From NCBI RefSeq assembly GCF_003285265.1, contig NZ_CP030239.1:1302001-1366000 (forward strand): a DNA stretch of 64,000 nucleotides, read 5' to 3'. Every line of letters begins with the position of its first letter. The first letter of the stretch is position 1. Origin of the DNA: Paracoccus mutanolyticus (GTDB taxonomy: Bacteria; Pseudomonadota; Alphaproteobacteria; Rhodobacterales; Rhodobacteraceae). This document shows positions 1-64,000 of this stretch, piece by piece. The notes beneath the pieces were generated by a model. The model was not told the DNA's origin, ran no database searches, and saw only the letters and a list, made by a program, of their open reading frames with translations. Position numbers and translations under genes: made by a program.

Positions 1-107
1 GTCATGGACGGAATGCGGCCCGCCCGTGCGGCTTTGCAGTTCGGGCAACCACAGTTCCATTGCGGCAGCCCTCCACCGGCGCCGGTGCCGAGAATCACGA
101 TACGCAT
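1..107 (-). CDS. pqqB: PqqB, N-terminal part (PQQ biosynthesis), cut by window edge
   Basis: The first 35 codons of PqqB, a metallo-beta-lactamase-fold protein of pyrroloquinoline quinone synthesis, are read on the minus strand up to the window edge. The protein begins [13 protein letters not shown] and continues to a cysteine cluster CGCPNC, which are the glycine-rich first strand and N-terminal Cys motif expected of PqqB. It lies 67 bp downstream of pqqA on the same strand, the usual pqqA-pqqB order. The rest of the operon (pqqC, D, E) should lie outside the window. The function is inferred from family resemblance of a short fragment plus context; the pairing with pqqA makes it strong. Confidence 0.9.
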
Positions 108-174
108 GGTCAAAGCTTCCCGGCGCGGCCGGCCCCCTTTCGCAGGGGCCGACCGGATTTACGCCCAGGTCAGA

Positions 175-267
175 TCAGAACAGAACCGGCTCGTCTTCGG
201 CCGGGGCATACATGTTGATTTCCATGCCGCAGGAAATTTCCTTCAGCGCTGGTTTGGTCCATGCCAT
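175..267 (-). CDS. pqqA: PqqA, 30-residue PQQ precursor peptide
   Basis: This 30-codon gene encodes the ribosomally made precursor peptide of the redox cofactor PQQ. The peptide starts MAWTKPALKEIS and holds the diagnostic GMEINMY core, with Glu16 and Tyr20 spaced E-x3-Y as in known PqqA peptides; PqqE cross-links these two residues and they become the cofactor. The start is fixed by a strong ribosome site (AGGAGGAGG, about 6 bases before the ATG). It is followed on the same strand by pqqB. PQQ would serve periplasmic quinoprotein alcohol or aldehyde dehydrogenases, which are not in the window. Its upstream region is the duplicated segment described at 268-441. Confidence 0.95.
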   Translation of the reverse strand: MAWTKPALKEISCGMEINMYAPAEDEPVLF

Positions 268-441
268 GAATAGTCCTCCTCCTCAGGATGTCGCGGGGTG
301 CGAACACCATAAAGGTAGGACAAGCGCGATCCCAGTCAACCCGCCAAAGGTCTTACAAGACTCTTATATCAAAGGCCCGCTGGCCGATCCCTGTCCGTGC
401 ACGGTTGCGCGACCGGGCAGGGCGGCGCATGATCCCGCCTG
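268..441. repeat. Direct repeat copy 1: pqqA leader and upstream region
   Basis: About 174 bp directly upstream of pqqA recur, with a few small indels and mismatches, at 1170-1350. Shared landmarks are the run GAATAGTCCTCC, the stretch GCGAACACCATAAAGGTAGG, TCTTACAAGACTCTTATATC and GACCGGGCAGGGCGGCGCAT. Copy 1 keeps the pqqA ribosome site; copy 2 joins the alpha-2-macroglobulin gene. The simplest ancestral order is pqqA, one copy, then the macroglobulin gene, with the segment 442-1169 plus one copy added later or added by mis-assembly. Confidence 0.85.
350..361. promoter_or_regulatory. Palindrome GTCTTACAAGAC upstream of pqqA
   Basis: A perfect 12-base palindrome (GTCTT-AC-AAGAC) lies about 85 bp upstream of the pqqA start, next to the AT-rich stretch CTCTTATATC. 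It is kept unchanged in the second repeat copy at 1260-1271. It could be an operator for the divergent pqqA and macroglobulin promoters. No regulator can be assigned from sequence alone. Confidence 0.35.
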
Positions 442-1169
442 GCGGGGCGGGGATTTCTCCCAATCCTTGCCGAGGCGACGGCAGCGACCGAGCCAGGCAA
501 AGGTGCGCTCGACGACCCATCTGCGGGGCAGGACCTCAAAGCCATTCGCGGTGTCGGACCGTTTGACGATCTGCAACGTCCAGGTGCCCATTCTGTCGAG
601 CGCGCCGCGCAACTTCGGCCCGGCATATCCTCCGTCTGCGAAGACATGCCGAAGCCAGGGGCAGAGATGACGGATGGATTTCAGAACCGCCGGCGCGCCA
701 TCGCGATCCTGAATGTCGGCGGCATGAACCACCAGCCCGAACAGCAGGCCGATGGTGTCAACGACGATGTGGCGCTTGCGTCCCTTGACCTTCTTGCCCG
801 CGTCGAAGCCGCAAACGCCGCCGCTTTCGGTGGTTTTCACGCTCTGGCTGTCGATCACCCCCGCGCTCGGGCTGGCCTCGCGGCCTTCCAGCACTCGCGT
901 CTCCATCGCAAGCTCGAAGCGCATCGACGCGAGCAGGCCGCTGTCGCGCCAGTCGTAGAAATACCTCTGCACGGTGGAACAGGGTGGGAAGTCCTTCGGC
1001 AGTTGCCTCCATTGGCAGCCGGTCGTCGCGATGTAGAGGATCGCGTTCATCACCTCCCGCAAATCGGTCCGGCGTGGGCGTCCAAGCCGGCGTGGCGACG
1101 GCATGAAGGGCATGACCAACGCCCATTCCCGATCAGTCAGATCGCTTGCATATCGCGGCAGTTCCCGCC
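442..1169 (-). pseudogene. IS5-family DDE transposase fragment, truncated at both ends
   Basis: The minus-strand frame encodes most of an IS5-type transposase. It has the N-terminal stretch [16 protein letters not shown], the first catalytic Asp in VIDSQSVKT, the [11 protein letters not shown] strand, the second Asp in FADGGYAG and the catalytic Glu in [12 protein letters not shown]. After GKDWEKS the frame runs into repeat sequence, so the usual last 30 or so residues are missing. Upstream of the PRYASD start the frame again runs into repeat sequence, so no own start region or terminal inverted repeats are seen. The open frame spans 364-1215 only because it is fused to the flanking repeats. 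It is probably inactive. Confidence 0.85.
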
Positions 1170-1350
1170 GAATAGTCCTCCCCGCGCAGGACTCGTCGCG
1201 GGGTGCGAACACCATAAAGGTAGGACAAGCGCGATCACATCCCAGTCAACCCGCCAAAGGTCTTACAAGACTCTTATATCAAAGGCCCGCTGGCCGAACC
1301 TGCCCGTCACGGTTGCGCGACCGGGCAGGGCGGCGCATGATCCCGCCTGC
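1170..1350. repeat. Direct repeat copy 2: pqqA upstream region next to macroglobulin gene
   Basis: This is the second copy of the segment at 268-441. It includes the GGAGGACTATTC ribosome-site remnant that in copy 1 precedes pqqA but here abuts the transposase fragment. Differences from copy 1 are short, for example GATCACATCCC here against GATCCC there. The right end leads into the promoter and ribosome site (AAAGGGGG) of the alpha-2-macroglobulin gene. Confidence 0.85.
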
Positions 1351-1389
1351 GGGGCCTGCCCGCGCGGGCAGGCTGGCCCGAAAGGGGGA

Positions 1390-4300
1390 ATGATGACGAA
1401 AGCTCGGCTTCTTCTGGCGCTTGCCCTTGCCACGGCGGTCCTGTCGCCGCCGCCCGCCGCCGCGCAGGACGGGCAGAACGGGCCCCTGCCCCCCGCCCGC
1501 ATCCAACTGGCGCCCGACACCGACCTGCCGGGCGGCGATCTGGGCCGGATCTTCGACACCACGCTGCAGGCCTGCATCCAGGCCTGCCTGGGCGATGCCC
1601 AGTGCCAGGCGCTGACCTACAACCAGAACGCCCGCTCGTGCTTTCCCAAGGGCGAGGCGGCGGGCGATCCGCAGACCTTCGCGGGGGCGCTGTCGGGCCG
1701 GGTCGTCGCCCCAGCCCCGGACGCGCTTGCCCGCGCCCGCGCCCGGGCCGAGGCCGCGCCCTCCTGACCGACGCGGACCGCGCCGGGGCGCTGACCCAGG
1801 CGCAGGGGCTGGCCGCGATGACCCGCCCGCGCCGGGGCAGGATCCGCGCGAGGCCGCCCGCTGGGCCGAGGTCCAGGGCGACATGGCCGGCGCCGCCCGG
1901 CTGATGGCCCAGGCCGTGGCCCAGGACGACCGCGGCGCGGACTGGACCGACCTGGCCCGGCTGACGCTTACACCAGCCAGGCCGAGGACCGCGACGCCGC
2001 CAATGCCATCGCCCAGATGGCCACGAACGGCTATCTCCGCGCGGCCGACGACGGGATGGCCGCGCGGGCGCTGTCCTGGCTGGCCATGGCGCTGGAACGG
2101 CAGGACCGCGGCCCCGACGCGCTGTCGGCGCTGCGGCTGGCGGCGCGCCTTGCGCCGCAGGACCGCGACATCGCGACGGCCCTGGAGCAGTCGCAGGCCC
2201 GCAACGGGCTGCGCGTGACCGACACCCAGGCGGAACCCGAGGGCGCCCTGCCCCGGTTCTGCGCCGTGCTGTCGCGCGATCTGGCGCGCGGCACCGACTA
2301 TGCCCCCTTCCTGCGCCTGCCCCAGGGCGACCTGACCGTCGAGGCCGAGGGCAACCGGCTCTGCGTCGCGGGCCTGACCCATGGGCAAGAGGTGCAGATG
2401 ACCCTGCGCGCGGGCCTGCCCGCCGCCGACGGCGAAACCCTGATGCGCGACGTGACGCTGAAAGGCTATGTCCGCGACCGCGCGCCCGTCGTCCGCTTTC
2501 CGGGCCGGGCCTATGTGCTGCCGGCCTCGGGCGATCAGCGTCTGTCGCTGGCACGGATCAAGCGACGGTTGCCTGACCTTGCTGCGCATTTCCGACAGCA
2601 ACCTGATCCGCGCCATGGCCGAGGACATGTTGGCGACACCCTGGACAGCTGGCGCAGCGGCTATTTCGACGCCGGCATGGCGCGCGAGGTCTGGAAGGGC
2701 TCGGCCCAGGTCTCCAAGCCCGTGGGCCGCGACGTGCTGAACCAGGAACTGACCACCAGCCTGGCGATCCCGGCCGAGGCCGGGCCGCTGGAACCCGGCA
2801 TCTATATCCTCGAGGCCGGAATTTCGGGGCAGAATGCCTCGGACGCGGGACTGGCGGTGCAATGGTTCGTGATCTCGGATTTCGGCATCTCGACCTTCTC
2901 GGGCAGCGACGGGCTGACCGTCGCGGTGCGCAGCCTGCGCGACACCTCGGCCAAGCCGGGGGCCGAGGTGGCGCTGGTCAGCCGCTCGAACGAGGTGCTG
3001 GCGCGGACCGTGACCGACGACCAGGGCGTGGCGCGCTTTGCGCCGGGGCTGGCGCTGGGGCAGGACGGCGCGGCACCCGCGCTGGTCACCGTGACCCGCT
3101 GGCAGGGCGAGGGGGCCGAGCGCGCCCCGCAGGACATGGCCTTCCTGTCGCTTGGCGATCCCGAATTCGACCTGTCGGACCGGGGGGTCGAGGGGCGCTC
3201 GCCCGCGCCGCCCATCGACGTCTTCCTGACCACCGACCGCGGCGCCTATCGCGCGGGCGAGACGGTGAACGCGACGGCGCTGATCCGCGATCCCCGCGCC
3301 AGGGCGTTGGACAACCTGCCCCTGACCGCCGTGATCCTGCGCCCCGACGGGGTCGAGGCTGCACGCCTGCCGGCGGCCGATGCGGGCGCGGGCGGCGCGA
3401 CGGTTTCGTGGCCGATCCCGGGCAATGCGCCGCGCGGCACCTGGCGGCTGGACCTGCGGGCCGAGGCGGACGGGCCGGCCCTGGCCTCGGCCCGGCTGCT
3501 GGTCGAGGATTTCCTGCCCGAGCGCATCGACTTCACCCCCGCCCTGCCCGAGGGCGCGGCACGGGCCGGCGGTCAGCTGGACCTGAGCCTGGCCGCGCAT
3601 TGGCTGTTCGGCGCGCCGGCCGCGAACCTGCCGGTCGAAGGCACGCTGCGGCTGTCGCCCGAACGCGCCCTGGACGGGTTCGAGAATTACCAGTTCGGCC
3701 TGGCCGACGACGATACCGCGCCGGTCAGCCAAAGCCTGCCGGCCGGCATGACCGACGCCGAGGGCCGCTTTCAGGCGCAGGTGACGCTGCCCCCCGCCAG
3801 CGCGCTTGGCCCCCGCCCCTTCCGGGCCGAGGTCTTCGTGGACATCCGCGAAGGCGCCGGACGCCCGGTCGAGCGCAGCATTGACCGCGTGGTGATGCCC
3901 GACCAGCCCATCATCGGCATCCGCCCGCTGTTTCAGGGCGACACCGTGGCCGAGAACGCCGAGGCCCGCTTTTCGCTGGTCGCCGTGGGCCCCGACCTTG
4001 CGCCGGTGGCCGAGCCGGTCCGCTGGGTGCTGAACCGGATCGACACCGATTACCAATGGTATTCCTTGGGCGGCCAGTGGAACTGGGAGGCCGTGACCCG
4101 CCGCAGCCGCGTGACCGAAGGCACAGCCGAGCCCGGCCAGACCCCCGACACGATCGCCGCCGAAATCGCCGTGCCGGTCGAATGGGGCGAATATGAACTG
4201 CTGGCAGAGCCCGCCTCGGGCGCGGGCGGCGCGGCCTCGGTCCGGTTCAACGCGGGCTGGGGGGCGCCGGCCAATGCCTCGACGCCCACGCCGGACCGGC

Positions 4301-6902
4301 TGCAGGTGGTGCTGGACAAGCCCGCCTATCGCAGCGGCGACACGGCCCATGTCCGGGTCGAGGCCGCGGCCCAGGGCCTGGCCATCGTCTCGGTGCTGTC
4401 GGACCGCGTGGTCTCGATGCAGACGGTCGCGCTGGCGCAGGGCGAAAACAGCCTGGACCTACCGGTCACCGACGATTGGGGCGCGGGGGTCTATGTCACC
4501 GTCGCCGCGATCCGGCCCTTGGGCGACGCCGCGCCGGGCAACCGTCTGCCGGTCCGCGCGCTGGGGCTGGCCCATGCCGCGGTCGATCCCGGCGCCATGC
4601 GCCTGAACGCGCGGATCGAGGCCCCGGCCGAGGCGCGGCCGCGCGGGACGCTTCCGGTGACGCTGGCGGTCGAGGGCGCGGCGGGACAGACGGTTCATGC
4701 AACCATCGCCGCCGTGGACCAGGGCATCCTGAACCTGACCGGCTTCGACCCCCCGGACCCGGCCGACCATTACTTTGGCCAGCGCCGGCTGGGGGTGGGC
4801 CTGCGCGATCTTTACGGCCGGCTGATCCTGCCCAGCGGCGCGCCCGACGGCGCGCTGCGCGAAGGCGGCGACGCCATGCAGGTCGGGACCGAGGCGCCGC
4901 CGCCCACCGAAAAGCTGATGAGCTGGTTTTCCGGGCCCGTGACGCTGGGCCCGGACGGCCGCGCCAGCCTCGAGGTTCCCGTGGGCGACTTCAACGGCGA
5001 GATCCGGTTGATGGCCGTGGTCTGGTCCGATGCGGCCCTGGGCCAGGCGGACGCCAGCGTGCTGGTGCGCGACCCGGTGGTGATGACCGTGACCGCCCCC
5101 GCCTTCCTGGCGCCCGGCGACAGCGCGCAGGTCGGACTGCGCCTGACCCATGCCTCGGGCCCCGCCGGAGAGATGCGGCTGGCCGTCGCCCAGACCGGCG
5201 GCGACGCGGCGCTGAGCGTCAGCCTGCCGCGGACCGCGTGACCCTGGCCGAGCGGGCCGAGGCGCAGGTCCAGATGCCGGTGACGGCGGGCGACGCGCAG
5301 GGCCGGGCCGACCTGCGCCTGACCCTGACCACGCCCGACGGACAGGCGCTGACCAAGGACATCGCCATTCCCGTGGCGCTGAACCAGCCCGACATCCAGG
5401 CCCGCGACCGGCTGACGGTCCAGCCCGGCGAAAGCGTCACCCTGCCCGCCGCGCTGACGCAAGGCATGATGCCGGGGGCGCTGCTGACCGTCTCGGCCGG
5501 CGCCTGGGCGCGGCTCGACGTGGCGGGCGCCATCGCGCGGCTGGCCCGGTATCCCTATGGCTGCACGGAACAGCTCGCCTCGGGCGCGCTGCCGCTGATC
5601 TATGTGCCGGGCCTTGCCGCCGAGGCGGGGGTGGCGGCGGGCGACACCGACCCGGCCGTCGAGACGGCCATCGCCCAGATCCTGACCCGGCAGGGGGCGA
5701 ACGGCGGCTTTGGCCTGTGGTCGGCGGATTCAGGCGACCTGTGGCTGGAAGCCTATGTCACCGATTTCCTGTCGCGGGCCCGCGCCGCCGGCCATGCGGT
5801 GCCCGACGTGGCCTTCCGCCAGGCCATCGACAACCTGCGCAATCGCGCCAATTACGCCACCGACCCCGCCGCCGCCTCGGCCGAGGACAACGCGGCGCTG
5901 GCCTATGCGCTGGCGGTGCTGGCGCGGGAACGCGCCGCGACCGTGGGCGATCTGCGCTATTACGCCGACACGGCCGCGGCGGCCTTCTCGACGCCGATGG
6001 CGGCGGGGAACCTGGGGGCGGCGCTGGCCTCCTACGGCGACCAGGCGCGCGCCGACCGGATGTTCGCCCAGGGGCGCGACCTGCTGAACCCCGCCGGACC
6101 GGAGCCGCAGGTGTTCCGCGCCGACTACGGCACCCGGCTGCGCGACGCGGCGGCCCTGCTGGCCCTGTCGGCCGAGGCGGGCAGCCAGGTCGTCGACCGG
6201 AGCGACCTTGCCACCCGCCTGGCCCAGCGGATCGCCGAGGCCGAGCAGGCCGGCCAGAGCCTATCGACCCAGGAATCGGTCTGGACGGTGATGGCGGCGC
6301 AAGCCCTGTCCGGGGACGTGCCGCCCGCGACGATGAACGGCGTGGCGCTGACCCGGCCGGTCGCGACCCTGCCCGACGACGCGGCCGTGATCGCCAACCC
6401 TGGCGATACGCCCCTGGACATCACCCTGACCGCGACCGGCAAGCCCCTGGGCGATGCCCCGGCGGGCGGGCGCGGCTACGCCATCGCCCGCAGCTATTTC
6501 AGCATCGAGGGCGAGCCGCTGGACCCCGCCACCCTGCCGCAGGGCACGCGCATGGTGGTGCAGGTCAAGGTTTCGCCCCAGGCCGAAGGCGGCGGCCGGC
6601 TGATCGTCACCGACCCGCTGCCGGCAGGGTGGGAAATCGACAATCCCAACCTGCTGCGCGCGGGCGACATCGGCGCGCTCGACTGGCTGGACGGCCAGAC
6701 CGGCGCCGAGATGACCGAGTTCCGGGCCGACCGCTTTGCCGCGGCGCTGACCTGGACCGGGGCCGAACCCTTCAGCCTGGCCTATATCGTGCGCGCGGTG
6801 ACGCCGGGACGGTTCCGCCACCCCGCCGCCAGCGTCGAGGACATGTATCGCCCCGAGTTCCGCGCCTGGAGCGACGGCGGCACGGTCGAGGTGACGCCCT
6901 GA
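1390..6902 (+). CDS. Alpha-2-macroglobulin family protein with PAN domain (frameshifted)
   Basis: A periplasmic protease-trapping protein of the bacterial alpha-2-macroglobulin family, about 1,835 residues when frames are joined. It starts with a Sec signal peptide (ALALATAVLSPPPAAAQ) and then a cysteine-rich PAN/apple-like domain (LQACIQACLGDAQCQALTYN). The middle holds macroglobulin beta-sandwich repeats. The thioester motif CTEQ sits in YPYGCTEQLASG near 5555-5575, so covalent trapping chemistry is probably kept. Frame breaks occur near 1760, 1830, 1975, 2560/2640 (a cancelling pair) and 5225; conservation continues across each, so they look like sequence errors. The family is often encoded next to penicillin-binding protein PbpC, but no pbpC is adjacent here. 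It faces the divergent pqqA promoter. Confidence 0.9.
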
Positions 6903-6984
6903 CCAAGCGCCGCGCACGAAAGCTTTGCTTGCCGCAGGCCGCGCAGGCGCGCCATACTCCCCGGTGTCGATAAGGGAGAGGGAG

Positions 6985-7960
6985 GTGACCTTGCCCGAAC
7001 GTCACGAGGACCGCGTCGCGCAGGCTTCGCAATCGCCCGCCGCCGTCAGCCGTCTGGCCGCCAGCTGGCGCCGCTCGATGGTCAAGCACGGGCTGGACCC
7101 CGCGCGGCCGCCGCAACTGCGCCGGCTGAGCGCGCGCGAACTGGCCGAGCGGCGCGAGCGGCTGGACGGGTTCATCGCCGTCGCGCGGCCGCAGCTGGAC
7201 CACCTGTTCCAGCTTGTCTGCCCGACCGGCTGCAACGTGCTTCTGACCGACGCCTCCGGGATCGTTCTGGAACAGCGCATGAACGAGAGCGACCTGGCGA
7301 CCTTTCGCGACTGGGGCCTGTGCGCCGGCGCCGACTGGTCGGAACCGGCCGAAGGCACCAACGGCATCGGCACCTGCCTGGCCGAGGGGCGGCAGGTCAC
7401 GATCCACCGCGACGAGCATTTTTATGCCCGCAACACCGGCCTGTCGTGCATGGACGCGCCGATCTGGGGACCGGACGGGCGGCTGATCGCGGCGCTGGAC
7501 GTCAGCTCGGCCCGCGACGACCATACGGACCGCTGGACGCGCTGATCGCGGCCCAGGTCGCGCAAAGCGCCCGCCAGATCGAGCCGCCTATTTCCGCGCC
7601 AGCTTTCCTGGCGCCCGGATCGTCACCGCGCAGGGCGCGGGGCCGGAGGACGCGGCGCTGCTGATCGCGGTGGACCGCGACGACCTGGCCATCGGCGCAA
7701 ACCGCGCCGCCCGCCGCGCCTTCGGCCTGGAAAAGGAAGGCAGGCTGCGCCCCCGCCCCGCATCCGACCTTCTGGGGCGCGAGGACGAGGCGACGGGCTT
7801 CGAAAAGGCCGAGCGCGCCGCCGTGATTCGGGCGCTGGCGCGGGCCGAAGGCAATGTCTCGGCCGCGGCCCGCGCGCTGGGGGTCGGGCGGGCGACGCTG
7901 TACCGGCGGATGCAGCGGCTGGGCATCGACGAAAATCCGGGCCGACTGTCTCGGCCCTGA
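6985..7960 (+). CDS. Short AcoR-like regulator: GAF domain plus Fis-type HTH (frameshifted)
   Basis: A transcription regulator resembling AcoR of acetoin/alcohol metabolism. The first half is a GAF-type sensor domain with the family signature EGTNGIGTCLAEGR, then EHFYARNTGLSCMDAPI and LIAALDVSS. The C-terminus is a Fis-type helix-turn-helix (GNVSAAARALGVGRATLYRR). Between them there is room for only about 90 residues. No Walker A, GAFTGA or other AAA+ motif is seen, so it cannot be a standard sigma-54 activator. GTG at 6985 is chosen because the purine-rich AAGGGAGAGGGAG lies just before it. The frame shifts near 7545. It lies upstream of, and reads toward, the aldehyde and alcohol dehydrogenase genes, which it probably controls. 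Confidence 0.8.
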
Positions 7961-7996
7961 AACACATTCCGCGCTGCGGGAAGGCGGCGCGTTGAT

Positions 7997-8017
7997 TTGC
8001 GGCCCAGTGCGCCGCAA
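7997..8017. promoter_or_regulatory. Perfect inverted repeat upstream of aldehyde dehydrogenase gene
   Basis: TTGCGGC, 7 bases, then GCCGCAA form a perfect dyad 48-68 bp before the aldehyde dehydrogenase ATG and 37 bp after the regulator stop. The place and symmetry suit an operator for the Fis-type helix-turn-helix regulator just upstream. That link is an inference. Confidence 0.4.
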
Positions 8018-8064
8018 CGTCTTGAAGGAACCGGCAGGAGGAGCCGGATTGACAGGAGGATAAG

Positions 8065-9581
8065 ATGCCGAACGACCAGACGCACGACTTCAAGGGTGTG
8101 GGCGTCATGCCCTTTGCCAAGCGTTACGACAACTTCATCGGCGGCGAATGGGTTGCGCCGAAATCGGGCAAGTATTTCACCAACACCACCCCGTCACGGC
8201 AGCCCGCAGATCGGCGAGATCGAAAGTCTCCAGAAGCCGCAGAACCTGGACATATTCGCGTCGGCCATGGCGGTTCATCCGCGCCTCCATCAGCCGGCGC
8301 AACGTGGCGAACTCCTCTGGTAGGTCCCGACCGGATGGAGGCGAACCTGGAACTGCTCGCCACCGCCGAGACCTGGGACAACGGCAAGCCCATCCGCGAG
8401 ACGATGGCTGCCGACGTGCCCTTGGCCATCGACCATTTCCGCTATTTCGCGGGCGTGCTGCGCAGCCAGGAAGGCTCGATCTCGGAAATCGATTCGACCA
8501 CCGTCGCCTATCACTTCCACGAACCGCTGGGCGTCGTAGGCCAGATCATCCCGTGGAACTTTCCGCTGCTGATGGCCTGCTGGAAGCTGGCGCCTGCGCT
8601 GGCTGCCGGCAACTGCGTGGTGCTGAAACCGGCCGAGCAGACCCCGGCCAGCATCATGGTCTGGATCAACGTCATCGGCGACCTGCTGCCGCCGGGCGTT
8701 CTGAACATCGTGAACGGCTTCGGCCTGGAGGCGGGCAAGCCGCTGGCCTCGAACCCGCGCATCTCGAAGATCGCCTTCACGGGCGAGACCTCGACCGGGC
8801 GGCTGATCATGCAATACGCGGCCGAAAACCTGATCCCGGTCACGCTGGAACTGGGCGGCAAGTCCCCGAACGTGTTCTTTGCCGATGTCGCGCGCGAAGA
8901 CGACGACTTCTTCGACAAGGCGCTGGAAGGCTTTGCGATGTTCGCGCTGAACCAGGGCGAGGTCTGCACCTGCCCGTCGCGCGTGCTGATCCAGGAATCG
9001 ATCTATGACCGCTTCATGGAACGCGCGGTGAAACGGGTCCAGGCGATCACCCAGGGCGACCCGCGCGACGCCGCCACCATGATCGGCGCGCAGGCATCGT
9101 CCGAGCAGAAGGAAAAGATCCTGTCCTATCTGGACATCGGCAAGAAGGAAGGCGCCGAGGTCCTGCCGGCGGCAAGGCGGCCGACCTGGGGGGTGAACGG
9201 TCGGGCGGCTTCATCGAGCCGACGATCTTCCGCGGCAACAACAAGATGCGCATCTTCCAGGAGGAAATCTTTGGCCCCGTGGTTTCGGTCACGACCTTCA
9301 AGGACGAGGCCGAGGCGCTGGAAATCGCCAACGACACCCTTTACGGCCTGGGCGCCGGGGTCTGGTCGCGCGACGCCAACACCTGCTTCCGCATGGGACG
9401 CGGCATCAAGGCGGGCCGGGTCTGGACCAACTGCTATCACGCCTATCCCGCGCATGCGGCCTTCGGCGGCTACAAGCAGTCCGGGATCGGGCGCGAAACC
9501 CACAAGATGATGCTGGACCACTATCAGCAGACCAAGAACATGCTGGTCAGCTATTCGCCCAAGAAACTGGGCTTCTTCTGA
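8065..9581 (+). CDS. NAD-dependent aldehyde dehydrogenase (AldA/ExaC type), disrupted
   Basis: Oxidises acetaldehyde or similar aldehydes to the acid with NAD. The start follows a strong ribosome site (CAGGAGGATAAG-ATG). Family motifs present are the NAD-binding [14 protein letters not shown], the catalytic Glu in [14 protein letters not shown], the catalytic Cys in [12 protein letters not shown] and the C-terminal [10 protein letters not shown]. Two defects are seen. Between the N-terminal FTNTTP region and [10 protein letters not shown], about 40 residues of the family are missing and replaced in frame by an antisense piece of an IS21 istA gene (8218-8325). A frame break lies near 9170-9240. 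It is followed by an alcohol dehydrogenase gene, giving an alcohol to aldehyde to acid module. Confidence 0.88.
8218..8325 (-). mobile_element. Fragment of IS21-family istA transposase inside aldehyde dehydrogenase
   Basis: Read on the minus strand this stretch encodes [17 protein letters not shown] followed by [14 protein letters not shown], which matches the C-terminal region of IS21-family IstA transposases as I know them. It replaces a segment of the aldehyde dehydrogenase. The left junction is uncertain: the bases at about 8195-8220 can be read both as aldehyde dehydrogenase ([12 protein letters not shown] after a one-base correction) and as continued istA. No inverted repeats or istB are present, so it is a fragment and not an intact element. 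Confidence 0.7.
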
Positions 9582-9659
9582 TCGCATGATCCACTCCGGG
9601 CGTGGCGACGCGCCCGGAGAGCCTCCCCACCCACGTTCAAGACAAGCAAGGAGACCTTC

Positions 9660-10693
9660 ATGGCCAAAACCATGAAAGCCGCCGTCGTGCGCGAGTTCGG
9701 CAAGCCCCTGACCATCGACGAGGTGCCGATCCCCGAACCCGGGCCCGGCATGATCCAGGTCAGGATCCAGGCCTCGGGCGTTTGCCACACCGACCTGCAC
9801 GCGGCCGAGGGCGACTGGCCGGTCAAGCCGAACCCGCCGTTCATCCCCGGCCATGAAGGCGTGGGCTTCGTGTCCGCCGTGGGCCAGGGCGCCAAGCACG
9901 TCAAGGAAGGCGACCGCGTCGGCGTGCCATGGCTTTATACCGCCTGCGGTCATTGCCGGCATTGCCTTGGCGGCTGGGAAACGCTGTGCGAAAGCCAGCA
10001 GAACACCGGCTATTCGGTGAACGGCGGCTTTGCCGATTACGTCGTCGCCGATCCGAACTATGTCGGCCACCTGCCCAAGAACATCGACTTTCTGGACATC
10101 GCCCCGGTGCTGTGCGCGGGCGTGACGGTCTACAAGGGGCTGAAGGTGACGGACACCAAGCCCGGCGACTGGGTGGTGATCTCGGGCATCGGAGGCTTGG
10201 GCCATATGGCCGTGCAATACGCCAAGGCCATGGGCATGAACGTCGCCGCCGTCGACATCGACGACGCCAAGCTGGACCTGGCCCGCAAGCTGGGCGCCAC
10301 GGTGACGGTGAATGCCGCGACCGAGCCCGACCCCGCCGCCGCGATCAAGCGGCAGACGGATGGCGGCGCGCAGGGCGTGCTGGTGACGGCGGTCGGGCGC
10401 AAGGCGTTCGAACAGGCCATCGGCATGGTCGCGCGCGGCGGCACCGTGGCGCTGAACGGCCTGCCGCCGGGCGACTTTCCGCTGGATATCTTCGGCATGG
10501 GCTGAACGGCGTGACCGTGCGCGGGTCCATCGTGGGCACCCGGCTCGACCTGCAGGAATCGCTTGATTTCGCGGCCCAGGGCAAGGTCAGGGCGACCGTT
10601 CACCAGGGCAAGCTGGAAGACATCAACGACATCTTCGCCAAGATGCACGAGGGCCAGATCGAGGGCCGCATCGTGCTGGACATGGCAAGCTGA
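9660..10693 (+). CDS. Zinc-dependent alcohol dehydrogenase AdhP type (frameshifted)
   Basis: A medium-chain zinc alcohol dehydrogenase that oxidises ethanol or similar primary alcohols with NAD. The catalytic zinc ligands are in SGVCHTDLHAAEGDW and PGHEGVGFV. The structural zinc cysteines follow in CGHCRHCLGGWETLC. The nucleotide-binding GIGGLGHMAVQYAKAMG is complete. One base appears lost near 10500: GGCATGGG-CTGAAC should read ...GMVLNGVTVRGSIVGT, and the rest of the protein to LDMAS follows in another frame. It lies 78 bp after the aldehyde dehydrogenase and 10 bp before the DUF779 gene on the same strand, so these are likely one transcript. Confidence 0.92.
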
Positions 10694-10703
10694 GGGAAAG
10701 CCC

Positions 10704-11045
10704 ATGGACAAGGAACTGGACCAGGTCGAGGCGACGCCCGCGGCGCTGGAATTGCTGGCCGAGATCGTGGCCGATCACGGCCCGGTCCTGTTCCACCAGT
10801 CGGGCGGCTGCTGCGACGGATCATCCCCCATGTGCTATCCCCAGGGCGAATTCCGCGTCGGCCAGCGCGACCTGCAGATGGGCCAGATCGGGGGCATGCC
10901 CTTTTATATCTCGGCCAGCCAGTACGAAACCTGGCGCCACACGCGGCTGACCATCGACGTGGTGCCTGGCCGCGGCGGCATGTTCAGCCTGGACAACGGG
11001 CGCGAGAAGCGCTTCCTCGTGCGCTCGGATCTTTGCGCGACCTGA
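10704..11045 (+). CDS. DUF779 family protein
   Basis: A 113-residue protein of the DUF779 family, whose function is not established. It has the family's cysteine-rich centre (LFHQSGGCCDGSSPMCYP) followed by IGGMPFYISASQYETWRHT. DUF779 genes are commonly found next to aldehyde or alcohol dehydrogenase genes, as here, where it begins 10 bp after the alcohol dehydrogenase stop. A role linked to aldehyde oxidation or metal handling by the cysteines is only a guess. Confidence 0.85.
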   Translation: MDKELDQVEATPAALELLAEIVADHGPVLFHQSGGCCDGSSPMCYPQGEFRVGQRDLQMGQIGGMPFYISASQYETWRHTRLTIDVVPGRGGMFSLDNGREKRFLVRSDLCAT

Positions 11046-11123
11046 CGCCGTCGCGATGCGGCCGCCGGTTGCCGGCCGCAGCCCGGCACGCTACATCCGG
11101 GAACGCAGCAGAGGGAGTCCGAC

Positions 11124-12032
11124 ATGGCGCACAAGGTCTTTATCGACGGCGAGGCAGGCACGACCGGGTTGCAGATCCGCGACCGGCTGCTGGGGCGCGC
11201 CGACATCACGCTGATCCAGATCGACCCCGCCCGCCGCAAGGACGCCGAGGCCCGGCGCGAGGCCTTTGCCGAGGCCGACGTCGCGATCCTGTGCCTGCCG
11301 GACGGACCCGCGCGCGAGGCGGTGGCGCTGGCCCAGGGGCTGCCCACCCGCTTCATCGACGCCTCGACCGCGCATCGGGTCGATCCCGCCTGGACATTCG
11401 GCTTCGCCGAACTGGCCCCCGGCGCGCGCCAAGCCATCGCGAAGGCGCAATATGTCTCGAACCCCGGCTGCTATTCGACCGGCGCCATCGCGATCCTGGC
11501 GCCGCTGGTCGCGGCGGGCCTGGTCGCCCCCGACGAGGCTTTGTCGATCAACGCCGTCTCGGGCTATACCGGCGGGGGCAAGGAACTGATCGGCGAATAC
11601 GAACGCGGCGAGGCGCCGCCGGCCTTCGTCTATGCCCTGGCGCAGGGCCACAAGCACCTGCCCGAGATCGTGAAATACTCCGGCCTGACCCGGCGGCCGA
11701 TCTTTGCGCCTTCGGTCGGGAATTTCGCGCAGGGCATGGCGGTGCAGGTGCCGCTGCACCTGGGCCAGGGACGCACGCTGGACGGCTTGCGCCAGGCCAT
11801 CGCCCAGCACTACACCGGCGAACGCTTTATCGCCCTGGTCGAGCCCGAGGCCCGCGTGGTGCCGACCCGGCTGAACGACACGAACCGGCTGGAAATTTCG
11901 GTCCACGGCAGCGACGACAACGGCTGCGCGGTCGTGGTCGCGGTGCTCGACAACCTGGGCAAGGGTGCCTCGGGAGCTGCGGTGCAGAACCTGAACCTGA
12001 TGCTGGGAACAGACGAAGGCGCGGGGCTGTAG
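11124..12032 (+). CDS. argC: N-acetyl-gamma-glutamyl-phosphate reductase, short type
   Basis: Third step of arginine biosynthesis: NADPH reduction of N-acetylglutamyl phosphate to the semialdehyde. The N-terminus IDGEAGTTGLQIRDRL is the nucleotide-binding loop and the catalytic Cys is in VSNPGCYSTGAI. At 302 residues it belongs to the shorter ArgC class of alphaproteobacteria rather than the roughly 334-residue enterobacterial form. The start has a ribosome site (AGAGGGAG). It is intact and appears to stand alone. Confidence 0.93.
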   Translation: MAHKVFIDGEAGTTGLQIRDRLLGRADITLIQIDPARRKDAEARREAFAEADVAILCLPDGPAREAVALAQGLPTRFIDASTAHRVDPAWTFGFAELAPGARQAIAKAQYVSNPGCYSTGAIAILAPLVAAGLVAPDEALSINAVSGYTGGGKELIGEYERGEAPPAFVYALAQGHKHLPEIVKYSGLTRRPIFAPSVGNFAQGMAVQVPLHLGQGRTLDGLRQAIAQHYTGERFIALVEPEARVVPTRLNDTNRLEISVHGSDDNGCAVVVAVLDNLGKGASGAAVQNLNLMLGTDEGAGL

Positions 12033-12059
12033 GGCCCCGCCACCGGTCCGGCGCGTCCG

Positions 12060-12254
12060 TCAGTCCGCCTTGATCTGGCGCGCCTCGTCGATCAGCATGA
12101 TCGGGATGCCGTCATGGATCGGGAAAGCCAGACCCGCGGCATCCGAGACCAGTTCCTGCCGCTCCGCGTCATAGCGCAGCGTGGCATGGGTCACGGGGCA
12201 GACCAGCGCCTCGAGCATGTGGCGATCGAAACGGCGTTCGGGCGCATCGGTCAT
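12060..12254 (-). CDS. Trm112-like small protein
   Basis: A 64-residue protein of the Trm112/UPF0434 family, with the characteristic [19 protein letters not shown] opening and [19 protein letters not shown] end. Only one cysteine of the usual zinc-binding set is kept, as is common in alphaproteobacterial members. The role is probably as a small partner of methyltransferases by analogy to Trm112, but it is unproven in bacteria. It overlaps the stop of the LON-domain gene by 4 bp, implying translational coupling. Confidence 0.85.
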
Positions 12255-12892
12255 TGGATCGTCTCCTCGTCATCGCCGCCCCGCAGGGCGAATTCCAGCA
12301 AGCCGTCCAGCATCTCGCGCCGGTCGGACAGGGTCGGGCTTTCCAGCAGCGCCTGCTTTTCCTCGGGGGAAAAGGGCAGCATCATGGACAGCGAATTGAC
12401 CAGCATCTCCTCGTCCGAGGCCTTGGCGGCCTCCCAGTCGGCGGACAGGCCGCGCCGCGCGGCATAGCGCGCGAGGCGCGCGATCAGGGCCTGGCGGTCA
12501 TGCGCGCCCTTCAGCGTCTCGGGGCGCGAGGTCAGGTCGCCTTCGAACCCGGCCCAGTCCAGCCTGCCGCGCAGATAGGGGGCAAATCCCTGCTCGACCT
12601 CGACCAGGCGAAACCGCGACACCGCCCGCAGCGCGATCATCAGCCGGTTGTCGTCCAGTTCGGTGAAGGACACGATCCGACCCGCACAGCCGATCTGGGA
12701 CAGGCGCTGGTGACCCGCGTCCACCGGCTGGATCATGGCGATCATCCGCTGCGGGGTCTTCAGCACGTCCTCGACCATCTGCAGATAGCGGGGTTCGAAG
12801 ATGTGCAGCGGCAACCGCGTGCGGGGCAGCAGGATCGCGCCCGACAGCGGAAACAGCGGCACGCTGGCCGGCAGGTCGACGGCCCGCGGCAT
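12251..12892 (-). CDS. LON substrate-binding-domain protein
   Basis: A 213-residue protein carrying the N-terminal domain of Lon protease ([45 protein letters not shown]) without the ATPase or protease parts. The function is not established. The start at [10 protein letters not shown] follows the YbbN stop by 2 bases. The order thioredoxin-like YbbN, LON-domain protein, Trm112-like protein forms a tight three-gene operon. Confidence 0.88.
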
Positions 12893-12894
12893 GG

Positions 12895-13817
12895 TCAGGA
12901 AAAGATCAGCGACGACAGCCGTCGGCGACCTTTCTGGGCCAGGGGATCGGTGGGCTTCAGCGCGTCGAAGATGGTCAGAAGCTGCGCCTTGGCCGCGCCG
13001 TCGTTCCAGTCGCGGTCGCGGCGGAAGGCCTCCAGCAACTGCTCGATCGCCTGCTCGCATCGCCCCCGGCATGCAGCGCGGTGGCATAGTCGAAGCGCGC
13101 CTGCTGGTCGGCCGCATCGGCCTCGACCCGGGCGCGCAGGTCGTCGAGCGGCCCGGCCGAAGCCGCCTGGCGCGCCAGCTGCAACTGCGCGCGCGCCGCC
13201 TCGACCGGGGCGGCCTTGGCGATGGCGGGGGCGGCGGCCTCAAGCGCCTGCTCGGCGCCCTCCAGGTCGCCCCCGGCGATCAGCGCGCGCACCAGGCCGC
13301 CGCGCGCCTGGGCATTCTCGGGCTCTTCCTCGGCGATGGCGGCAAAGGTCTCGGCCGCATCCTCGAAGGCGCCTTCGGCCAGCATCGCCTCGGCCGCCTC
13401 GAGCGCATCGGCCAGCCCGCCGTCGTCACCTCCCAGCGCCGCCAGCTTTTCCACGAACTGCTTGATCTGGCTTTGCGGAATCGCCCCCTGGAAGCCGTCG
13501 ACCGGCTGGCCCTGGAAGAAGGCATAGACCGTCGGGATCGACTGCACCCGCAGCTGGCCCGCGATCATCTGATTTTCGTCCACGTTGACCTTGGCCATGC
13601 GGACGCGGCCCTTGTGGCGCATCACCTCGGCCTCGAGCTGCGGGCCCAGCGTCTTGCAGGGACCGCACCAGGGCGCCCAGAAATCCACGATCACCGGCAC
13701 CGTCATCGAGGCGTCCACGACCTCGGCCATGAAGGTGGCCTCGGTCACGTCCCGGACCAGGTCGGCGGGGGCGGCTTCTGCGGTCTTGCTGCCAAGTTCG
13801 AGCATCGGATTCCTCAT
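12895..13817 (-). CDS. ybbN: Thioredoxin-domain co-chaperone YbbN (frameshifted near C-terminus)
   Basis: About 307 residues: an N-terminal thioredoxin fold with active site WAPWCGPCKTL, then alanine-rich TPR-like helices (about residues 130-300). In E. coli the family acts as a chaperone partner; the intact CGPC here suggests redox activity too. The frame breaks near 13060; the true end is read in another frame as QKGRRRLSSLIFS, stopping 2 bases before the LON-domain gene. It is the first gene of the operon with the LON-domain and Trm112-like genes. Confidence 0.88.
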
Positions 13818-13873
13818 GGCGCTTCGGGTTGCTCCTTAGATGGAGCAGGCCGCGCCGGCTTGCAAGGTTTCGC

Positions 13874-14659
13874 CTAAAGGTCGAATTTCGCCAGCACCGG
13901 CACATGGTCGCTGGGCTGTTCCCAGCCGCGGACGGGACGCAGGATGCGGCTGTCGTGGCCGGCGCCGGCAATGTCGGGCGTGGCCCAGATGTGGTCCAGC
14001 CGCCGGCCCTTGTCGGCCGCGTCCCAGTCGCGCGCGCGATAGCTCCACCAGCTGTAAAGCAGGCCTTGGGGAATGTCCTGGCGGGTGATGTCGACCCATT
14101 TGCCGGCGTCCTGGGCGGCGCCGAAATGCTCGACCTCGACGGGCGTGTGGCTGACGATCTTCAGCAGGGCCTTGTGGTTCCACACGTCATCCTCGCGCGG
14201 GGCGATGTTCAGGTCGCCCACCAGGATCGAGCGCGCAGGCCGGTCGGCGTGAAAGGCGTCGCGCATCTCGGTCAGGAAATCCAGCTTCTGGCCGAACTTG
14301 ATGTTCTGCTCGCGGTCGGGAATGTCGCCGCCGGCCGGGACATAGACATTGTGGATGGTGACGCCGTTCTCCAGCCGCGCCGCGACATGGCGGGCATGGC
14401 CAAGACCGGCATAGTCGCGGTCGCCCGCGTCCTCCAGCGGCAGCTTCGACAGGATCGCGACGCCGTTATAGCCCTTTTGCCCGCGCGCCACGATATGGCG
14501 ATAGCCCAGGCCCCGGAACAGCTCCAGCGGGATCTTCTCGACCGGGCTCTTGGTTTCCTGCAGGCATAAGACGTCGGGCATTTCCTCGGACAGCAGGCGG
14601 CAGACCAGGGTCTCGCGCAGGCGGACCGAGTTGATGTTCCAGGTGGCGATGGTGAACAT
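13874..14659 (-). CDS. xthA: Exodeoxyribonuclease III
   Basis: AP endonuclease and 3' exonuclease of base excision repair, 261 residues, intact. Catalytic motifs are in order: TWNINSVRLR, the metal-binding Glu in LCLQETK, VYVPAGGD, the GDLNIAPREDDVWN loop and the C-terminal SDHVPVLAKF histidine. It stands as a single gene with its own ATG after a GGAGACGCC ribosome site. Confidence 0.94.
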   Translation of the reverse strand: MFTIATWNINSVRLRETLVCRLLSEEMPDVLCLQETKSPVEKIPLELFRGLGYRHIVARGQKGYNGVAILSKLPLEDAGDRDYAGLGHARHVAARLENGVTIHNVYVPAGGDIPDREQNIKFGQKLDFLTEMRDAFHADRPARSILVGDLNIAPREDDVWNHKALLKIVSHTPVEVEHFGAAQDAGKWVDITRQDIPQGLLYSWWSYRARDWDAADKGRRLDHIWATPDIAGAGHDSRILRPVRGWEQPSDHVPVLAKFDL

Positions 14660-14995
14660 GGCGGCGTCTCCTTGGATCGGCAGCGGACCCTAGGGCGCAA
14701 GGCCCCGCTTGTCCACCGGCGCCGCCAGCCGGGGGCGCTTCGCCCCCCGGACCCCCGAGGATATTTGGGCAAGAAAGAACGAACCCGCCCAAGCTTCTTT
14801 CTTGCCCAAATATCCCGCAGGGGGAGGCCGTCGCGCAGCGGCGGACGGGGGACGCGAAGTCCCCCCTGCCCCGCCCGCCAAAAGGAAACCCGGCCGCCGG
14901 TGGGGACCAGGGGCCGGGTCGTCATGTGGCCGCATCCTCCGGCCACCGGACTTCGCAGGCCAAACCCACGCGGACCGCCGCCAGTTCCCGCGCGC
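14660..14995. repeat. Intergenic region holding a long palindromic element (arms 14759-14779 and 14795-14815)
   Basis: No gene is seen in these 336 bp between xthA and the response regulator. The centre holds two perfectly complementary 21-base arms (GGATATTTGGGCAAGAAAGAA and its reverse complement) separated by 15 bases. Around them are outer partly complementary GC-rich arms (CGCTTCGCCCCCCGG and GCGAAGTCCCCCC). The structure resembles the extragenic palindromes that recur in Rhodobacterales genomes; it may work as a bidirectional terminator for the two genes on its sides. That it is repeated elsewhere is from memory, since only one copy lies in this window. Confidence 0.65.
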
Positions 14996-15683
14996 TCAGG
15001 CGACCAGCCGGTAGCCTCCGGATTCCGTCACCAGCAGCCGCGCGTTTGACGGATCGGGCTCGATCTTCTGGCGCAGGCGATAGATATGGGTTTCCAGCGT
15101 ATGGGTGGTGACGCCGGCGTTGTAGCCCCAGACCTCGTGCAGCAGGATGTCGCGCGGCACCACGCCGTCCTGGGCGCGGTACAGGAACTTCAGGATGTTG
15201 GTCTCCTTCTCGGTCAGGCGGATCTTGCGGTCCTTCTGATCGACCAGCATCTTCATCGCCGGCTTGAACGTATAGGGGCCAAGCTGGAAGATCGCGTCCT
15301 CGGATTGTTCATGCGTGCGCAACTGCGCCCGCAGGCGGGCCAGCAGCACGGGAAACTTGAAGGGCTTCGTGATGTAGTCGTTGGCGCCCGAATCCAGCCC
15401 CAGGATGGTGTCGGCATCCGTATCGTGGCCCGTCAGCATGACAATGGGGCATTTCACGCCCTGCTTGCGCAGCTTCTTGCACAGTTCGCGCCCGTCGGTA
15501 TCGGGCAGGCCCACGTCCAGCACCACCAGGTCGAAGATCGCGCCCTTGGTGCGTTCCACGGCCTCGTGGCCCGAGCCCGGCCTCGAAGACCTCGAAATCC
15601 TCGGTGGCGGTCAGTTGCTCGGCCAGGGCCTCGCGCAGGTCTTCCTCGTCGTCGACCAGCAGGATCTTTTTCAGTCCGGCCAT
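14996..15683 (-). CDS. OmpR-family response regulator, CenR-like (frameshifted)
   Basis: A two-component response regulator with an N-terminal receiver ([17 protein letters not shown], phospho-acceptor Asp in [16 protein letters not shown], Lys in YITKPFKF) and a C-terminal winged helix ([29 protein letters not shown]). The first 35 or so residues are in a different frame from the rest (break near 15575), so the joined protein is about 229 residues. It resembles the essential alphaproteobacterial regulator CenR, controlling envelope and division genes, but this is from memory of family style. No sensor kinase is adjacent. Confidence 0.85.
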
Positions 15684-15815
15684 TCTTGCCTCCTTTGGCT
15701 TTATGGCGGAAAGGTGATGATGCGGGGGGCATGCGTCCAGCGCATTGCGGCGATCCTCACATGGAGTTGTCGGAAATCGCCCCTATGTTTCAGATTGTTT
15801 CAATGCGGGCTGCCG

Positions 15816-16889
15816 ATGACCCTGACCCCCACCCTGATCCCGACCCTGGCGGAAAGCGTCTCGCGCGCCCGGACCGATCTGCGCATGGGCCTGCCGGTGG
15901 TGCTGGGCGCCCATCTGGCGGCCGCGGTCGAGACCTTGCCGCCCGACCGGATGGCGCAGATGCTGGCCCTGGGCCACGCCGTCCTGGCGGTGACCGAACG
16001 CCGCGCCGGCACGCTCAAGGCGATGGTCTATGACGGCGACCTGGCGCGGATCGAGCTGCCCCGGGACGCGGACCCGGCCTGGCTGCGGGCGGTGGCCGAT
16101 CCCGCGGGCGATCTGATGACGCCGATGAAGGGGCCCTTTCGCCTGGCGCGCGGCGGCGACGTGACCGCCCACCGCGCCGCCATCGCGCTGGCGAAATCGG
16201 CGCGGCTTCTGCCGGCTGTGCTGCTGGTCGCCCTGGCCGAGCCGCCGCAGGGGCTGGTGCAGCTGGCACCTGGGCCCGTGCTTGATCAACTGGCGGCCGA
16301 ATCCCGGCTGGCCCCGGTCGCCGCTGCCCGCCTGCCGCTGCTGGCGGCGGAAAATTCCAAGCTGCACATCTTTCGCCCCGACGACGGCGCCGCCGAACAT
16401 TACGCGGTCGAGATCGGCGCCCCGTCCCGCGCCCGGCCGGTGCTGGCGCGGCTGCACTCGGCCTGTTTCACCGGCGACGTGCTGGGCAGCCTGAAATGCG
16501 ACTGCGGCCCGCAACTGCACGCCGCGCTGGCGGCGATGGGCCAGGCCGGGGAAGGCGTGCTGCTGTACCTGAACCAGGAGGGGCGCGGATCTGCACTGGC
16601 CAACAAGATGCGCGACTAATCCCTGCAGAACCAGGGGTTCGACACGGTCGAGGCCAACCACCGCCTGGGCTTCGAGGATGACGAGCGCGACTTTCGCGTC
16701 GGCGCCGGCATCCTGCGCGAGATGGGGTTCGCCTCGGTCCGGCTGATGACGAACAACCCGCGCAAGGTCGCCATGCTGGAAAGCCACGGCATCGCCGTGA
16801 CCGAGCGCGTTCCCCTGGTCACGCCGCGCAACCGACACAACACCGGCTATCTGGACGTGAAGGCCGCGAAGTCGGGCCATCTGCTGTGA
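15816..16889 (+). pseudogene. ribA: GTP cyclohydrolase II with an in-frame stop
   Basis: The first step of riboflavin synthesis, opening GTP to the pyrimidine intermediate. The frame 15816-16889 would give 357 residues but carries TAA at 16617-16619, where the family has Tyr (TAC to TAA). The zinc ligands are intact in [18 protein letters not shown]. The conserved EGRGIGLANKMRAYSLQ reads [12 protein letters not shown]-stop-SLQ, so several changes cluster in about 30 bases. The C-terminus (FDTVEANHRLGFEDDERDF) is well kept in the same frame. Either a local sequence error or a recent inactivation is possible; ribA is usually essential, which favours error. It overlaps the next gene by GTGA. Confidence 0.85.
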
Positions 16890-17419
16890 TCCGCCTGACG
16901 CCCATGGGCCTGCTGTTCCGCGGCCGGCTGATCCCTTGCGCGGTGGGCCGGGGCGGCATCCGCCCGGACAAGCGCGAAGGCGACGGCGCGACCCCGGTGG
17001 GGCGCCACCGGATCGTCGGCCTGCTGTACCGCCCCGACCGGCTGGCCCGGCCGGCCGCCTGGGCGCGGCCGATCCTGCCGGGCGATCTGTGGTGCGACGC
17101 CTCGGGCCATCCCGACTACAACCAGCCGGTGCGCGTCCCTTTCGGTCCCAGCCACGAGGCGATGCGTCGGCCCGACCCGCTTTATGACATCGTGCTGGTG
17201 ACGGACTGGAACCACCCCCATGCGGTCGCGGGCGCGGGCTCGGCCATCTTCCTGCACCAGTGGCGGCGGCCGGGGTTTCCGACCGCGGGCTGCATCGCCA
17301 TGGCGCGCCGGGACCTGATCTGGCTGGCGGGCGCGATCCGACCGGGCGAGGCGCTGGCGGTGCCAGCCCTGCCCCGCTGGCCCGCACGGCGCCGGCAGGC
17401 CCGGCCCGGCAAGGACTAG
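16886..17419 (+). CDS. L,D-transpeptidase (YkuD) family protein
   Basis: A 177-residue protein with the YkuD catalytic signature: His in [12 protein letters not shown] and the nucleophile Cys in TAGCIAM. These enzymes make 3-3 cross-links in peptidoglycan or attach proteins to it. No clear signal peptide is seen after the GTG start, as in several short alphaproteobacterial members. The GTG start overlaps the ribA stop (GTGA). Its TAG stop shares the palindrome CTAG with the stop of the convergent pxpA gene. Confidence 0.85.
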
Positions 17420-18220
17420 CCCGCCGCCGAGCCGCCCCCGGCATCCGGTTCGGCGCGGGCCCGGTGAAGGACGCCACGCCGATCCCCGCCGCGACCAGGG
17501 CCGCGCGCAGTTCGCGCGCCATCCGGACCGCGCCGGGGCTGTCGCCGGAACGCAGATGCTGTCCGCCGCCAGCCGCAGGGTCGAGCCGTCCACCGCCTGG
17601 ACCAGGCCTTCGGTCGCCAGCCGCACCATGCGCGCCGCAATCGTCCCGGGGTCGCGCAGGACCGCCCCCGCCTGCCCCCGGGGCACAAGCGTGCCCTGCG
17701 CCGTATAGGCCCTGTCGGCAAAGGCCTCGGCCACCGTGGCCAGCCCCGCCTCGCGCGCGCGGGACAGGATCGGCGCGCCCGCCAGGCCCATCAGGATCAG
17801 GCTTGGGTCGACGGCGCGGATGGCGGCGATCACGGCATCGCCCTGGCGCAGGTCGCTGGCGATGGTGTTGTAAAGCGCGCCATGCGGCTTGACATAGCCG
17901 ACGCGGGTGCCGGCGGCCCGCGCCATGCCCTGCAGGGCGCCGATCTGGTAGATCACGTCGGCCGCCAGATCGTCCGGGTCGATCTGCATCGCGCGGCGGC
18001 CAAAGCCCACCCGGTCGGGATAGGAGACATGCGCCCCCACGGCCACGCCCCGGCGTGCGGCCTGGCGCAGGGTCGCAAGGATGCCGGCGGGGTCGCCCGC
18101 ATGAAAGCCGCAGGCGACATTGGCCGAGCTGACGATGTCCAGCATGGCGGCATCGTCGCCCATCGTCCAGGCGCCATACCCTTCGCCAAGGTCGCTGTTG
18201 AGGTCGATGGAATGAAGCAT
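17416..18220 (-). CDS. pxpA: 5-oxoprolinase subunit A (LamB/YcsF family), frameshifted at C-terminus
   Basis: A subunit of the ATP-dependent bacterial 5-oxoprolinase, which recycles pyroglutamate. Family signatures are [13 protein letters not shown] at the N-terminus, [31 protein letters not shown] and [11 protein letters not shown]. From about 17560 the frame shifts (continuation [19 protein letters not shown]), and a second shift is needed to reach the TAG at 17416. The partners pxpB and pxpC are not adjacent, which is unusual. It is convergent with the L,D-transpeptidase gene. Confidence 0.85.
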
Positions 18221-18396
18221 CCGGGCGGCTCCGCTTGCCAGTCATCCCGTCAGGCTGCGGCGTCTCGGCCGTAAAGGAAAGAGGCATGGCGTCCGGGCTG
18301 GCCAAGGCGCGGACAAATTCGACGCCCCGCCGTTCCGGGCAGGGAACGCGGGCGGCGGCTTGCGGGTTCACCTGAAGTCACGCGCCGGAGTCCCAG

Positions 18397-18603
18397 ATGA
18401 ACCGTCCCGATCCTCATAACGAAAAGCCGGGCCCGCGCCGGGCAAGCCGCGCCGCCATCTCGGTCGTGGTCATCATCCTGGTGATGGTGGTCGCGATCTT
18501 CGTCCTGCGCCAGTTCTTTCATGCCGAAACACAGCAGGAAGACCCGGCCAGCGTTGAGGCACCGGACAACACCGCAGGCGAGGGCAGCGCCCCCGCCCAG
18601 TGA
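18397..18603 (+). CDS. Small single-span membrane protein, function unknown
   Basis: A 68-residue protein with a basic N-terminus (EKPGPRRASRAA), one hydrophobic helix (AISVVVIILVMVVAIFVL, about residues 19-37) and an acidic, Ala/Pro-rich tail that would face the periplasm. The family is not recognised. The codon use is like that of its neighbours and the topology is coherent, so it is likely real. It lies between two minus-strand units. Confidence 0.6.
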   Translation: MNRPDPHNEKPGPRRASRAAISVVVIILVMVVAIFVLRQFFHAETQQEDPASVEAPDNTAGEGSAPAQ

Positions 18604-18634
18604 TCCCGCTCCGCAGACCGCGACCGCCGGCGTC

Positions 18635-18928
18635 TCAGTAGCAGCCGATGCGCCCGATCCGCCCGTCCTTGCCGATCTCGACGTTCAGGCGGTCGGGGCG
18701 GAAATCGGCGGTGATGGCCTGGCCCGGCCGGATCACCCGCGCCGACTGCGGCAGGGTCATCTGCCGGACGACCACTCGGGCTGGCCCATCCAGGCCCTGC
18801 AGCTTCTCCGCGCCGCAATCGCCCTGCGGCAGCGACGGGGCCGACGTGCCCTTATCCGACGGCGGCGCGGGCTGGTCGCAACCCGCCACCGCCAGGCCAA
18901 GGATCAGCATCCAGGGTGCGGGGCGCAT
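18635..18928 (-). CDS. I78-family peptidase inhibitor lipoprotein
   Basis: A 97-residue predicted lipoprotein: a hydrophobic signal ending LGLAVAGC gives the lipobox Cys, then a low-complexity linker. The domain GDCGAEKLQGLDG, followed by RPGQAITADFRPDRLNVEIG and IGRIGCY, fits the I78 family related to Aspergillus elastase inhibitor. Such proteins are thought to protect the periplasm from serine proteases. The start at MRPAPW is chosen since the upstream frame overlaps the next gene. The gap to the second inhibitor gene is 4 bp. Confidence 0.75.
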   Translation of the reverse strand: MRPAPWMLILGLAVAGCDQPAPPSDKGTSAPSLPQGDCGAEKLQGLDGPARVVVRQMTLPQSARVIRPGQAITADFRPDRLNVEIGKDGRIGRIGCY

Positions 18929-18932
18929 CGGA

Positions 18933-19271
18933 TCAGCCGCAGTCGATGTTGTAGATGTTGCCCGCGGCATCCAGACGGAAGACGATGCGCAGGGGGTTGT
19001 ATTCCTGCGGCTCGATCCCGCGGTATTCGACGACGCGGTATTCGCGGGTAACGCCCAGACCGGGAATCACCGAGCCCGGTTGACCCAGGGCCGAGATATA
19101 GTTCTTGGCGTGGCAGGCGTCGGGTTCGCGCGATTCGAGGCCGGTCACGCCAGCGACCGGGGTCACGGGCACGGGTTGGACCGCGGACACCGGCTCGACC
19201 ACGGGGGCGGGGGTGGGGGCGCAAGCCGTCAGCATGGCCAGGGCGGCAAGGGCAAGGAAGGGTCGGATCAT
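18933..19271 (-). CDS. Second I78-like lipoprotein
   Basis: A 112-residue lipoprotein with lipobox ALAMLTAC, a Pro/Val-rich linker (PTPAPVVEPVSAVQPVPV) and an I78-like domain (ACHAKNYISALGQPG, YRVVEYRG, LRIVFRLDAAGNIYNIDCG). It sits directly upstream of the first I78 gene in the same direction, so the two form a pair of diverged inhibitors. The target proteases are unknown. Confidence 0.72.
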   Translation of the reverse strand: MIRPFLALAALAMLTACAPTPAPVVEPVSAVQPVPVTPVAGVTGLESREPDACHAKNYISALGQPGSVIPGLGVTREYRVVEYRGIEPQEYNPLRIVFRLDAAGNIYNIDCG

Positions 19272-19387
19272 TGCGAAGTCATCCAGGGTGCTTGAAATTC
19301 TGATCCGGCATCATAGGCATCCGCCCCGAAAATGAGAAGCGCCCCCGGAAACGCGCGTCCCGCCCCGTGTCCTGGCCGCCGCAGCCC

Positions 19388-20031
19388 CTATTCGGCGGCC
19401 ATGGCATAGGCCGTCTTGGCCCCGCCGTAATAGGCCAGAAACATCTGGACCGCGGCCGAATTGACCTTGCGCAGGATGTCCTTGTCGACCGCCCCGCTGC
19501 CCAGGAACAGCGCGCGGTCGTGGATGCTGACGCTGGCAAGCTCGATCAGCGGTCGGCGGCCAGATCCAGGTCGGGAATGCGCAACTCGCCCCGCTCGACG
19601 CATTGGCGCAGATAGCGCACGAGTTGCTGGCGCAGCAGAAGCGGGCCCGCCTCGTAATATTCGCGCGCCAGCGCGGGGAACCGCTCGGCCTCGCTGGCGC
19701 TGATGCGGAACATGCGCAGCCCGAAGTCCGACACCATGTGCGCCGAGATGATCTGCACGATAAAGGGCAGGACCTGCGCCACCGGCAGGTCGACCTCGAT
19801 CAGGGCGCTGGCATCGGCGGCCTCACGGGCCAGTTCGCTGCGAAAGACCTCGATGAACATCACGCGCTTGTCTGGAAAATAGCTGTAGAGCGTCGCCTTG
19901 GACACGCCCGCCTCACGCGCGATGTCGTCAACGCTGGCCCCTTCGAACCCGTCGCGCAGAAAGATCGCCCGAGCCCCTTCCAGAACCTGTTGGAACTTGC
20001 GCCCCCGCGCAATCGGAAGAGCCTTCGACAT
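19388..20031 (-). CDS. TetR/AcrR-family regulator (frameshifted)
   Basis: About 214 residues. The N-terminal TetR helix-turn-helix is ILGARAIFLRDGFEGASVDD-like in place, with VSKATLYSYFPDKRVMF as recognition helix. The C-terminal half is a ligand or dimer domain ending AYYGGAKTAYAMAAE. The frame breaks near 19555. The ATG at 20031 (MSKALPIAR) is chosen; an open frame extends further upstream but looks non-coding. No efflux partner is adjacent: the RND operon is 10 kb away. The upstream 240 bp (20032-20271) hold no convincing gene. Confidence 0.85.
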
Positions 20032-20271
20032 CAATGCCCACCCCCTCGTTAACCATCCGGCGGCATGGGCCGGAAAAAACCACTGATCCAAAACAAGCCG
20101 ATATTCGCCGGCATACTCGTCATAGGCGAATTCGCGATTCTTGCAAAGACGGCCGCGCATCGGACCGCATGCCTGTGCCCGCGCGGTATCAGGCGGATGC
20201 CGGAAGTCTGCGGGTCCTTTCAACGGGCCTGGTCTTGCAAGGATCGGTCCGGATGGTCGGCGCGGTTTCCG

Positions 20272-20658
20272 TCAGGGCCGCAGCTTCCGCTCTGCGCGGT
20301 CCCGCGCGGCTTTGGCCGCGTCTTGCCCCAGGGTCTTCAGAACCTCGACCCGGCCGAATTCGCGCTTGGCCAGGGCGCGCGCCGCCTCGAACCCCGGCAG
20401 CATCTGGCGCAGGTCGGCTTCGGCGCGCAGCAGGGCACGCGTGCGCTCGCCCGCAAGGGCATTGGCCAACCGCGCCTCGGCGACGGAAAAGGCGGCTGGC
20501 GCGGCATGGATCGCCTGCAGATCGTCGCGGATCGCCGCGATCCGCTCCTCGGCCGCCGTGACATGGGCGCGATAGGCGGAAAACCGGCGCATCTCGAGGT
20601 CGGATTTCAGCCGGGCCAGGCGTTCAAGCTGGGCCAGCGCGGCGGCGCGGCCGGTCAT
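20272..20658 (-). CDS. Small coiled-coil protein, last gene of flagellar operon (FliJ-like)
   Basis: A 128-residue, Ala/Arg/Glu-rich helical protein (AALAQLERLARLKSDLEMRR, EARLANALAGERTRALLRAE) with the length and composition of a FliJ-type export chaperone or stalk protein. Its ATG overlaps the flhB stop (ATGA), so it is translationally coupled to the export gate genes. Assignment to FliJ is by size, coiled-coil character and context only. Confidence 0.6.
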   Translation of the reverse strand: MTGRAAALAQLERLARLKSDLEMRRFSAYRAHVTAAEERIAAIRDDLQAIHAAPAAFSVAEARLANALAGERTRALLRAEADLRQMLPGFEAARALAKREFGRVEVLKTLGQDAAKAARDRAERKLRP

Positions 20659-21758
20659 CTCGGCCCTCCCGACACCGGCACGGCGCCCCAGCCTGCGCGC
20701 GCCTTCTTGCGCATGGTCTCGGCAAAGCGGATGGCGGCGGCGACGGGGGCGAAATGTTCGGTGCGAATCTCCTCTCCGATCTCGACGGTGGCGTGGATCG
20801 CGCGGGCGGCGGGCGGGTCGGACCAGATCGGCACCTTGTGTTCGCCCGCCCGTTCGCGGATGCGGCGGGCGACCTCGTCCACGCCCTTGGCCAGGCAGAC
20901 CGGCGCCCGGCCGCTGCCGCGCTTCCACTCCAGCGCGACGGCATAGTGGGTCGGGTTGACGATGACCACGTCGGCCTTCTCGACATCGGCCAGCATGGCG
21001 TTCATCACGATATCGACGCCCTTCTGCCGGCGGGCGGCCTTGAAATGGGGGTCGCCCTCGCTTTCCTTGTGCTCGTCCTGCATCTCCTGGCGGGACATGC
21101 GCTGGCGGCGCAGATACTCCATCCGCTTCCACAGCATGTCGACGGCGGCAAAGACGCAGCCGATCCCCAGCGCCAGCAGGACGGCCTGGTCCAGAACCCG
21201 GCCGAGCCCCGCGACCCATTGGGCGTCGCCCATCCCCTCGGCCGACATGATCCGACCCAGAAGCGAGGCGTAAAGCATCCAGCCTCCGACCCCCAGGAAA
21301 CCGACCTTCGTCAGCGACACGGCAAAGGTCACCAGGCCCGAGGCGCCGAATTTCTGCGCCGCGTTCTTGAAGGGATTGATGCGGTTCAGGTCGGGCAGCA
21401 GCTTTTCGGGCGTGAACAGGATCTGGCGCTGCACGACCAGTCCGGCCAGGATCGGCAGGGCGATGATCGCGACAAAGGCCAGCAGGCCCCCGGCCGCCCC
21501 GACCGCCATCTGCCGCGCCAGGTCCATGACCGACTGGCCGCGCGCCTCGGGCCAGGGTTCGGCCCCCATCGCGCGCGCGCCCATGCGGACCCAGGACGGC
21601 ACCGCCCAGGCCGCGGCAAAGGCCAGCCCCAGCCACAGCCCGACATACATCAGCGCGGCCGGCAGTTCGGGCGAACGCGCGATGTCGCCTTTTTCCCGGG
21701 CCCGCCGCAGCTTCTGTTCCGAGGCGTCGTATTGCTTGTCGTCGGAGTCCTCGCTCAT
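20655..21758 (-). CDS. flhB: Flagellar type III export switch protein FlhB
   Basis: Inner membrane protein of the flagellar export gate that switches substrate class. Four hydrophobic spans are followed by the cytoplasmic domain with the self-cleavage motif NPTHYAVAL intact. The N-terminus DDKQYDASEQKLRRAREKGD and the linker FKAARRQKGVD are typical. 367 residues, complete. Overlaps by 4 bp with both fliR and the FliJ-like gene. Confidence 0.95.
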   Translation of the reverse strand: MSEDSDDKQYDASEQKLRRAREKGDIARSPELPAALMYVGLWLGLAFAAAWAVPSWVRMGARAMGAEPWPEARGQSVMDLARQMAVGAAGGLLAFVAIIALPILAGLVVQRQILFTPEKLLPDLNRINPFKNAAQKFGASGLVTFAVSLTKVGFLGVGGWMLYASLLGRIMSAEGMGDAQWVAGLGRVLDQAVLLALGIGCVFAAVDMLWKRMEYLRRQRMSRQEMQDEHKESEGDPHFKAARRQKGVDIVMNAMLADVEKADVVIVNPTHYAVALEWKRGSGRAPVCLAKGVDEVARRIRERAGEHKVPIWSDPPAARAIHATVEIGEEIRTEHFAPVAAAIRFAETMRKKARAGWGAVPVSGGPR

Positions 21759-22513
21759 GGCAGGTCATTCCCCATCATCGCCAGCACCGCATCGGCCCAC
21801 ACCCACAGGATCGACGGCGTCAGCAAGACCAGCGCCAGCAGCGCCATCAGGATCGCGCCGGGCGCCGCGATGAACATGACCGGCAGCGCGGGCATGACCT
21901 TGCTGACCATGCCCGACAGGACCTGGAACAGGAACCCGCCCAGGATGAAGGGCGCGGCCAGAAGCATCGCCAGCATGAAGGCACGCTGGACCAGCGCGAT
22001 GACGCGCGGCAGCAGGTCGGCGATGGCGGGCCATTGCCCCAGCGGGCCGAGCGCGAAGCTTTCGCGCAAAAGGTCGCAGAGCAGGATGGGAAACCCCAGC
22101 GCCATCAGCAGGGCAAGCCCCGCCAGGTGCATCAGGCTGCCGACCGGATGGGGCGAATATTCGCTTTCGGCGCCGATCAGCTGCGACAGCGAGGCGGTCG
22201 CCGCGATGGCCGAGGCCGCGATATCCAGCGCCAGCGCGAACAGCCGCACCATCCCGCCAAGGACCAGCCCCACGACCGTCTCGGCCGCGCAAAGCAGGGC
22301 AAGGCCGGGCAGGCTGTCAGGCGGAGCGGCCAGCCGGGCGTGCTCGGCCAGCAGGGGCGTCAGGCACATGGCCAGCGCCACCCGGACCCGCGCTGGCAGG
22401 GTGCGGGCCGAAAAGCCCGGCACCGAAAGCACGCAGGCCTGCACCCGGCAATAGGTCAGAAGCCAGGCCAGGCCCAGTTCCGCCAGATGCGGGTCCAGCA
22501 GCAGCGCGTTCAT
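21755..22513 (-). CDS. fliR: Flagellar export gate protein FliR
   Basis: A 252-residue, highly hydrophobic protein of the export gate (FliP-FliQ-FliR complex). The N-terminal region LTYCRVQACVLSVPGFSART, the central LSQLIGAESEYSPHPVGSLM and the end LALVLLTPSILWVWADAVL match FliR. It is intact, overlaps flhA by ATGA upstream and flhB downstream. FliQ is not found in this window. Confidence 0.93.
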   Translation of the reverse strand: MNALLLDPHLAELGLAWLLTYCRVQACVLSVPGFSARTLPARVRVALAMCLTPLLAEHARLAAPPDSLPGLALLCAAETVVGLVLGGMVRLFALALDIAASAIAATASLSQLIGAESEYSPHPVGSLMHLAGLALLMALGFPILLCDLLRESFALGPLGQWPAIADLLPRVIALVQRAFMLAMLLAAPFILGGFLFQVLSGMVSKVMPALPVMFIAAPGAILMALLALVLLTPSILWVWADAVLAMMGNDLP

Positions 22514-24596
22514 GGCGAGACGGTTCCGCACAGGCGGATGCGCGCAGCCGGGTCGATCTCGTCCAGGCCCAGCACCGGCAGGGCCACGCCGGCCGAGCCC
22601 AGCATCAGCCGCACCAGCCGCCGGCGGTGGTCGGGCACGCCCAGCACCGGCTCGGTCGCGGAGGGCAGCCCGGCCAGAACCTTGCGCAGGGCTTCGACCA
22701 GCCGCTGCAGAAGCTGCTTGACGATGTGCAGGCCGCCGTGCCCGGCCTCGGTTTCGGCGCGGGTGATCTCGGCCTCCCATTGCGGGTGCAGTTGGATCAG
22801 ATCCAGATGCCCGTCACGCCGCCAGAAACTGTTCGGGTGATCTGGGCGCGCAGGCGGCGGCGCACCAGTTCAAGCGGCGTCGGGCGTGGCGGCGTTCCGC
22901 GCCTCGTGGACCGCATCGGTGATCAGCACCAGGTTGCGCACCGAAAGCCGTTCTTCAAGCATGCCGCGCAGGACCGCCAGCAGCAGGTCGGGCGAGACCT
23001 TGTCGGGCACCATCCCGTCAAAGAAGCGCTGGTTCATCTGCGCGCGATGCTCATCGGAAAGATTGCACAGTTCGCGGATCATGCGCTGCATCGCCGAAAG
23101 GGTCAGCAGCGCGGGCAGGTTGGACTTCACCACCTCCATCAGGTGGGTGGAAAGCACCTCCATGGGGATCACGACGGTCGCGCCGGCCACCGCCGCCTCT
23201 TCCTGCCGGTCGGGGTCGATCCACTTCGCGGCGCTGCCATAGACCGGCTCTCGCACCTCGTCGCCGGGCAGGTCCTGCAGAATGGCGTCGGGCCCAAGCG
23301 CCAGCACGCCCCGCGGCAGAAGCTGGCCGCGCCCGCGCACGACGCCCTGCAACCGGATCACATATTCTCCGTCGGCAAAGCCCGTGCCGTCGGTGATGCG
23401 CACGTCGGGCAGGATCAGCCCGTAGGCCCGCGCGATGTGCAGCCGCAGGTTGGTGATGCGCTGGCCAAGCCCCCTGCCCTGGTCCAGCGCGCTGACGATC
23501 AGGCCGGGGCCGATCTCTATGCTGATCTCCTCGGTGTCGAGCACGTCGCCGATCCGAGCCTGGGCGGGGGCTGCCGGCAGGGCCGGCTCCGCGTCGGTCA
23601 GGACCGGAGCCTGCGCCTCGCGCCGGCGGATGCGCCAGACCAGCGCGCCCAGGATCGCCGCCAGCGTCAGAAAGACCGGCACGGCATGCCCGGGATCATC
23701 CCGATCACCAGCATGCCGCCCGCAACCACTGCCGGAACCTGCCAGTTCGCCATCAGCTGTCGCGACAGCAGGTCCGCGGTCGTTTCGGTCGCGCCCCCCC
23801 GCGACAGCAGCAGCGCCGCCGCCATCGAGGTGATCAGCGCCGGGATCTGGGACACGAGGCTGTCGCCGATGGTCAGTCTGGAATAGGTCGAAAGCGCCTC
23901 GGCCACCGGCATCGAATGGACCAGGATGCCTGCCGCCAGACCGACGAACAGGTTGATCAGCGTGATGATCAGACCGGCGATCGCGTCGCCCTTGACGAAT
24001 TTCGACGCCCCGTCCAGCGAGCCGTAGAAGCTGATCTCGCGCTGTTCCTGCATCCGGCGGCGCTTGGCCTCGTCATGGTCGATGGCGCCCGAGTTGAGGT
24101 CGCCGTCGATGGCAAGCTGCTTTCCGGGCAGCGAATCCAGGGCGAACCGGGCCGAGACCTCGGCCATGCGCCCCGAGCCCTTGGTGATGACCATGAAGTT
24201 GACGACCGTGATCACCGCAAAGACCGTCAGCCCGACCAGCAGCGAACCGCCGGCCACGAATTCGGAAAACCCGTTGATGACATGGCCCGCGGCGGTCGGC
24301 CCGTTCTGCCCGTGGGTCAGGATCAGCCGGGTGGTCGAGACGTTCAGCGACAGCCGTATCAGCAGCGAGACCAGCAGCAGCACCGGGAACGCCTGGAAAT
24401 CGGTCGGCCGCTCGACCAGCGAGGCCATGACCAGGATCAGCGTCGCGGTGGCGATGGAAAAGGCGATGCCCACGTCCAGAACGGCCGCCGGCATCGGCAA
24501 CACCATCGACAGCACGATGACGACCAGCCCGCCCGTGATGATCAGCGGGCGCGCCGGCCACCCCCCGCCCGGGGGCAGCGTATCCACCGCCGTCAC
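22510..24596 (-). CDS. flhA: Flagellar export gate protein FlhA (frameshifted)
   Basis: About 695 residues. The N-terminal membrane half contains the FHIPEP-family signature region RLSLNVSTTRLILTHGQNG and GSGRMAEVSARFALDSLPGK. The cytoplasmic half has ARIGDVLDTEEISIEIG and MEVLSTHLMEVVKSNL. Breaks lie near 23680 and 22860, after which the C-terminus continues in other frames to LCGTVSP and a stop overlapping the fliR start. A GTG start at 24596 is preceded by GGAGAAGG and overlaps the stop of the upstream small gene. Confidence 0.92.
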
Positions 24597-24850
24597 GGCG
24601 CCTTCTCCTGGCCCGCCGGGGCAAGCACGCGGTCGATGGGCCATTCCGGCCCTGAAAACAGTCCCGAGCGCGCAGGAACACCAGAAGCGCAGGCGCGTCG
24701 GCCGATGGCGGTCATCATCCGCGCCTCCATGTCGGCGGGCATCGCCTCGCTCGCCAGCATCGCCTCGGTCGCCTGGGCGATCAGGGCATCGGCCGACGCC
24801 GGCGCAGGCGTCCCCGCCACCGCGGCAGTCAGAAGAAGCGGCCAGATCAC
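24593..24850 (-). CDS. Small exported protein in flagellar operon, unknown function
   Basis: An 85-residue protein with a short signal-like N-terminus (MIWPLLLTAAVAGTPAPASA) and a helical remainder (LIAQATEAMLASEAMPADME). The family is not recognised. It overlaps motA by 4 bp at its start and flhA by 4 bp at its stop, so it is locked into the operon by coupling, and a flagellar or motor-related role is likely. Confidence 0.6.
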   Translation of the reverse strand: MIWPLLLTAAVAGTPAPASADALIAQATEAMLASEAMPADMEARMMTAIGRRACASGVPARSGLFSGPEWPIDRVLAPAGQEKAP

Positions 24851-25713
24851 GACGCCCTCTTGAGATCGCGGAGCGCGGTTTCAAGGCTGCCGAAGCTGGG
24901 CCGGACGTGGTCGGGCGCGGCCTGGCGGCCGACCTCGACGCACAGGTTCGTCGCATGCTGGTGCAGGCCCGCGACCAGGACCGACTTGATGACGTCGTAA
25001 AAGGCCTGGTCCTGCTTGACGACGGCCTGCAGCCGCTGCGCAAAGGGGGCGACCAGCGCATAGGCCAGAAACACCCCCAGGAAGGTTCCGACCAGGGCGC
25101 CGCCGATCATGCCGCCCAGAACCTCGGGGGGCTGGTCGATCGCGCTCATGGTCTTGATGACGCCCAGGACCGCCGCGACGATGCCCAAGGCGGGCAGGGC
25201 GTCCGCCATGTTCTGAAGCGCGTGGGGGGCGTGCATTTCCTCCTCGTTCATCAGGCCGATGCGCTGGGACAGCATTTCCTCGACCTGATAGGGGTCGTCG
25301 TAGTTCAGGCTGGAGGATCGCAGCGTGTCGGTAATCAGCGAAACCGCGTGTTCGTCCTTGAGGATCTTGGGATAAGCCTGGAAGATCGCCGAGTTCGCCG
25401 GGTCCTCGACATGGCTCTCCAGCTCGACCGGGTTGGCGCGGGCGATGCGCAGCAGCTGAAACAGCAGGCACAGCACGTCCTGAAGATCGGCTTCGTGCCA
25501 TTTCGGGCCCTTCAGCGACCGGCCCAGACCGCCGAGCGCGTGCTTGATGACGGCGGTTTCGTTCGACAGCAGGAACGAGCCGACCGCGGCACCCCCGATC
25601 ATCATCATCTCATAGGGCAAGGAATGCAGGATGACGCCCATCTTGCCGCCGGCCATCACATAGCCGCCAAAGACCATGGCGAAGGTCACCGCGATACCGA
25701 TCATTCCGAACAT
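24847..25713 (-). CDS. motA: Flagellar motor stator protein MotA
   Basis: Proton-channel stator subunit of the flagellar motor, 288 residues, intact. It shows the expected four spans (VTFAMVFGGYVMAG, PALGIVAAVLGVIKTMSAID, GMIGGALVGTFLGVFLAYALVAPF) and the large cytoplasmic loop with charged residues that contact FliG. AGGAG precedes the ATG. No motB is adjacent; it must lie elsewhere. It sits between motE and the small exported gene. Confidence 0.94.
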   Translation of the reverse strand: MFGMIGIAVTFAMVFGGYVMAGGKMGVILHSLPYEMMMIGGAAVGSFLLSNETAVIKHALGGLGRSLKGPKWHEADLQDVLCLLFQLLRIARANPVELESHVEDPANSAIFQAYPKILKDEHAVSLITDTLRSSSLNYDDPYQVEEMLSQRIGLMNEEEMHAPHALQNMADALPALGIVAAVLGVIKTMSAIDQPPEVLGGMIGGALVGTFLGVFLAYALVAPFAQRLQAVVKQDQAFYDVIKSVLVAGLHQHATNLCVEVGRQAAPDHVRPSFGSLETALRDLKRAS

Positions 25714-25722
25714 GACTGTCTC

Positions 25723-26265
25723 CTAGTTGGTTCTGGCCCGGACCGAGCCCATGTAGGACGTCAGCACGGCGGCCTGACCCGGCTCGACTGCGGCCATGAT
25801 GCGCGCCCCGGTTTCGGGCTGGACACGCACCAGGATCTGCGCGGCGAAATCGGGCGGCAGGTTCGACAGCACCACCGCCGCCTGTTCGGGCTTCATCTGG
25901 TCATAGACGGCGATCAGCCGGCTGATGTCGTCGGTTTGGGCCTGGCGCACGCCGCTGTCATGATCGCTGATCTGCTTGCGCAGCTTGCGCAACTCGATCA
26001 GGCGGTCGGTCAGCTGCTTCTGCGCGACGGCCAGCTCCGCCTTTTGCCGGTCGATGTCCTGCATGTAGCGTTCGATCCGCAGGCCGCGCTGGCGCAGGGT
26101 GTCGGCCAGGGCCACGGCCTCGGGGACGTCGGTGCAGCCGGCCATCAGCTCGGCCGGCTCGGCATTGGCCCGCAGCCGGGCGGGCCCGTCGACCAGCATC
26201 ACCGCCTGGGCCGCGGCGCCCAGGGTCAGCACCGCCCCCAGCACCGGCAGAACACGCCTACGCAT
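25723..26265 (-). CDS. motE: MotE-like flagellar protein
   Basis: A 180-residue exported or membrane-anchored protein: N-terminal hydrophobic segment (VLPVLGAVLTLGAAAQAVML), a coiled coil (VAQKQLTDRLIELRKLRKQI) and a C-terminal MgtE-N-like domain (YDQMKPEQAAVVLSNLPPDFAAQILVR split over a repeat). MotE in alphaproteobacteria is a periplasmic chaperone for motor proteins. Placed 9 bp upstream of motA, it fits that role well. Confidence 0.82.
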   Translation of the reverse strand: MRRRVLPVLGAVLTLGAAAQAVMLVDGPARLRANAEPAELMAGCTDVPEAVALADTLRQRGLRIERYMQDIDRQKAELAVAQKQLTDRLIELRKLRKQISDHDSGVRQAQTDDISRLIAVYDQMKPEQAAVVLSNLPPDFAAQILVRVQPETGARIMAAVEPGQAAVLTSYMGSVRARTN

Positions 26266-26608
26266 CGGCCTCGGTCCTTTCGCTGCGCTGGCGGCGGCGC
26301 TGCAGGCGGACGGACCGTGCAGGCGTGTTGTCGGCGAACTTCTTCTGCAGGATCCAGAAGGCGCGCTCTTCCTTGGCGCGCTCGATCTCTCCGGCGAGCC
26401 CCTGGGTGGCCAGCGTCGCCTCGGCCTTGGCAGCATGGATCGCGCGCTCCAGCCGGCCGATCTCGCTGGTCATGACGGCGATGGCGCCGCCCAAGCCCGT
26501 TTCCAGGTCGTTGAGCCGGCGCAGCCGCCGTGCCAGCACGAAGCAGAAGACGGAGAGCCCCATCGAGAACGCCAGCAGCGCCAGCTGGAGGATCTGGGAA
26601 ATCGTCAT
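26258..26608 (-). CDS. Single-span coiled-coil protein in flagellar operon, unknown function
   Basis: 116 residues: one N-terminal membrane helix (ILQLALLAFSMGLSVFCFVLA), then a helical, likely coiled-coil body (LNDLETGLGGAIAVMTSEIG, LERAIHAAKAEATLATQGLA) and a very basic tail (RRRQRSERTEADA). The family is not named with certainty. It overlaps fliL at its start (ATGA) and motE at its stop, so a role in motor assembly is likely. Confidence 0.65.
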   Translation of the reverse strand: MTISQILQLALLAFSMGLSVFCFVLARRLRRLNDLETGLGGAIAVMTSEIGRLERAIHAAKAEATLATQGLAGEIERAKEERAFWILQKKFADNTPARSVRLQRRRQRSERTEADA

Positions 26609-27090
26609 TGGATGCGGAACTCCGTGATCAGGATGTCGCTGAAGGCCTTGTCGCCCAGCACGAAAACGGCCCGCGTCGCCAGCTCGTCCCGCACGATGTC
26701 CAGGATGCCGCGCTTTTCGAAAGCGGCGGGGGCGATGTCGGCCAGGAAACTGTTGAAGGCATCCGACAGGCGCGGGGTCAGATGCTCGACCTCGGGACGG
26801 TGGACCTGGTCGGTCTCGATCTGGACCGTCATCACCAGGGTGCGCAACTGCGGGCCCGGCAGGGTCAGGACGATCTGCGGCAGGCTGACGAACTGGGCCG
26901 TGGATGCGGCAGCCTCCTCGGGCACCGGTTCGTGGGGGGCGGGTTTCAGCAGGGCCATCGGCGACCAGAAGCCCAGAAAGGTCGAGCCAAAGCCCGCGCC
27001 CAGCATCGCCACCGCCAGAACCAGCGGCATGAGCTTCTTGATTCCCCCCTTTGGCGAGGCAGGCACGGCATCGGCAGCGGCATCGGACAT
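26605..27090 (-). CDS. fliL: Flagellar basal body-associated protein FliL
   Basis: A 161-residue single-span membrane protein that supports stators at the basal body. It has an N-terminal cytoplasmic tail, a membrane helix (LMPLVLAVAMLGAGFGSTFLG) and a periplasmic domain (LPQIVLTLPGPQLRTLVMTV; PEVEHLTPRLSDAFNSFLAD) typical of FliL. The ATG at MSDAAAD is preferred over an upstream in-frame start. It is the first gene of the minus-strand flagellar operon and divergent from fliF. Confidence 0.9.
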   Translation of the reverse strand: MSDAAADAVPASPKGGIKKLMPLVLAVAMLGAGFGSTFLGFWSPMALLKPAPHEPVPEEAAASTAQFVSLPQIVLTLPGPQLRTLVMTVQIETDQVHRPEVEHLTPRLSDAFNSFLADIAPAAFEKRGILDIVRDELATRAVFVLGDKAFSDILITEFRIQ

Positions 27091-27133
27091 GGGTGATTCT
27101 CCATCGGCGTGCCGTCTGGATAGCAGCCCGGGG

Positions 27134-27148
27134 CTAACCAATTCTTAA
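27134..27148. promoter_or_regulatory. CtrA-like site between divergent flagellar operons
   Basis: The sequence CTAA-CCAATTC-TTAA (on the other strand TTAA-N7-TTAG) matches the CtrA consensus TTAA-N7-TTAA at seven of eight fixed bases with the exact spacing. It lies in the 116 bp between the fliL and fliF starts, in an otherwise GC-rich region. CtrA controls flagellar genes in many alphaproteobacteria, so control of both operons is plausible. No binding data exist here. Confidence 0.5.
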
Positions 27149-27206
27149 TCGCCCCCGTGCCATGACGGTCCGGTGATGTGATCCAGCCGATTCGAAGGGG
27201 GCGGTT

Positions 27207-28772
27207 TTGCTGAAGCTGCAAGACTACTGGCGCGAACGAAGCGCGAAGCAACGGGCGATCCTGGTCGCCGCCTTCCTGGCGACGTTCGGGACGATCGCGG
27301 GCCTGTCGTGGTTCGCCAGCCGGCCGCAGATGGCGATGCTTTACGCCGGGCTCGACCCCCAGCAATCGGGCGCGGTGATGGCGGCGGTGGAGAAATCCGG
27401 CGCCGCCTACCAGATCCGCGGCGATTCGATCTGGGTCGAGGAAAGCCGCCGAGACGCCCTGCGCATGTCCCTGGCCGGAGAGGGCATCCCCTCGGCCGGG
27501 GGCACCGGCTATGAGATCCTCGACGGCATGTCGGGGTTCGGCACCACCTCGCAGATGTTCGACGCCGCCTACTGGCGCGCCAAGGAAGGCGAGCTTGCCC
27601 GCACCATCCTGGCGCTTCCGAATGTCAGGACGGCGCGGGTCCACCTAGCCGTGCCCAGCGGCCGGGGATATCGGCGCGAGGCCCAGGCCAGCGCCTCGGT
27701 CACGCTGACCACGAACGGCACCGAAATCAGCCGCAGCCAGGCCAAGGCCCTGCGTTTCCTGATTTCCTCGGGCGTTCCGGGCATGGTGCCCGAGCGGGTC
27801 AGCGTGATCGACAGCGAACGCGGCGTGGTCGCCTCGGACGACGACGGCATGGCCGGTCAGGATCGTCAGGCCGAGATGAAGCGCAACGTCGAACGGATTC
27901 TCGAGGCCCATGTCGGCGGCGGGAACGCCATCGTCGAGGTGAACCTGGACCTGGTGACCGAAACCGAACTGCTGACCGAACAGCGCTTCGACCCCGAACA
28001 GCGCGCGCTGATCTCGCAGGAAAGCGAGGAATCGGCCGACCAGAGCACCAACAACCAGGCGGGGGCCGTCACCGCCGCCTCGAACCTGCCGGAAGGCCAG
28101 GATGACCAGGGCAAGGAAAGCAAATCCTCTCGGTCCGAGACCCGGCAGCGCTCGAACTTCGAGGTCAGCAAGGTCACGCGCGAGATAAACCGCCAGCCCG
28201 GCGCGACACGGCGGTTGACGGTCGCGGTGCTGGTCAACGGCGTCGCCCGCCCCGATGCGAATGGCGAGCCGCAGCTTGTCCCCCGCGACGAGGCCGAGTT
28301 GCAGTCCCTGCGCGAACTGGTCGCCTCGGCCGTGGGTTTCGACGAAGCGCGGGGCGATGCAATCACCATCAAGTCCCTGCCCTTTGCCGAGTTGTCCCAG
28401 GCCGGCACGGCGGCCAGCCAAGGCGGGCTCCTGGCCCGGCTGGACCTGAACGGGCTGATCAAGATCGTTCTGGTCGGGCTGTTTGCGCTGGCGCTGCTGT
28501 TCTTCCTGCTGCGCCCTGCGATGCGCGCGCGCGGCCCCCAGCTGGCCGAGCGGTTGCTGGACCAAAGCCTGCCCGCGGGCGTGCCGCCCGATCTGGGATC
28601 GCCCGACTCCATGCCGCCCCTGTCGGCCGCCGTCCCCGAGATCGACTACACACCCAGCGCGGGTCTGACGAACGACCCGGTCGCGCGCCTGCGCGAACTG
28701 ATGAAGTCGCGCAAGGAAGAAAGCCTGCAGGTGCTGTCGGGCTGGATCGAGAAACGTGAGGATGCCCTATGA
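27207..28772 (+). CDS. fliF: Flagellar MS-ring protein FliF
   Basis: Builds the MS ring of the basal body in the inner membrane. It has an N-terminal membrane helix (ILVAAFLATFGTIAGLSWF), ring-building domains (MLYAGLDPQQSGAVMAAVEK; ARVHLAVPSGRGYRREAQAS), a second helix (IVLVGLFALALLFFLLRP) and a C-terminal FliG-binding tail (LSGWIEKREDAL). 521 residues, intact. The start is TTG with AAGGGGGCGG before it; no nearer ATG fits. First gene of the plus-strand flagellar operon; overlaps the next gene by 4 bp. Confidence 0.94.
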   Translation: MLKLQDYWRERSAKQRAILVAAFLATFGTIAGLSWFASRPQMAMLYAGLDPQQSGAVMAAVEKSGAAYQIRGDSIWVEESRRDALRMSLAGEGIPSAGGTGYEILDGMSGFGTTSQMFDAAYWRAKEGELARTILALPNVRTARVHLAVPSGRGYRREAQASASVTLTTNGTEISRSQAKALRFLISSGVPGMVPERVSVIDSERGVVASDDDGMAGQDRQAEMKRNVERILEAHVGGGNAIVEVNLDLVTETELLTEQRFDPEQRALISQESEESADQSTNNQAGAVTAASNLPEGQDDQGKESKSSRSETRQRSNFEVSKVTREINRQPGATRRLTVAVLVNGVARPDANGEPQLVPRDEAELQSLRELVASAVGFDEARGDAITIKSLPFAELSQAGTAASQGGLLARLDLNGLIKIVLVGLFALALLFFLLRPAMRARGPQLAERLLDQSLPAGVPPDLGSPDSMPPLSAAVPEIDYTPSAGLTNDPVARLRELMKSRKEESLQVLSGWIEKREDAL

Positions 28773-29323
28773 GATCGGCCGCGCTGCGTCTTGAATCCTT
28801 TGCCGAAGCCGCACGGCATCGCCCCCCGCCGACCCAGGCCGATCTGGAACATGCCTATCAGACGGGTCTTGAACGCGGGCTGGCCGAGGGTCGCGAGGCC
28901 AGCCTGGACCGGCTGAGCGCCCAGCTTGCCGATTTCGCCCGTAGCCTCGAGGCAAGCGACGCCGCGACCGCGGCCAGCCGGCGCGAGACGATCCATGCCG
29001 TGGTGCCCGTTCTTGCCGCGCTGGTCGACCTGCTCGCCCCCCTGTCCCGCCGCGACTGGCTTCTGGGTGCGGTCGGGGGCGAGCTGTTGCGCGTCGCCGA
29101 GACTCAGGATGGCTCGACCCTGGTGATCCATTGCCCGCCCGACCTGGAGCCCGACATCCACGACTGCGCCGCGCGCGCGGGAATCGAGGCGTCCCGGCTG
29201 CGCACCCTGCCCTCGGATCGCGGCACGGTCGAGCTTTCCGTGGGCGCGGCCGGCATCGCCCTGGATCCCGACCGCACCCTGGCCGAGATCCGCGCCATCA
29301 TCGACGAATTCAAGGAGGACTGA
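28769..29323 (+). CDS. FliH-like flagellar assembly protein
   Basis: 184 residues with helical N-terminal part (YQTGLERGLAEGREASLDRL) and a C-terminal domain (LVIHCPPDLEPDIHDCAARA; ELSVGAAGIALDPDRTLAEI) in the style of FliH, the regulator of the FliI export ATPase. Sequence conservation in FliH is low, so context is the main support: it lies between fliF and fliN, overlapping fliF by ATGA. FliG, usual in this place, is absent from the window. Confidence 0.7.
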   Translation: MRSAALRLESFAEAARHRPPPTQADLEHAYQTGLERGLAEGREASLDRLSAQLADFARSLEASDAATAASRRETIHAVVPVLAALVDLLAPLSRRDWLLGAVGGELLRVAETQDGSTLVIHCPPDLEPDIHDCAARAGIEASRLRTLPSDRGTVELSVGAAGIALDPDRTLAEIRAIIDEFKED

Positions 29324-29326
29324 GCC

Positions 29327-29583
29327 ATGGACGACATCGCCAGCCTGATCGCGACCGACCTGATCCAGGTCCAGGTGACCATCCGCCTGGGCGGCACGCA
29401 GCTTTCCGTCGCCGAGCTTTCGCGCCTGCGGCCAGGCGACGTGATCCGGCTGGACCAGGAAATGTCGGATGGCGTGGACATCTGCGTCGGCGACAAGGTC
29501 ATCGCCCGGGGTGACTGACCACCGGCGGAGATGGCGACAACCGGCTGTGCGTGCGCATCCTCGGGGCGGCGGCGCAATCGTGA
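29327..29583 (+). CDS. fliN: Flagellar motor switch protein FliN (frameshifted)
   Basis: About 85 residues, a short C-ring switch protein. The SpoA-type domain is clear: DLIQVQVTIRLGGTQLSVAE, LSRLRPGDVIRLDQ, VDICVGDKVIARG. The frame breaks near 29510; the family end (DNRLCVRILGAAAQS) follows in another frame and stops at 29583, overlapping the fliP GTG start. ATG follows AAGGAGGACTGAGCC. Confidence 0.88.
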
Positions 29584-30302
29584 TCCGGCTGGGCCTGCTG
29601 ATCGGCCTGCTGCTGGCGCCCGGGCTGGCGCTGGCGCAGGACGCGCCGTCGGTCGGGGCCGCCGCCGAGGCGGTGGCGAGCGGCGTCGGCCGCAACGCGA
29701 TCACGCTGCTGGCGGTGATGACGGCACTGTCGCTCGCACCGGGCGTCGCGATCATGGTGACCTGCTTTCCCTTCATCGTCACCGTCCTTTCGATCCTGCG
29801 CCAGTCCCTGGGCCTGCAGCAGTCGCCCCCCAACATGCTGATCGTCAGCCTGGCGATGTTTCTGACCTGGTTCGTGATGAGCCCGGTCCTGACCGAGGCC
29901 TGGACCGTTGCCGGCGCCCCGCTGCGCGACGGGCAGATCACCGTCGAGCAGGCGTTTTCGCGTGGCATTGTGCCCTTTCGCGGCTTCATGGAGGCACGCG
30001 TCGACCCCGAGATGATCGCGACCCTGGCCGATGTCTCGCCCGATCCGCAGGCGCCGCCCGACCGGCTGTCGGTGCTGGTCCCCGCCTTCATGCTGAGCGA
30101 GATCCAGCGCGCCTTCGAGATCGGCTTCCTGGTCTCGCTGCCCTTTCTGATCATCGACCTGGTGGTGTCGGCGGTGCTGATGTCGATGGGCATGATGATG
30201 GTGCCGCCGGCCGTCGTGGCGCTGCCCTTCAAGCTGGCCTTCTTTGTCGTGGTGGACGGCTGGGGGCTGATCGCAGCGGCCCTGGTGCGCAGCTATCAAT
30301 AG
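29580..30302 (+). CDS. fliP: Flagellar export gate protein FliP
   Basis: A 240-residue core gate subunit. It has a cleavable signal (LLIGLLLAPGLALAQ), then FliP signatures: MTALSLAPGVAIMVTCFPFI, RQSLGLQQSPPNMLIVSLAM, PAFMLSEIQRAFEIGFLVSL and the final MGMMMVPPAVVALPFKLAFF. The GTG start overlaps the fliN stop (GTGA). It is the last gene of the plus-strand operon; about 190 bp of less GC-rich sequence without a gene follow before the efflux operon. Confidence 0.94.
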   Translation: MIRLGLLIGLLLAPGLALAQDAPSVGAAAEAVASGVGRNAITLLAVMTALSLAPGVAIMVTCFPFIVTVLSILRQSLGLQQSPPNMLIVSLAMFLTWFVMSPVLTEAWTVAGAPLRDGQITVEQAFSRGIVPFRGFMEARVDPEMIATLADVSPDPQAPPDRLSVLVPAFMLSEIQRAFEIGFLVSLPFLIIDLVVSAVLMSMGMMMVPPAVVALPFKLAFFVVVDGWGLIAAALVRSYQ

Positions 30303-30492
30303 GAAAAATCGTGCCCCGCAACTTGACAGAGAGTGCCTTGCCGGAAAGACAGTCCAATACAACCATTTGACGAACAATTTCCTCAGCTGACACTTTACGA
30401 CAGGTCAAGGCCGCCGCTACGTCACCTTGCACGCCGGGTTCCGCCAAGGACAAAATCTGGGCATCAATTCTGAAATGCTGTTCGAGGCGCCT

Positions 30493-31563
30493 ATGCCACG
30501 CTTGCCGGCGACCCTTTTTCTTCTGACCTGGCTGCTTGGCGGACCTGCGCTGGCGGACGACCGGCTGGTGGTGGAACTGGTCCCGGTCCAGGACATGCCG
30601 CTGACCTATGACGCGGCGCTGACCGGCACGATCCATGCCAAGGACGTGGTGGACCTGGGGTTTCGCCAGGGCGGGCGCATCACCGAGATCCTGGTGGACG
30701 AAGGCGACCGGGTCATGCCGGGTCAGGCGCTGGCGCGGATCGACCCGCTTCAACAGGAACAGGCGGTGCGCGTCGCCGACGCGGGCGTCGCCGGCGCTGC
30801 TGCCTTGCAGGAACAGGCCCGGCAGGCGCGCGACCGTGCCCAGGCCATGCTGGAGCGCGGGGTCGGCACCCGGGCCGCGCTCGACGCGGCGAACCAGCAG
30901 CTTTCCGCCGCCGAGCGCGCCCTGGCGCAGGCGGAATCGGGCCGCGACCAGGCCCGCCGCGCGCTTGAGGAGACCGTCCTGCGCGCCCCCGCCGAAGCGA
31001 TCATCACCGCCCGCAACGCCGATCCGGGCCAGATCGTCGGGGCGGCGCAGGCCGTGATCTCGCTCGCCTCCTCGGTCGCGCGCGAGGCGGTGTTCCAGAT
31101 CCCCGACTCTCCTGCCCTGGGCCGGTCGGTCGGGGCATCGGTTTCCCTGACCACCATCGATTTCGGCGCCATCGCCATGACCGCCACCGTGACCGAGATC
31201 GCGCCGCTGGTCGACCCGCAGACCGGCTCGGTCACGGTGCGGGCAACCATCGACAACCCGCCCCAGGACATCGACCTGCTGGGGGCGGCGGTGCGGGGGA
31301 TGGTGCATTTCCCCGCCGGCCGCAGCATCGCCGTGCCCTGGACCGCCCTGGCCGAGGTCGCCGGCCGGCCGGCCGTGTGGATCGTGGGCGACGACCGGCG
31401 CGTGGCGCTGGCGCCCGTCACCATCGAACGGTTCAGCGACGGGCTGATCGTCCTGCGCGACGGGGTCCGGTCGGGCCAGACGGTGGTCGGCGCCGGATCG
31501 CACCTGCTTTACCCGGGGCGCACGGTGGTCGATGCCGCCGACCTGGCAGGGGACGGCGAATGA
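30493..31563 (+). CDS. RND efflux periplasmic adaptor subunit 1
   Basis: Membrane fusion protein linking an RND pump to an outer membrane channel, 356 residues. Sec signal (LFLLTWLLGGPALA), lipoyl halves (DLGFRQGGRITEILVDEGDR; APAEAIITARNADPGQIVGA), a helical hairpin (QARDRAQAMLERGVGTRAAL) and the C-terminal barrel are in order. Overlaps the second adaptor gene by 4 bp. The 190 bp upstream are relatively AT-rich and should contain the operon promoter, though no clear operator was recognised. Confidence 0.88.
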   Translation: MPRLPATLFLLTWLLGGPALADDRLVVELVPVQDMPLTYDAALTGTIHAKDVVDLGFRQGGRITEILVDEGDRVMPGQALARIDPLQQEQAVRVADAGVAGAAALQEQARQARDRAQAMLERGVGTRAALDAANQQLSAAERALAQAESGRDQARRALEETVLRAPAEAIITARNADPGQIVGAAQAVISLASSVAREAVFQIPDSPALGRSVGASVSLTTIDFGAIAMTATVTEIAPLVDPQTGSVTVRATIDNPPQDIDLLGAAVRGMVHFPAGRSIAVPWTALAEVAGRPAVWIVGDDRRVALAPVTIERFSDGLIVLRDGVRSGQTVVGAGSHLLYPGRTVVDAADLAGDGE

Positions 31564-32626
31564 GGATCGTCCTTGCCCTTCTTCTCCTTGCGCTCGGCTT
31601 CGGGCGATCCTGGGCCCAGGAGGAATCGGCCGTCCCGCCCCGGCCCGTCGCCAGCATCGTCGTCTCGGCCTATCAGCCGGGCACCGGCTCGATCCCCGGC
31701 GTGATCCGCGCCGAGGTCGAGGTCGACCTGGCGTTCCAGACGCTGGGTCGGCTGATCGCGCGCAACGTGGACGTAGGGGACGTCGTGGACAAGGGCGACA
31801 TTCTGGCGCTGCTGGATTCCAAGGACCTGCAGGACGAGGTCGCGGCGGCCGAAGCGGCGGCCGAGGCGGCCGCGGTCGAACTGGACACCGCCCGTGCCGC
31901 GGCCGAACGCACCGAGGCCCTGTTTCGGCGCAACGTCGCCTCGACCGCCGATCTCGAACAGGTCCGGCAGGCGCTGGCGGCGGCGGTCGCGGCCGACCAG
32001 CAGGCCAGGGCCGACCTGGTCCGTGCCCGCGACACCGCCGCCTTTGCCGAGATGCGGGCGCCCTTTTCAGGCGTCATCAGCGCGGTCATGGCCACGCCCG
32101 GTGCGGTCGTCAGCGCGGGCGAGCCGGTCTTGCAGCTCTCCGCGCAGAACCGGCTCGAGGCGGTGATCGACCTGGCGCCCCCCGTGATGGCGCGGCTGGA
32201 CCTGGGCGGCACCTTCGAGGTCTGGTCGGAAACCACGCCGAAAGCCGCCAGAAAGCCACGGTGTCGCGGGTCGAGCCGGTCGCCGACGCGCTGACGCGGA
32301 CCCGGCGCGTCCACCTGGCGCTGGAGGATTCGTCCGGGTTCCGCCTGGGCGCCCTGATCCGGGTCCGGCCCGCCGTGACCACGCCCCAGGGAACGGGCCT
32401 GCCGCCCTCGGCCATCCTGGATGTCGAGGGGCGACCCCATGTCTGGCTGGTCACGCGCCAGGGCGACCGGGGCACGGTGTCGCTGCGGCCGATCCAGATC
32501 CTCGGCTCGGCCACGGCGCAGCCCGTCACCGTGACGGCGGGCCTTGTCCCCGGCGACGAGGTGGTGATCCGCGGCATCCATTCCCTGCGCGAAGGCCAGG
32601 CCGTCGGCCGTTCGGTGAGCCCATGA
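31560..32626 (+). CDS. RND efflux periplasmic adaptor subunit 2 (frameshifted)
   Basis: A second membrane fusion protein, about 355 residues, different from the first. Signal peptide LLLLALGFGRSWAQ, lipoyl motif DLAFQTLGRLIARNVDVGD, hairpin AAAVELDTARAAAERTEALF and APFSGVISAVMATPGAVVS. The frame breaks near 32250 (SETTP) and resumes as VSRVEPVADALTRTRRVHLA. It overlaps both neighbours by 4 bp. Two adaptors with one pump suggests a hetero-oligomeric adaptor ring, as known for some RND systems. Confidence 0.86.
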
Positions 32627-35600
32627 ACAGACCCTCCTTCAACCTGTCCGACTGGGCGCTGCACCATCGTTCCCTGGTGTGGTTCCTGCTGATCGTCTCG
32701 ATGGTGGCGGGCACGCTCAGCTATCTGCGCCTGGGCCGCGAGGAGGACCCGAACTTCACCGTCAAGGTCATGGTGATCAGCGCCTCGCTGCCGGGCGCCA
32801 CGATCACCGACACGCTGAACCAGGTGACGACCCGCATCGAAACCAAGCTCGAGGAACTGGACGAGCTGAAGTTCACCCGTTCGGTCACCATGCCGGGCCA
32901 GTCGGTCGTCTATCTGGAACTGGACCCGACGATCCGCGGCCCCCAGGTTCCCGAGGTCTGGAAACGCGTCCGCAACATGATGTCCGACCTGCGCCCCGAG
33001 TTTCCGCAGGAATTCGGCGGCTTCCAGTTCAACGACGATTTCGGGGACGTCTACGGCAATATCTATGCCTTCACCGCGGACGGGTTCACGCATCGCGAAT
33101 TGCGCGACCGGGTCGAGGATATCCGCAAGCAGGTCCAGGCCCTGCCCATGGCGGGCAAGACCTCGCTGCTGGGGGTGCGCAAGGAAGAGATCTATATCGA
33201 ATTCTCGCTGGCGCGGCTTTCGGCCCTGGGCCTGAACCACAACCAGGTCGTGCAAAGCCTGGCGACCCAGAACGCCATCGCGCCGTCGGGCATCGTGCAG
33301 GCCGGGCCCGAGCAGGTGCTGGTGCGCGTCAGCGGCCAGTTCGACGACGCGGCCAGCATCGCGGCGGTCAACCTGCGGGTCGGCGACCGCTTCTTCAACA
33401 TCGGCGACGTGGCCGTCGTGCGCCGCGGCTACGAGGACCCGCCCAGCGCGTTGTTCCGCCATGACGGGCGGGACGCCATCGGCATGCAGATCGGCATGCG
33501 CGACGGCGGCAACATCCTGGAATTCGGCAAGCAGGTCGATGCCCTGATGGAGCAGGTGGGCCGCAACCTGCCCATCGGGATCGAGATGGCCAAGTTCGCC
33601 GACCAGCCGCATGTGGTCAAGGACGCGGTCGGCCATTTCGTGCGCGCCCTGATCGAGGCGGTGGGCATCGTGCTGCTGGTCAGCTTCATCAGCCTGGGGT
33701 TGCGGGCAGGCCTTGTCGTGACGCTGACCATCCCGCTGGTGCTGGCCATCACCTTCGTCATCCTGGACGTCTACGGCATCACCTTGCAGCGGATCTCGCT
33801 GGGGGCGCTGATCATCGCCCTGGGGCTGCTGGTCGATGACGCCATGATCGCCATCGAGACGATGATCTCGCGCCTCGAGGTCGGCGAAAGCCTGGAGCAC
33901 GCGGCCAGCTACGCCTGGACCTCGATCGCCTTTCCGATGCTGACGGGCACGCTGGTCACGGTGGCGGGCTTCATCCCCATCGGCCTGAACAGCTCGGCAG
34001 CGGGCGAGTTCACCTTTTCGCTGTTCGTGGTGATCGCCGTCTCGCTGCTGGTCAGCTGGATCGTGGCGGTGCTGTTCGCGCCGCTTCTGGGCGCGACGCT
34101 GCTGTCGCCCAGCACCACGCACAAGGAACAACGGGCCGGCCTGCTGCGGCGCGTGTTCCATCGCCTGCTGCTTTGGGGCATGCGGTTTCGGTGGACGACC
34201 ATCGCGGTGACGCTGGCGGCCTTTCTGCTGTCGGTCTGGGGCATGCGCTTCGTCGAACAGCAGTTCTTCCCGACCTCGGACCGGACCGAGCTGATCGTGG
34301 ACGTGACCGAGCGGGCCAATGCCTCGATCGCCAAGACCGACGAGTCCATCGCCCGGCTGGAAGCGTTCCTGAAGACCCAGGAGGAGGCGCTGTTCTTCAC
34401 GTCCTATATCGGGCGCGGGGCGCCGCGCTTCATCCTGTCGATGGACGTGCCGACGCCCGGGCCCTACATGGGCCAGATCCTGATCCAGACCCCCGACCTT
34501 GCGGCGCGCGACCGGCTGACGGCGGCCATCGTGGATTTTTCGACGCCGCAGGCTGCGGCACGGACATCTATGTCAAGAACCTGGAAATGGCCTCCAGGTC
34601 GGCAAGCCTGTGCAATACCGCGTGTCTTCGCCCGACCTGCAGGAGGCGCGCGATGCCGCCCGCGACCTGGCGGCGGTGCTGTCACACGAGCCGCGGCTGC
34701 GCGACATCGCCCTCGACTGGAGCGAACCGGCCGAGTCGTGCGGCTGCGCGTGAACCAGGACCTGGCGCGCAAGCTGGGCATCAGCAGCGAAGACATCTCG
34801 GCCGCACTGGCCGGCACCTTCACCGGGCGCGCCATCACCCAGCTGCGCGACGGGATCTTCCTGATCAACATCGTCGCCCGCGGCTCGGACGCCGATCGGA
34901 CCTCTCTGGAATCGATCCAGAACCTGCAACTGGCCACGGCGACCGGAACACCCATCCCCATCGCCGCCCTGGCCAGGCTGGAATATGCGACGGAACAGCC
35001 CCTGATCATGCAGCGGGACGGGCTGCCCACGGTCACCGTCAAGGCCGACATCGCCAGCGGCGAACAGCCCGCCACGCTGGTCAACGACCTGGCGGGAAGG
35101 ATCGCCGAGTTCCAGGCCAGCCTGCCCGATCAGGTCCGCATCACCGTGGGCGGCACGGTCGAGACCTCGGCCGAAAGCCAGCAGCCCATCGCCGCCGTGG
35201 TCCCGATCATGCTGCTGATCATGGCGCTGCTGGTGATGATCCAGATGCAAAGCTTTCGCCTGTCGCTGATCGTCTTTGCCGCGGCGCCGCTGGGCGTCAT
35301 CGGGGTGGTGGCCGCGCTGCTGCCCTTCGGCGTGCCGATGGGCTTCGTCGCGATCCTGGGCATCCTGGCGCTGATCGGCATCCTGATCCGGAATTCGGTC
35401 ATCCTGGTCCATGAGATCCAGGTCCTGATCGGCAAGGGTCACAGCCAATGGCAGGCCGTGTTCGAGGCCTCGGACAGCCGCGCCCGCCCGATCCTGCTGA
35501 CCGCCGCCGCCGCCAGCCTGGCGCTGATCCCGATCTCGCGCCAGGTGTTCTGGGGGCCGATGGCCTTTGCGATGATGGGCGGAATCATCGCGGGCACGCT

Positions 35601-35700
35601 GGTCACCCTGGTCTTTGTGCCGGCGCTGTACTGCGCGGTCTTCGGGGTCGAGCCGCCCGAGGACCAGCCGGCGGGGCAGGAAAAGGCCAGCGCATCCTGA
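32623..35700 (+). CDS. RND multidrug efflux transporter, inner membrane pump
   Basis: An AcrB-type proton-driven exporter, about 1,025 residues. Family marks: N-terminal span LVWFLLIVSMVAGTLSYLRL, the TM4 proton relay acids in IIALGLLVDDAMIAIETMI, and the second-half spans (IMLLIMALLVMIQMQSFRL; GILALIGILIRNSVILVHEI). The frame stays open, but from about 34550 to 34740 the reading is wrong; the correct residues (VQYRVSSPDLQEARDAARDL) lie in another frame, so two indels cancel each other. No outer membrane factor gene follows. Substrates unknown. Confidence 0.92.
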   Translation: MNRPSFNLSDWALHHRSLVWFLLIVSMVAGTLSYLRLGREEDPNFTVKVMVISASLPGATITDTLNQVTTRIETKLEELDELKFTRSVTMPGQSVVYLELDPTIRGPQVPEVWKRVRNMMSDLRPEFPQEFGGFQFNDDFGDVYGNIYAFTADGFTHRELRDRVEDIRKQVQALPMAGKTSLLGVRKEEIYIEFSLARLSALGLNHNQVVQSLATQNAIAPSGIVQAGPEQVLVRVSGQFDDAASIAAVNLRVGDRFFNIGDVAVVRRGYEDPPSALFRHDGRDAIGMQIGMRDGGNILEFGKQVDALMEQVGRNLPIGIEMAKFADQPHVVKDAVGHFVRALIEAVGIVLLVSFISLGLRAGLVVTLTIPLVLAITFVILDVYGITLQRISLGALIIALGLLVDDAMIAIETMISRLEVGESLEHAASYAWTSIAFPMLTGTLVTVAGFIPIGLNSSAAGEFTFSLFVVIAVSLLVSWIVAVLFAPLLGATLLSPSTTHKEQRAGLLRRVFHRLLLWGMRFRWTTIAVTLAAFLLSVWGMRFVEQQFFPTSDRTELIVDVTERANASIAKTDESIARLEAFLKTQEEALFFTSYIGRGAPRFILSMDVPTPGPYMGQILIQTPDLAARDRLTAAIVDFSTPQAAARTSMSRTWKWPPGRQACAIPRVFARPAGGARCRPRPGGGAVTRAAAARHRPRLERTGRVVRLRVNQDLARKLGISSEDISAALAGTFTGRAITQLRDGIFLINIVARGSDADRTSLESIQNLQLATATGTPIPIAALARLEYATEQPLIMQRDGLPTVTVKADIASGEQPATLVNDLAGRIAEFQASLPDQVRITVGGTVETSAESQQPIAAVVPIMLLIMALLVMIQMQSFRLSLIVFAAAPLGVIGVVAALLPFGVPMGFVAILGILALIGILIRNSVILVHEIQVLIGKGHSQWQAVFEASDSRARPILLTAAAASLALIPISRQVFWGPMAFAMMGGIIAGTLVTLVFVPALYCAVFGVEPPEDQPAGQEKASAS

Positions 35701-35967
35701 CGGCGCCGGAAGGTCGCGCAGAGGAAGCCTCGTGTTTCGCCGATGGCGCTGCCGGACGGTCGCCCCATACCGCGCTACGGTCGAAGGCACGGGCGGCGGC
35801 CCGGCTTCCAAGCACGGCAGGCTCCCCCAATTGTGCAAACGCGAACGCAGGTGCAGCATCCCCTGCCCCGGGGGTCGCGCCGAACGGGGCCGTTCCGGCG
35901 CCTGGCCGCGCACTTCTGCGCAGCCGGATTGGTCGAAGCGGCACCCCGGGCGCCGCTCCTCGGGGGA
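35701..35967. other. Intergenic gap between convergent RND and recQ genes
   Basis: These 267 bp separate two convergent genes. No gene, RNA or clear intrinsic terminator was recognised in them. Open frames here are short, Arg/Pro-rich and have no ribosome site. Confidence 0.5.
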
Positions 35968-37990
<2,023 letters not shown>

Positions 37991-37991
<1 letters not shown>

Positions 37992-38284
37992 CAGAAGCCG
38001 TAGAACCACATCGCGTTGTTGGCCAGCGCACGCTGCGCGATGATGATGATGATGAACACCACCAGGGGCGCCAGATCCAGCCCGCCGGTGTTGGGCAGGA
38101 TGGCGCGGACCGGGGCATAGACCGGCTCGAGCAGGCGGTTCAGCCCGTTCCAGATCTGCCAGACCAGCGGCTGGCGCAGGTTCAGCACCTGAAAGTTGAT
38201 CAGCCAGGACATGATGATATGGGCGATCATCACGAACCACACCACGTCCAGTATCAGCATCAGTGCTTCGTAAAGCGTGCCCAT
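37991..38284 (-). CDS. YggT family membrane protein
   Basis: A 97-residue protein with two hydrophobic spans (LILDVVWFVMIAHIIMSWLI and LVVFIIIIIAQRAL) and the conserved middle (PLVWQIWNGLNRLLEPVYAP, VRAILPNTGGLDLAPLV). YggT proteins are tied to osmotic tolerance or cell division in various bacteria; function is not settled. ATG at 38284 is chosen (MGTLYEAL). First gene of a pair with recQ. Confidence 0.88.
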
Positions 38285-38416
38285 CGCATCCTCGCCGGGG
38301 TTTCCGGGGGGAGAGGTAAGCCAGCCGCCCCCTTTTCGCAAGCCGTGACGCCGCAGCGTCCCGATTGACGCCCCTGGGCACCTTGGCTAGCCCCGCCCCG
38401 TCAAGGAGGGCCCGCC

Positions 38417-38989
38417 ATGTATCCGATGCTGCGCTTTGCCAAGGAAATGCTGAAGTTCGGCCGCAAGCCCCGGATCGGGATGCTGGATGCCCATGTCTCG
38501 ACCCACCGCTGCTGGCCCTGGGACCTCGACCCCTGGGTCGAGTTGAACAACGGCCGCACGCTGACGCTTTACGACCTGGGTCGGGTGCCGCTGGTGGTGC
38601 GGACCGGGATCATCGCCACGCTGCGCCGGCAGGGCTGGGGCATCACGGTCGCGGGCAATTCGGTGCGCTATCGCCGCCGCATCCGGGCGTTCCACCGCTT
38701 TACCATGGTGTCGCGCACGCTGGGCTGGGACGGGCGCTTCCTGTACATGGAACAAAGCATGTGGCGGCGGGGCGAATGCTGCAACCACATGCTGCTGCGC
38801 GGGGCGTTCACCGGCCCGGGCGGCATCGTCTCACCCATCGAGGTGATGCAGGCGGCCGGCGCCGACCCCGACAGCCCGCCCCTGCCCGACTGGGTCAAGG
38901 CCTGGATCGCAGCCGATGCGCAGCGGCCCTGGCCGCCCGTCCTGCCCAAGCTTGCCCCCGAAGACCGGGGCGGCGACCTGCCGGGCTGA
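38417..38989 (+). CDS. Hotdog-fold acyl-CoA thioesterase family protein
   Basis: 190 residues with the 4HBT/hotdog pattern: CWPWDLDPWVELNNGRTLTL (the region of the catalytic Asp/Asn in this fold), GITVAGNSVRYRRRIRAFHR and GWDGRFLYMEQSMWRRGECC. Probably hydrolyses an acyl-CoA; substrate unknown. Intact, with GGAGGGCCCGCC before the ATG. It is upstream of the transporter gene on the same strand but 80 bp apart. Confidence 0.8.
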   Translation: MYPMLRFAKEMLKFGRKPRIGMLDAHVSTHRCWPWDLDPWVELNNGRTLTLYDLGRVPLVVRTGIIATLRRQGWGITVAGNSVRYRRRIRAFHRFTMVSRTLGWDGRFLYMEQSMWRRGECCNHMLLRGAFTGPGGIVSPIEVMQAAGADPDSPPLPDWVKAWIAADAQRPWPPVLPKLAPEDRGGDLPG

Positions 38990-39069
38990 GGGTTCTTTCC
39001 ACCGTCACCCACCGCCGCTAGGGTTGCGCGAAAGCGCCCCGCAGGGCGCATCGCCGGACGGGACGGGAC

Positions 39070-40427
39070 ATGGACAAGCGCAGGATCTGGGGCTGGTGGT
39101 TCTTTGACTGGGCCAGCCAGCCCTATGCCACCTTGCTGACCACCTTCATCTTTCCGGTCTATTTCAGCGAGGTCGCGCGCCAGCATTTCGTCGGCCAGGG
39201 CCTGACCCCCGAGGCGGCGGCGGCCCAGACCCAGACGCTGTGGGGCTATGGGCTGGCGATCAGCGGGGCGGTGATCGCGCTGCTCGCGCCGCTTCTGGGG
39301 GCCATCGCCGACAGTTCGGGCCGGCGCATCGTGTGGATATACCTGTTCTCGGCGCTTTATGTCGCGGGCGCCTGGGGGCTGTGGTTCCTGACGCCGCAGG
39401 CCCCGCAGCTTTATCTGGCCGTGTTCTGTTTCGGCATCGGCCTGATCGGATCGGAATTCGCCACCATCTTCACCAACGCGCTGCTGCCCGGCCTTGCCCT
39501 GCGATCAGGAGACCGGCCGCGTCTCGGGCTCGGGCATGGCCTTCGGCTATCTGGGCGGCGTGATCGCGCTGTTCGTCATGCTGCTGTTTCTGGCCGAAAG
39601 CGCCCAGACCGGGCGCACGCTGATCGGGATCCCGCCGATCCTGGGCCTGGACCCGGCGGCGCGCGAAGGCACCCGCGCGGCCGGGCCCTTCACCGCGCTG
39701 TGGTATCTGGTCTTCATGATCCCCTTTTTCCTGTGGCTGCGCGAGACGCCCGTGCCCCGGCGCCGGCTGCGGCTGCGCGCGGCCCTGGGGGACCTGTGGC
39801 GGTTGATCCGGGGCCTGCGCCGGCGTCCGTCGCTGAGCGCCTTTCTGCTGTCGTCGATGTTCTCGCGCGATGCGCTGAACGGGCTTTACGCTTTCGGCGG
39901 ACTTTACGCGGGCGCGGTGCTGCACTGGCCGGTGATCCTGTCGGGCATCTTCGGGATCGTCGCCGCCATCTCGGCCGCGGTCATCAGCTGGATCGGCGGC
40001 CGGGCGGACCGCCGCTGGGGCCCGAAAGCCGTGACGGCGGCCTGCACGCTGGTCCTGATCCTGGTCTGCACCGTCGTCGTCGGCATGGCCGCAGCCAGGT
40101 CCTGGGCATTCCGCTGACGCCCGGATCGCGGCTGCCCGACGCGCTGTTCTTCGTCTGCGGGGCGCTGATCGGCGGCGCGGGCGGCGTGCTGCATCGGCCG
40201 GCCGCACGCTGGTCGTCCTGCACACCAGCCCCGACCGCGCGACCGAGGTCTTTGGCCTTTACGCGCTTTCGGGCAAGGCCACCACCTTTCTGGCGCCCTT
40301 CCTGATCGCGCTGGTCACCGATTTCAGCGGCAATCTGCGCCTTGGCATCTCTCCGTTGATCGTGATGTTCCTTCTGTCGCTGGTTTTGCTAATCTGGGTC
40401 AAAGCAAAAGGAGAGGCCGAGCCGTGA
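39070..40427 (+). CDS. MFS transporter, UMF1/Atg22-like (frameshifted)
   Basis: About 452 residues with around 12 membrane spans. The start WGWWFFDWASQPYATLLTTF is the mark of the UMF1 (Atg22-like) branch of the major facilitator superfamily. Other parts: GAIADSSGRRIVWIYLFSAL, SGSGMAFGYLGGVIALFVML, AFLLSSMFSRDALNGLYAFG and the end ALSGKATTFLAPFLIALVTD. Breaks near 39500, 40105 and 40195. The substrate is unknown. Its stop overlaps the mepA GTG start (GTGA). Confidence 0.87.
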
Positions 40428-41287
40428 TCCGCACATTCCTGACCGCAGCGGCCCTGGCCGTCGCGGCCGCCCTGCCTGTTTCAGCCGATCCGCTGGCCAA
40501 GGACGTGTTCGGCACCACGCCGGGGCCGACCGGCGGCGCGCCGGCCGCCATCGGCTTTTATTCCAAGGGCTGCGTCTCGGGCGCGGTGGAGCTGCCGGAA
40601 ACCGGCCCCACCTGGCAGGCCATGCGCCTGTCCAGGAACCGCAACTGGGGCCATCCCGAGTTGGTCGGCTTCCTGATCGGCCTGTCGCAGGCCGCCCGCC
40701 AGGCCGGCTGGCCGGGCCTCTACATCGGCGACATGAGCCAGCCGCGCGGCGGCCCGATGATGACGGGCCATGCCAGCCACCAGCTTGGGCTGGACGCCGA
40801 CATCTGGATGCTGCCGCCGCAAAGCCTGTCGCTGACGCCCGCCCAGCGCGAAAAGATCAGTTCGCAATCGGTGGTGAACAAGGCCGGCACCGGCCCGTCG
40901 GCCCTGTGGAGCACGGCGCATATGCAGATCATCCGCGCCGCCGCCCGCGATCCGCGGGTCGAGCGCATCTTCGTCGATCCCGTCGCCAAGGTCGAGATGT
41001 GCCGGATGGAGCGCGGCAACCGGGCCTGGCTGAACAAGGTGCGTCCGATCAACGCCCATGACTATCATTTCCACGTCCGGCTGTCCTGCCCGCCCGGCTC
41101 GGCCTGCCGGGTGCAGGACCCGCCGCCGCCCGGCGACGGCTGCGAGGAAGCCGCAGAATGGATCCGCAACAGGATCGATCCCAGCCGCGTCAAGCCGGTG
41201 CCGCCCGACCCGAACTATCGCCACCCCCGCAGCTATCGACTCAGCGAGATGCCCCGCCAATGCCAGGCCGTCGCCACCGCCCGCTAG
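40424..41287 (+). CDS. mepA: Penicillin-insensitive murein endopeptidase MepA
   Basis: LAS-type zinc peptidase of peptidoglycan, cutting D-Ala-mDAP cross-links in the periplasm. Signal peptide TAAALAVAAALPVSA; zinc ligands in GHASHQLGLDADIWML and the C-terminal HDYHFHVRLSCPPGS. Six or more cysteines suggest disulfides as in E. coli MepA. 287 residues, intact. Coupled to the MFS gene by GTGA, and its 3' end overlaps the next gene's start by about 28 bp. Confidence 0.93.
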   Translation: MIRTFLTAAALAVAAALPVSADPLAKDVFGTTPGPTGGAPAAIGFYSKGCVSGAVELPETGPTWQAMRLSRNRNWGHPELVGFLIGLSQAARQAGWPGLYIGDMSQPRGGPMMTGHASHQLGLDADIWMLPPQSLSLTPAQREKISSQSVVNKAGTGPSALWSTAHMQIIRAAARDPRVERIFVDPVAKVEMCRMERGNRAWLNKVRPINAHDYHFHVRLSCPPGSACRVQDPPPPGDGCEEAAEWIRNRIDPSRVKPVPPDPNYRHPRSYRLSEMPRQCQAVATAR

Positions 41288-42241
41288 GGGCATCGGGCGC
41301 GGTCCTGCGGCAGCCGGTCCGGTCCCTGACGGGGATCGCGCTGGCGCTCGCGGTCGTGCTGGTGTCGCTGACCAATCCCGTCGCCGGCCAGGGGGCGACG
41401 GGGCATGACCCCGCCGCCCTGGCCCCGCGCGTCGACCATGTCGGCACCTATGTCTGGCACATCGACGCGCCCGACTTCGGCGGGTTCTCTGGCCTTGACC
41501 TGCGCGAGGACGGCAGCCGCTTTACCGCGCTGTCGGATCGGGCGACGCTGCGCTGGGGCCGCATCCTGCGCGACGCCCAGGGCCGGATCGAGGGGGTCGA
41601 GGCGACCGGCCACGCCCGGTTGAAGGACAGCGAGGGGCGCAAGCTCGCCCCCGGCTGGCGCGGCGACAGCGAGGGGCTGGCGGTGGGATCGGACGGCCGG
41701 CTCTGGATCAGCTTCGAGGGGCTGACCCGCGTCGTCCTGCACGACCGCGCCGAAAACCCCGCCCAGCCCCTGCCCCGCCCCGCCCCGTCAAGGCATGCAG
41801 CGCAATTCCTCGCTGGAATCGCTGGCCATCCTGCCGGACGGCACGCTGCTGGCGATCCCCGAACGGTCCGGCGCGCTGCATCGGCCGTTCCCGGTCTGGC
41901 GCTATCGCGACGGCGCCTGGGATCAGCCCTTTTCCATTCCGCGCAGCGGCAACTGGCTGGCGGTCGATGCCGATGTCGGCCCCGACGGCCGGCTTTACCT
42001 GCTGGAGCGCGACTTCATGGGCCTTTTAGGGTTCCGCATCCGCCTGCGCCGCTTTGACCTGTCCGACGCGGGCGTCTCGGGGGAACAGGTGCTGCTGACC
42101 TCCTATCCGCTGCAATACGACAATCTGGAGGGGCTCGCGGTCTGGCAGGACGGTCAAGGCATCCGCGTCACGATGATTTCGGACGACAATTTCAGCCGCT
42201 TGCAGCGCACCGAACTGGTCGAATACCGTATCACCGACTGA
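41260..42241 (+). CDS. Phytase-like esterase family protein (frameshifted)
   Basis: About 327 residues of the esterase-like activity of phytase family. A signal-anchor (GIALALAVVLVSLTNPVAGQ) precedes a beta-propeller-like body: FGGFSGLDLREDGSRFTALS, WRGDSEGLAVGSDGRLWISF, SLESLAILPDGTLLAIPER and YDNLEGLAVWQDG. The frame breaks near 41790. It starts inside the end of mepA and is followed 14 bp later by a serine hydrolase gene. Its natural substrate is not known. Confidence 0.82.
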
Positions 42242-42255
42242 TCCGCGGGGAACCC

Positions 42256-43386
42256 ATGCCGATTGCCGCCATCACCCAAGCCCTTGATCGCGGAATCGAC
42301 GCCGCCCTGGCCGACGAGCGTATCGTCGGCTGCGTGGTCCTGCTGGCGCAGGGCGGCCGCACCCTGTATTCCCGCGCCGCCGGGATGGCCGACCGAGAGG
42401 CCGGGCGCGCCATGACTCCGGACATCTGGCTGCGCTATGCCTCGGTCACCAAGCCATTCACCACCATGGCCGCCCTGCGGCTGATGGCGCAGGGCAGGCT
42501 GTCGCCCGACGACCCGGTGACGCGCCACCTGCCCGATTTTCGCCCGGCGCTGCCGGACGGCAGCCGGCCGACGATCACCGTGGCGCAACTGATGGCCCAT
42601 ATGGCGGGGCTCGACTACGGCTTTGCCCAGCCGCCGGGCGGACCCTATGCGCGGGTCGGGGTGTCGGACGGCATCGGCGACACCGGAATCACCCTGGCCG
42701 AGAACCTGCGCCGCATCGCCTCGGTCCCCCTGGACCGGGCGCCGGGGGAAGGCTGGCGTTATTCCGTGGCGACCGATGTGCTGGGCGCGGTGATCGAATC
42801 GGTCATGGACCAGCCCCTGCCCCAGGCCATGCGCGCGCTTGTGACCGAGCCGCTGGCGCTCGAGGCCGACTTCCTGGCCGACCCGGCCCGGCTGGCGGCG
42901 AACTATGCCGACGCCCGGCCCCGCCCCTTGCGGATGCAGGGCCTGACGCGGGTGCCGATCCCGGGCTCGGACGGCCTGATGTTTTCCTATCTGCCGGAGC
43001 GCGCGACGGACCCCGACGCCTATCCTTCGGGCGGCGGCGGCATGTCGGGGACGGCGCGGGCGGCGCTGGCGCTTCTCGAGGCGCTGCGGGCCGGACCCTT
43101 CCTGCCCGACGACCTGCGCCGCGCCGCGCTGCAAAACCGCATCGCCGGGCCGCACCCGATGCGCGGGCCCGGCTGGGGTCACGCCTGGGCGGGCGCGGTC
43201 CTGGCCGATCCGGCGGCGGCGGGACTGGACCTTGCCGCCGGCAGCCTCAGCTGGGGCGGGATCTATGGCCACAGCTGGATGATCGAGCCATCGCGCGACC
43301 TGACGCTGCTGGCCATGACCAACACCGCGACCGAAGGGATGAACGGCGCCTTTGCCGTGGAAATGGCCGCCGCCCTGATGCAATAG
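42256..43386 (+). CDS. Serine hydrolase, class C beta-lactamase family
   Basis: 376 residues of the penicillin-binding-protein-like serine hydrolase family. The SxxK nucleophile is in LRYASVTKPFTTMAALRL; the YSV of GWRYSVATDVLGAVIE stands in the YxN place; GIYGHSWMIEP provides the third motif region. No signal peptide, so a cytosolic esterase or DD-peptidase-like activity is more likely than drug resistance. Intact. Follows the phytase-like gene by 14 bp. Confidence 0.87.
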   Translation: MPIAAITQALDRGIDAALADERIVGCVVLLAQGGRTLYSRAAGMADREAGRAMTPDIWLRYASVTKPFTTMAALRLMAQGRLSPDDPVTRHLPDFRPALPDGSRPTITVAQLMAHMAGLDYGFAQPPGGPYARVGVSDGIGDTGITLAENLRRIASVPLDRAPGEGWRYSVATDVLGAVIESVMDQPLPQAMRALVTEPLALEADFLADPARLAANYADARPRPLRMQGLTRVPIPGSDGLMFSYLPERATDPDAYPSGGGGMSGTARAALALLEALRAGPFLPDDLRRAALQNRIAGPHPMRGPGWGHAWAGAVLADPAAAGLDLAAGSLSWGGIYGHSWMIEPSRDLTLLAMTNTATEGMNGAFAVEMAAALMQ

Positions 43387-43389
43387 GCG

Positions 43390-43452
43390 TTGACAGCCGC
43401 CCCGCGCGGAGCTTATGCGGCCCTGCCCCGAAGACGGGGCCGAGTCTCCGCG
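43390..43452 (+). promoter_or_regulatory. Putative promoter and structured leader of the queuosine-precursor transporter
   Basis: TTGACA at 43390-43395 and TATGCG at 43414-43419, 18 bases apart, resemble a sigma-70 promoter. The same region can fold: CGCGGAG (43405-43411) pairs with CTCCGCG (43446-43452) around a hairpin GCCCCG-AAGA-CGGGGC. The two readings exclude each other in part, because the first arm lies between -35 and -10. preQ1 riboswitches control this transporter family in other bacteria, but the known preQ1 consensus was not found. Confidence 0.35.
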
Positions 43453-43475
43453 ACCTTGTCAAAACGGAATCCAAC

Positions 43476-44096
43476 ATGTCCCGCATCCTGCCCGGCGTCA
43501 TCGCCATGGCCATCGTCGTGGTGGCCTCGAACATCCTGGTCCAGCATCTGCTGGGCGACTGGCTGACCTGGGGGGCGCTGACCTACCCCGTGGCCTTCCT
43601 GGTCACCGACATCATGAACCGGGTCTATGGCCCCCAGGCCGCGCGGCGCGTGGTCTTTGCGGGTTTCATCACGGGCGTCCTGTGTTCGGTCGTCGCCGCC
43701 GGCTTCGACAAGACCACGCTGCGCATCGCGGTGGCTTCGGGCGCCGCGTTCCTTTCGGCGCAGCTGATGGACATCACAATCTTCAACCAGTTGCGAAAAT
43801 ACAACTGGTGGCTACCACCCCTTGCGGGCAGCCTGGTCGGCTCGGTGCTGGATACCGCCGTCTTTTTCACCATCGCCTTTTCGTCGGGACTGACGCCGCT
43901 GTTTCCCGGCGACGACGTTTCCTGGGCAAATGAACTGGTTCCGATGCTGGGCCACGGCCCCGTTCAGCCGCTGTGGGTTTCCTTGGCAGTTGCCGATTGG
44001 TTGGTCAAAATGGCCCAGGCGATCGTCGCCCTGATCCCCTTCCGGATCATCGTCGGAAATTTGATCGAGAGACGGTCCAAATTCATTGACTGTTAA
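43476..44096 (+). CDS. yhhQ: Queuosine precursor transporter (VUT family)
   Basis: A 206-residue inner membrane carrier for queuine or preQ bases used in tRNA modification. About six spans; typical features are NILVQHLLGDWLTWGALTYP, VAFLVTDIMNRVYGPQAARR and AQLMDITIFNQLRKYNWWLP, followed by SLVGSVLDTAVFF. Intact and single. A structured RNA candidate lies directly downstream. Confidence 0.92.
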   Translation: MSRILPGVIAMAIVVVASNILVQHLLGDWLTWGALTYPVAFLVTDIMNRVYGPQAARRVVFAGFITGVLCSVVAAGFDKTTLRIAVASGAAFLSAQLMDITIFNQLRKYNWWLPPLAGSLVGSVLDTAVFFTIAFSSGLTPLFPGDDVSWANELVPMLGHGPVQPLWVSLAVADWLVKMAQAIVALIPFRIIVGNLIERRSKFIDC

Positions 44097-44150
44097 GACC
44101 GCTGTGGCAGGCTCAACCCATACGGCAACACATTGAAAGGAGGTGGTCCA

Positions 44151-44207
44151 GTGTCGAGAGTGATAGTGGAGAGAGGTGTCGGGACAGTCAGGGGGGCCGT
44201 GGCCTAA
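44151..44207 (+). CDS. Possible 18-residue peptide inside the structured RNA
   Basis: A GTG-initiated frame of 18 codons, rich in Val and Arg, placed at ideal distance from a perfect extended ribosome site. The site is paired in the predicted fold, so translation would need the fold to open. The peptide has no recognised relative. It could be a real small protein or the frame could be incidental. Confidence 0.35.
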   Translation: MSRVIVERGVGTVRGAVA

Positions 44208-44284
44208 GGGCAGCCCCAAGGGTCGTTAACCCTGACTGGGACGGTGGGCACCAACCCTAACCGGACCATCTCCTTGGATCTCGC

Positions 44285-44318
44285 GGGCCGTTTCCAGGAA
44301 ACGGCCCGTTCCCTTTTT
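44285..44318 (+). terminator. Intrinsic terminator
   Basis: GGGCCGTTT, loop CCAGG, AAACGGCCC, a perfect 9-bp stem, followed by GTTCCC and five T (44314-44318). It closes the structured RNA unit and would also end read-through from yhhQ. Confidence 0.85.
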
Positions 44319-44385
44319 CAGCCTTCCCGCGCGCCTTTGCGCTTTTCCGGGGCGCTGTGACGATCCGCCTGGCGCCGGACACGCG

Positions 44386-44409
44386 AAAAGACGACTCGCC
44401 CGGCGAGCC
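44386..44409 (-). terminator. Probable terminator of the DUF3606 gene
   Basis: On the minus strand GGCTCG, loop CCGGG, CGAGTC is followed by GTCTTTT. It lies about 40 bases past the stop of the DUF3606 gene, which ends at 44450. Confidence 0.55.
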
Positions 44410-44449
44410 GCTCGTTTCCGGTGACGGAGCCCTTTTTCGGAAGCGTCGC

Positions 44450-44632
44450 CTAGTCGTCCTTCAGCTTCCGTTCGACCTTGCTGCGGCTGTTGCCCTCTGC
44501 CTTGACCGCCTCGCGGACCTCGTCCCTGGATACGTCCATCTTCTCGGCCTCATACCGGACCTCGTGGTCCTGGCCCCCGGCGACTCGGCTGCGGTCCTGG
44601 GCGCGGCCCCGGTCTGTCTTGTGCTGTGCCAT
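44450..44632 (-). CDS. DUF3606 family small protein
   Basis: A 60-residue, highly charged protein. The C-terminal half EVRYEAEKMDVSRDEVREAV and KAEGNSRSKVERKLKDD fits DUF3606, whose function is unknown. The ATG at 44632 is set by AGGAGG 7 bases upstream. It is divergent from the SRPBCC gene. The charge and hydrophilic character recall small stress-related proteins, but that is only an impression. Confidence 0.75.
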   Translation of the reverse strand: MAQHKTDRGRAQDRSRVAGGQDHEVRYEAEKMDVSRDEVREAVKAEGNSRSKVERKLKDD

Positions 44633-44774
44633 GTGCAATCCTCCTGCCGCGTCAACGCCTGAAAGGATGTTCCGTTTCGACGGCCAAGAGCATCATTAAC
44701 CTTTATTGGCATGCGGACGGGGAACGGCTTCCGGCCGGGGGTGTTTCGATTGGGCACCAGAATCAGGAGGTCCC

Positions 44775-45394
44775 ATGTCCCGCCGAGAACCTGGCCTGTC
44801 CACCGCAGCCACCGTCTTCGCCCTGTCCGTCGGTGCCGGAATGCTTGCCGGCGCGCTTGGACGCCTGCCCCCGAAGGGTCCGCCCGACAGCGCACCCGGA
44901 CGCACCGCCCGGCGTTCGCAATTCGGCCGCTATCAGGTCGCGGGCAGGACGGTCACCATCGCCGCGCCCCGCGCGCAGATCTATCGGATGTGGCGCGATC
45001 CCGCCAGCCTGGCCGGGTTCATGCAGAACCTGGCCGGCGTCGAAACCGGGCCGGACGACCGCGTGACCTGGCTGATCGATTCGCCCGCCGGTCGGTATCG
45101 CATCGAGACCCGCCTGACCGTCGAGCGCCAGAACGAGATCCTGGCCTGGCGCTCGGTCAGGGTTCCGAGATCGAGATCGAGGCCAAGGTCCAGCTGCGCG
45201 ACGCCCCCGCCGGACGCGGCACCGAAGTCGAGGCCCATGTTGCCTGGCGCCCGCAGTTGGGCATCGTCGGGCACTGGGCCGCCATGCTGCGCGGGACCGA
45301 CCCGACGATCCGCGGCAAGCATGAACTGAAGCGTCTGAAGATGCTTCTTGAAACCGGCGAAATCGCCACCTCGGAAAACCGGAAGGCAGTCTGA
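44775..45394 (+). CDS. SRPBCC-fold (cyclase/dehydrase-like) protein (frameshifted)
   Basis: About 206 residues: an N-terminal membrane segment (STAATVFALSVGAGMLAGAL), then a START-like lipid or hydrophobic ligand pocket (VTIAAPRAQIYRMWRDPASL, FMQNLAGVETGPDDRVTWLI, EVEAHVAWRPQLG). Frame break near 45165. CAGGAGG precedes the ATG. Its stop overlaps the start of the dehydrogenase gene (TGATG). A pairing of this family with the next gene's dehydrogenase type is often seen, suggesting a shared but undefined role. Confidence 0.8.
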
Positions 45395-46599
45395 TGCGCG
45401 CTTTGACCTGGCATGGAAAACACGATGTTCGCGTCGATACCGTCCCCGATCCACAGATCGTCAATCCTCGGGATGCGATCATCGAGGTGACGGCGACCGC
45501 GATCTGCGGCTCGGACCTGCATCTTTACGACGCGGTGATCCCCGGCCTGAAACCGGGCGACATCCTGGGCCACGAATTCATGGGCCGGGTGGTCGAGGCC
45601 GGCCCGAAATCCACCCTGAAGAAGGGTGACCGGGTGGTGGTGCCCTTTACCATTTCCTGCGGCGCCTGCTTTTTCTGCGCGCAGGGGCAGTTCTCGGCCT
45701 GCGACAACTCGAACCCGGTCGAAAAGCAGGAGGCGTCCGAACTGCTTTATGGCCATGCGATGAGCGGGCTTTTCGGCTATTCCCACATGACTGGCGGCTA
45801 TCCGGGCGGACAGGCCGAATATGTCCGGGTGCCGTTTTCCGACGTCGGCCCCATCGTCATCCCCGACGGCGTGCCCGACGAACAGGTTCTGTTTCTGTCC
45901 GACATCCTGCCCACGGGCTGGATGGCGGCCGAGAATTGCGACATCCGGCCCGGCGACACGGTGGCCGTCTGGGGCTGCGGCCCGGTCGGCCTGTTCGCGG
46001 TCCAGTCGGCGCTGCTGATGGGCGCGGGCCAGGTCATCGCCATCGACCATTATCCCGGCCGGCTGGAGTTGGCGCGGGGCTTGGGTGCGCAGGTCATCGA
46101 CTATCGCAAGACCCATGTGCTCGAGGCGCTGATGGAGATGACGGGCGGCATCGGCCCCGACGCCGTGATCGACGCCGTGGGCATGGAGAGCCACGGCTTT
46201 TCCCCCGACAACCTGCTGGATGCGCTGAAGCAGAAGGTGGGGATGGGCGCCGACCGGGCCCACGCGCTGCGCATGGCGCTGATGGCGGTCAGGAAGGGCG
46301 GCCGCGTCTCGATCCCCGGCGTCTATGGCGGCCTGGCCGACAAGTTCCCCTTGGGCGCGCTGATGGAGAAGGGCCTGCAGATCCGCACCGGCCAGACCCA
46401 TGTGCAGAAATACACCCAGGAGCTTCTGCGCCGCATTCTTGAGGGAGAGATCGACACCACCTTCCTGATCTCGCACCGCCTTTCGCTTGAGGATGCGCCG
46501 ACGGGCTATCGCAACTTCCACGGCCGGCAGGACGAATGGACCAAGGTGGTGATGACCCCCGGCGCCGCGCCTGCGCAAAAAGGTGGCGCCAATGGCTGA
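45394..46599 (+). CDS. Zinc-dependent alcohol dehydrogenase, formaldehyde dehydrogenase-like
   Basis: A 401-residue medium-chain dehydrogenase. Catalytic zinc residues are in ATAICGSDLHLYD and LGHEFMGRVVEAG; the structural zinc set begins SCGACFFCAQGQFSACD; the NAD loop is VWGCGPVGLFAVQSALLMGA. The long form with insert (EASELLYGHAMSGLFGYSHM) is like glutathione-independent formaldehyde dehydrogenases. Intact. The actual aldehyde or alcohol substrate cannot be told. Its end overlaps the start of the NadE-PncC gene by 8 bp. Confidence 0.88.
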   Translation: MRALTWHGKHDVRVDTVPDPQIVNPRDAIIEVTATAICGSDLHLYDAVIPGLKPGDILGHEFMGRVVEAGPKSTLKKGDRVVVPFTISCGACFFCAQGQFSACDNSNPVEKQEASELLYGHAMSGLFGYSHMTGGYPGGQAEYVRVPFSDVGPIVIPDGVPDEQVLFLSDILPTGWMAAENCDIRPGDTVAVWGCGPVGLFAVQSALLMGAGQVIAIDHYPGRLELARGLGAQVIDYRKTHVLEALMEMTGGIGPDAVIDAVGMESHGFSPDNLLDALKQKVGMGADRAHALRMALMAVRKGGRVSIPGVYGGLADKFPLGALMEKGLQIRTGQTHVQKYTQELLRRILEGEIDTTFLISHRLSLEDAPTGYRNFHGRQDEWTKVVMTPGAAPAQKGGANG

Positions 46600-48121
46600 G
46601 GATGAGGGGCTTTATGCGGAAATCCTGACGCTGTCGCGTCAGTCGGGCAATGGCGGGCTTGCGCCGTGGTTCGACAGGCGCCTGCGCCAGCAGATCGGAC
46701 AGGGGCTGTTTCTGGACGAGGCTCGCCTGGGTCAGCTTCGCGACCGGGTCATTGCCGAGCTTTCGGACTATCGCCGGCAGGCCGGCATCGGCACCGCGGT
46801 GCTGGGCATGTCGGGCGGCGTCGATTCCGCCCTAACGGCGGCGCTGTTCAAGAAGGCCGGCTGGCGCGTCATCGGCTTTACTCTGCCCATCCACCAGAAC
46901 CCCGAAGAGACCGAGCGCGGCGTCGAGGCCTGCCAGGCCTTGGGGTTGGAGCATATCCATGTGGACCTCTCCCCCGAATACGAGGCGATGGTGGCGGGCT
47001 TGGGCAAGGTCGATGAGACCCTGTCCGAGGCCGATACCGTTCCGGCGCGGACGCGGCGGGGCAATCTGCGCGCCCGGCTGCGGATGATGACGCTTTATGA
47101 CCAGGCGCACCGCTTTGGCGGGCTGGTCGCCAGTACGGACAATTTCTCGGAGCTTGGGGCCGGGTTCTGGACGCTGCACGGCGACGTGGGGGATCTGGCC
47201 CCGGTTCAAGGCCTGATCAAGTCATGGGAGATTCCCTGGCTGGCCCGCGCCGTCGGCGTCCCGGAAAAGACCTGGCGCGCCAAGCCCACCGATGGCCTGG
47301 GCATCGGCGCGGGGGACGAGGCACAGATCGGCGCCACCTATCTGGAATGGGACATCATGATCTTTGCCTTGGCACAGGCCCTGCAACAGGCACCCCGCGC
47401 CGCGCCCGAGGATCTGGCCGCGCTGCTGGAGATCGGCGACGACGCCCATGCCCGCAAGATCTTGGACACCGTGCTCGCCCGGCTGCGCATGACCTGGCAC
47501 AAGCGGATCAACCCGATCCGGCTGGACCATCCGCTGGCGGACCGTTTTGCGCTGCTGGACCGCACCGACGAGGCGCTGTTCCGTCCCACCGTGCTGCAGC
47601 GCGACGAAGCCGCCCTGGACTTTCCCGCCTCTGTTCACGCCGTCGCCCTGGATCTGTGCCGCCGGCTTGAGGAATGCGGATTGCGGGTGGTGACGGCCGA
47701 ATCCTGCACGGGCGGGCTTCTGGGGGCCAGCCTTGCCGCGGTGCCGGGCAGTTCGAAACAGCTTGAGGGCAGCTTCGTCACCTATTGCGAATCCCTCAAG
47801 GTTCAGGCGCTTGGCGTGTCGCAAGACGTGATCCGCGAACGCACCGTCTATGACCCCGAGGTGGCACGCCAGATGGCCGCCGGCGCCCTGGCGGCAGCGC
47901 CAGAGGCGGGGCTTGCTATGGCCACGACCGGGGTTGCGGGTCCCGATCCCGACCAGGGCAAGCCCGCCGGCTATGTCTGTATCGCCGCCGCCCTGCGCGG
48001 CCATGACCCGGTCGCACGCGAATTCACCTTTCAGGGCGGGCCCCAGGCGGTGATCGCCCAGGCCCTGTCGGCCGCGCTGGAGATGGGGCTGGCCGCTCTG
48101 CCGCGGGACGGGAAGGGCTAA
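46592..48121 (+). CDS. nadE: Fused NAD synthetase (NadE) and nicotinamide-nucleotide amidase (PncC/CinA C-terminal)
   Basis: About 509 residues in two parts. Residues about 1-330 form an ammonia-type NAD synthetase: ATP pyrophosphatase loop VLGMSGGVDSALTAALF and ASTDNFSELGAGFWTLHGDV, then KPTDGLGIGAGDEAQIGATY. Residues about 345-505 form a CinA C-terminal domain: VVTAESCTGGLLGASLAAVP, FVTYCESLKVQALGV and ATTGVAGPDPDQGKPAGYV. PncC converts NMN to nicotinate mononucleotide, which feeds back to NAD through NadE, so the fusion joins two steps of NAD salvage. The frame is intact with no linker stop. ATG 46592 is preferred; GTG 46583 is also possible. Confidence 0.9.
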   Translation: MAEDEGLYAEILTLSRQSGNGGLAPWFDRRLRQQIGQGLFLDEARLGQLRDRVIAELSDYRRQAGIGTAVLGMSGGVDSALTAALFKKAGWRVIGFTLPIHQNPEETERGVEACQALGLEHIHVDLSPEYEAMVAGLGKVDETLSEADTVPARTRRGNLRARLRMMTLYDQAHRFGGLVASTDNFSELGAGFWTLHGDVGDLAPVQGLIKSWEIPWLARAVGVPEKTWRAKPTDGLGIGAGDEAQIGATYLEWDIMIFALAQALQQAPRAAPEDLAALLEIGDDAHARKILDTVLARLRMTWHKRINPIRLDHPLADRFALLDRTDEALFRPTVLQRDEAALDFPASVHAVALDLCRRLEECGLRVVTAESCTGGLLGASLAAVPGSSKQLEGSFVTYCESLKVQALGVSQDVIRERTVYDPEVARQMAAGALAAAPEAGLAMATTGVAGPDPDQGKPAGYVCIAAALRGHDPVAREFTFQGGPQAVIAQALSAALEMGLAALPRDGKG

Positions 48122-48146
48122 TTGGGTCCAACCCTTGAAACACGCG

Positions 48147-48185
48147 TTTTCTCCATCCATATACCATCCATGTGGATGGAGAAAA
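48147..48185. promoter_or_regulatory. Perfect 13-bp inverted repeat, likely operator of RHH gene
   Basis: TTTTCTCCATCCA and TGGATGGAGAAAA are perfect complements separated by 13 bases. The right arm contains the ribosome site (GGATGGAG) of the ribbon-helix-helix gene that starts at 48188. The place suits self-repression by that regulator; as RNA the same repeat would also hide the ribosome site. Confidence 0.6.
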
Positions 48186-48187
48186 CG

Positions 48188-48595
48188 ATGTCGGCGCTCA
48201 AGGAAAAGACCTCGGACACGGAAAAGATCACCATCAACCTGGGCTTTGTGGACTTGGGCCGCATCGACCTGTTGGTGCAGGAAGGGTTCTATTCGAACCG
48301 CAGCGACTTCATCCGCACGGCCATCCGCAACCAGCTCGACAGCCACCGCGAGGTCGTCGCCCGAACGGTCGAACGCCACACGATGGACATGGGCCTGCGC
48401 GACTTTACCCGCGCCGAACTGCAGGCGCTGCGCGACGCGGGCGAGGTCCTGCATGTGCGCGTCCTGGGCCTTGCGCGCTTTGCCCGCGACATCGACCCGG
48501 ACCTGGCGCGGGCCACGATCGGCTCGATCTCGGTCCTGGGCGCGCTGCAGGCCAGTCCCGAACTCCGCAAGGCCCTGGCCGACCGCACCCTTTAG
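48188..48595 (+). CDS. Ribbon-helix-helix (CopG-like) transcription regulator
   Basis: A 135-residue protein with an N-terminal ribbon-helix-helix DNA-binding part (EKITINLGFVDLGRIDLLVQ, EGFYSNRSDFIRTAIRNQLD) and a longer C-terminal helical part (DMGLRDFTRAELQALRDAGE). The ATG at 48188 is chosen because GGATGGAG lies before it; in-frame ATGs at 48170 and 48176 sit inside the inverted repeat. It precedes the esterase gene by 20 bp, so it probably controls its own operon including that gene. No toxin gene is present, so it is not read as an antitoxin. Confidence 0.8.
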   Translation: MSALKEKTSDTEKITINLGFVDLGRIDLLVQEGFYSNRSDFIRTAIRNQLDSHREVVARTVERHTMDMGLRDFTRAELQALRDAGEVLHVRVLGLARFARDIDPDLARATIGSISVLGALQASPELRKALADRTL

Positions 48596-48615
48596 CCCCC
48601 CTTACCAAGGAATAT

Positions 48616-49635
48616 ATGATGAACCCCTTCGATATCGGCACCCTGCGCCAGGCCATGGACACCCTGCGGTTCGAGGGGGCGAACGATCTGGTGCAGCGCA
48701 CCCTGTCCCAGCACGGGCTTGCGATGCCCCTGCCCGCCTCGGGCTCGCCCGCCGAGGCGCCGACAAGCGACGCGCTTGCGTCCGGGGCAAGCTTCACGGC
48801 CGACCGCTTTACCTGCACGGCGGGCACGCGCGACTACCTGACCTATGTGCCCGCGTCGGCGGCGCAGGGGACGCAGGGGCTAGTCCTGATGCTGCACGGC
48901 TGCACCCAGACCCACGCCGATTTCGCGCGCGGCACCGGCATGAATGCCCTGGCCGAGGAACACCGGCTGATCGTCGTCTATCCGCAGCAGGCGCGGGGCG
49001 ACAATGCCCAGTCCTGCTGGAACTGGTTCAGCCGGGGCGACCAGCGCCGTGGCCGGGGCGAGCCCGAGATCCTGGCCCAGCTTGCGGCCGAGGTGGCCCG
49101 CGCCCATGCCGTTCCAGGGGATCGCGTCTTTGTCGCGGGCCTGTCGGCCGGGGCGGCGATGGCGGTCATCCTGGGCCAGACCCATCCCGATGTCTTCGCC
49201 GCCGTGGGCGCCCACTCGGGCCTGCCCTTTGGTGCGGCCAAGGACGTGCCCTCGGCCTTTGCAGCGATGAACGGCACCGCGGCGCCCGAGGCGATGCCGG
49301 GCCATGATCCGGTCCCGACCCCGACCATCGTCTTTCACGGCAGCGCCGACCGCACCGTGCATCCGGCGAACGGGGACCGGATCGCCGCCGACGCGCTGGC
49401 CGCGGGGCCCGAACAGACTCTGTTCGACCGCACCGCCGGCAAGGCCGGTGCCCGCAGCTATGTGCGCGAAACCACCCGCACGCCCGAGGGCGACGCCCTG
49501 CTGGAACGCTGGGCGATCGACGGCCTGGGCCATGCCTGGTCGGGCGGGGACCCCGCCGGGTCCTATACCGACCCCCAGGGCCCCAAGGCCAGCGCCGAGA
49601 TGGTGCGGTTCTTCCTGGAACTGAAGGGCGCCTAG
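48616..49635 (+). CDS. PHB depolymerase-family esterase
   Basis: 339 residues of the alpha/beta hydrolase family of polyhydroxybutyrate depolymerases and feruloyl-esterase-like enzymes. Oxyanion region LVLMLHGCTQTHADFARGTG, nucleophile elbow FVAGLSAGAAMAVIL, acid region TIVFHGSADRTVHPAN and histidine IDGLGHAWSGGDPAG. No signal peptide is clear, so it may act inside the cell on PHB or related esters. Intact. The last 4 bp overlap the convergent glycosylase gene. Confidence 0.87.
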   Translation: MMNPFDIGTLRQAMDTLRFEGANDLVQRTLSQHGLAMPLPASGSPAEAPTSDALASGASFTADRFTCTAGTRDYLTYVPASAAQGTQGLVLMLHGCTQTHADFARGTGMNALAEEHRLIVVYPQQARGDNAQSCWNWFSRGDQRRGRGEPEILAQLAAEVARAHAVPGDRVFVAGLSAGAAMAVILGQTHPDVFAAVGAHSGLPFGAAKDVPSAFAAMNGTAAPEAMPGHDPVPTPTIVFHGSADRTVHPANGDRIAADALAAGPEQTLFDRTAGKAGARSYVRETTRTPEGDALLERWAIDGLGHAWSGGDPAGSYTDPQGPKASAEMVRFFLELKGA

Positions 49636-50216
49636 GGCCCGGCCCCGGCCCGTGGAAAGGGGCGGCTCAGCCCGGCGGCGCCGGCAAGCCCGAAGCGCCA
49701 GGGCAGGTCCTGGGCCTTGCTGATGCCGATGCGCGGCCCGGCCACCATCTCGGGCGTCACCTCGGCCAGGGTGATCGCCAGCGCGTCCCCATCGAAGGGC
49801 GCGCCGTCGTCTTGGGGCGTGATCCCCAGCGCCTGGGTCAGCCGCCCCGGACCGTTGCACAGCAAAGGGCTTTGGCGGCGCTGCCGCATCAGGTCCAGCC
49901 CCCGCTGCGGGGCCAGAGCCCGGATCAGCACCGCCTCGCCCGGGCGGGCCACGACGTTCAGGCACAGATGGATCCCGTAGGAGCGATAGACATAGGCACG
50001 CCCCGCCGGGCCGAACATCGACGCATTGCGCGGGGTCGGGCCGCGAAAGCTGTGGGATGCGGGGTCGTCCCGGGCGTAAGCCTCGGTCTCGATGATGATG
50101 CCGCCGGTGCCCCGGACATCGAGGCTGGCCCCGATCAGGCGCCGCGCCAGATCGACCGCGCCCAGCCCGGCGATCCGGTCGGCAAGGGATGGGTGGGTCA
50201 GCTGGGCCTCCGGCAT
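49632..50216 (-). CDS. DNA-3-methyladenine glycosylase (AAG/MPG family)
   Basis: A 194-residue base-excision repair enzyme. Family signatures: LARRLIGASLDVRGTGGIII, catalytic Glu in ETEAYARDDPASHSFRG, the sequence AYVYRSYGIHLCLNVVA and LLCNGPGRLTQALGIT. The start at MPEAQLTHPS is chosen, though an in-frame ATG lies a few codons upstream. Its 3' end overlaps the esterase gene on the other strand. Confidence 0.92.
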   Translation of the reverse strand: MPEAQLTHPSLADRIAGLGAVDLARRLIGASLDVRGTGGIIIETEAYARDDPASHSFRGPTPRNASMFGPAGRAYVYRSYGIHLCLNVVARPGEAVLIRALAPQRGLDLMRQRRQSPLLCNGPGRLTQALGITPQDDGAPFDGDALAITLAEVTPEMVAGPRIGISKAQDLPWRFGLAGAAGLSRPFPRAGAGP

Positions 50217-50359
50217 CGCATCAGGGTCATGCCCCCAAGATAGGCATGCCCACCGGGCCGCCAAGGGGGTGCCCCGCAAGCGATCCATGTTGATGGCCCA
50301 ATCCGGCTGCGGTAAGCATCGCGTAACGATAACAAACACCATGAGCGGCAGGAAACCCG

Positions 50360-50863
50360 ATGACGATCCCGCGTTCGACGTTGCGCATGGGCGCATCCCT
50401 TGCGGTTGCGCTGGCCCTGCTTGCGGGCTGCGGCCTTTCGCGCCGGCACAGCGAGCTTGAGTGCATGGAACGGGCCATGTATTTCGAGGCCAATCGGTCC
50501 AGCCGCGACGGGCTGATCGCCGTCGGCAGCGTGGTGATGAACCGGGTCGAATCCGGCCAGTATCCCCGCACGGTCTGCGGCGTCGTCGGGCAAAGGAACC
50601 AGTTCGCGCCGGGCATCATGACCCGGCGGATGGACAAGGCCCCGCCCCAGGTCCGCGAGGCGGCCCGCGCCGTCCTGCGCGGCGAACGCCATCCCATGAT
50701 CGGGAACGCGATGTTCTTTCACGCCGCCAGCCACAGGTTTTCCTATGACAACATGCACTATGTCCTGGTGGCGGGGGGCAACGCCTTTTACGAAAAGCGC
50801 AAGAGCCACCTGGTGACTCAGCCCGTCCCCCCGGCGCCGATCGAAGCGATGTTCGCGCGCTAG
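50360..50863 (+). CDS. Cell wall hydrolase, SleB-like lipoprotein
   Basis: 167 residues with a lipoprotein signal (SLAVALALLAGCGL) and the Hydrolase_2/SleB domain: ECMERAMYFEANRSSRDGLI with the catalytic Glu, AVGSVVMNRVESGQYP, CGVVGQRNQFAPG and IGNAMFFHAASHRF. Likely a lytic transglycosylase-type peptidoglycan enzyme on the periplasmic face. Intact; single gene. Confidence 0.87.
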   Translation: MTIPRSTLRMGASLAVALALLAGCGLSRRHSELECMERAMYFEANRSSRDGLIAVGSVVMNRVESGQYPRTVCGVVGQRNQFAPGIMTRRMDKAPPQVREAARAVLRGERHPMIGNAMFFHAASHRFSYDNMHYVLVAGGNAFYEKRKSHLVTQPVPPAPIEAMFAR

Positions 50864-50901
50864 GCGCGGGGTCCCCAGGACCCCGGCCCTTTCCCTTGCC
50901 C

Positions 50902-51555
50902 CTACAGGATCGACTGGCCGGTCGCGGCCCAGTCCTTGCTGAACTGCTCCAGCCCCTTGTCGGTCAGGACATGCTGGGCCAGCGCCTTGATGACCCCCGG
51001 CGGCACCGTCGCCACGTCGGCGCCAGCCAGGGCCGCCTCACGCACATGGTTCGGCGTGCGGATCGAGGCCGCCAGGATCTGCGTGTCGAAGCTGTAGTTG
51101 TCGAAGATGGTGCGGATGTCGTGGATCAGCTCCATCCCGTCCAGGTTGATGTCGTCGAGCCGCCCCACGAAGGGCGAGACATAGGTCGCCCCCGCCTTGG
51201 CCGCCAGCAGCGCCTGGTTGGCCGAAAAGCACAGGGTGACATTGGTGCGGATGCCCGCCTTGGCAAAGTGGCGGCAGGCCTTCAGCCCGTCCAGCGTCAG
51301 CGGCAGCTTGACCACGACATTCGGGGCGATGGCGGCCAGGTGCGTGCCCTCGGCGATCATGCCCTGGGCGTCCAGGGCCGCCACCTCGGCCGAGACGGGA
51401 CCTTCGACCAGGGCGCAGATCTCGGCGATGACCTCCTTGAAGTCGCGCCCGGACTTGGCGATCAGCGAGGGGTTGGTCGTCACCCCGTCCAGCAGGCCAT
51501 AGTCGTTCAACTCGCGGATGTCGGCGATGACGGCGGTATCGACAAAGAATTGCAT
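50902..51555 (-). CDS. Transaldolase / fructose-6-phosphate aldolase family enzyme
   Basis: 217 residues of the small transaldolase group (TalC/FSA-like). The opening [37 protein letters not shown], the Schiff-base Lys in [17 protein letters not shown] and [20 protein letters not shown] are kept. It moves dihydroxyacetone units between sugar phosphates, linking pentose phosphates to glycolysis. Last gene of the pentitol operon, 11 bp after the SDR gene. Whether it acts as transaldolase or as aldolase cannot be told from sequence alone. Confidence 0.92.
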
Positions 51556-51566
51556 GGGATTTCCTT

Positions 51567-52291
51567 TCAGACGGCCAGGAAGCCGCCGTCGACCGGCAGC
51601 ACCGCGCCGGTGATCATGCGGCTCTGGTCGGACAGCAGCAGGGCGATGCTTTCGGCGACCTCGTCGGCCTCGGCAAAGCGGTTCAGGGGGTGGCGCACCA
51701 TCATCGGCGCGCTCTTGGCGGGGTCCGACCAGGCCTCGGCGGCCAGTTCGGTCAGGGTGATGGTCGGGGCAACCGCGTTCACGCGGATGCCATGCGGGCC
51801 CAGTTCGCGGGCCATGACGCGGGTCGCGCCTTCGAGCCCCGCCTTGGAGGCGGCATAGCACAGATGGTCCTGAGAGCCGCGGTGCCCGGCGATCGAGGTG
51901 ATGTTGACGATGGCCCCGCCGCCGCCCGCCGCGACGCGCGCGCGGGCAAATGCCGGCAGGTCAGCAGGGCGGCGCGCAGGTTGATGCCCAGGACGGCCTC
52001 ATAGCCTGCCTCGGTCATGTCCAGGACGCTTTCCAGCGCGTTGATGCCGGCGCTGTTGATCAGGTAATCGGCCGGCCCCGCCTCGGCCATCGCGGCGCGG
52101 GTGGCGGCGGCATCGGCCAGATCGACCGGGATCGAGCGGCCGCCGATCTCGGCCCGCAGGCTGTCCAGGTCGGACCCGGTGCGCGACAGGGCCACGACCT
52201 CGGCGCCCTGGGCGGCCATCAGCCGGGCGCAGGCGCGGCCGATCCCCTTGCCCGCGCCGGTGATGATGACGGATTTTCCCGAAAACTGCAT
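51567..52291 (-). CDS. Short-chain dehydrogenase, L-xylulose reductase-like (frameshifted)
   Basis: About 241 residues of the SDR family. NAD(P) loop [34 protein letters not shown], the NSAG strand in [15 protein letters not shown], catalytic YAASKAG in the second frame, and the end [33 protein letters not shown]. This layout is close to dicarbonyl/L-xylulose reductases, which interconvert L-xylulose and xylitol. Frame break near 51945. It fits a route from L-arabinitol or L-xylulose to xylitol in this cluster. Confidence 0.85.
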
Positions 52292-52306
52292 GATGACCTC
52301 GTCAGG

Positions 52307-54317
52307 TTAAGCCAGAAGGATCTTGGCGCGCGCCACGATGGCCGCGGCGGTGATGCCGAATTGTTCGTAAAGCACCGGCGCCGGAGCCGAGGCGCCAAAG
52401 CCGCGCATCCCGATCACATCGGCGTCGCTGGCGACATAGCGCGTCCAGCCGAAGGTGGAGGCGGCCTCGATGGCGATGCGGGGCGCGTCGCCCAGGACCG
52501 CGCGGCGATAGTCGCGGGACTGCTCCTCGAACAGCTCCCAGCTGGGCATCGAGACGACCGCGGCGCGGATGCCCTGCCCGGCAAGTTCGGTCGCCGCCTC
52601 GACCGCCAGCGCGACCTCGGTTCCGGTGGCCAGCAGCGTCAGGTCGCGGGCCTGCGCGTCGCCATGGATGACATAGGCGCCGCGCGCCGACAGGTTCCTG
52701 TCGCCCGACAGGCGCAACTGCGGCACGTTCTGGCGCGACAGCGCCAGCAGCGAGGGCCGGTTGCGGCTGCGGAGCGCCAGTTCCCAGCACTCCTGCGTCT
52801 CGACGGCATCGGCGGGGCGATCACGTTCAGGTTCGGCATGGCGCGCAGGGACGCCAGATGCTCGGCCGGCTGGTGGGTCGGGCCGTCCTCTCCCAGGCCG
52901 ATGCTGTCGTGGGTCATCACATAGATCGTGCCCACCCCCATCAGCGCCGAAAGCCGGATCGCGTTGCGGGCGTAGTCGGAAAACACCAGGAAGGTTCCGC
53001 CATAGGGGATCAGCCCGCCGTGGCAGGACATGCCGTTCATCGCCGCGCACATGCCGAATTCGCGCACGCCCCAGGACACATAGCGCCCGTCGTAGCGGCC
53101 GGGCTGAAAGTCGCTGTCCACCGCCTTGACCCGCGTCAGGTTCGAGCCGGTCAGGTCGGCCGAGCCGCCGATCATCTCGGGCAGGGCGGCGGTCAGGCTG
53201 TCGAGCGCGATCTGGCTGGCCTTGCGCGTCGCGACGGCCTGGGGCGCGGCATAAAGGGCCGCGCGCGCCGAGGCCACGGCCTTGTCCAGCGCCTCGGGCA
53301 GGACGCCCGACATGCGCCGGGTGAATTCGGCCTGCGTCTCGGCATCGCGTACCGCCAGCCGGGCCTGCCAGGCGGCGCGTTCGGGCGCGCCGCGCCGGCC
53401 GGCCTCGCGCCAGCGTGCCAGCAGGTCGCCCGGGATGGCGAAATCGGCGTCGGGCAGACCCAGGGCGGTCCGGGCGGCGGCCCGCTCGGCCGGTCCCAGC
53501 GGCGCGCCATGCACGTCATGGGTGCCCGCCTTGGCCGGAGCGCCCAGGCCGATCACCGTCCTGAGCCGGATCAGCACGGGGCGGTCGGACCCTTTCGCGG
53601 CGGCGATGGCCGCGTCGATCCGGTCGACGCTGTGGCCGTCGCAGGCCAGCACCTGCCAGCCCGCCGCGACAAAGCGGCCGGTCACATCCTCGGTGAAGGC
53701 CTTGTCGGTCGGGCCGTCGATGGAAATGCCGTTGTCGTCGTAAAGCACCACCAGCCGGGACAGCTTCAGATGCCCGGCCAGCGAGATCGCCTCCTGGCTG
53801 ATCCCCTCCATCAGGCAGCCGTCGCCGGCAAAGACCCAGGTGCGGTGATCGACCAGATCGTCGCCGACCGCGCGTTCAGCGCCCGTTCCGCCATCGCCAG
53901 GCCCACCGCCATCGCCAGCCCCTGCCCCAGCGGGCCGGTCGTGACCTCGACCCCCTTGGCATGGCCGTATTCGGGATGGCCCGCCGTGACCGCGCCCCAT
54001 TGGCGGAAGTTGCGGATCTGGTCCAGCGTCATGTCGGCAAAGCCGGTCAGGTGCAGCAGGCTGTAAAGCAGCATCGAGCCATGGCCGTTCGACAGCACGA
54101 AACGGTCGCGGTCGGGCCAGTCGGGATCGGCGGCATCGAATTTCAGATGCCGCGTCCACAGCGCGGTCGCCGCCTCGGCCATGCCCATGGGCGCGCCGGG
54201 ATGGCCGGAGCGGGCCGCCTCGACCGCGTCCATCGACAGGGCGCGGATGCAGTTGGCCATCGCAAAGCTGTCGCCCCCCGCACGGGCAGCGGCCAGGGCG
54301 TCGGTCAGGTCTTTCAT
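52307..54317 (-). CDS. tkt: Transketolase (frameshifted)
   Basis: About 670 residues, thiamine-diphosphate enzyme of the pentose phosphate pathway. [20 protein letters not shown], the ThDP motif [20 protein letters not shown], the middle [20 protein letters not shown] and C-terminal [20 protein letters not shown] are all clear. Breaks near 53850 and 52815. A dedicated copy inside a pentitol operon suggests extra flux of pentose phosphates during growth on pentitols. Its start overlaps the FGGY kinase stop (ATGA). Confidence 0.94.
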
Positions 54318-55924
54318 GGGGAAACACGCTCCTCGGTGGACCGGCGGATCTCGCGCGCGGTCCGTTGCAGGGTCAGGAAGGCGGCATGGCGCGCGTCGTG
54401 CAGCGCCCGGGTGGCGGGGTCCGGGGTGCACCGCGTGGCGATGCGCGACATGGCGGGCATGGCGCGGCCCAGGTCGGGGAACAGCCCCGCCGCGACTGCG
54501 CCCAGCATGGCCGAGCCCAGCAGCACGGGTTCGGGCGACTGCGTCACCTCGACCGGCAGGCCGGTGGCGTCGGCCAGCAGCTGCCGGGTCAGGGGATGGG
54601 CCCCCGCCCCGCCGCTGACGGCGATGGTCTGGACCGGCGCGCCATGCCGCGCCTGCGTCTCGATGATCTGGCGCAGGCCGTAGCCCAGCCCGCAGATCCC
54701 CGCGACATAGAGCGCGACCAGCGCGTCCGGCTCGGTCTCCATCCCCAGGCCCATGATGACGGCGCGGGCATGGGGGTCGGCAAAGGGCGCGCGGTTGCCC
54801 AGGAATTCGGGCACGACATGCAGCTGGTCGGCCAGCCGCACCGCCTGGCTTGGCAAGGCCGCAAGCGCCAGCGCGCGGTCGGCCAGCCAGTGCGGCAGCG
54901 CCTTGCCCTGGGCCTCGGCCAGCGCGACCGCGCGGGCGGAGGCGGGGTGCATCCGCACCAGCTGGTCGATGGCGGCGCCGGCGGCGGACTGGCCGCCCTC
55001 GTTCAGCCACATGCCGGGCACCATGGCCGAGAAGTAGGGTCCCCAGACCCCTGGCACGAAGGCGGGGTCGCGCGTCGTGGTCATGGTGCAGGACGAGGTG
55101 CCGAAGACATAGCCCAGGCAATCGGTCGCTTCGCCCCCGGCGGCGACGGTGCCGACGCCACCGGCATGGGCGTCGATCAGCCCGGCGGCGACCGCCGTGC
55201 CGGGACGCAGGCCCATGGCCGCGGCCGCCTCGGGGGACAGGCCCCGGCCCAAGGCGGTCCCCGGGTCGACCACGCGGGCGCCGATCCGGGCAAAGCCGTC
55301 ATCGGCCAGATCGCCCAGCCCGATCTGGCGGAAATAGCTGCCGTCCCAGCGGCCTTCATGCGCCAGATAGGTCCATTTGCAGGTGACGGTGCAGGCGGAC
55401 CGCTCCAGCGCGCCGGTGGCCTTCCAGGTCAGGAAATCGGTCAGGTCCAGGAAATGCGCCGCCGTCCGATAGATCTCGGGCCGGTGCTCGCGCAGCCACA
55501 CCAGCTTCGGTGTCTGCATCTCGGGCGAGATGCGCCCCCCGACATAGGCCAGTACGGCGTGGCCCTGGGCGTTGATGCGCGCGGCCTGTTCGACCGCGCG
55601 GTGGTCCATCCAGACGATGATGTCGCGTTCGGGATGGGCCGGGTCGCCGACCGGCAGGCCCTGCCCCGAAGGCCCGATCACCGCCAGCGAACAGGTGGCG
55701 TCGAAGCCCATGCCCGCGACCTGGGCCGGGTCGATCCCGGCCTGCGCCACGCTGTCGCGGACGCTGTCGCAGACCGCCTGCCAGACCTGTGCGCTGCATT
55801 GCTCGGCGATGCCGCCGTCCTCGCGGTGCAGGGCGATGGGGCGCCTGGCGCTGGCCAGCAGCGCCCCTGTCCGGTCGAACACCCCGGCCCGGGCCGAGCC
55901 GGTGCCCACGTCGATGCCGATCAC
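54314..55924 (-). CDS. FGGY-family carbohydrate kinase, probably D-ribulokinase
   Basis: 536 residues of the FGGY kinase family. ATP/sugar motifs: [16 protein letters not shown] at the N-terminus, [33 protein letters not shown] and the C-terminal adenosine loop [20 protein letters not shown]. The style matches the ribulokinase/ribitol kinase group. It is directly downstream of the ribitol dehydrogenase-like gene, which supports D-ribulose as substrate. The read start is GTG at 55924; an ATG just upstream (about 55932) in another frame suggests one lost base there. Confidence 0.87.
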
Positions 55925-55962
55925 ACGCGGCCATGGCGGCTCGGCGGCTCGGCCCGTCGGTG

Positions 55963-56694
55963 TCAGCGCGGTCGAAGTTGGTCGGCAGGACCAGCATGTC
56001 GCGGATGGTCACCGTGCGCTTGCGCGTCAGCATGTAGACGACCGCATCGGCCACCTCGTCTTGCATCGATCAGGCTGCCCGATTCCTTGGCCTTGCGCAG
56101 GTTCTCCTCGGGCCAGTCGGCCAGCAGCGCCGTGACGACCGGCCCGGGCGAAACCTGCGCCACGCGCACGCCATGCTTGATCAACTGCCGGCGCATGCCC
56201 TGGACAAAGCTGGTGATCGCCCATTTCGACGCAGAATAAACCGGCTCCCATGGCACGGGGAAATGGCCAGCGACCGAACAGGTGACGATGATGTCGCCGC
56301 CGCCCTGTTCCGTCATGTGAGGGATGACGGCATGGACATTCTTCATCACCGCGTTGACGTTCAGGTTCAGCATCCGGTCGATGGCCTCGGGCGTCGTCTC
56401 CGTCAGGTCCCCGCCGATATAGGTGCCGGCGTTGCAATAGAGGATGTCGATGTGATCGACCTTTGCCAGGATCTCGGGGATCATGGCATTGCAGCTGTCG
56501 GTGTCCAGCAGGTTCGTGACCTGGGGAATGGCGCGGTCGCCCAGCCTGCCGGCCAGCTCGTCCAGCGCGGCTTCGTTCCAGTCCACCATGACGACGGTGG
56601 CGCCCTGGTCCAGCAGGGCCTCGGTCGTGGCCAAGCCGATCCCCGAGGCTGCGCCGGTGATGACCGCGACCTTGCCTTGCAGCGATTCAGACAT
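55963..56694 (-). CDS. rbtD: Ribitol 2-dehydrogenase-like SDR (frameshifted near end)
   Basis: About 243 residues. NAD loop AVITGAASGIGLATTEALLD, LYCNAGTYIGGDLTE, catalytic tyrosine in EPVYSASKWAITSFVQGMRR, then KHGVRVAQVSPGPVVTALLA and, in another frame, KRTVTIRDMLVLPTNFD. The AGTYIGG, WEPVYSASK and VTIRDMLVLP segments closely follow known ribitol 2-dehydrogenases, which oxidise ribitol to D-ribulose. The frame breaks near 56065 and the exact end is uncertain. Followed by a FGGY kinase, giving ribitol to D-ribulose to D-ribulose 5-phosphate. Confidence 0.85.
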   Translation of the reverse strand: MSESLQGKVAVITGAASGIGLATTEALLDQGATVVMVDWNEAALDELAGRLGDRAIPQVTNLLDTDSCNAMIPEILAKVDHIDILYCNAGTYIGGDLTETTPEAIDRMLNLNVNAVMKNVHAVIPHMTEQGGGDIIVTCSVAGHFPVPWEPVYSASKWAITSFVQGMRRQLIKHGVRVAQVSPGPVVTALLADWPEENLRKAKESGSLIDARRGGRCGRLHADAQAHGDHPRHAGPADQLRPR

Positions 56695-56726
56695 GTTCTT
56701 CTCCTGTGTGAATGTCTTGGGCGGGC

Positions 56727-57701
56727 TCAGCGCCATTCGCGCCCGATGTAGATGGCCAGCAGGATGATCGCGCCCTTGATGACGTCCTGCAGGTAGGGGT
56801 TGATGCCCATCAGGTTCAGACCGTTGTTCAGGATGCCCAGCAGCACCGCGCCGATCAGCGTCCCCAGGATCAGCCCGCGCCCGCCGGCGATGGCGGTGCC
56901 GCCCAGCACGACGGCGGCGATGGCGTCCAGTTCGAAGCCGACGCCGGCGTTCGGCTGTCCGCTCATCAGCCGGCCGGTCAGGACCAGGGCCGCCAGGGCC
57001 GAGGTCAGGCCGGAAATCGCATAGACCGCCAGCTTGACGCGCCGGGTCTTGACGCCCGACAGCCGCGCGGCCGTTTCGTTGCCGCCCAAGGCATAGACAT
57101 GGCGTCCGAACGGCGTGCGCTGCAGCAGCACCCAGGCCAGCGCATAGATCACCACCATGATGATGACGGGCACCGGAACGACGCCGACGCGCCCGACTCC
57201 GAACCAGGAAATCCAGCTGGGCAGGCCGCTGATCGGATAGCCGCCGGAATAGATCAGCCCCAGGCCGCGCGCCATGCCCATGGTCGCCAGCGTCACGATG
57301 ATCGCGGGCATCCGGCCCCAGGCGACCAGGAACCCGTTCGCCAGCCCGATGCCCAGCCCGATCAGCAGCCCTGCCCCCAGCGCCAGGGGTGCGGGCAGGC
57401 CGTTGTTGACCATCAGACCCGCGGCCAGCGTGCCGACTAGCGCCATGACCGCGCCGACCGACAGGTCGATGCCGCCGGTCAGGATCACGAAGGTCATGCC
57501 CACGGCCAGGATGCCCACGACCGACACCTGGCGCAGCACGTTCATGATGTTGCCCAGGCTGAAGAAGCTGTCGCTGGCCAGACCCATCAGGCACGACACC
57601 ACGATCAGCCCGATCAGCGGCAGCGCCAGCGGTGAATGCAGGAGCCCCCCGAACGAGAAGCCGGACTTGCCGGTCGCTGCGGTATTTGCGTCATGCGACA
57701 T
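56727..57701 (-). CDS. Sugar ABC transporter permease (RbsC type)
   Basis: A 324-residue membrane permease of the ribose/xylose (CUT2) ABC family, where one permease works as a dimer. Typical strings: [60 protein letters not shown] and [20 protein letters not shown]. Intact. Starts 11 bp inside the end of the ATPase gene. The substrate is inferred from the cluster to be a pentitol. Confidence 0.92.
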
Positions 57702-59195
57702 GTTCAACCCTTCCCGTGGTTGCATAGGTCATGATGGTTTCGGAATTGATCGCCTCGCCCTCGACGGTCGCGACGATCCCGCCCGAACGGAACACGCAGA
57801 CCCGGTCGGACATGCCGATCACCTCGGGCAGTTCCGACGAGATCATGATGATCGCTGCCCCCGCCTCGGTCAAGGCGCGGATCAGGGCATAGATCTCGGC
57901 CTTGGCGCCGACGTCGATGCCGCGCGTCGGCTCGTCGAAGATCAGCACCTGCATGTCGTGGTTCAGCCAGCGCGCGATGACGACCTTCTGCTGGTTGCCG
58001 CCCGACAGCGTGTCGACGCGGGCCTGCGGGCCCTGCGCCTTGACCCGCACCTGGGCCATCGCGTTCGCGCGTCGCGGCCAGTTCCTTCTTCAGGTCGATG
58101 AACCAGTGGCCCTTGGCATATTTGCCGTAATTGTTCAGCGAGATGTTCTGCAGGATCGAAAAGCTGGTGATCAGCCCCTGTTCCTTGCGGCTTTCGGGCA
58201 GCAGGCCGATGCCATGCGCCAGCCCCTCGTCGGGCCCCGAGAAGCGTTTCTCGACCCCGTCCACCCTGACCTTGCAGCGCGTGGCGGGGCCGGCGCCCAG
58301 ATGGCCAGCACGGTTTCGGTCCGGCCCGACCCGACCAGCCCGGCAAAGCCCAGGATCTCGCCCTTGCGCAGGGCGAAGCTGACGACACGAGGACCGCCCC
58401 GCGTCAGCTGAACCTCCTCGACCTCGACCACGACGGGCGCGGCGGGGTTCAGGGCGGGCTTCGGCGGAAAATTCGCTTCGATGCGGCGGCCGACCATCAT
58501 CTCGACCAGCCGGTCGTTGTCGACCTCGCTGACCGCGCAGGAGGCGACGAACTGGCCGTCGCGCAGCACGGTGATGCGGTCGCGATCTCGAAGATCTCTT
58601 CCAGGTGGTGCGAGATGAAGACGATGGCCACGCCCTGCTTGCGCAAGTCGCGGATCATCTTGAACAGGTGCTCGACCTCCGACGGGGTCAGGGTCGCGGT
58701 CGGCTCGTCCATGATCAGGATGCGCGCCTGAAGCGACAGCGCCTTGGCGATCTCGACCATCTGCTGCTCGGCGACCGAAAGCCGGTTCACCGGCACGTCC
58801 AGCGCCACGTCGACCCCCAGCTGGCGCATGATCCCGGCCGCGCGCACGCGCATCGCCTTGCGGTCCAGAAGGCCCAGCCGGGTCCGCATCTCGCGCGCAA
58901 GGAACATGTTCTCGACCGCGTTCAGGTGCGGGATCAGGCTGAATTCCTGGAACACGATGCCGACGCCCGCGGCGATCGCCTGGTCGTAGTCGGCGAACTG
59001 GCGCTCGGTCCCGTCGATGCGGATCGTGCCGGCACTGGGCTGGATGATGCCGCACAGGATCTTCATCAGCGTGGACTTGCCGGCGCCGTTCTCGCCCATC
59101 AGGGCGTGAACCTCGCCCGCGCGGACTTCCAGATCGACGCCGTGCAGCGCCTCGATCTTGCCGAAGCTCTTTCTGATTCCGTTCAGTTCCAGCAT
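57691..59195 (-). CDS. Sugar ABC transporter ATP-binding protein (RbsA type), several frameshifts
   Basis: About 500 residues with two fused ATPase domains, as in CUT2 importers. Domain 1: Walker [18 protein letters not shown], signature [15 protein letters not shown], Walker [16 protein letters not shown]. Domain 2: [17 protein letters not shown], signature [37 protein letters not shown]. Frame breaks near 58580, 58290 and 58060 at least. All ATPase motifs are recovered, so the breaks look like sequence errors. It lies between the binding-protein and permease genes. Confidence 0.92.
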
Positions 59196-59224
59196 CGCGC
59201 CCCCTTCCTGAACCTCGCCAATCC

Positions 59225-59248
59225 CGCCCCGGCGCAAAGGCCGGGGCG
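59225..59248 (-). other. Intercistronic hairpin between binding protein and ATPase genes
   Basis: CGCCCCGGC, loop GCAAAG, GCCGGGGCG form a perfect 9-bp GC-rich stem just after the binding-protein stop. No T-run follows. Such hairpins often protect the upstream message or partly stop transcription, so that binding protein is made in excess over ATPase and permease. The function here is inferred. Confidence 0.5.
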
Positions 59249-59265
59249 AGTCCGGGGAGGAACCG

Positions 59266-60171
59266 TTACCAGCTGAAGTCAGCCGCGTTTTCCTTGTCGA
59301 CGACCATCACGTCAATCGGCACTTCCTTGGGCACCACGCGGGCACCCCATTTCTGCGCCAGCGCCATCGCCAGGCCGACGCGGACCTGGTCGCGCGGGAA
59401 CTGCGCGGTGGTCTCGATGAAGGGGCCGCCTTCGGTGATGGCCTTGACCGCTTCCGGCGCGCCGTCGACCGAGGTCAGCTTGATGTCCTTGCCCGAGCCC
59501 TGGATCGCCGCCAGCGCGCCCATGGCGCCGCCGTCGTTGACCGAGAAGATGCCGGCGAGGTTCGGCTTGGACTGGATCATGTTTTCCACCACGCCCAGCG
59601 CGACGGAACGGTCCTGGCGGCCGTTCTGGGTGTCGACCAGCTGGATGTCCGGGAACTCGGCCAGCGCGGCCTTGCAGCCCTCGACGCGCTGCAGGATCGG
59701 CACGACCGGGATGCCGTCGAGGATCGCGACCTCGCCCTTGCCGCCCAGCGCGTCGCCCAGGTATTTGCAGGACATGTAGCCCGCGTCGCGGTTCTTCGAG
59801 CCGACGAAGGTGTCGACCGGGCCGTTTGCGTTGGCGTCGACCGCCACCACGACGGCGCCGGCGGCCTTGGCGGCATGGACGGCGGCCTCGATCCCGGCGC
59901 TGTCGGTCGGATTGAGCAGCAGGATGTCGATGTTTTGCTGCAGCATGTCCTCGACGTCGGAAATCTGCTTGGCCACGTCATGGCCGGCATCGGTCACCAC
60001 CACCTCGGCGCCCAGCGAGGCGGCGGCTTCGTTCAGCGCCTCCTGCATGGACACGAAATAGGGGTTGTTCAGTTCCTGGAACGTCATGCCGATCTTCAGC
60101 TTGTCCTGGGCCAGGGCCGGGGCGGCCAGCAGCGCCAGCGCGGCCGTGGCGGTCAGAAAGGTCGATTTCAT
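59266..60171 (-). CDS. Periplasmic sugar-binding protein (RbsB type)
   Basis: A 301-residue periplasmic receptor of the sugar importer. Signal peptide [18 protein letters not shown], then the type I fold: [95 protein letters not shown]. Intact. First gene of the transporter operon. The 100 bp before it contain a GC hairpin (60221-60241) between it and the AraC gene. Confidence 0.93.
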
Positions 60172-60272
60172 CTGAGGGTTCCTCCCGAGTGGATGAAAGC
60201 AGGCAAGCCCTGCGCGTCTCCGGGCGGCGCCGCGCCGCCCGAATTGGTGAAAAACCGGATTGGGGCCGTTCG

Positions 60273-61157
60273 TCAGTCCGCCATGACCAGCGCCTTCTGG
60301 GCCGCGAAGGTCGCGCGGAACTGCGAGGGCGACATTCCCTTGTGCTTCAGGAAATGCCGGTTGAAGTTGGACAGGTTCGAGAACCCGACCTCGTAGCAGA
60401 TCTCGGCCACCTTGATGTCGGGATCGGTCAGCAGCATCTGGCAGGCCAGGTCCACCCGCAACTGGTTGCGATAGCGCACCAGCGTCGTGCCGGTGTGGCG
60501 CTTGAAGGCGCGGGAAAAGGCGCTTTGGCTTTGACCGACCATCTCGGCCAGTTCGCTTTCCTCGATCTGTTCGGTCAGATGCTCGCGCAGATAGGTCAGC
60601 GCGCGGTTGATGCCGCCGTCGTGCACCCGGCCAAGATCCAGGCCGAACCCCAGGCTGGCCAGGACCTCGGACTGGGGCGCGTTGGCCAGATGGTCCAGGA
60701 TCTCCCAGAACAGCGCAAGCCGCCTGATCCCCTGCGCCTCGACCAGCCGGTCCATCAGCGGCCGGACCAGTCGGGTGGTTTCGTCGTCGAACAGGACGCC
60801 GCGGCGGCTGCGGTCCAGAAGCGGGCGCAGCGCCTCCATTTCCGGCATGGTGGCACAGGCGTTTTCGATGAAGGGCTCGGGAAACTGGATCACCAGAGAG
60901 CGGATGGGCACGATCTCGTCCGGCTGGATGTCGCTGATCCAGTTCTGCGGCAGGTTCGGGCCGGTCATGATCAGCTGGCCGGGCTGAAAGCGGCCCACGA
61001 AGTCGCCGATGTAGAAGGTGCCCGAGGTCGCGTTGACCAGATGGATTTCATATTCGGGGTGATAGTGCCAGCGCACCGTGCGGAACGGATAGCCATGCAT
61101 CCACGCGGCGAAGGATTCGCCCTTGCGGATATGGACCAGTTCCAGATCGGGTTGCAC
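60273..61157 (-). CDS. AraC-family transcription regulator
   Basis: 294 residues: an N-terminal cupin-like sensor (WHYHPEYEIHLVNATSGTFY, FQPGQLIMTGPNLPQNWISD) and a C-terminal double helix-turn-helix (ESELAEMVGQSQSAFSRAFK; VAEICYEVGFSNLSNFNRHF). A GTG start with GGGGGAGAGAAAGG before it is chosen over an upstream in-frame GTG. It sits between the transporter operon and the xylB/xylitol dehydrogenase pair, so it probably controls both in response to a pentitol. Confidence 0.88.
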   Translation of the reverse strand: MQPDLELVHIRKGESFAAWMHGYPFRTVRWHYHPEYEIHLVNATSGTFYIGDFVGRFQPGQLIMTGPNLPQNWISDIQPDEIVPIRSLVIQFPEPFIENACATMPEMEALRPLLDRSRRGVLFDDETTRLVRPLMDRLVEAQGIRRLALFWEILDHLANAPQSEVLASLGFGLDLGRVHDGGINRALTYLREHLTEQIEESELAEMVGQSQSAFSRAFKRHTGTTLVRYRNQLRVDLACQMLLTDPDIKVAEICYEVGFSNLSNFNRHFLKHKGMSPSQFRATFAAQKALVMAD

Positions 61158-61380
61158 GCCTTTCTCTCCCCCTTGATGCGCCGCGACCCCTTGCGGGGCG
61201 GCCTGCCGGCTCCTCTCCGGCGCGGCTTGTGCGCTGCCGAACCATAGGACTTTGGCATGGTGGGATTCCACATCACAGCACAGAAATTACCGATACTTTT
61301 TTGCGCAGATTGCCGCCCGATTTGACAAGTGCGGTGCGGTTGCCCTGCGGACGCAGGTCACCCATCCTGCCGCAGCGCAG

Positions 61381-61417
61381 AAAATTCCCGTTGAAAGCCC
61401 GTGAAAACGGGAATTTT
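61381..61417 (-). terminator. Terminator after xylulokinase gene
   Basis: AAAATTCCCGTT and AACGGGAATTTT are perfect 12-bp complements with a 13-base loop, starting 16 bases past the xylB stop on the minus strand. The arms end in T4 on the reading strand. It separates xylB from the AraC gene. Confidence 0.75.
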
Positions 61418-61432
61418 CCAGCGGAAAGGCGG

Positions 61433-62893
<1,461 letters not shown>

Positions 62894-62903
62894 TGCGGCC
62901 CCC

Positions 62904-63938
62904 TTACTGCGGCATCGTGATCTGCAGCTTCACGTCCGTCTCGCGCGCCTCGACGGCGCGGTCGAAGCCCGCGATGCTGTCCTCGAACGGGATCGTGGCC
63001 GAAATCAGCGGCTTCAGGTCCACCTTGCCCGAGGCGATCAGCGCAATGGCCCGGTCATAGACATTGGCATAGCGGAACACCGTCTCGATCCGCAGCTCCT
63101 TGGCCTGCAGCCCGACGATGTCGACCGGCACCGGATCGACCGGCATGCCGACCAGCACGATGGCCCCGCCCGGACGCGCGAGCGCCGGCAGGCCCAGGAT
63201 CGCGGGTGCCGCGCCCGAACATTCGAAGACCACGTCCGCGCCCCAGCCATCGGTCGCCTCGGCCACGGCATCGGCCAGCGCGCGGTCGCGGATATTGACC
63301 GTCCGGATGCCCTGATAGGCGCCGATGATGTCCAGCTTGGGCTGGGCGAGGTCGGCGACGATCACGCGGGCGCAGCCCCCGGCCAGGGCGGCCAGCGCCA
63401 CCATCATGCCGATGGGGCCGGCGCCGGTCACGACGGCAATGTCGCCGGGCTGGATGCGCGCCCGCAGTGCCGCCTGCATGCCGATGGCAAAGGGCTCGAC
63501 CATCGCGCCCTCGGCAAAGCTTACGCTGTCGGGCAGCTTGTAGGTGAAGGCGGCAGGGTGGACGAGGTCGGGGGTCAGGAGCCGTGGACCGGCGGCGTCG
63601 CCCAGAAGCGCACGGCAGGGTCGATGTTGTACATGCCGAGCTTTGCCGCGCGCGAGGTTGGGTCGGGGATGCCCGGCTCCATGCAGACGCGGTCCCCGGG
63701 CTTCAGATGGTGACCTCGGGCCGACCTCGACGACGGTGCCCGAGGCCTCGTGCCCCAGGACCATGGGCGCGTCGACGACGAAATGGCCGATCTTGCCATG
63801 CGTGTAATAATGCACGTCCGAGCCGCAGATGCCGACCGTATGGATCTTGATGCGCACATCCCGGGGCCCAAGCGTCCTCGGCATGTCGAAATCCCGCAGC
63901 GAAAGCTTGCCCTTTTCTTCCAGAACCAGCGCTTTCAT
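62904..63938 (-). CDS. Xylitol/sorbitol dehydrogenase-like zinc enzyme (two cancelling frameshifts)
   Basis: 344 residues of the polyol branch of medium-chain dehydrogenases. [19 protein letters not shown] holds the catalytic Cys and the YTHG typical of sorbitol/xylitol dehydrogenases; [13 protein letters not shown] the zinc His-Glu; [19 protein letters not shown] the NAD loop. From about 63590 to 63720 the frame is wrong; the right residues ([35 protein letters not shown]) lie in another frame. Likely oxidises xylitol to D-xylulose. AGGAGGATGGG precedes the ATG. Upstream gene lies outside the window. Confidence 0.88.
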
Positions 63939-64000
63939 CCCATCCTCCTGACAATGGAGGGCGCTACCCGCGCCCGTCGGCCCGATCTGATGCGGCCGGA

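Follow-up and report, generated by a model that had tools for sequence, protein, structure and literature searches.

The space that follows yhhQ in our window, by which we mean the whole 64,000-nucleotide stretch of DNA that was analysed, most likely holds a single-copy RNA gene of about 190 nt that, judged from its sequence and that of its relatives, would be a mini-mRNA and a structured RNA at once. Such a gene appears in a single copy in most of the tested genomes of the order, and its sequence includes the whole complement of the 16S rRNA tail, which is often hidden by the RNA’s own fold. Should the RNA prove to sense how many ribosomes are available, we know of no other regulator of that kind; should it be only a micropeptide gene, it would still be a core gene, and one that Rfam does not report when its cut-offs are applied to the window. 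Its sole curated relative is labelled a small RNA, yet the start, frame and stop that have been kept argue for translation. An earlier note on this DNA made the basic observation, which is now confirmed and strengthened, and its interpretation is partly supported.

What does the locus look like?

All of the features lie on the forward strand. The extended Shine-Dalgarno sequence, GAAAGGAGGTGGTCCAG (44135-44151), within which sits AAAGGAGGTG (44136-44145), is complementary to the 16S rRNA tail, and a GTG start at 44151 opens a frame of 18 codons (VSRVIVERGVGTVRGAVA, 44151-44207) that closes with a TAA stop at 44205-44207. In both the MFE fold and the alignment, the ribosome site provides the 5′ strand (44137-44149) of an outer, masking helix of 13 pairs with one G.U, the 3′ strand of which, GGACCATCTCCTT (44263-44275), mimics the 16S tail. 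An inner helix of nine pairs joins 44185-44193, inside the frame, to 44230-44238, and an intrinsic terminator completes the unit at 44283-44318, with a 12-pair stem (44283-44309) and then a T-rich tail (one terminator was predicted, against a shuffle mean of 0.5, sd 0.8). The Shine-Dalgarno sequence, GTG, 18 codons, both helices and terminator all lie exactly where the earlier note had placed them; its description of the ribosome site as the full complement of the 16S 3′ end is real but understates the extent of the match, which runs to 17 contiguous pairs with one G.U. The MFE fold of the region, at -87.1 kcal/mol, contains both helices (z -2.55; 3 of 200 shuffles were equally good).

Just 5′ of the masking strand is a strongly conserved stretch, CCTAACCGG (44256-44264), which recurs as CTAA[CT][CT]G in 82 of the 91 Rhodobacteraceae-type elements. 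It pairs with nothing obvious.

The extended site, GAAAGGAGGTGRTCCA, has one exact match in the genome, and allowing two mismatches adds five more, against six for a reversed control pattern. Two of these five have a GTG at an equal distance, but they read as coding sequence within a protein (REEVIQW, by eye dnaE-like).

How widely is the element found?

The element is not a product of chance, since the 211-base region finds matches throughout the genus, in 101 of 101 genomes at E <= 1 and in 100 at E <= 1.5e-26, the exception being genome G021, with an unconvincing match at E 0.168. Near-identical elements are also present in three named Paracoccus records (L131, L138 and L198). When the 149 genomes available for the order were searched with a covariance model built from 32 Rhodobacteraceae-type elements (alignment A1), 140 gave a match, and each of these gave just one. 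Using a strict pattern, which fixed (A/G/T)TG and TC after the Shine-Dalgarno sequence, so that the start codon and Ser2 are partly built in, we found matches in 121 of 198 family genomes and in 45 of 289 class genomes (a single match apiece, where a reversed control gave nothing); in a sample of the phylum, 46 of 86 genomes of the class matched versus 0 of 213 outside it. The 80 named records listed (of at least 119) belong to Alphaproteobacteria, except for two under the label Gemmatimonadota and a few under Proteobacteria alone. Judged by these pattern and model matches, relatives of the element extend through the class Alphaproteobacteria.

Of at least 119 named stretches found by the pattern, 80 entered the counts below and 39 form a held-out set; stretches cut by contig ends were removed beforehand, and 209 elements became 183 when identical ones were dropped. 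The 91 Rhodobacteraceae-type rows were classed by peptide pattern, and part of any constraint on codons 5-7 is therefore built in, while all of the shuffle tests take no account of relatedness among elements.

How might the ribosome-binding site be hidden?

Across 50 of 50 aligned genus loci the site GAAAGGAGGTGGTCCAGTGTC is identical. The rows of alignment A1 were picked with a pattern requiring a pyrimidine-rich 3′ strand, a choice that itself raises the percentages for the outer helix. In this alignment the seven core pairs of that helix form in 32 of 32 rows, with an invariant Shine-Dalgarno side and 19 pair-keeping changes on the opposite strand; the pair next to the core is made by G-C in 22 rows and by A-U in four and is unpaired in six, and the second pair beyond the core is unpaired in 18. 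Because of that selection, a fairer test is one in which pairs are scored directly after the anchor CTAA[CT][CT]G (the 9 of 91 elements without it being left unscored), and here all seven pairs with GGAGGTG are present in 79 of the 82 anchored elements, versus 1182 of 16400 mononucleotide shuffles (7%).

Not every clade hides its site in the same manner. When the best partner of the Shine-Dalgarno sequence within its own RNA was ranked against 100 dinucleotide shuffles, it fell in the top five in 69/91 Rhodobacteraceae-type, 14/28 VSH-type, 7/22 MSS-type, 1/4 Bradyrhizobium-type and 9/23 other elements, and in 0/15 of the sphingomonad type, where self-masking is not above chance by this measure. 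The masking strand lies 3′ of the frame in Rhodobacteraceae-type elements and within it in the VSH type, in several of which the partner, CUGGAUC...GCCUC, encodes a recurrent TW..AS. Since the ranks differ by type and the VSH partner sits inside the frame, self-masking is common, not universal, and shifting in position.

Turning to the inner helix, 92.7% of its cells in A1 are paired and two-sided changes are seen in six of its nine pairs. For the whole structure there are 42 cells with two-sided changes versus 12.2 in shuffles, none of 500 shuffles reaching 42, and sliding the partners leaves only 5-13; counted by pairs, the seven that show two-sided changes are not beyond shuffles, which average 5.5 and reach seven in 55 of 500. 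Both helices of the earlier note, 44137-44149/44263-44275 and 44185-44193/44230-44238, are borne out among relatives, and its proposal of a separate, structured RNA that carries a Shine-Dalgarno/anti-Shine-Dalgarno helix of its own is well supported by conservation, covariation, the TTGAC box discussed below and the terminator.

We also considered a universal closing helix, joining early codons to the strand that precedes the terminator, which can be picked out by eye in VSH-type and sphingomonad-type elements. It is weak against shuffles (in the top two of 50 for 11/28 VSH-type, 4/23 other, 3/15 sphingomonad-type, 1/22 MSS-type, 1/91 Rhodobacteraceae-type and 0/4 Bradyrhizobium-type elements) and is therefore not claimed for the window.

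How might such an RNA work?

The duplex of the extended site with the 16S tail is predicted at -31.8 kcal/mol versus -25.0 kcal/mol for that with its own partner, values that leave out ribosome kinetics and tertiary structure and use a 16S tail taken from three other genomes, because the 16S rRNA of the window’s genome was not found. We envisage that the RNA would fold shut after its 3′ strand is made, so that ribosome loading and folding would compete, and that a 30S subunit would compete for the Shine-Dalgarno sequence against the masking helix, a contest that it could win even over the folded state because the 16S duplex is predicted to be the stronger. Translation of the short frame would then melt the inner helix and release the 3′ strand, and this 16S mimic could pair with the Shine-Dalgarno sequences of other messages. 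The peptide would be mostly a by-product, and the RNA would report or buffer the availability of ribosomes.

Our confidence in the parts of this proposal differs. That the element has the anatomy set out here and is translated seems very probable. That it is a self-masked mini-mRNA or small RNA gated and switched by ribosome binding is a tentative reading, for which we would put the chances a little short of even, and that the freed 3′ half acts in trans is rather doubtful. More doubtful still is the broadest form of the idea, namely a housekeeping RNA of the whole class Alphaproteobacteria whose task would be to sense or buffer free 30S subunits, its maximal Shine-Dalgarno sequence being kept closed by an internal copy of the 16S tail until the ribosome opens it, with the act of translation, not the peptide, as the signal.

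Is it the peptide that matters?

The rival that we would take most seriously, while thinking it unlikely, is that this is a functional micropeptide gene, in other words a normal small mRNA whose Shine-Dalgarno sequence is unusually strong and whose folds only tune its translation. The frame is conserved: frames of 14-35 codons are present in 183 of 183 non-redundant elements versus 33% after shuffling the sequence past codon 2, with GTG as the start in 134, ATG in 45 and TTG in four. There are 18 codons in all 50 aligned genus loci and in 86 of 91 Rhodobacteraceae-type elements, whose stops are TGA (54), TAG (22) or TAA (15). Because the pattern itself required a start codon and TC, 30 loci that were found by the Rfam model discussed below and missed by the pattern provide an unselected check, and in 28 of these a start codon stands in register and opens a frame of 18-35 codons, with TC after the start codon in 27; L081 and L085, in which GGAGGTGRT is not in the expected place, have no row. 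Of the 39 held-out loci, 38 have frames of 14-36 codons and one has a frame of 59 codons with a signal-peptide-like start, which is probably an ordinary gene.

What the frame encodes is another matter. Over codons 2-12 of Rhodobacteraceae-type elements pN/pS is 0.62, compared with 1.00 and 0.98 for the two alternative frames, which leaves room for a role of the peptide, as does the 0.50 over codons 6-12. Against a micropeptide, however, the ratio is 3.49 over codons 3-6 and 1.03 over codons 12-18, and in 16 MSHG-type elements (including L259, elsewhere classed as Rhodobacteraceae-type) it is 1.34, where the alternative frames give 0.73 and 0.58. Nor do the peptides of different clades have much in common beyond Met-Ser, itself partly fixed by the pattern. 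What looks new, at least as far as these comparisons indicate, is an element that looks translated and whose peptide is barely constrained while its start site, frame and fold are; constraint falls mainly on starting, staying open and stopping.

The micropeptide reading does gain something from Sinorhizobium meliloti SEP1, which PMC10117765 describes as an acidic peptide of 23 aa (pI 4.18) conserved in Rhizobiaceae, with the top translation efficiency by Ribo-seq among 54 unannotated small frames and a tagged form detected on a blot. SEP1 may be a relative, to judge from this description. Its length of 23 aa is shared with three frames (L296-L298; pI 4.41, 4.68 and 5.94) from family f160, a fourth frame being of 24 aa (pI 5.75). 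The f160 elements were found in four of ten genomes searched, all of that family, with three mismatches allowed and a reversed control that also matched in three of the ten; the four were accepted because they have one string and the same context in common. All four (L295-L298) have one extra A in the Shine-Dalgarno sequence (GGAAGG), which would bulge the 16S duplex.

Two other small RNAs with very short or small coding frames invite comparison. The rnTrpL of Sinorhizobium, an attenuator-derived small RNA with the leader peptide peTrpL that is called dual-function in PMC10117765, similarly combines a small RNA with a very short frame, but is leaderless and comes from the 5′ end of trpE, whereas the window’s unit has an extended Shine-Dalgarno sequence and no conserved downstream gene. 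Pos19 of Rhodobacter sphaeroides is likewise a small coding RNA of a related bacterium and is compared here by description; it differs in being 219 nt long and stress-induced, according to PMC5036791.

Is it a known RNA?

An Rfam scan of the window at cut-off level gave no matches. Below the cut-off, however, RF01867 (CC2171, a Caulobacter small RNA) matches at 34.3 bits (E 5.7e-6; curated cut-off 75), and model positions 1-28 are aligned with high posterior, so that the conserved 5′ block is present. The two share this block, GAAAGGAGGUG(A/G)UCCAGUGUC, and a terminator hairpin at the end, which suggest a distant relation, and they are of similar length. They differ in that the long-range helix of CC2171 before the terminator, CAUUGUC/GACAAUG, occupies model positions deleted in the window’s alignment, and in that the window’s masking strand lies 3′ of the frame and not within it; CGAGA/UCUCG, as a substitute for that helix, is no better than shuffles (1/91 in the Rhodobacteraceae type). 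With a score below 75 bits and the long-range helix absent, the element is not filed as a member of CC2171. The earlier note’s statement that it could name no known RNA family therefore holds for family membership, but not for kinship, since CC2171 is a distant relative. With the same model and a limit of E <= 0.1, matches turn up in 56 of the 190 class genomes scanned, seven of them above the cut-off and most with a single copy, and the weakest of these matches may be chance. The window’s element represents a branch of its own, distinct in structure, within a class-wide RNA whose described relative is labelled a small RNA.

The literature on that relative is thin. Published tables report one added covarying pair for CC2171 in Rfam 15 (PMC11701678) and its prediction as a small RNA in Mesorhizobium huakuii (PMC5596092). 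The open-access literature searched under the names CC2171 and RF01867 yielded no function, and ‘CC2171’ with Caulobacter yielded no paper. What matched the element’s sequence forms was one paper, which concerns YbeY and 16S processing. Small RNAs of P. denitrificans are also on record (PMC5107571), and the element may be among them.

The label does raise the rival that this is a non-coding, base-pairing small RNA in which the Shine-Dalgarno-like strand is a seed or structural and the frame incidental, and the strong fold and terminator would suit it. We nonetheless judge it distinctly unlikely, as the start codon varies among GTG, ATG and TTG, every one of the 183 elements has a short frame, and a stop codon is kept though all three stops occur.

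Identity with 6S RNA (RF00013) was also considered and rejected, since the family model finds nothing in the region even with E allowed to reach 10. The only 6S RNA candidate in the genome, at 3530470-3530628 (L038), scores 43.9 bits, just under the Rfam cut-off of 46.4.

It would surprise us more if the RNA served simply to hold 30S subunits, its very long Shine-Dalgarno duplex slowing escape and parking idle small subunits with no action in trans. The 17 pairs and their predicted -31.8 kcal/mol are what such an RNA might be expected to have, but the idea requires a high copy number and leaves unexplained both the masking strand and the fixed stop.

Does it belong to its neighbours?

The upstream gene, a Vut_1 transporter (PF02592, E 1.4e-27) that ends at 44096, is consistent with the name yhhQ used in the earlier note. 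Within its last codons lies TTGACT (44086-44091), a probable -35 box, and AGGCTC (44109-44114) is a candidate -10 at a spacing of 17, with an RNA start likely at about 44117-44122. A strict sigma-70 scan found no promoter at the element, so that it is conservation which speaks for one: among the 90 Rhodobacteraceae-type elements with 90 nt upstream, 78 have TTGAC at a distance of 46-57 nt ahead of GAAAGG, as do 123 of 4500 shuffles, and in 75 of the 90 the box is followed by a TGTGnCA-like block. Between the box and this block, many elements (for example, L137, L155 and L240) show by eye ACAC-N-AAATCTGTG, in which CACA...TGTG may form a dyad recognized by a regulator.

Nearest upstream genes form a largest cluster of 13/103, the yhhQ group, and nearest downstream genes one of only 6/98. 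Because the downstream genes are not shared, the element looks, from its surroundings, like a free-standing unit with its own TTGAC box in the end of yhhQ, a short 5′ end and its own terminator. A short frame, alternative helices and a terminator do resemble attenuators, and the earlier note had entertained a switchable leader peptide, but a cis-acting leader or attenuator of a downstream gene is rejected as very improbable indeed, with no conserved gene directly downstream and the window’s next gene (DUF3606) on the other strand. A guide for 16S 3′-end maturation deserves almost no credence: the complement spans the 16S tail, but only 18 of 183 elements have an A just ahead of GAAAGG, the position that would face the next 16S base, U. 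The complement therefore ends at the mature 16S end, and pairing with the precursor beyond it finds no support.

Two minor observations concern genes nearby. An ArfB-like ribosome-rescue gene (RF-1 domain, PF00472, in the L126 copy) adjoins the element in eight loci (L126, L127, L137, L153, L158, L178, L187 and L194), which looks like local synteny. In the window itself, a Polyketide_cyc-like gene (PF03364; 44775-45394) has its start and end in different frames, with an apparent change near 45160 that seems to be either a real frameshift or a sequence error.
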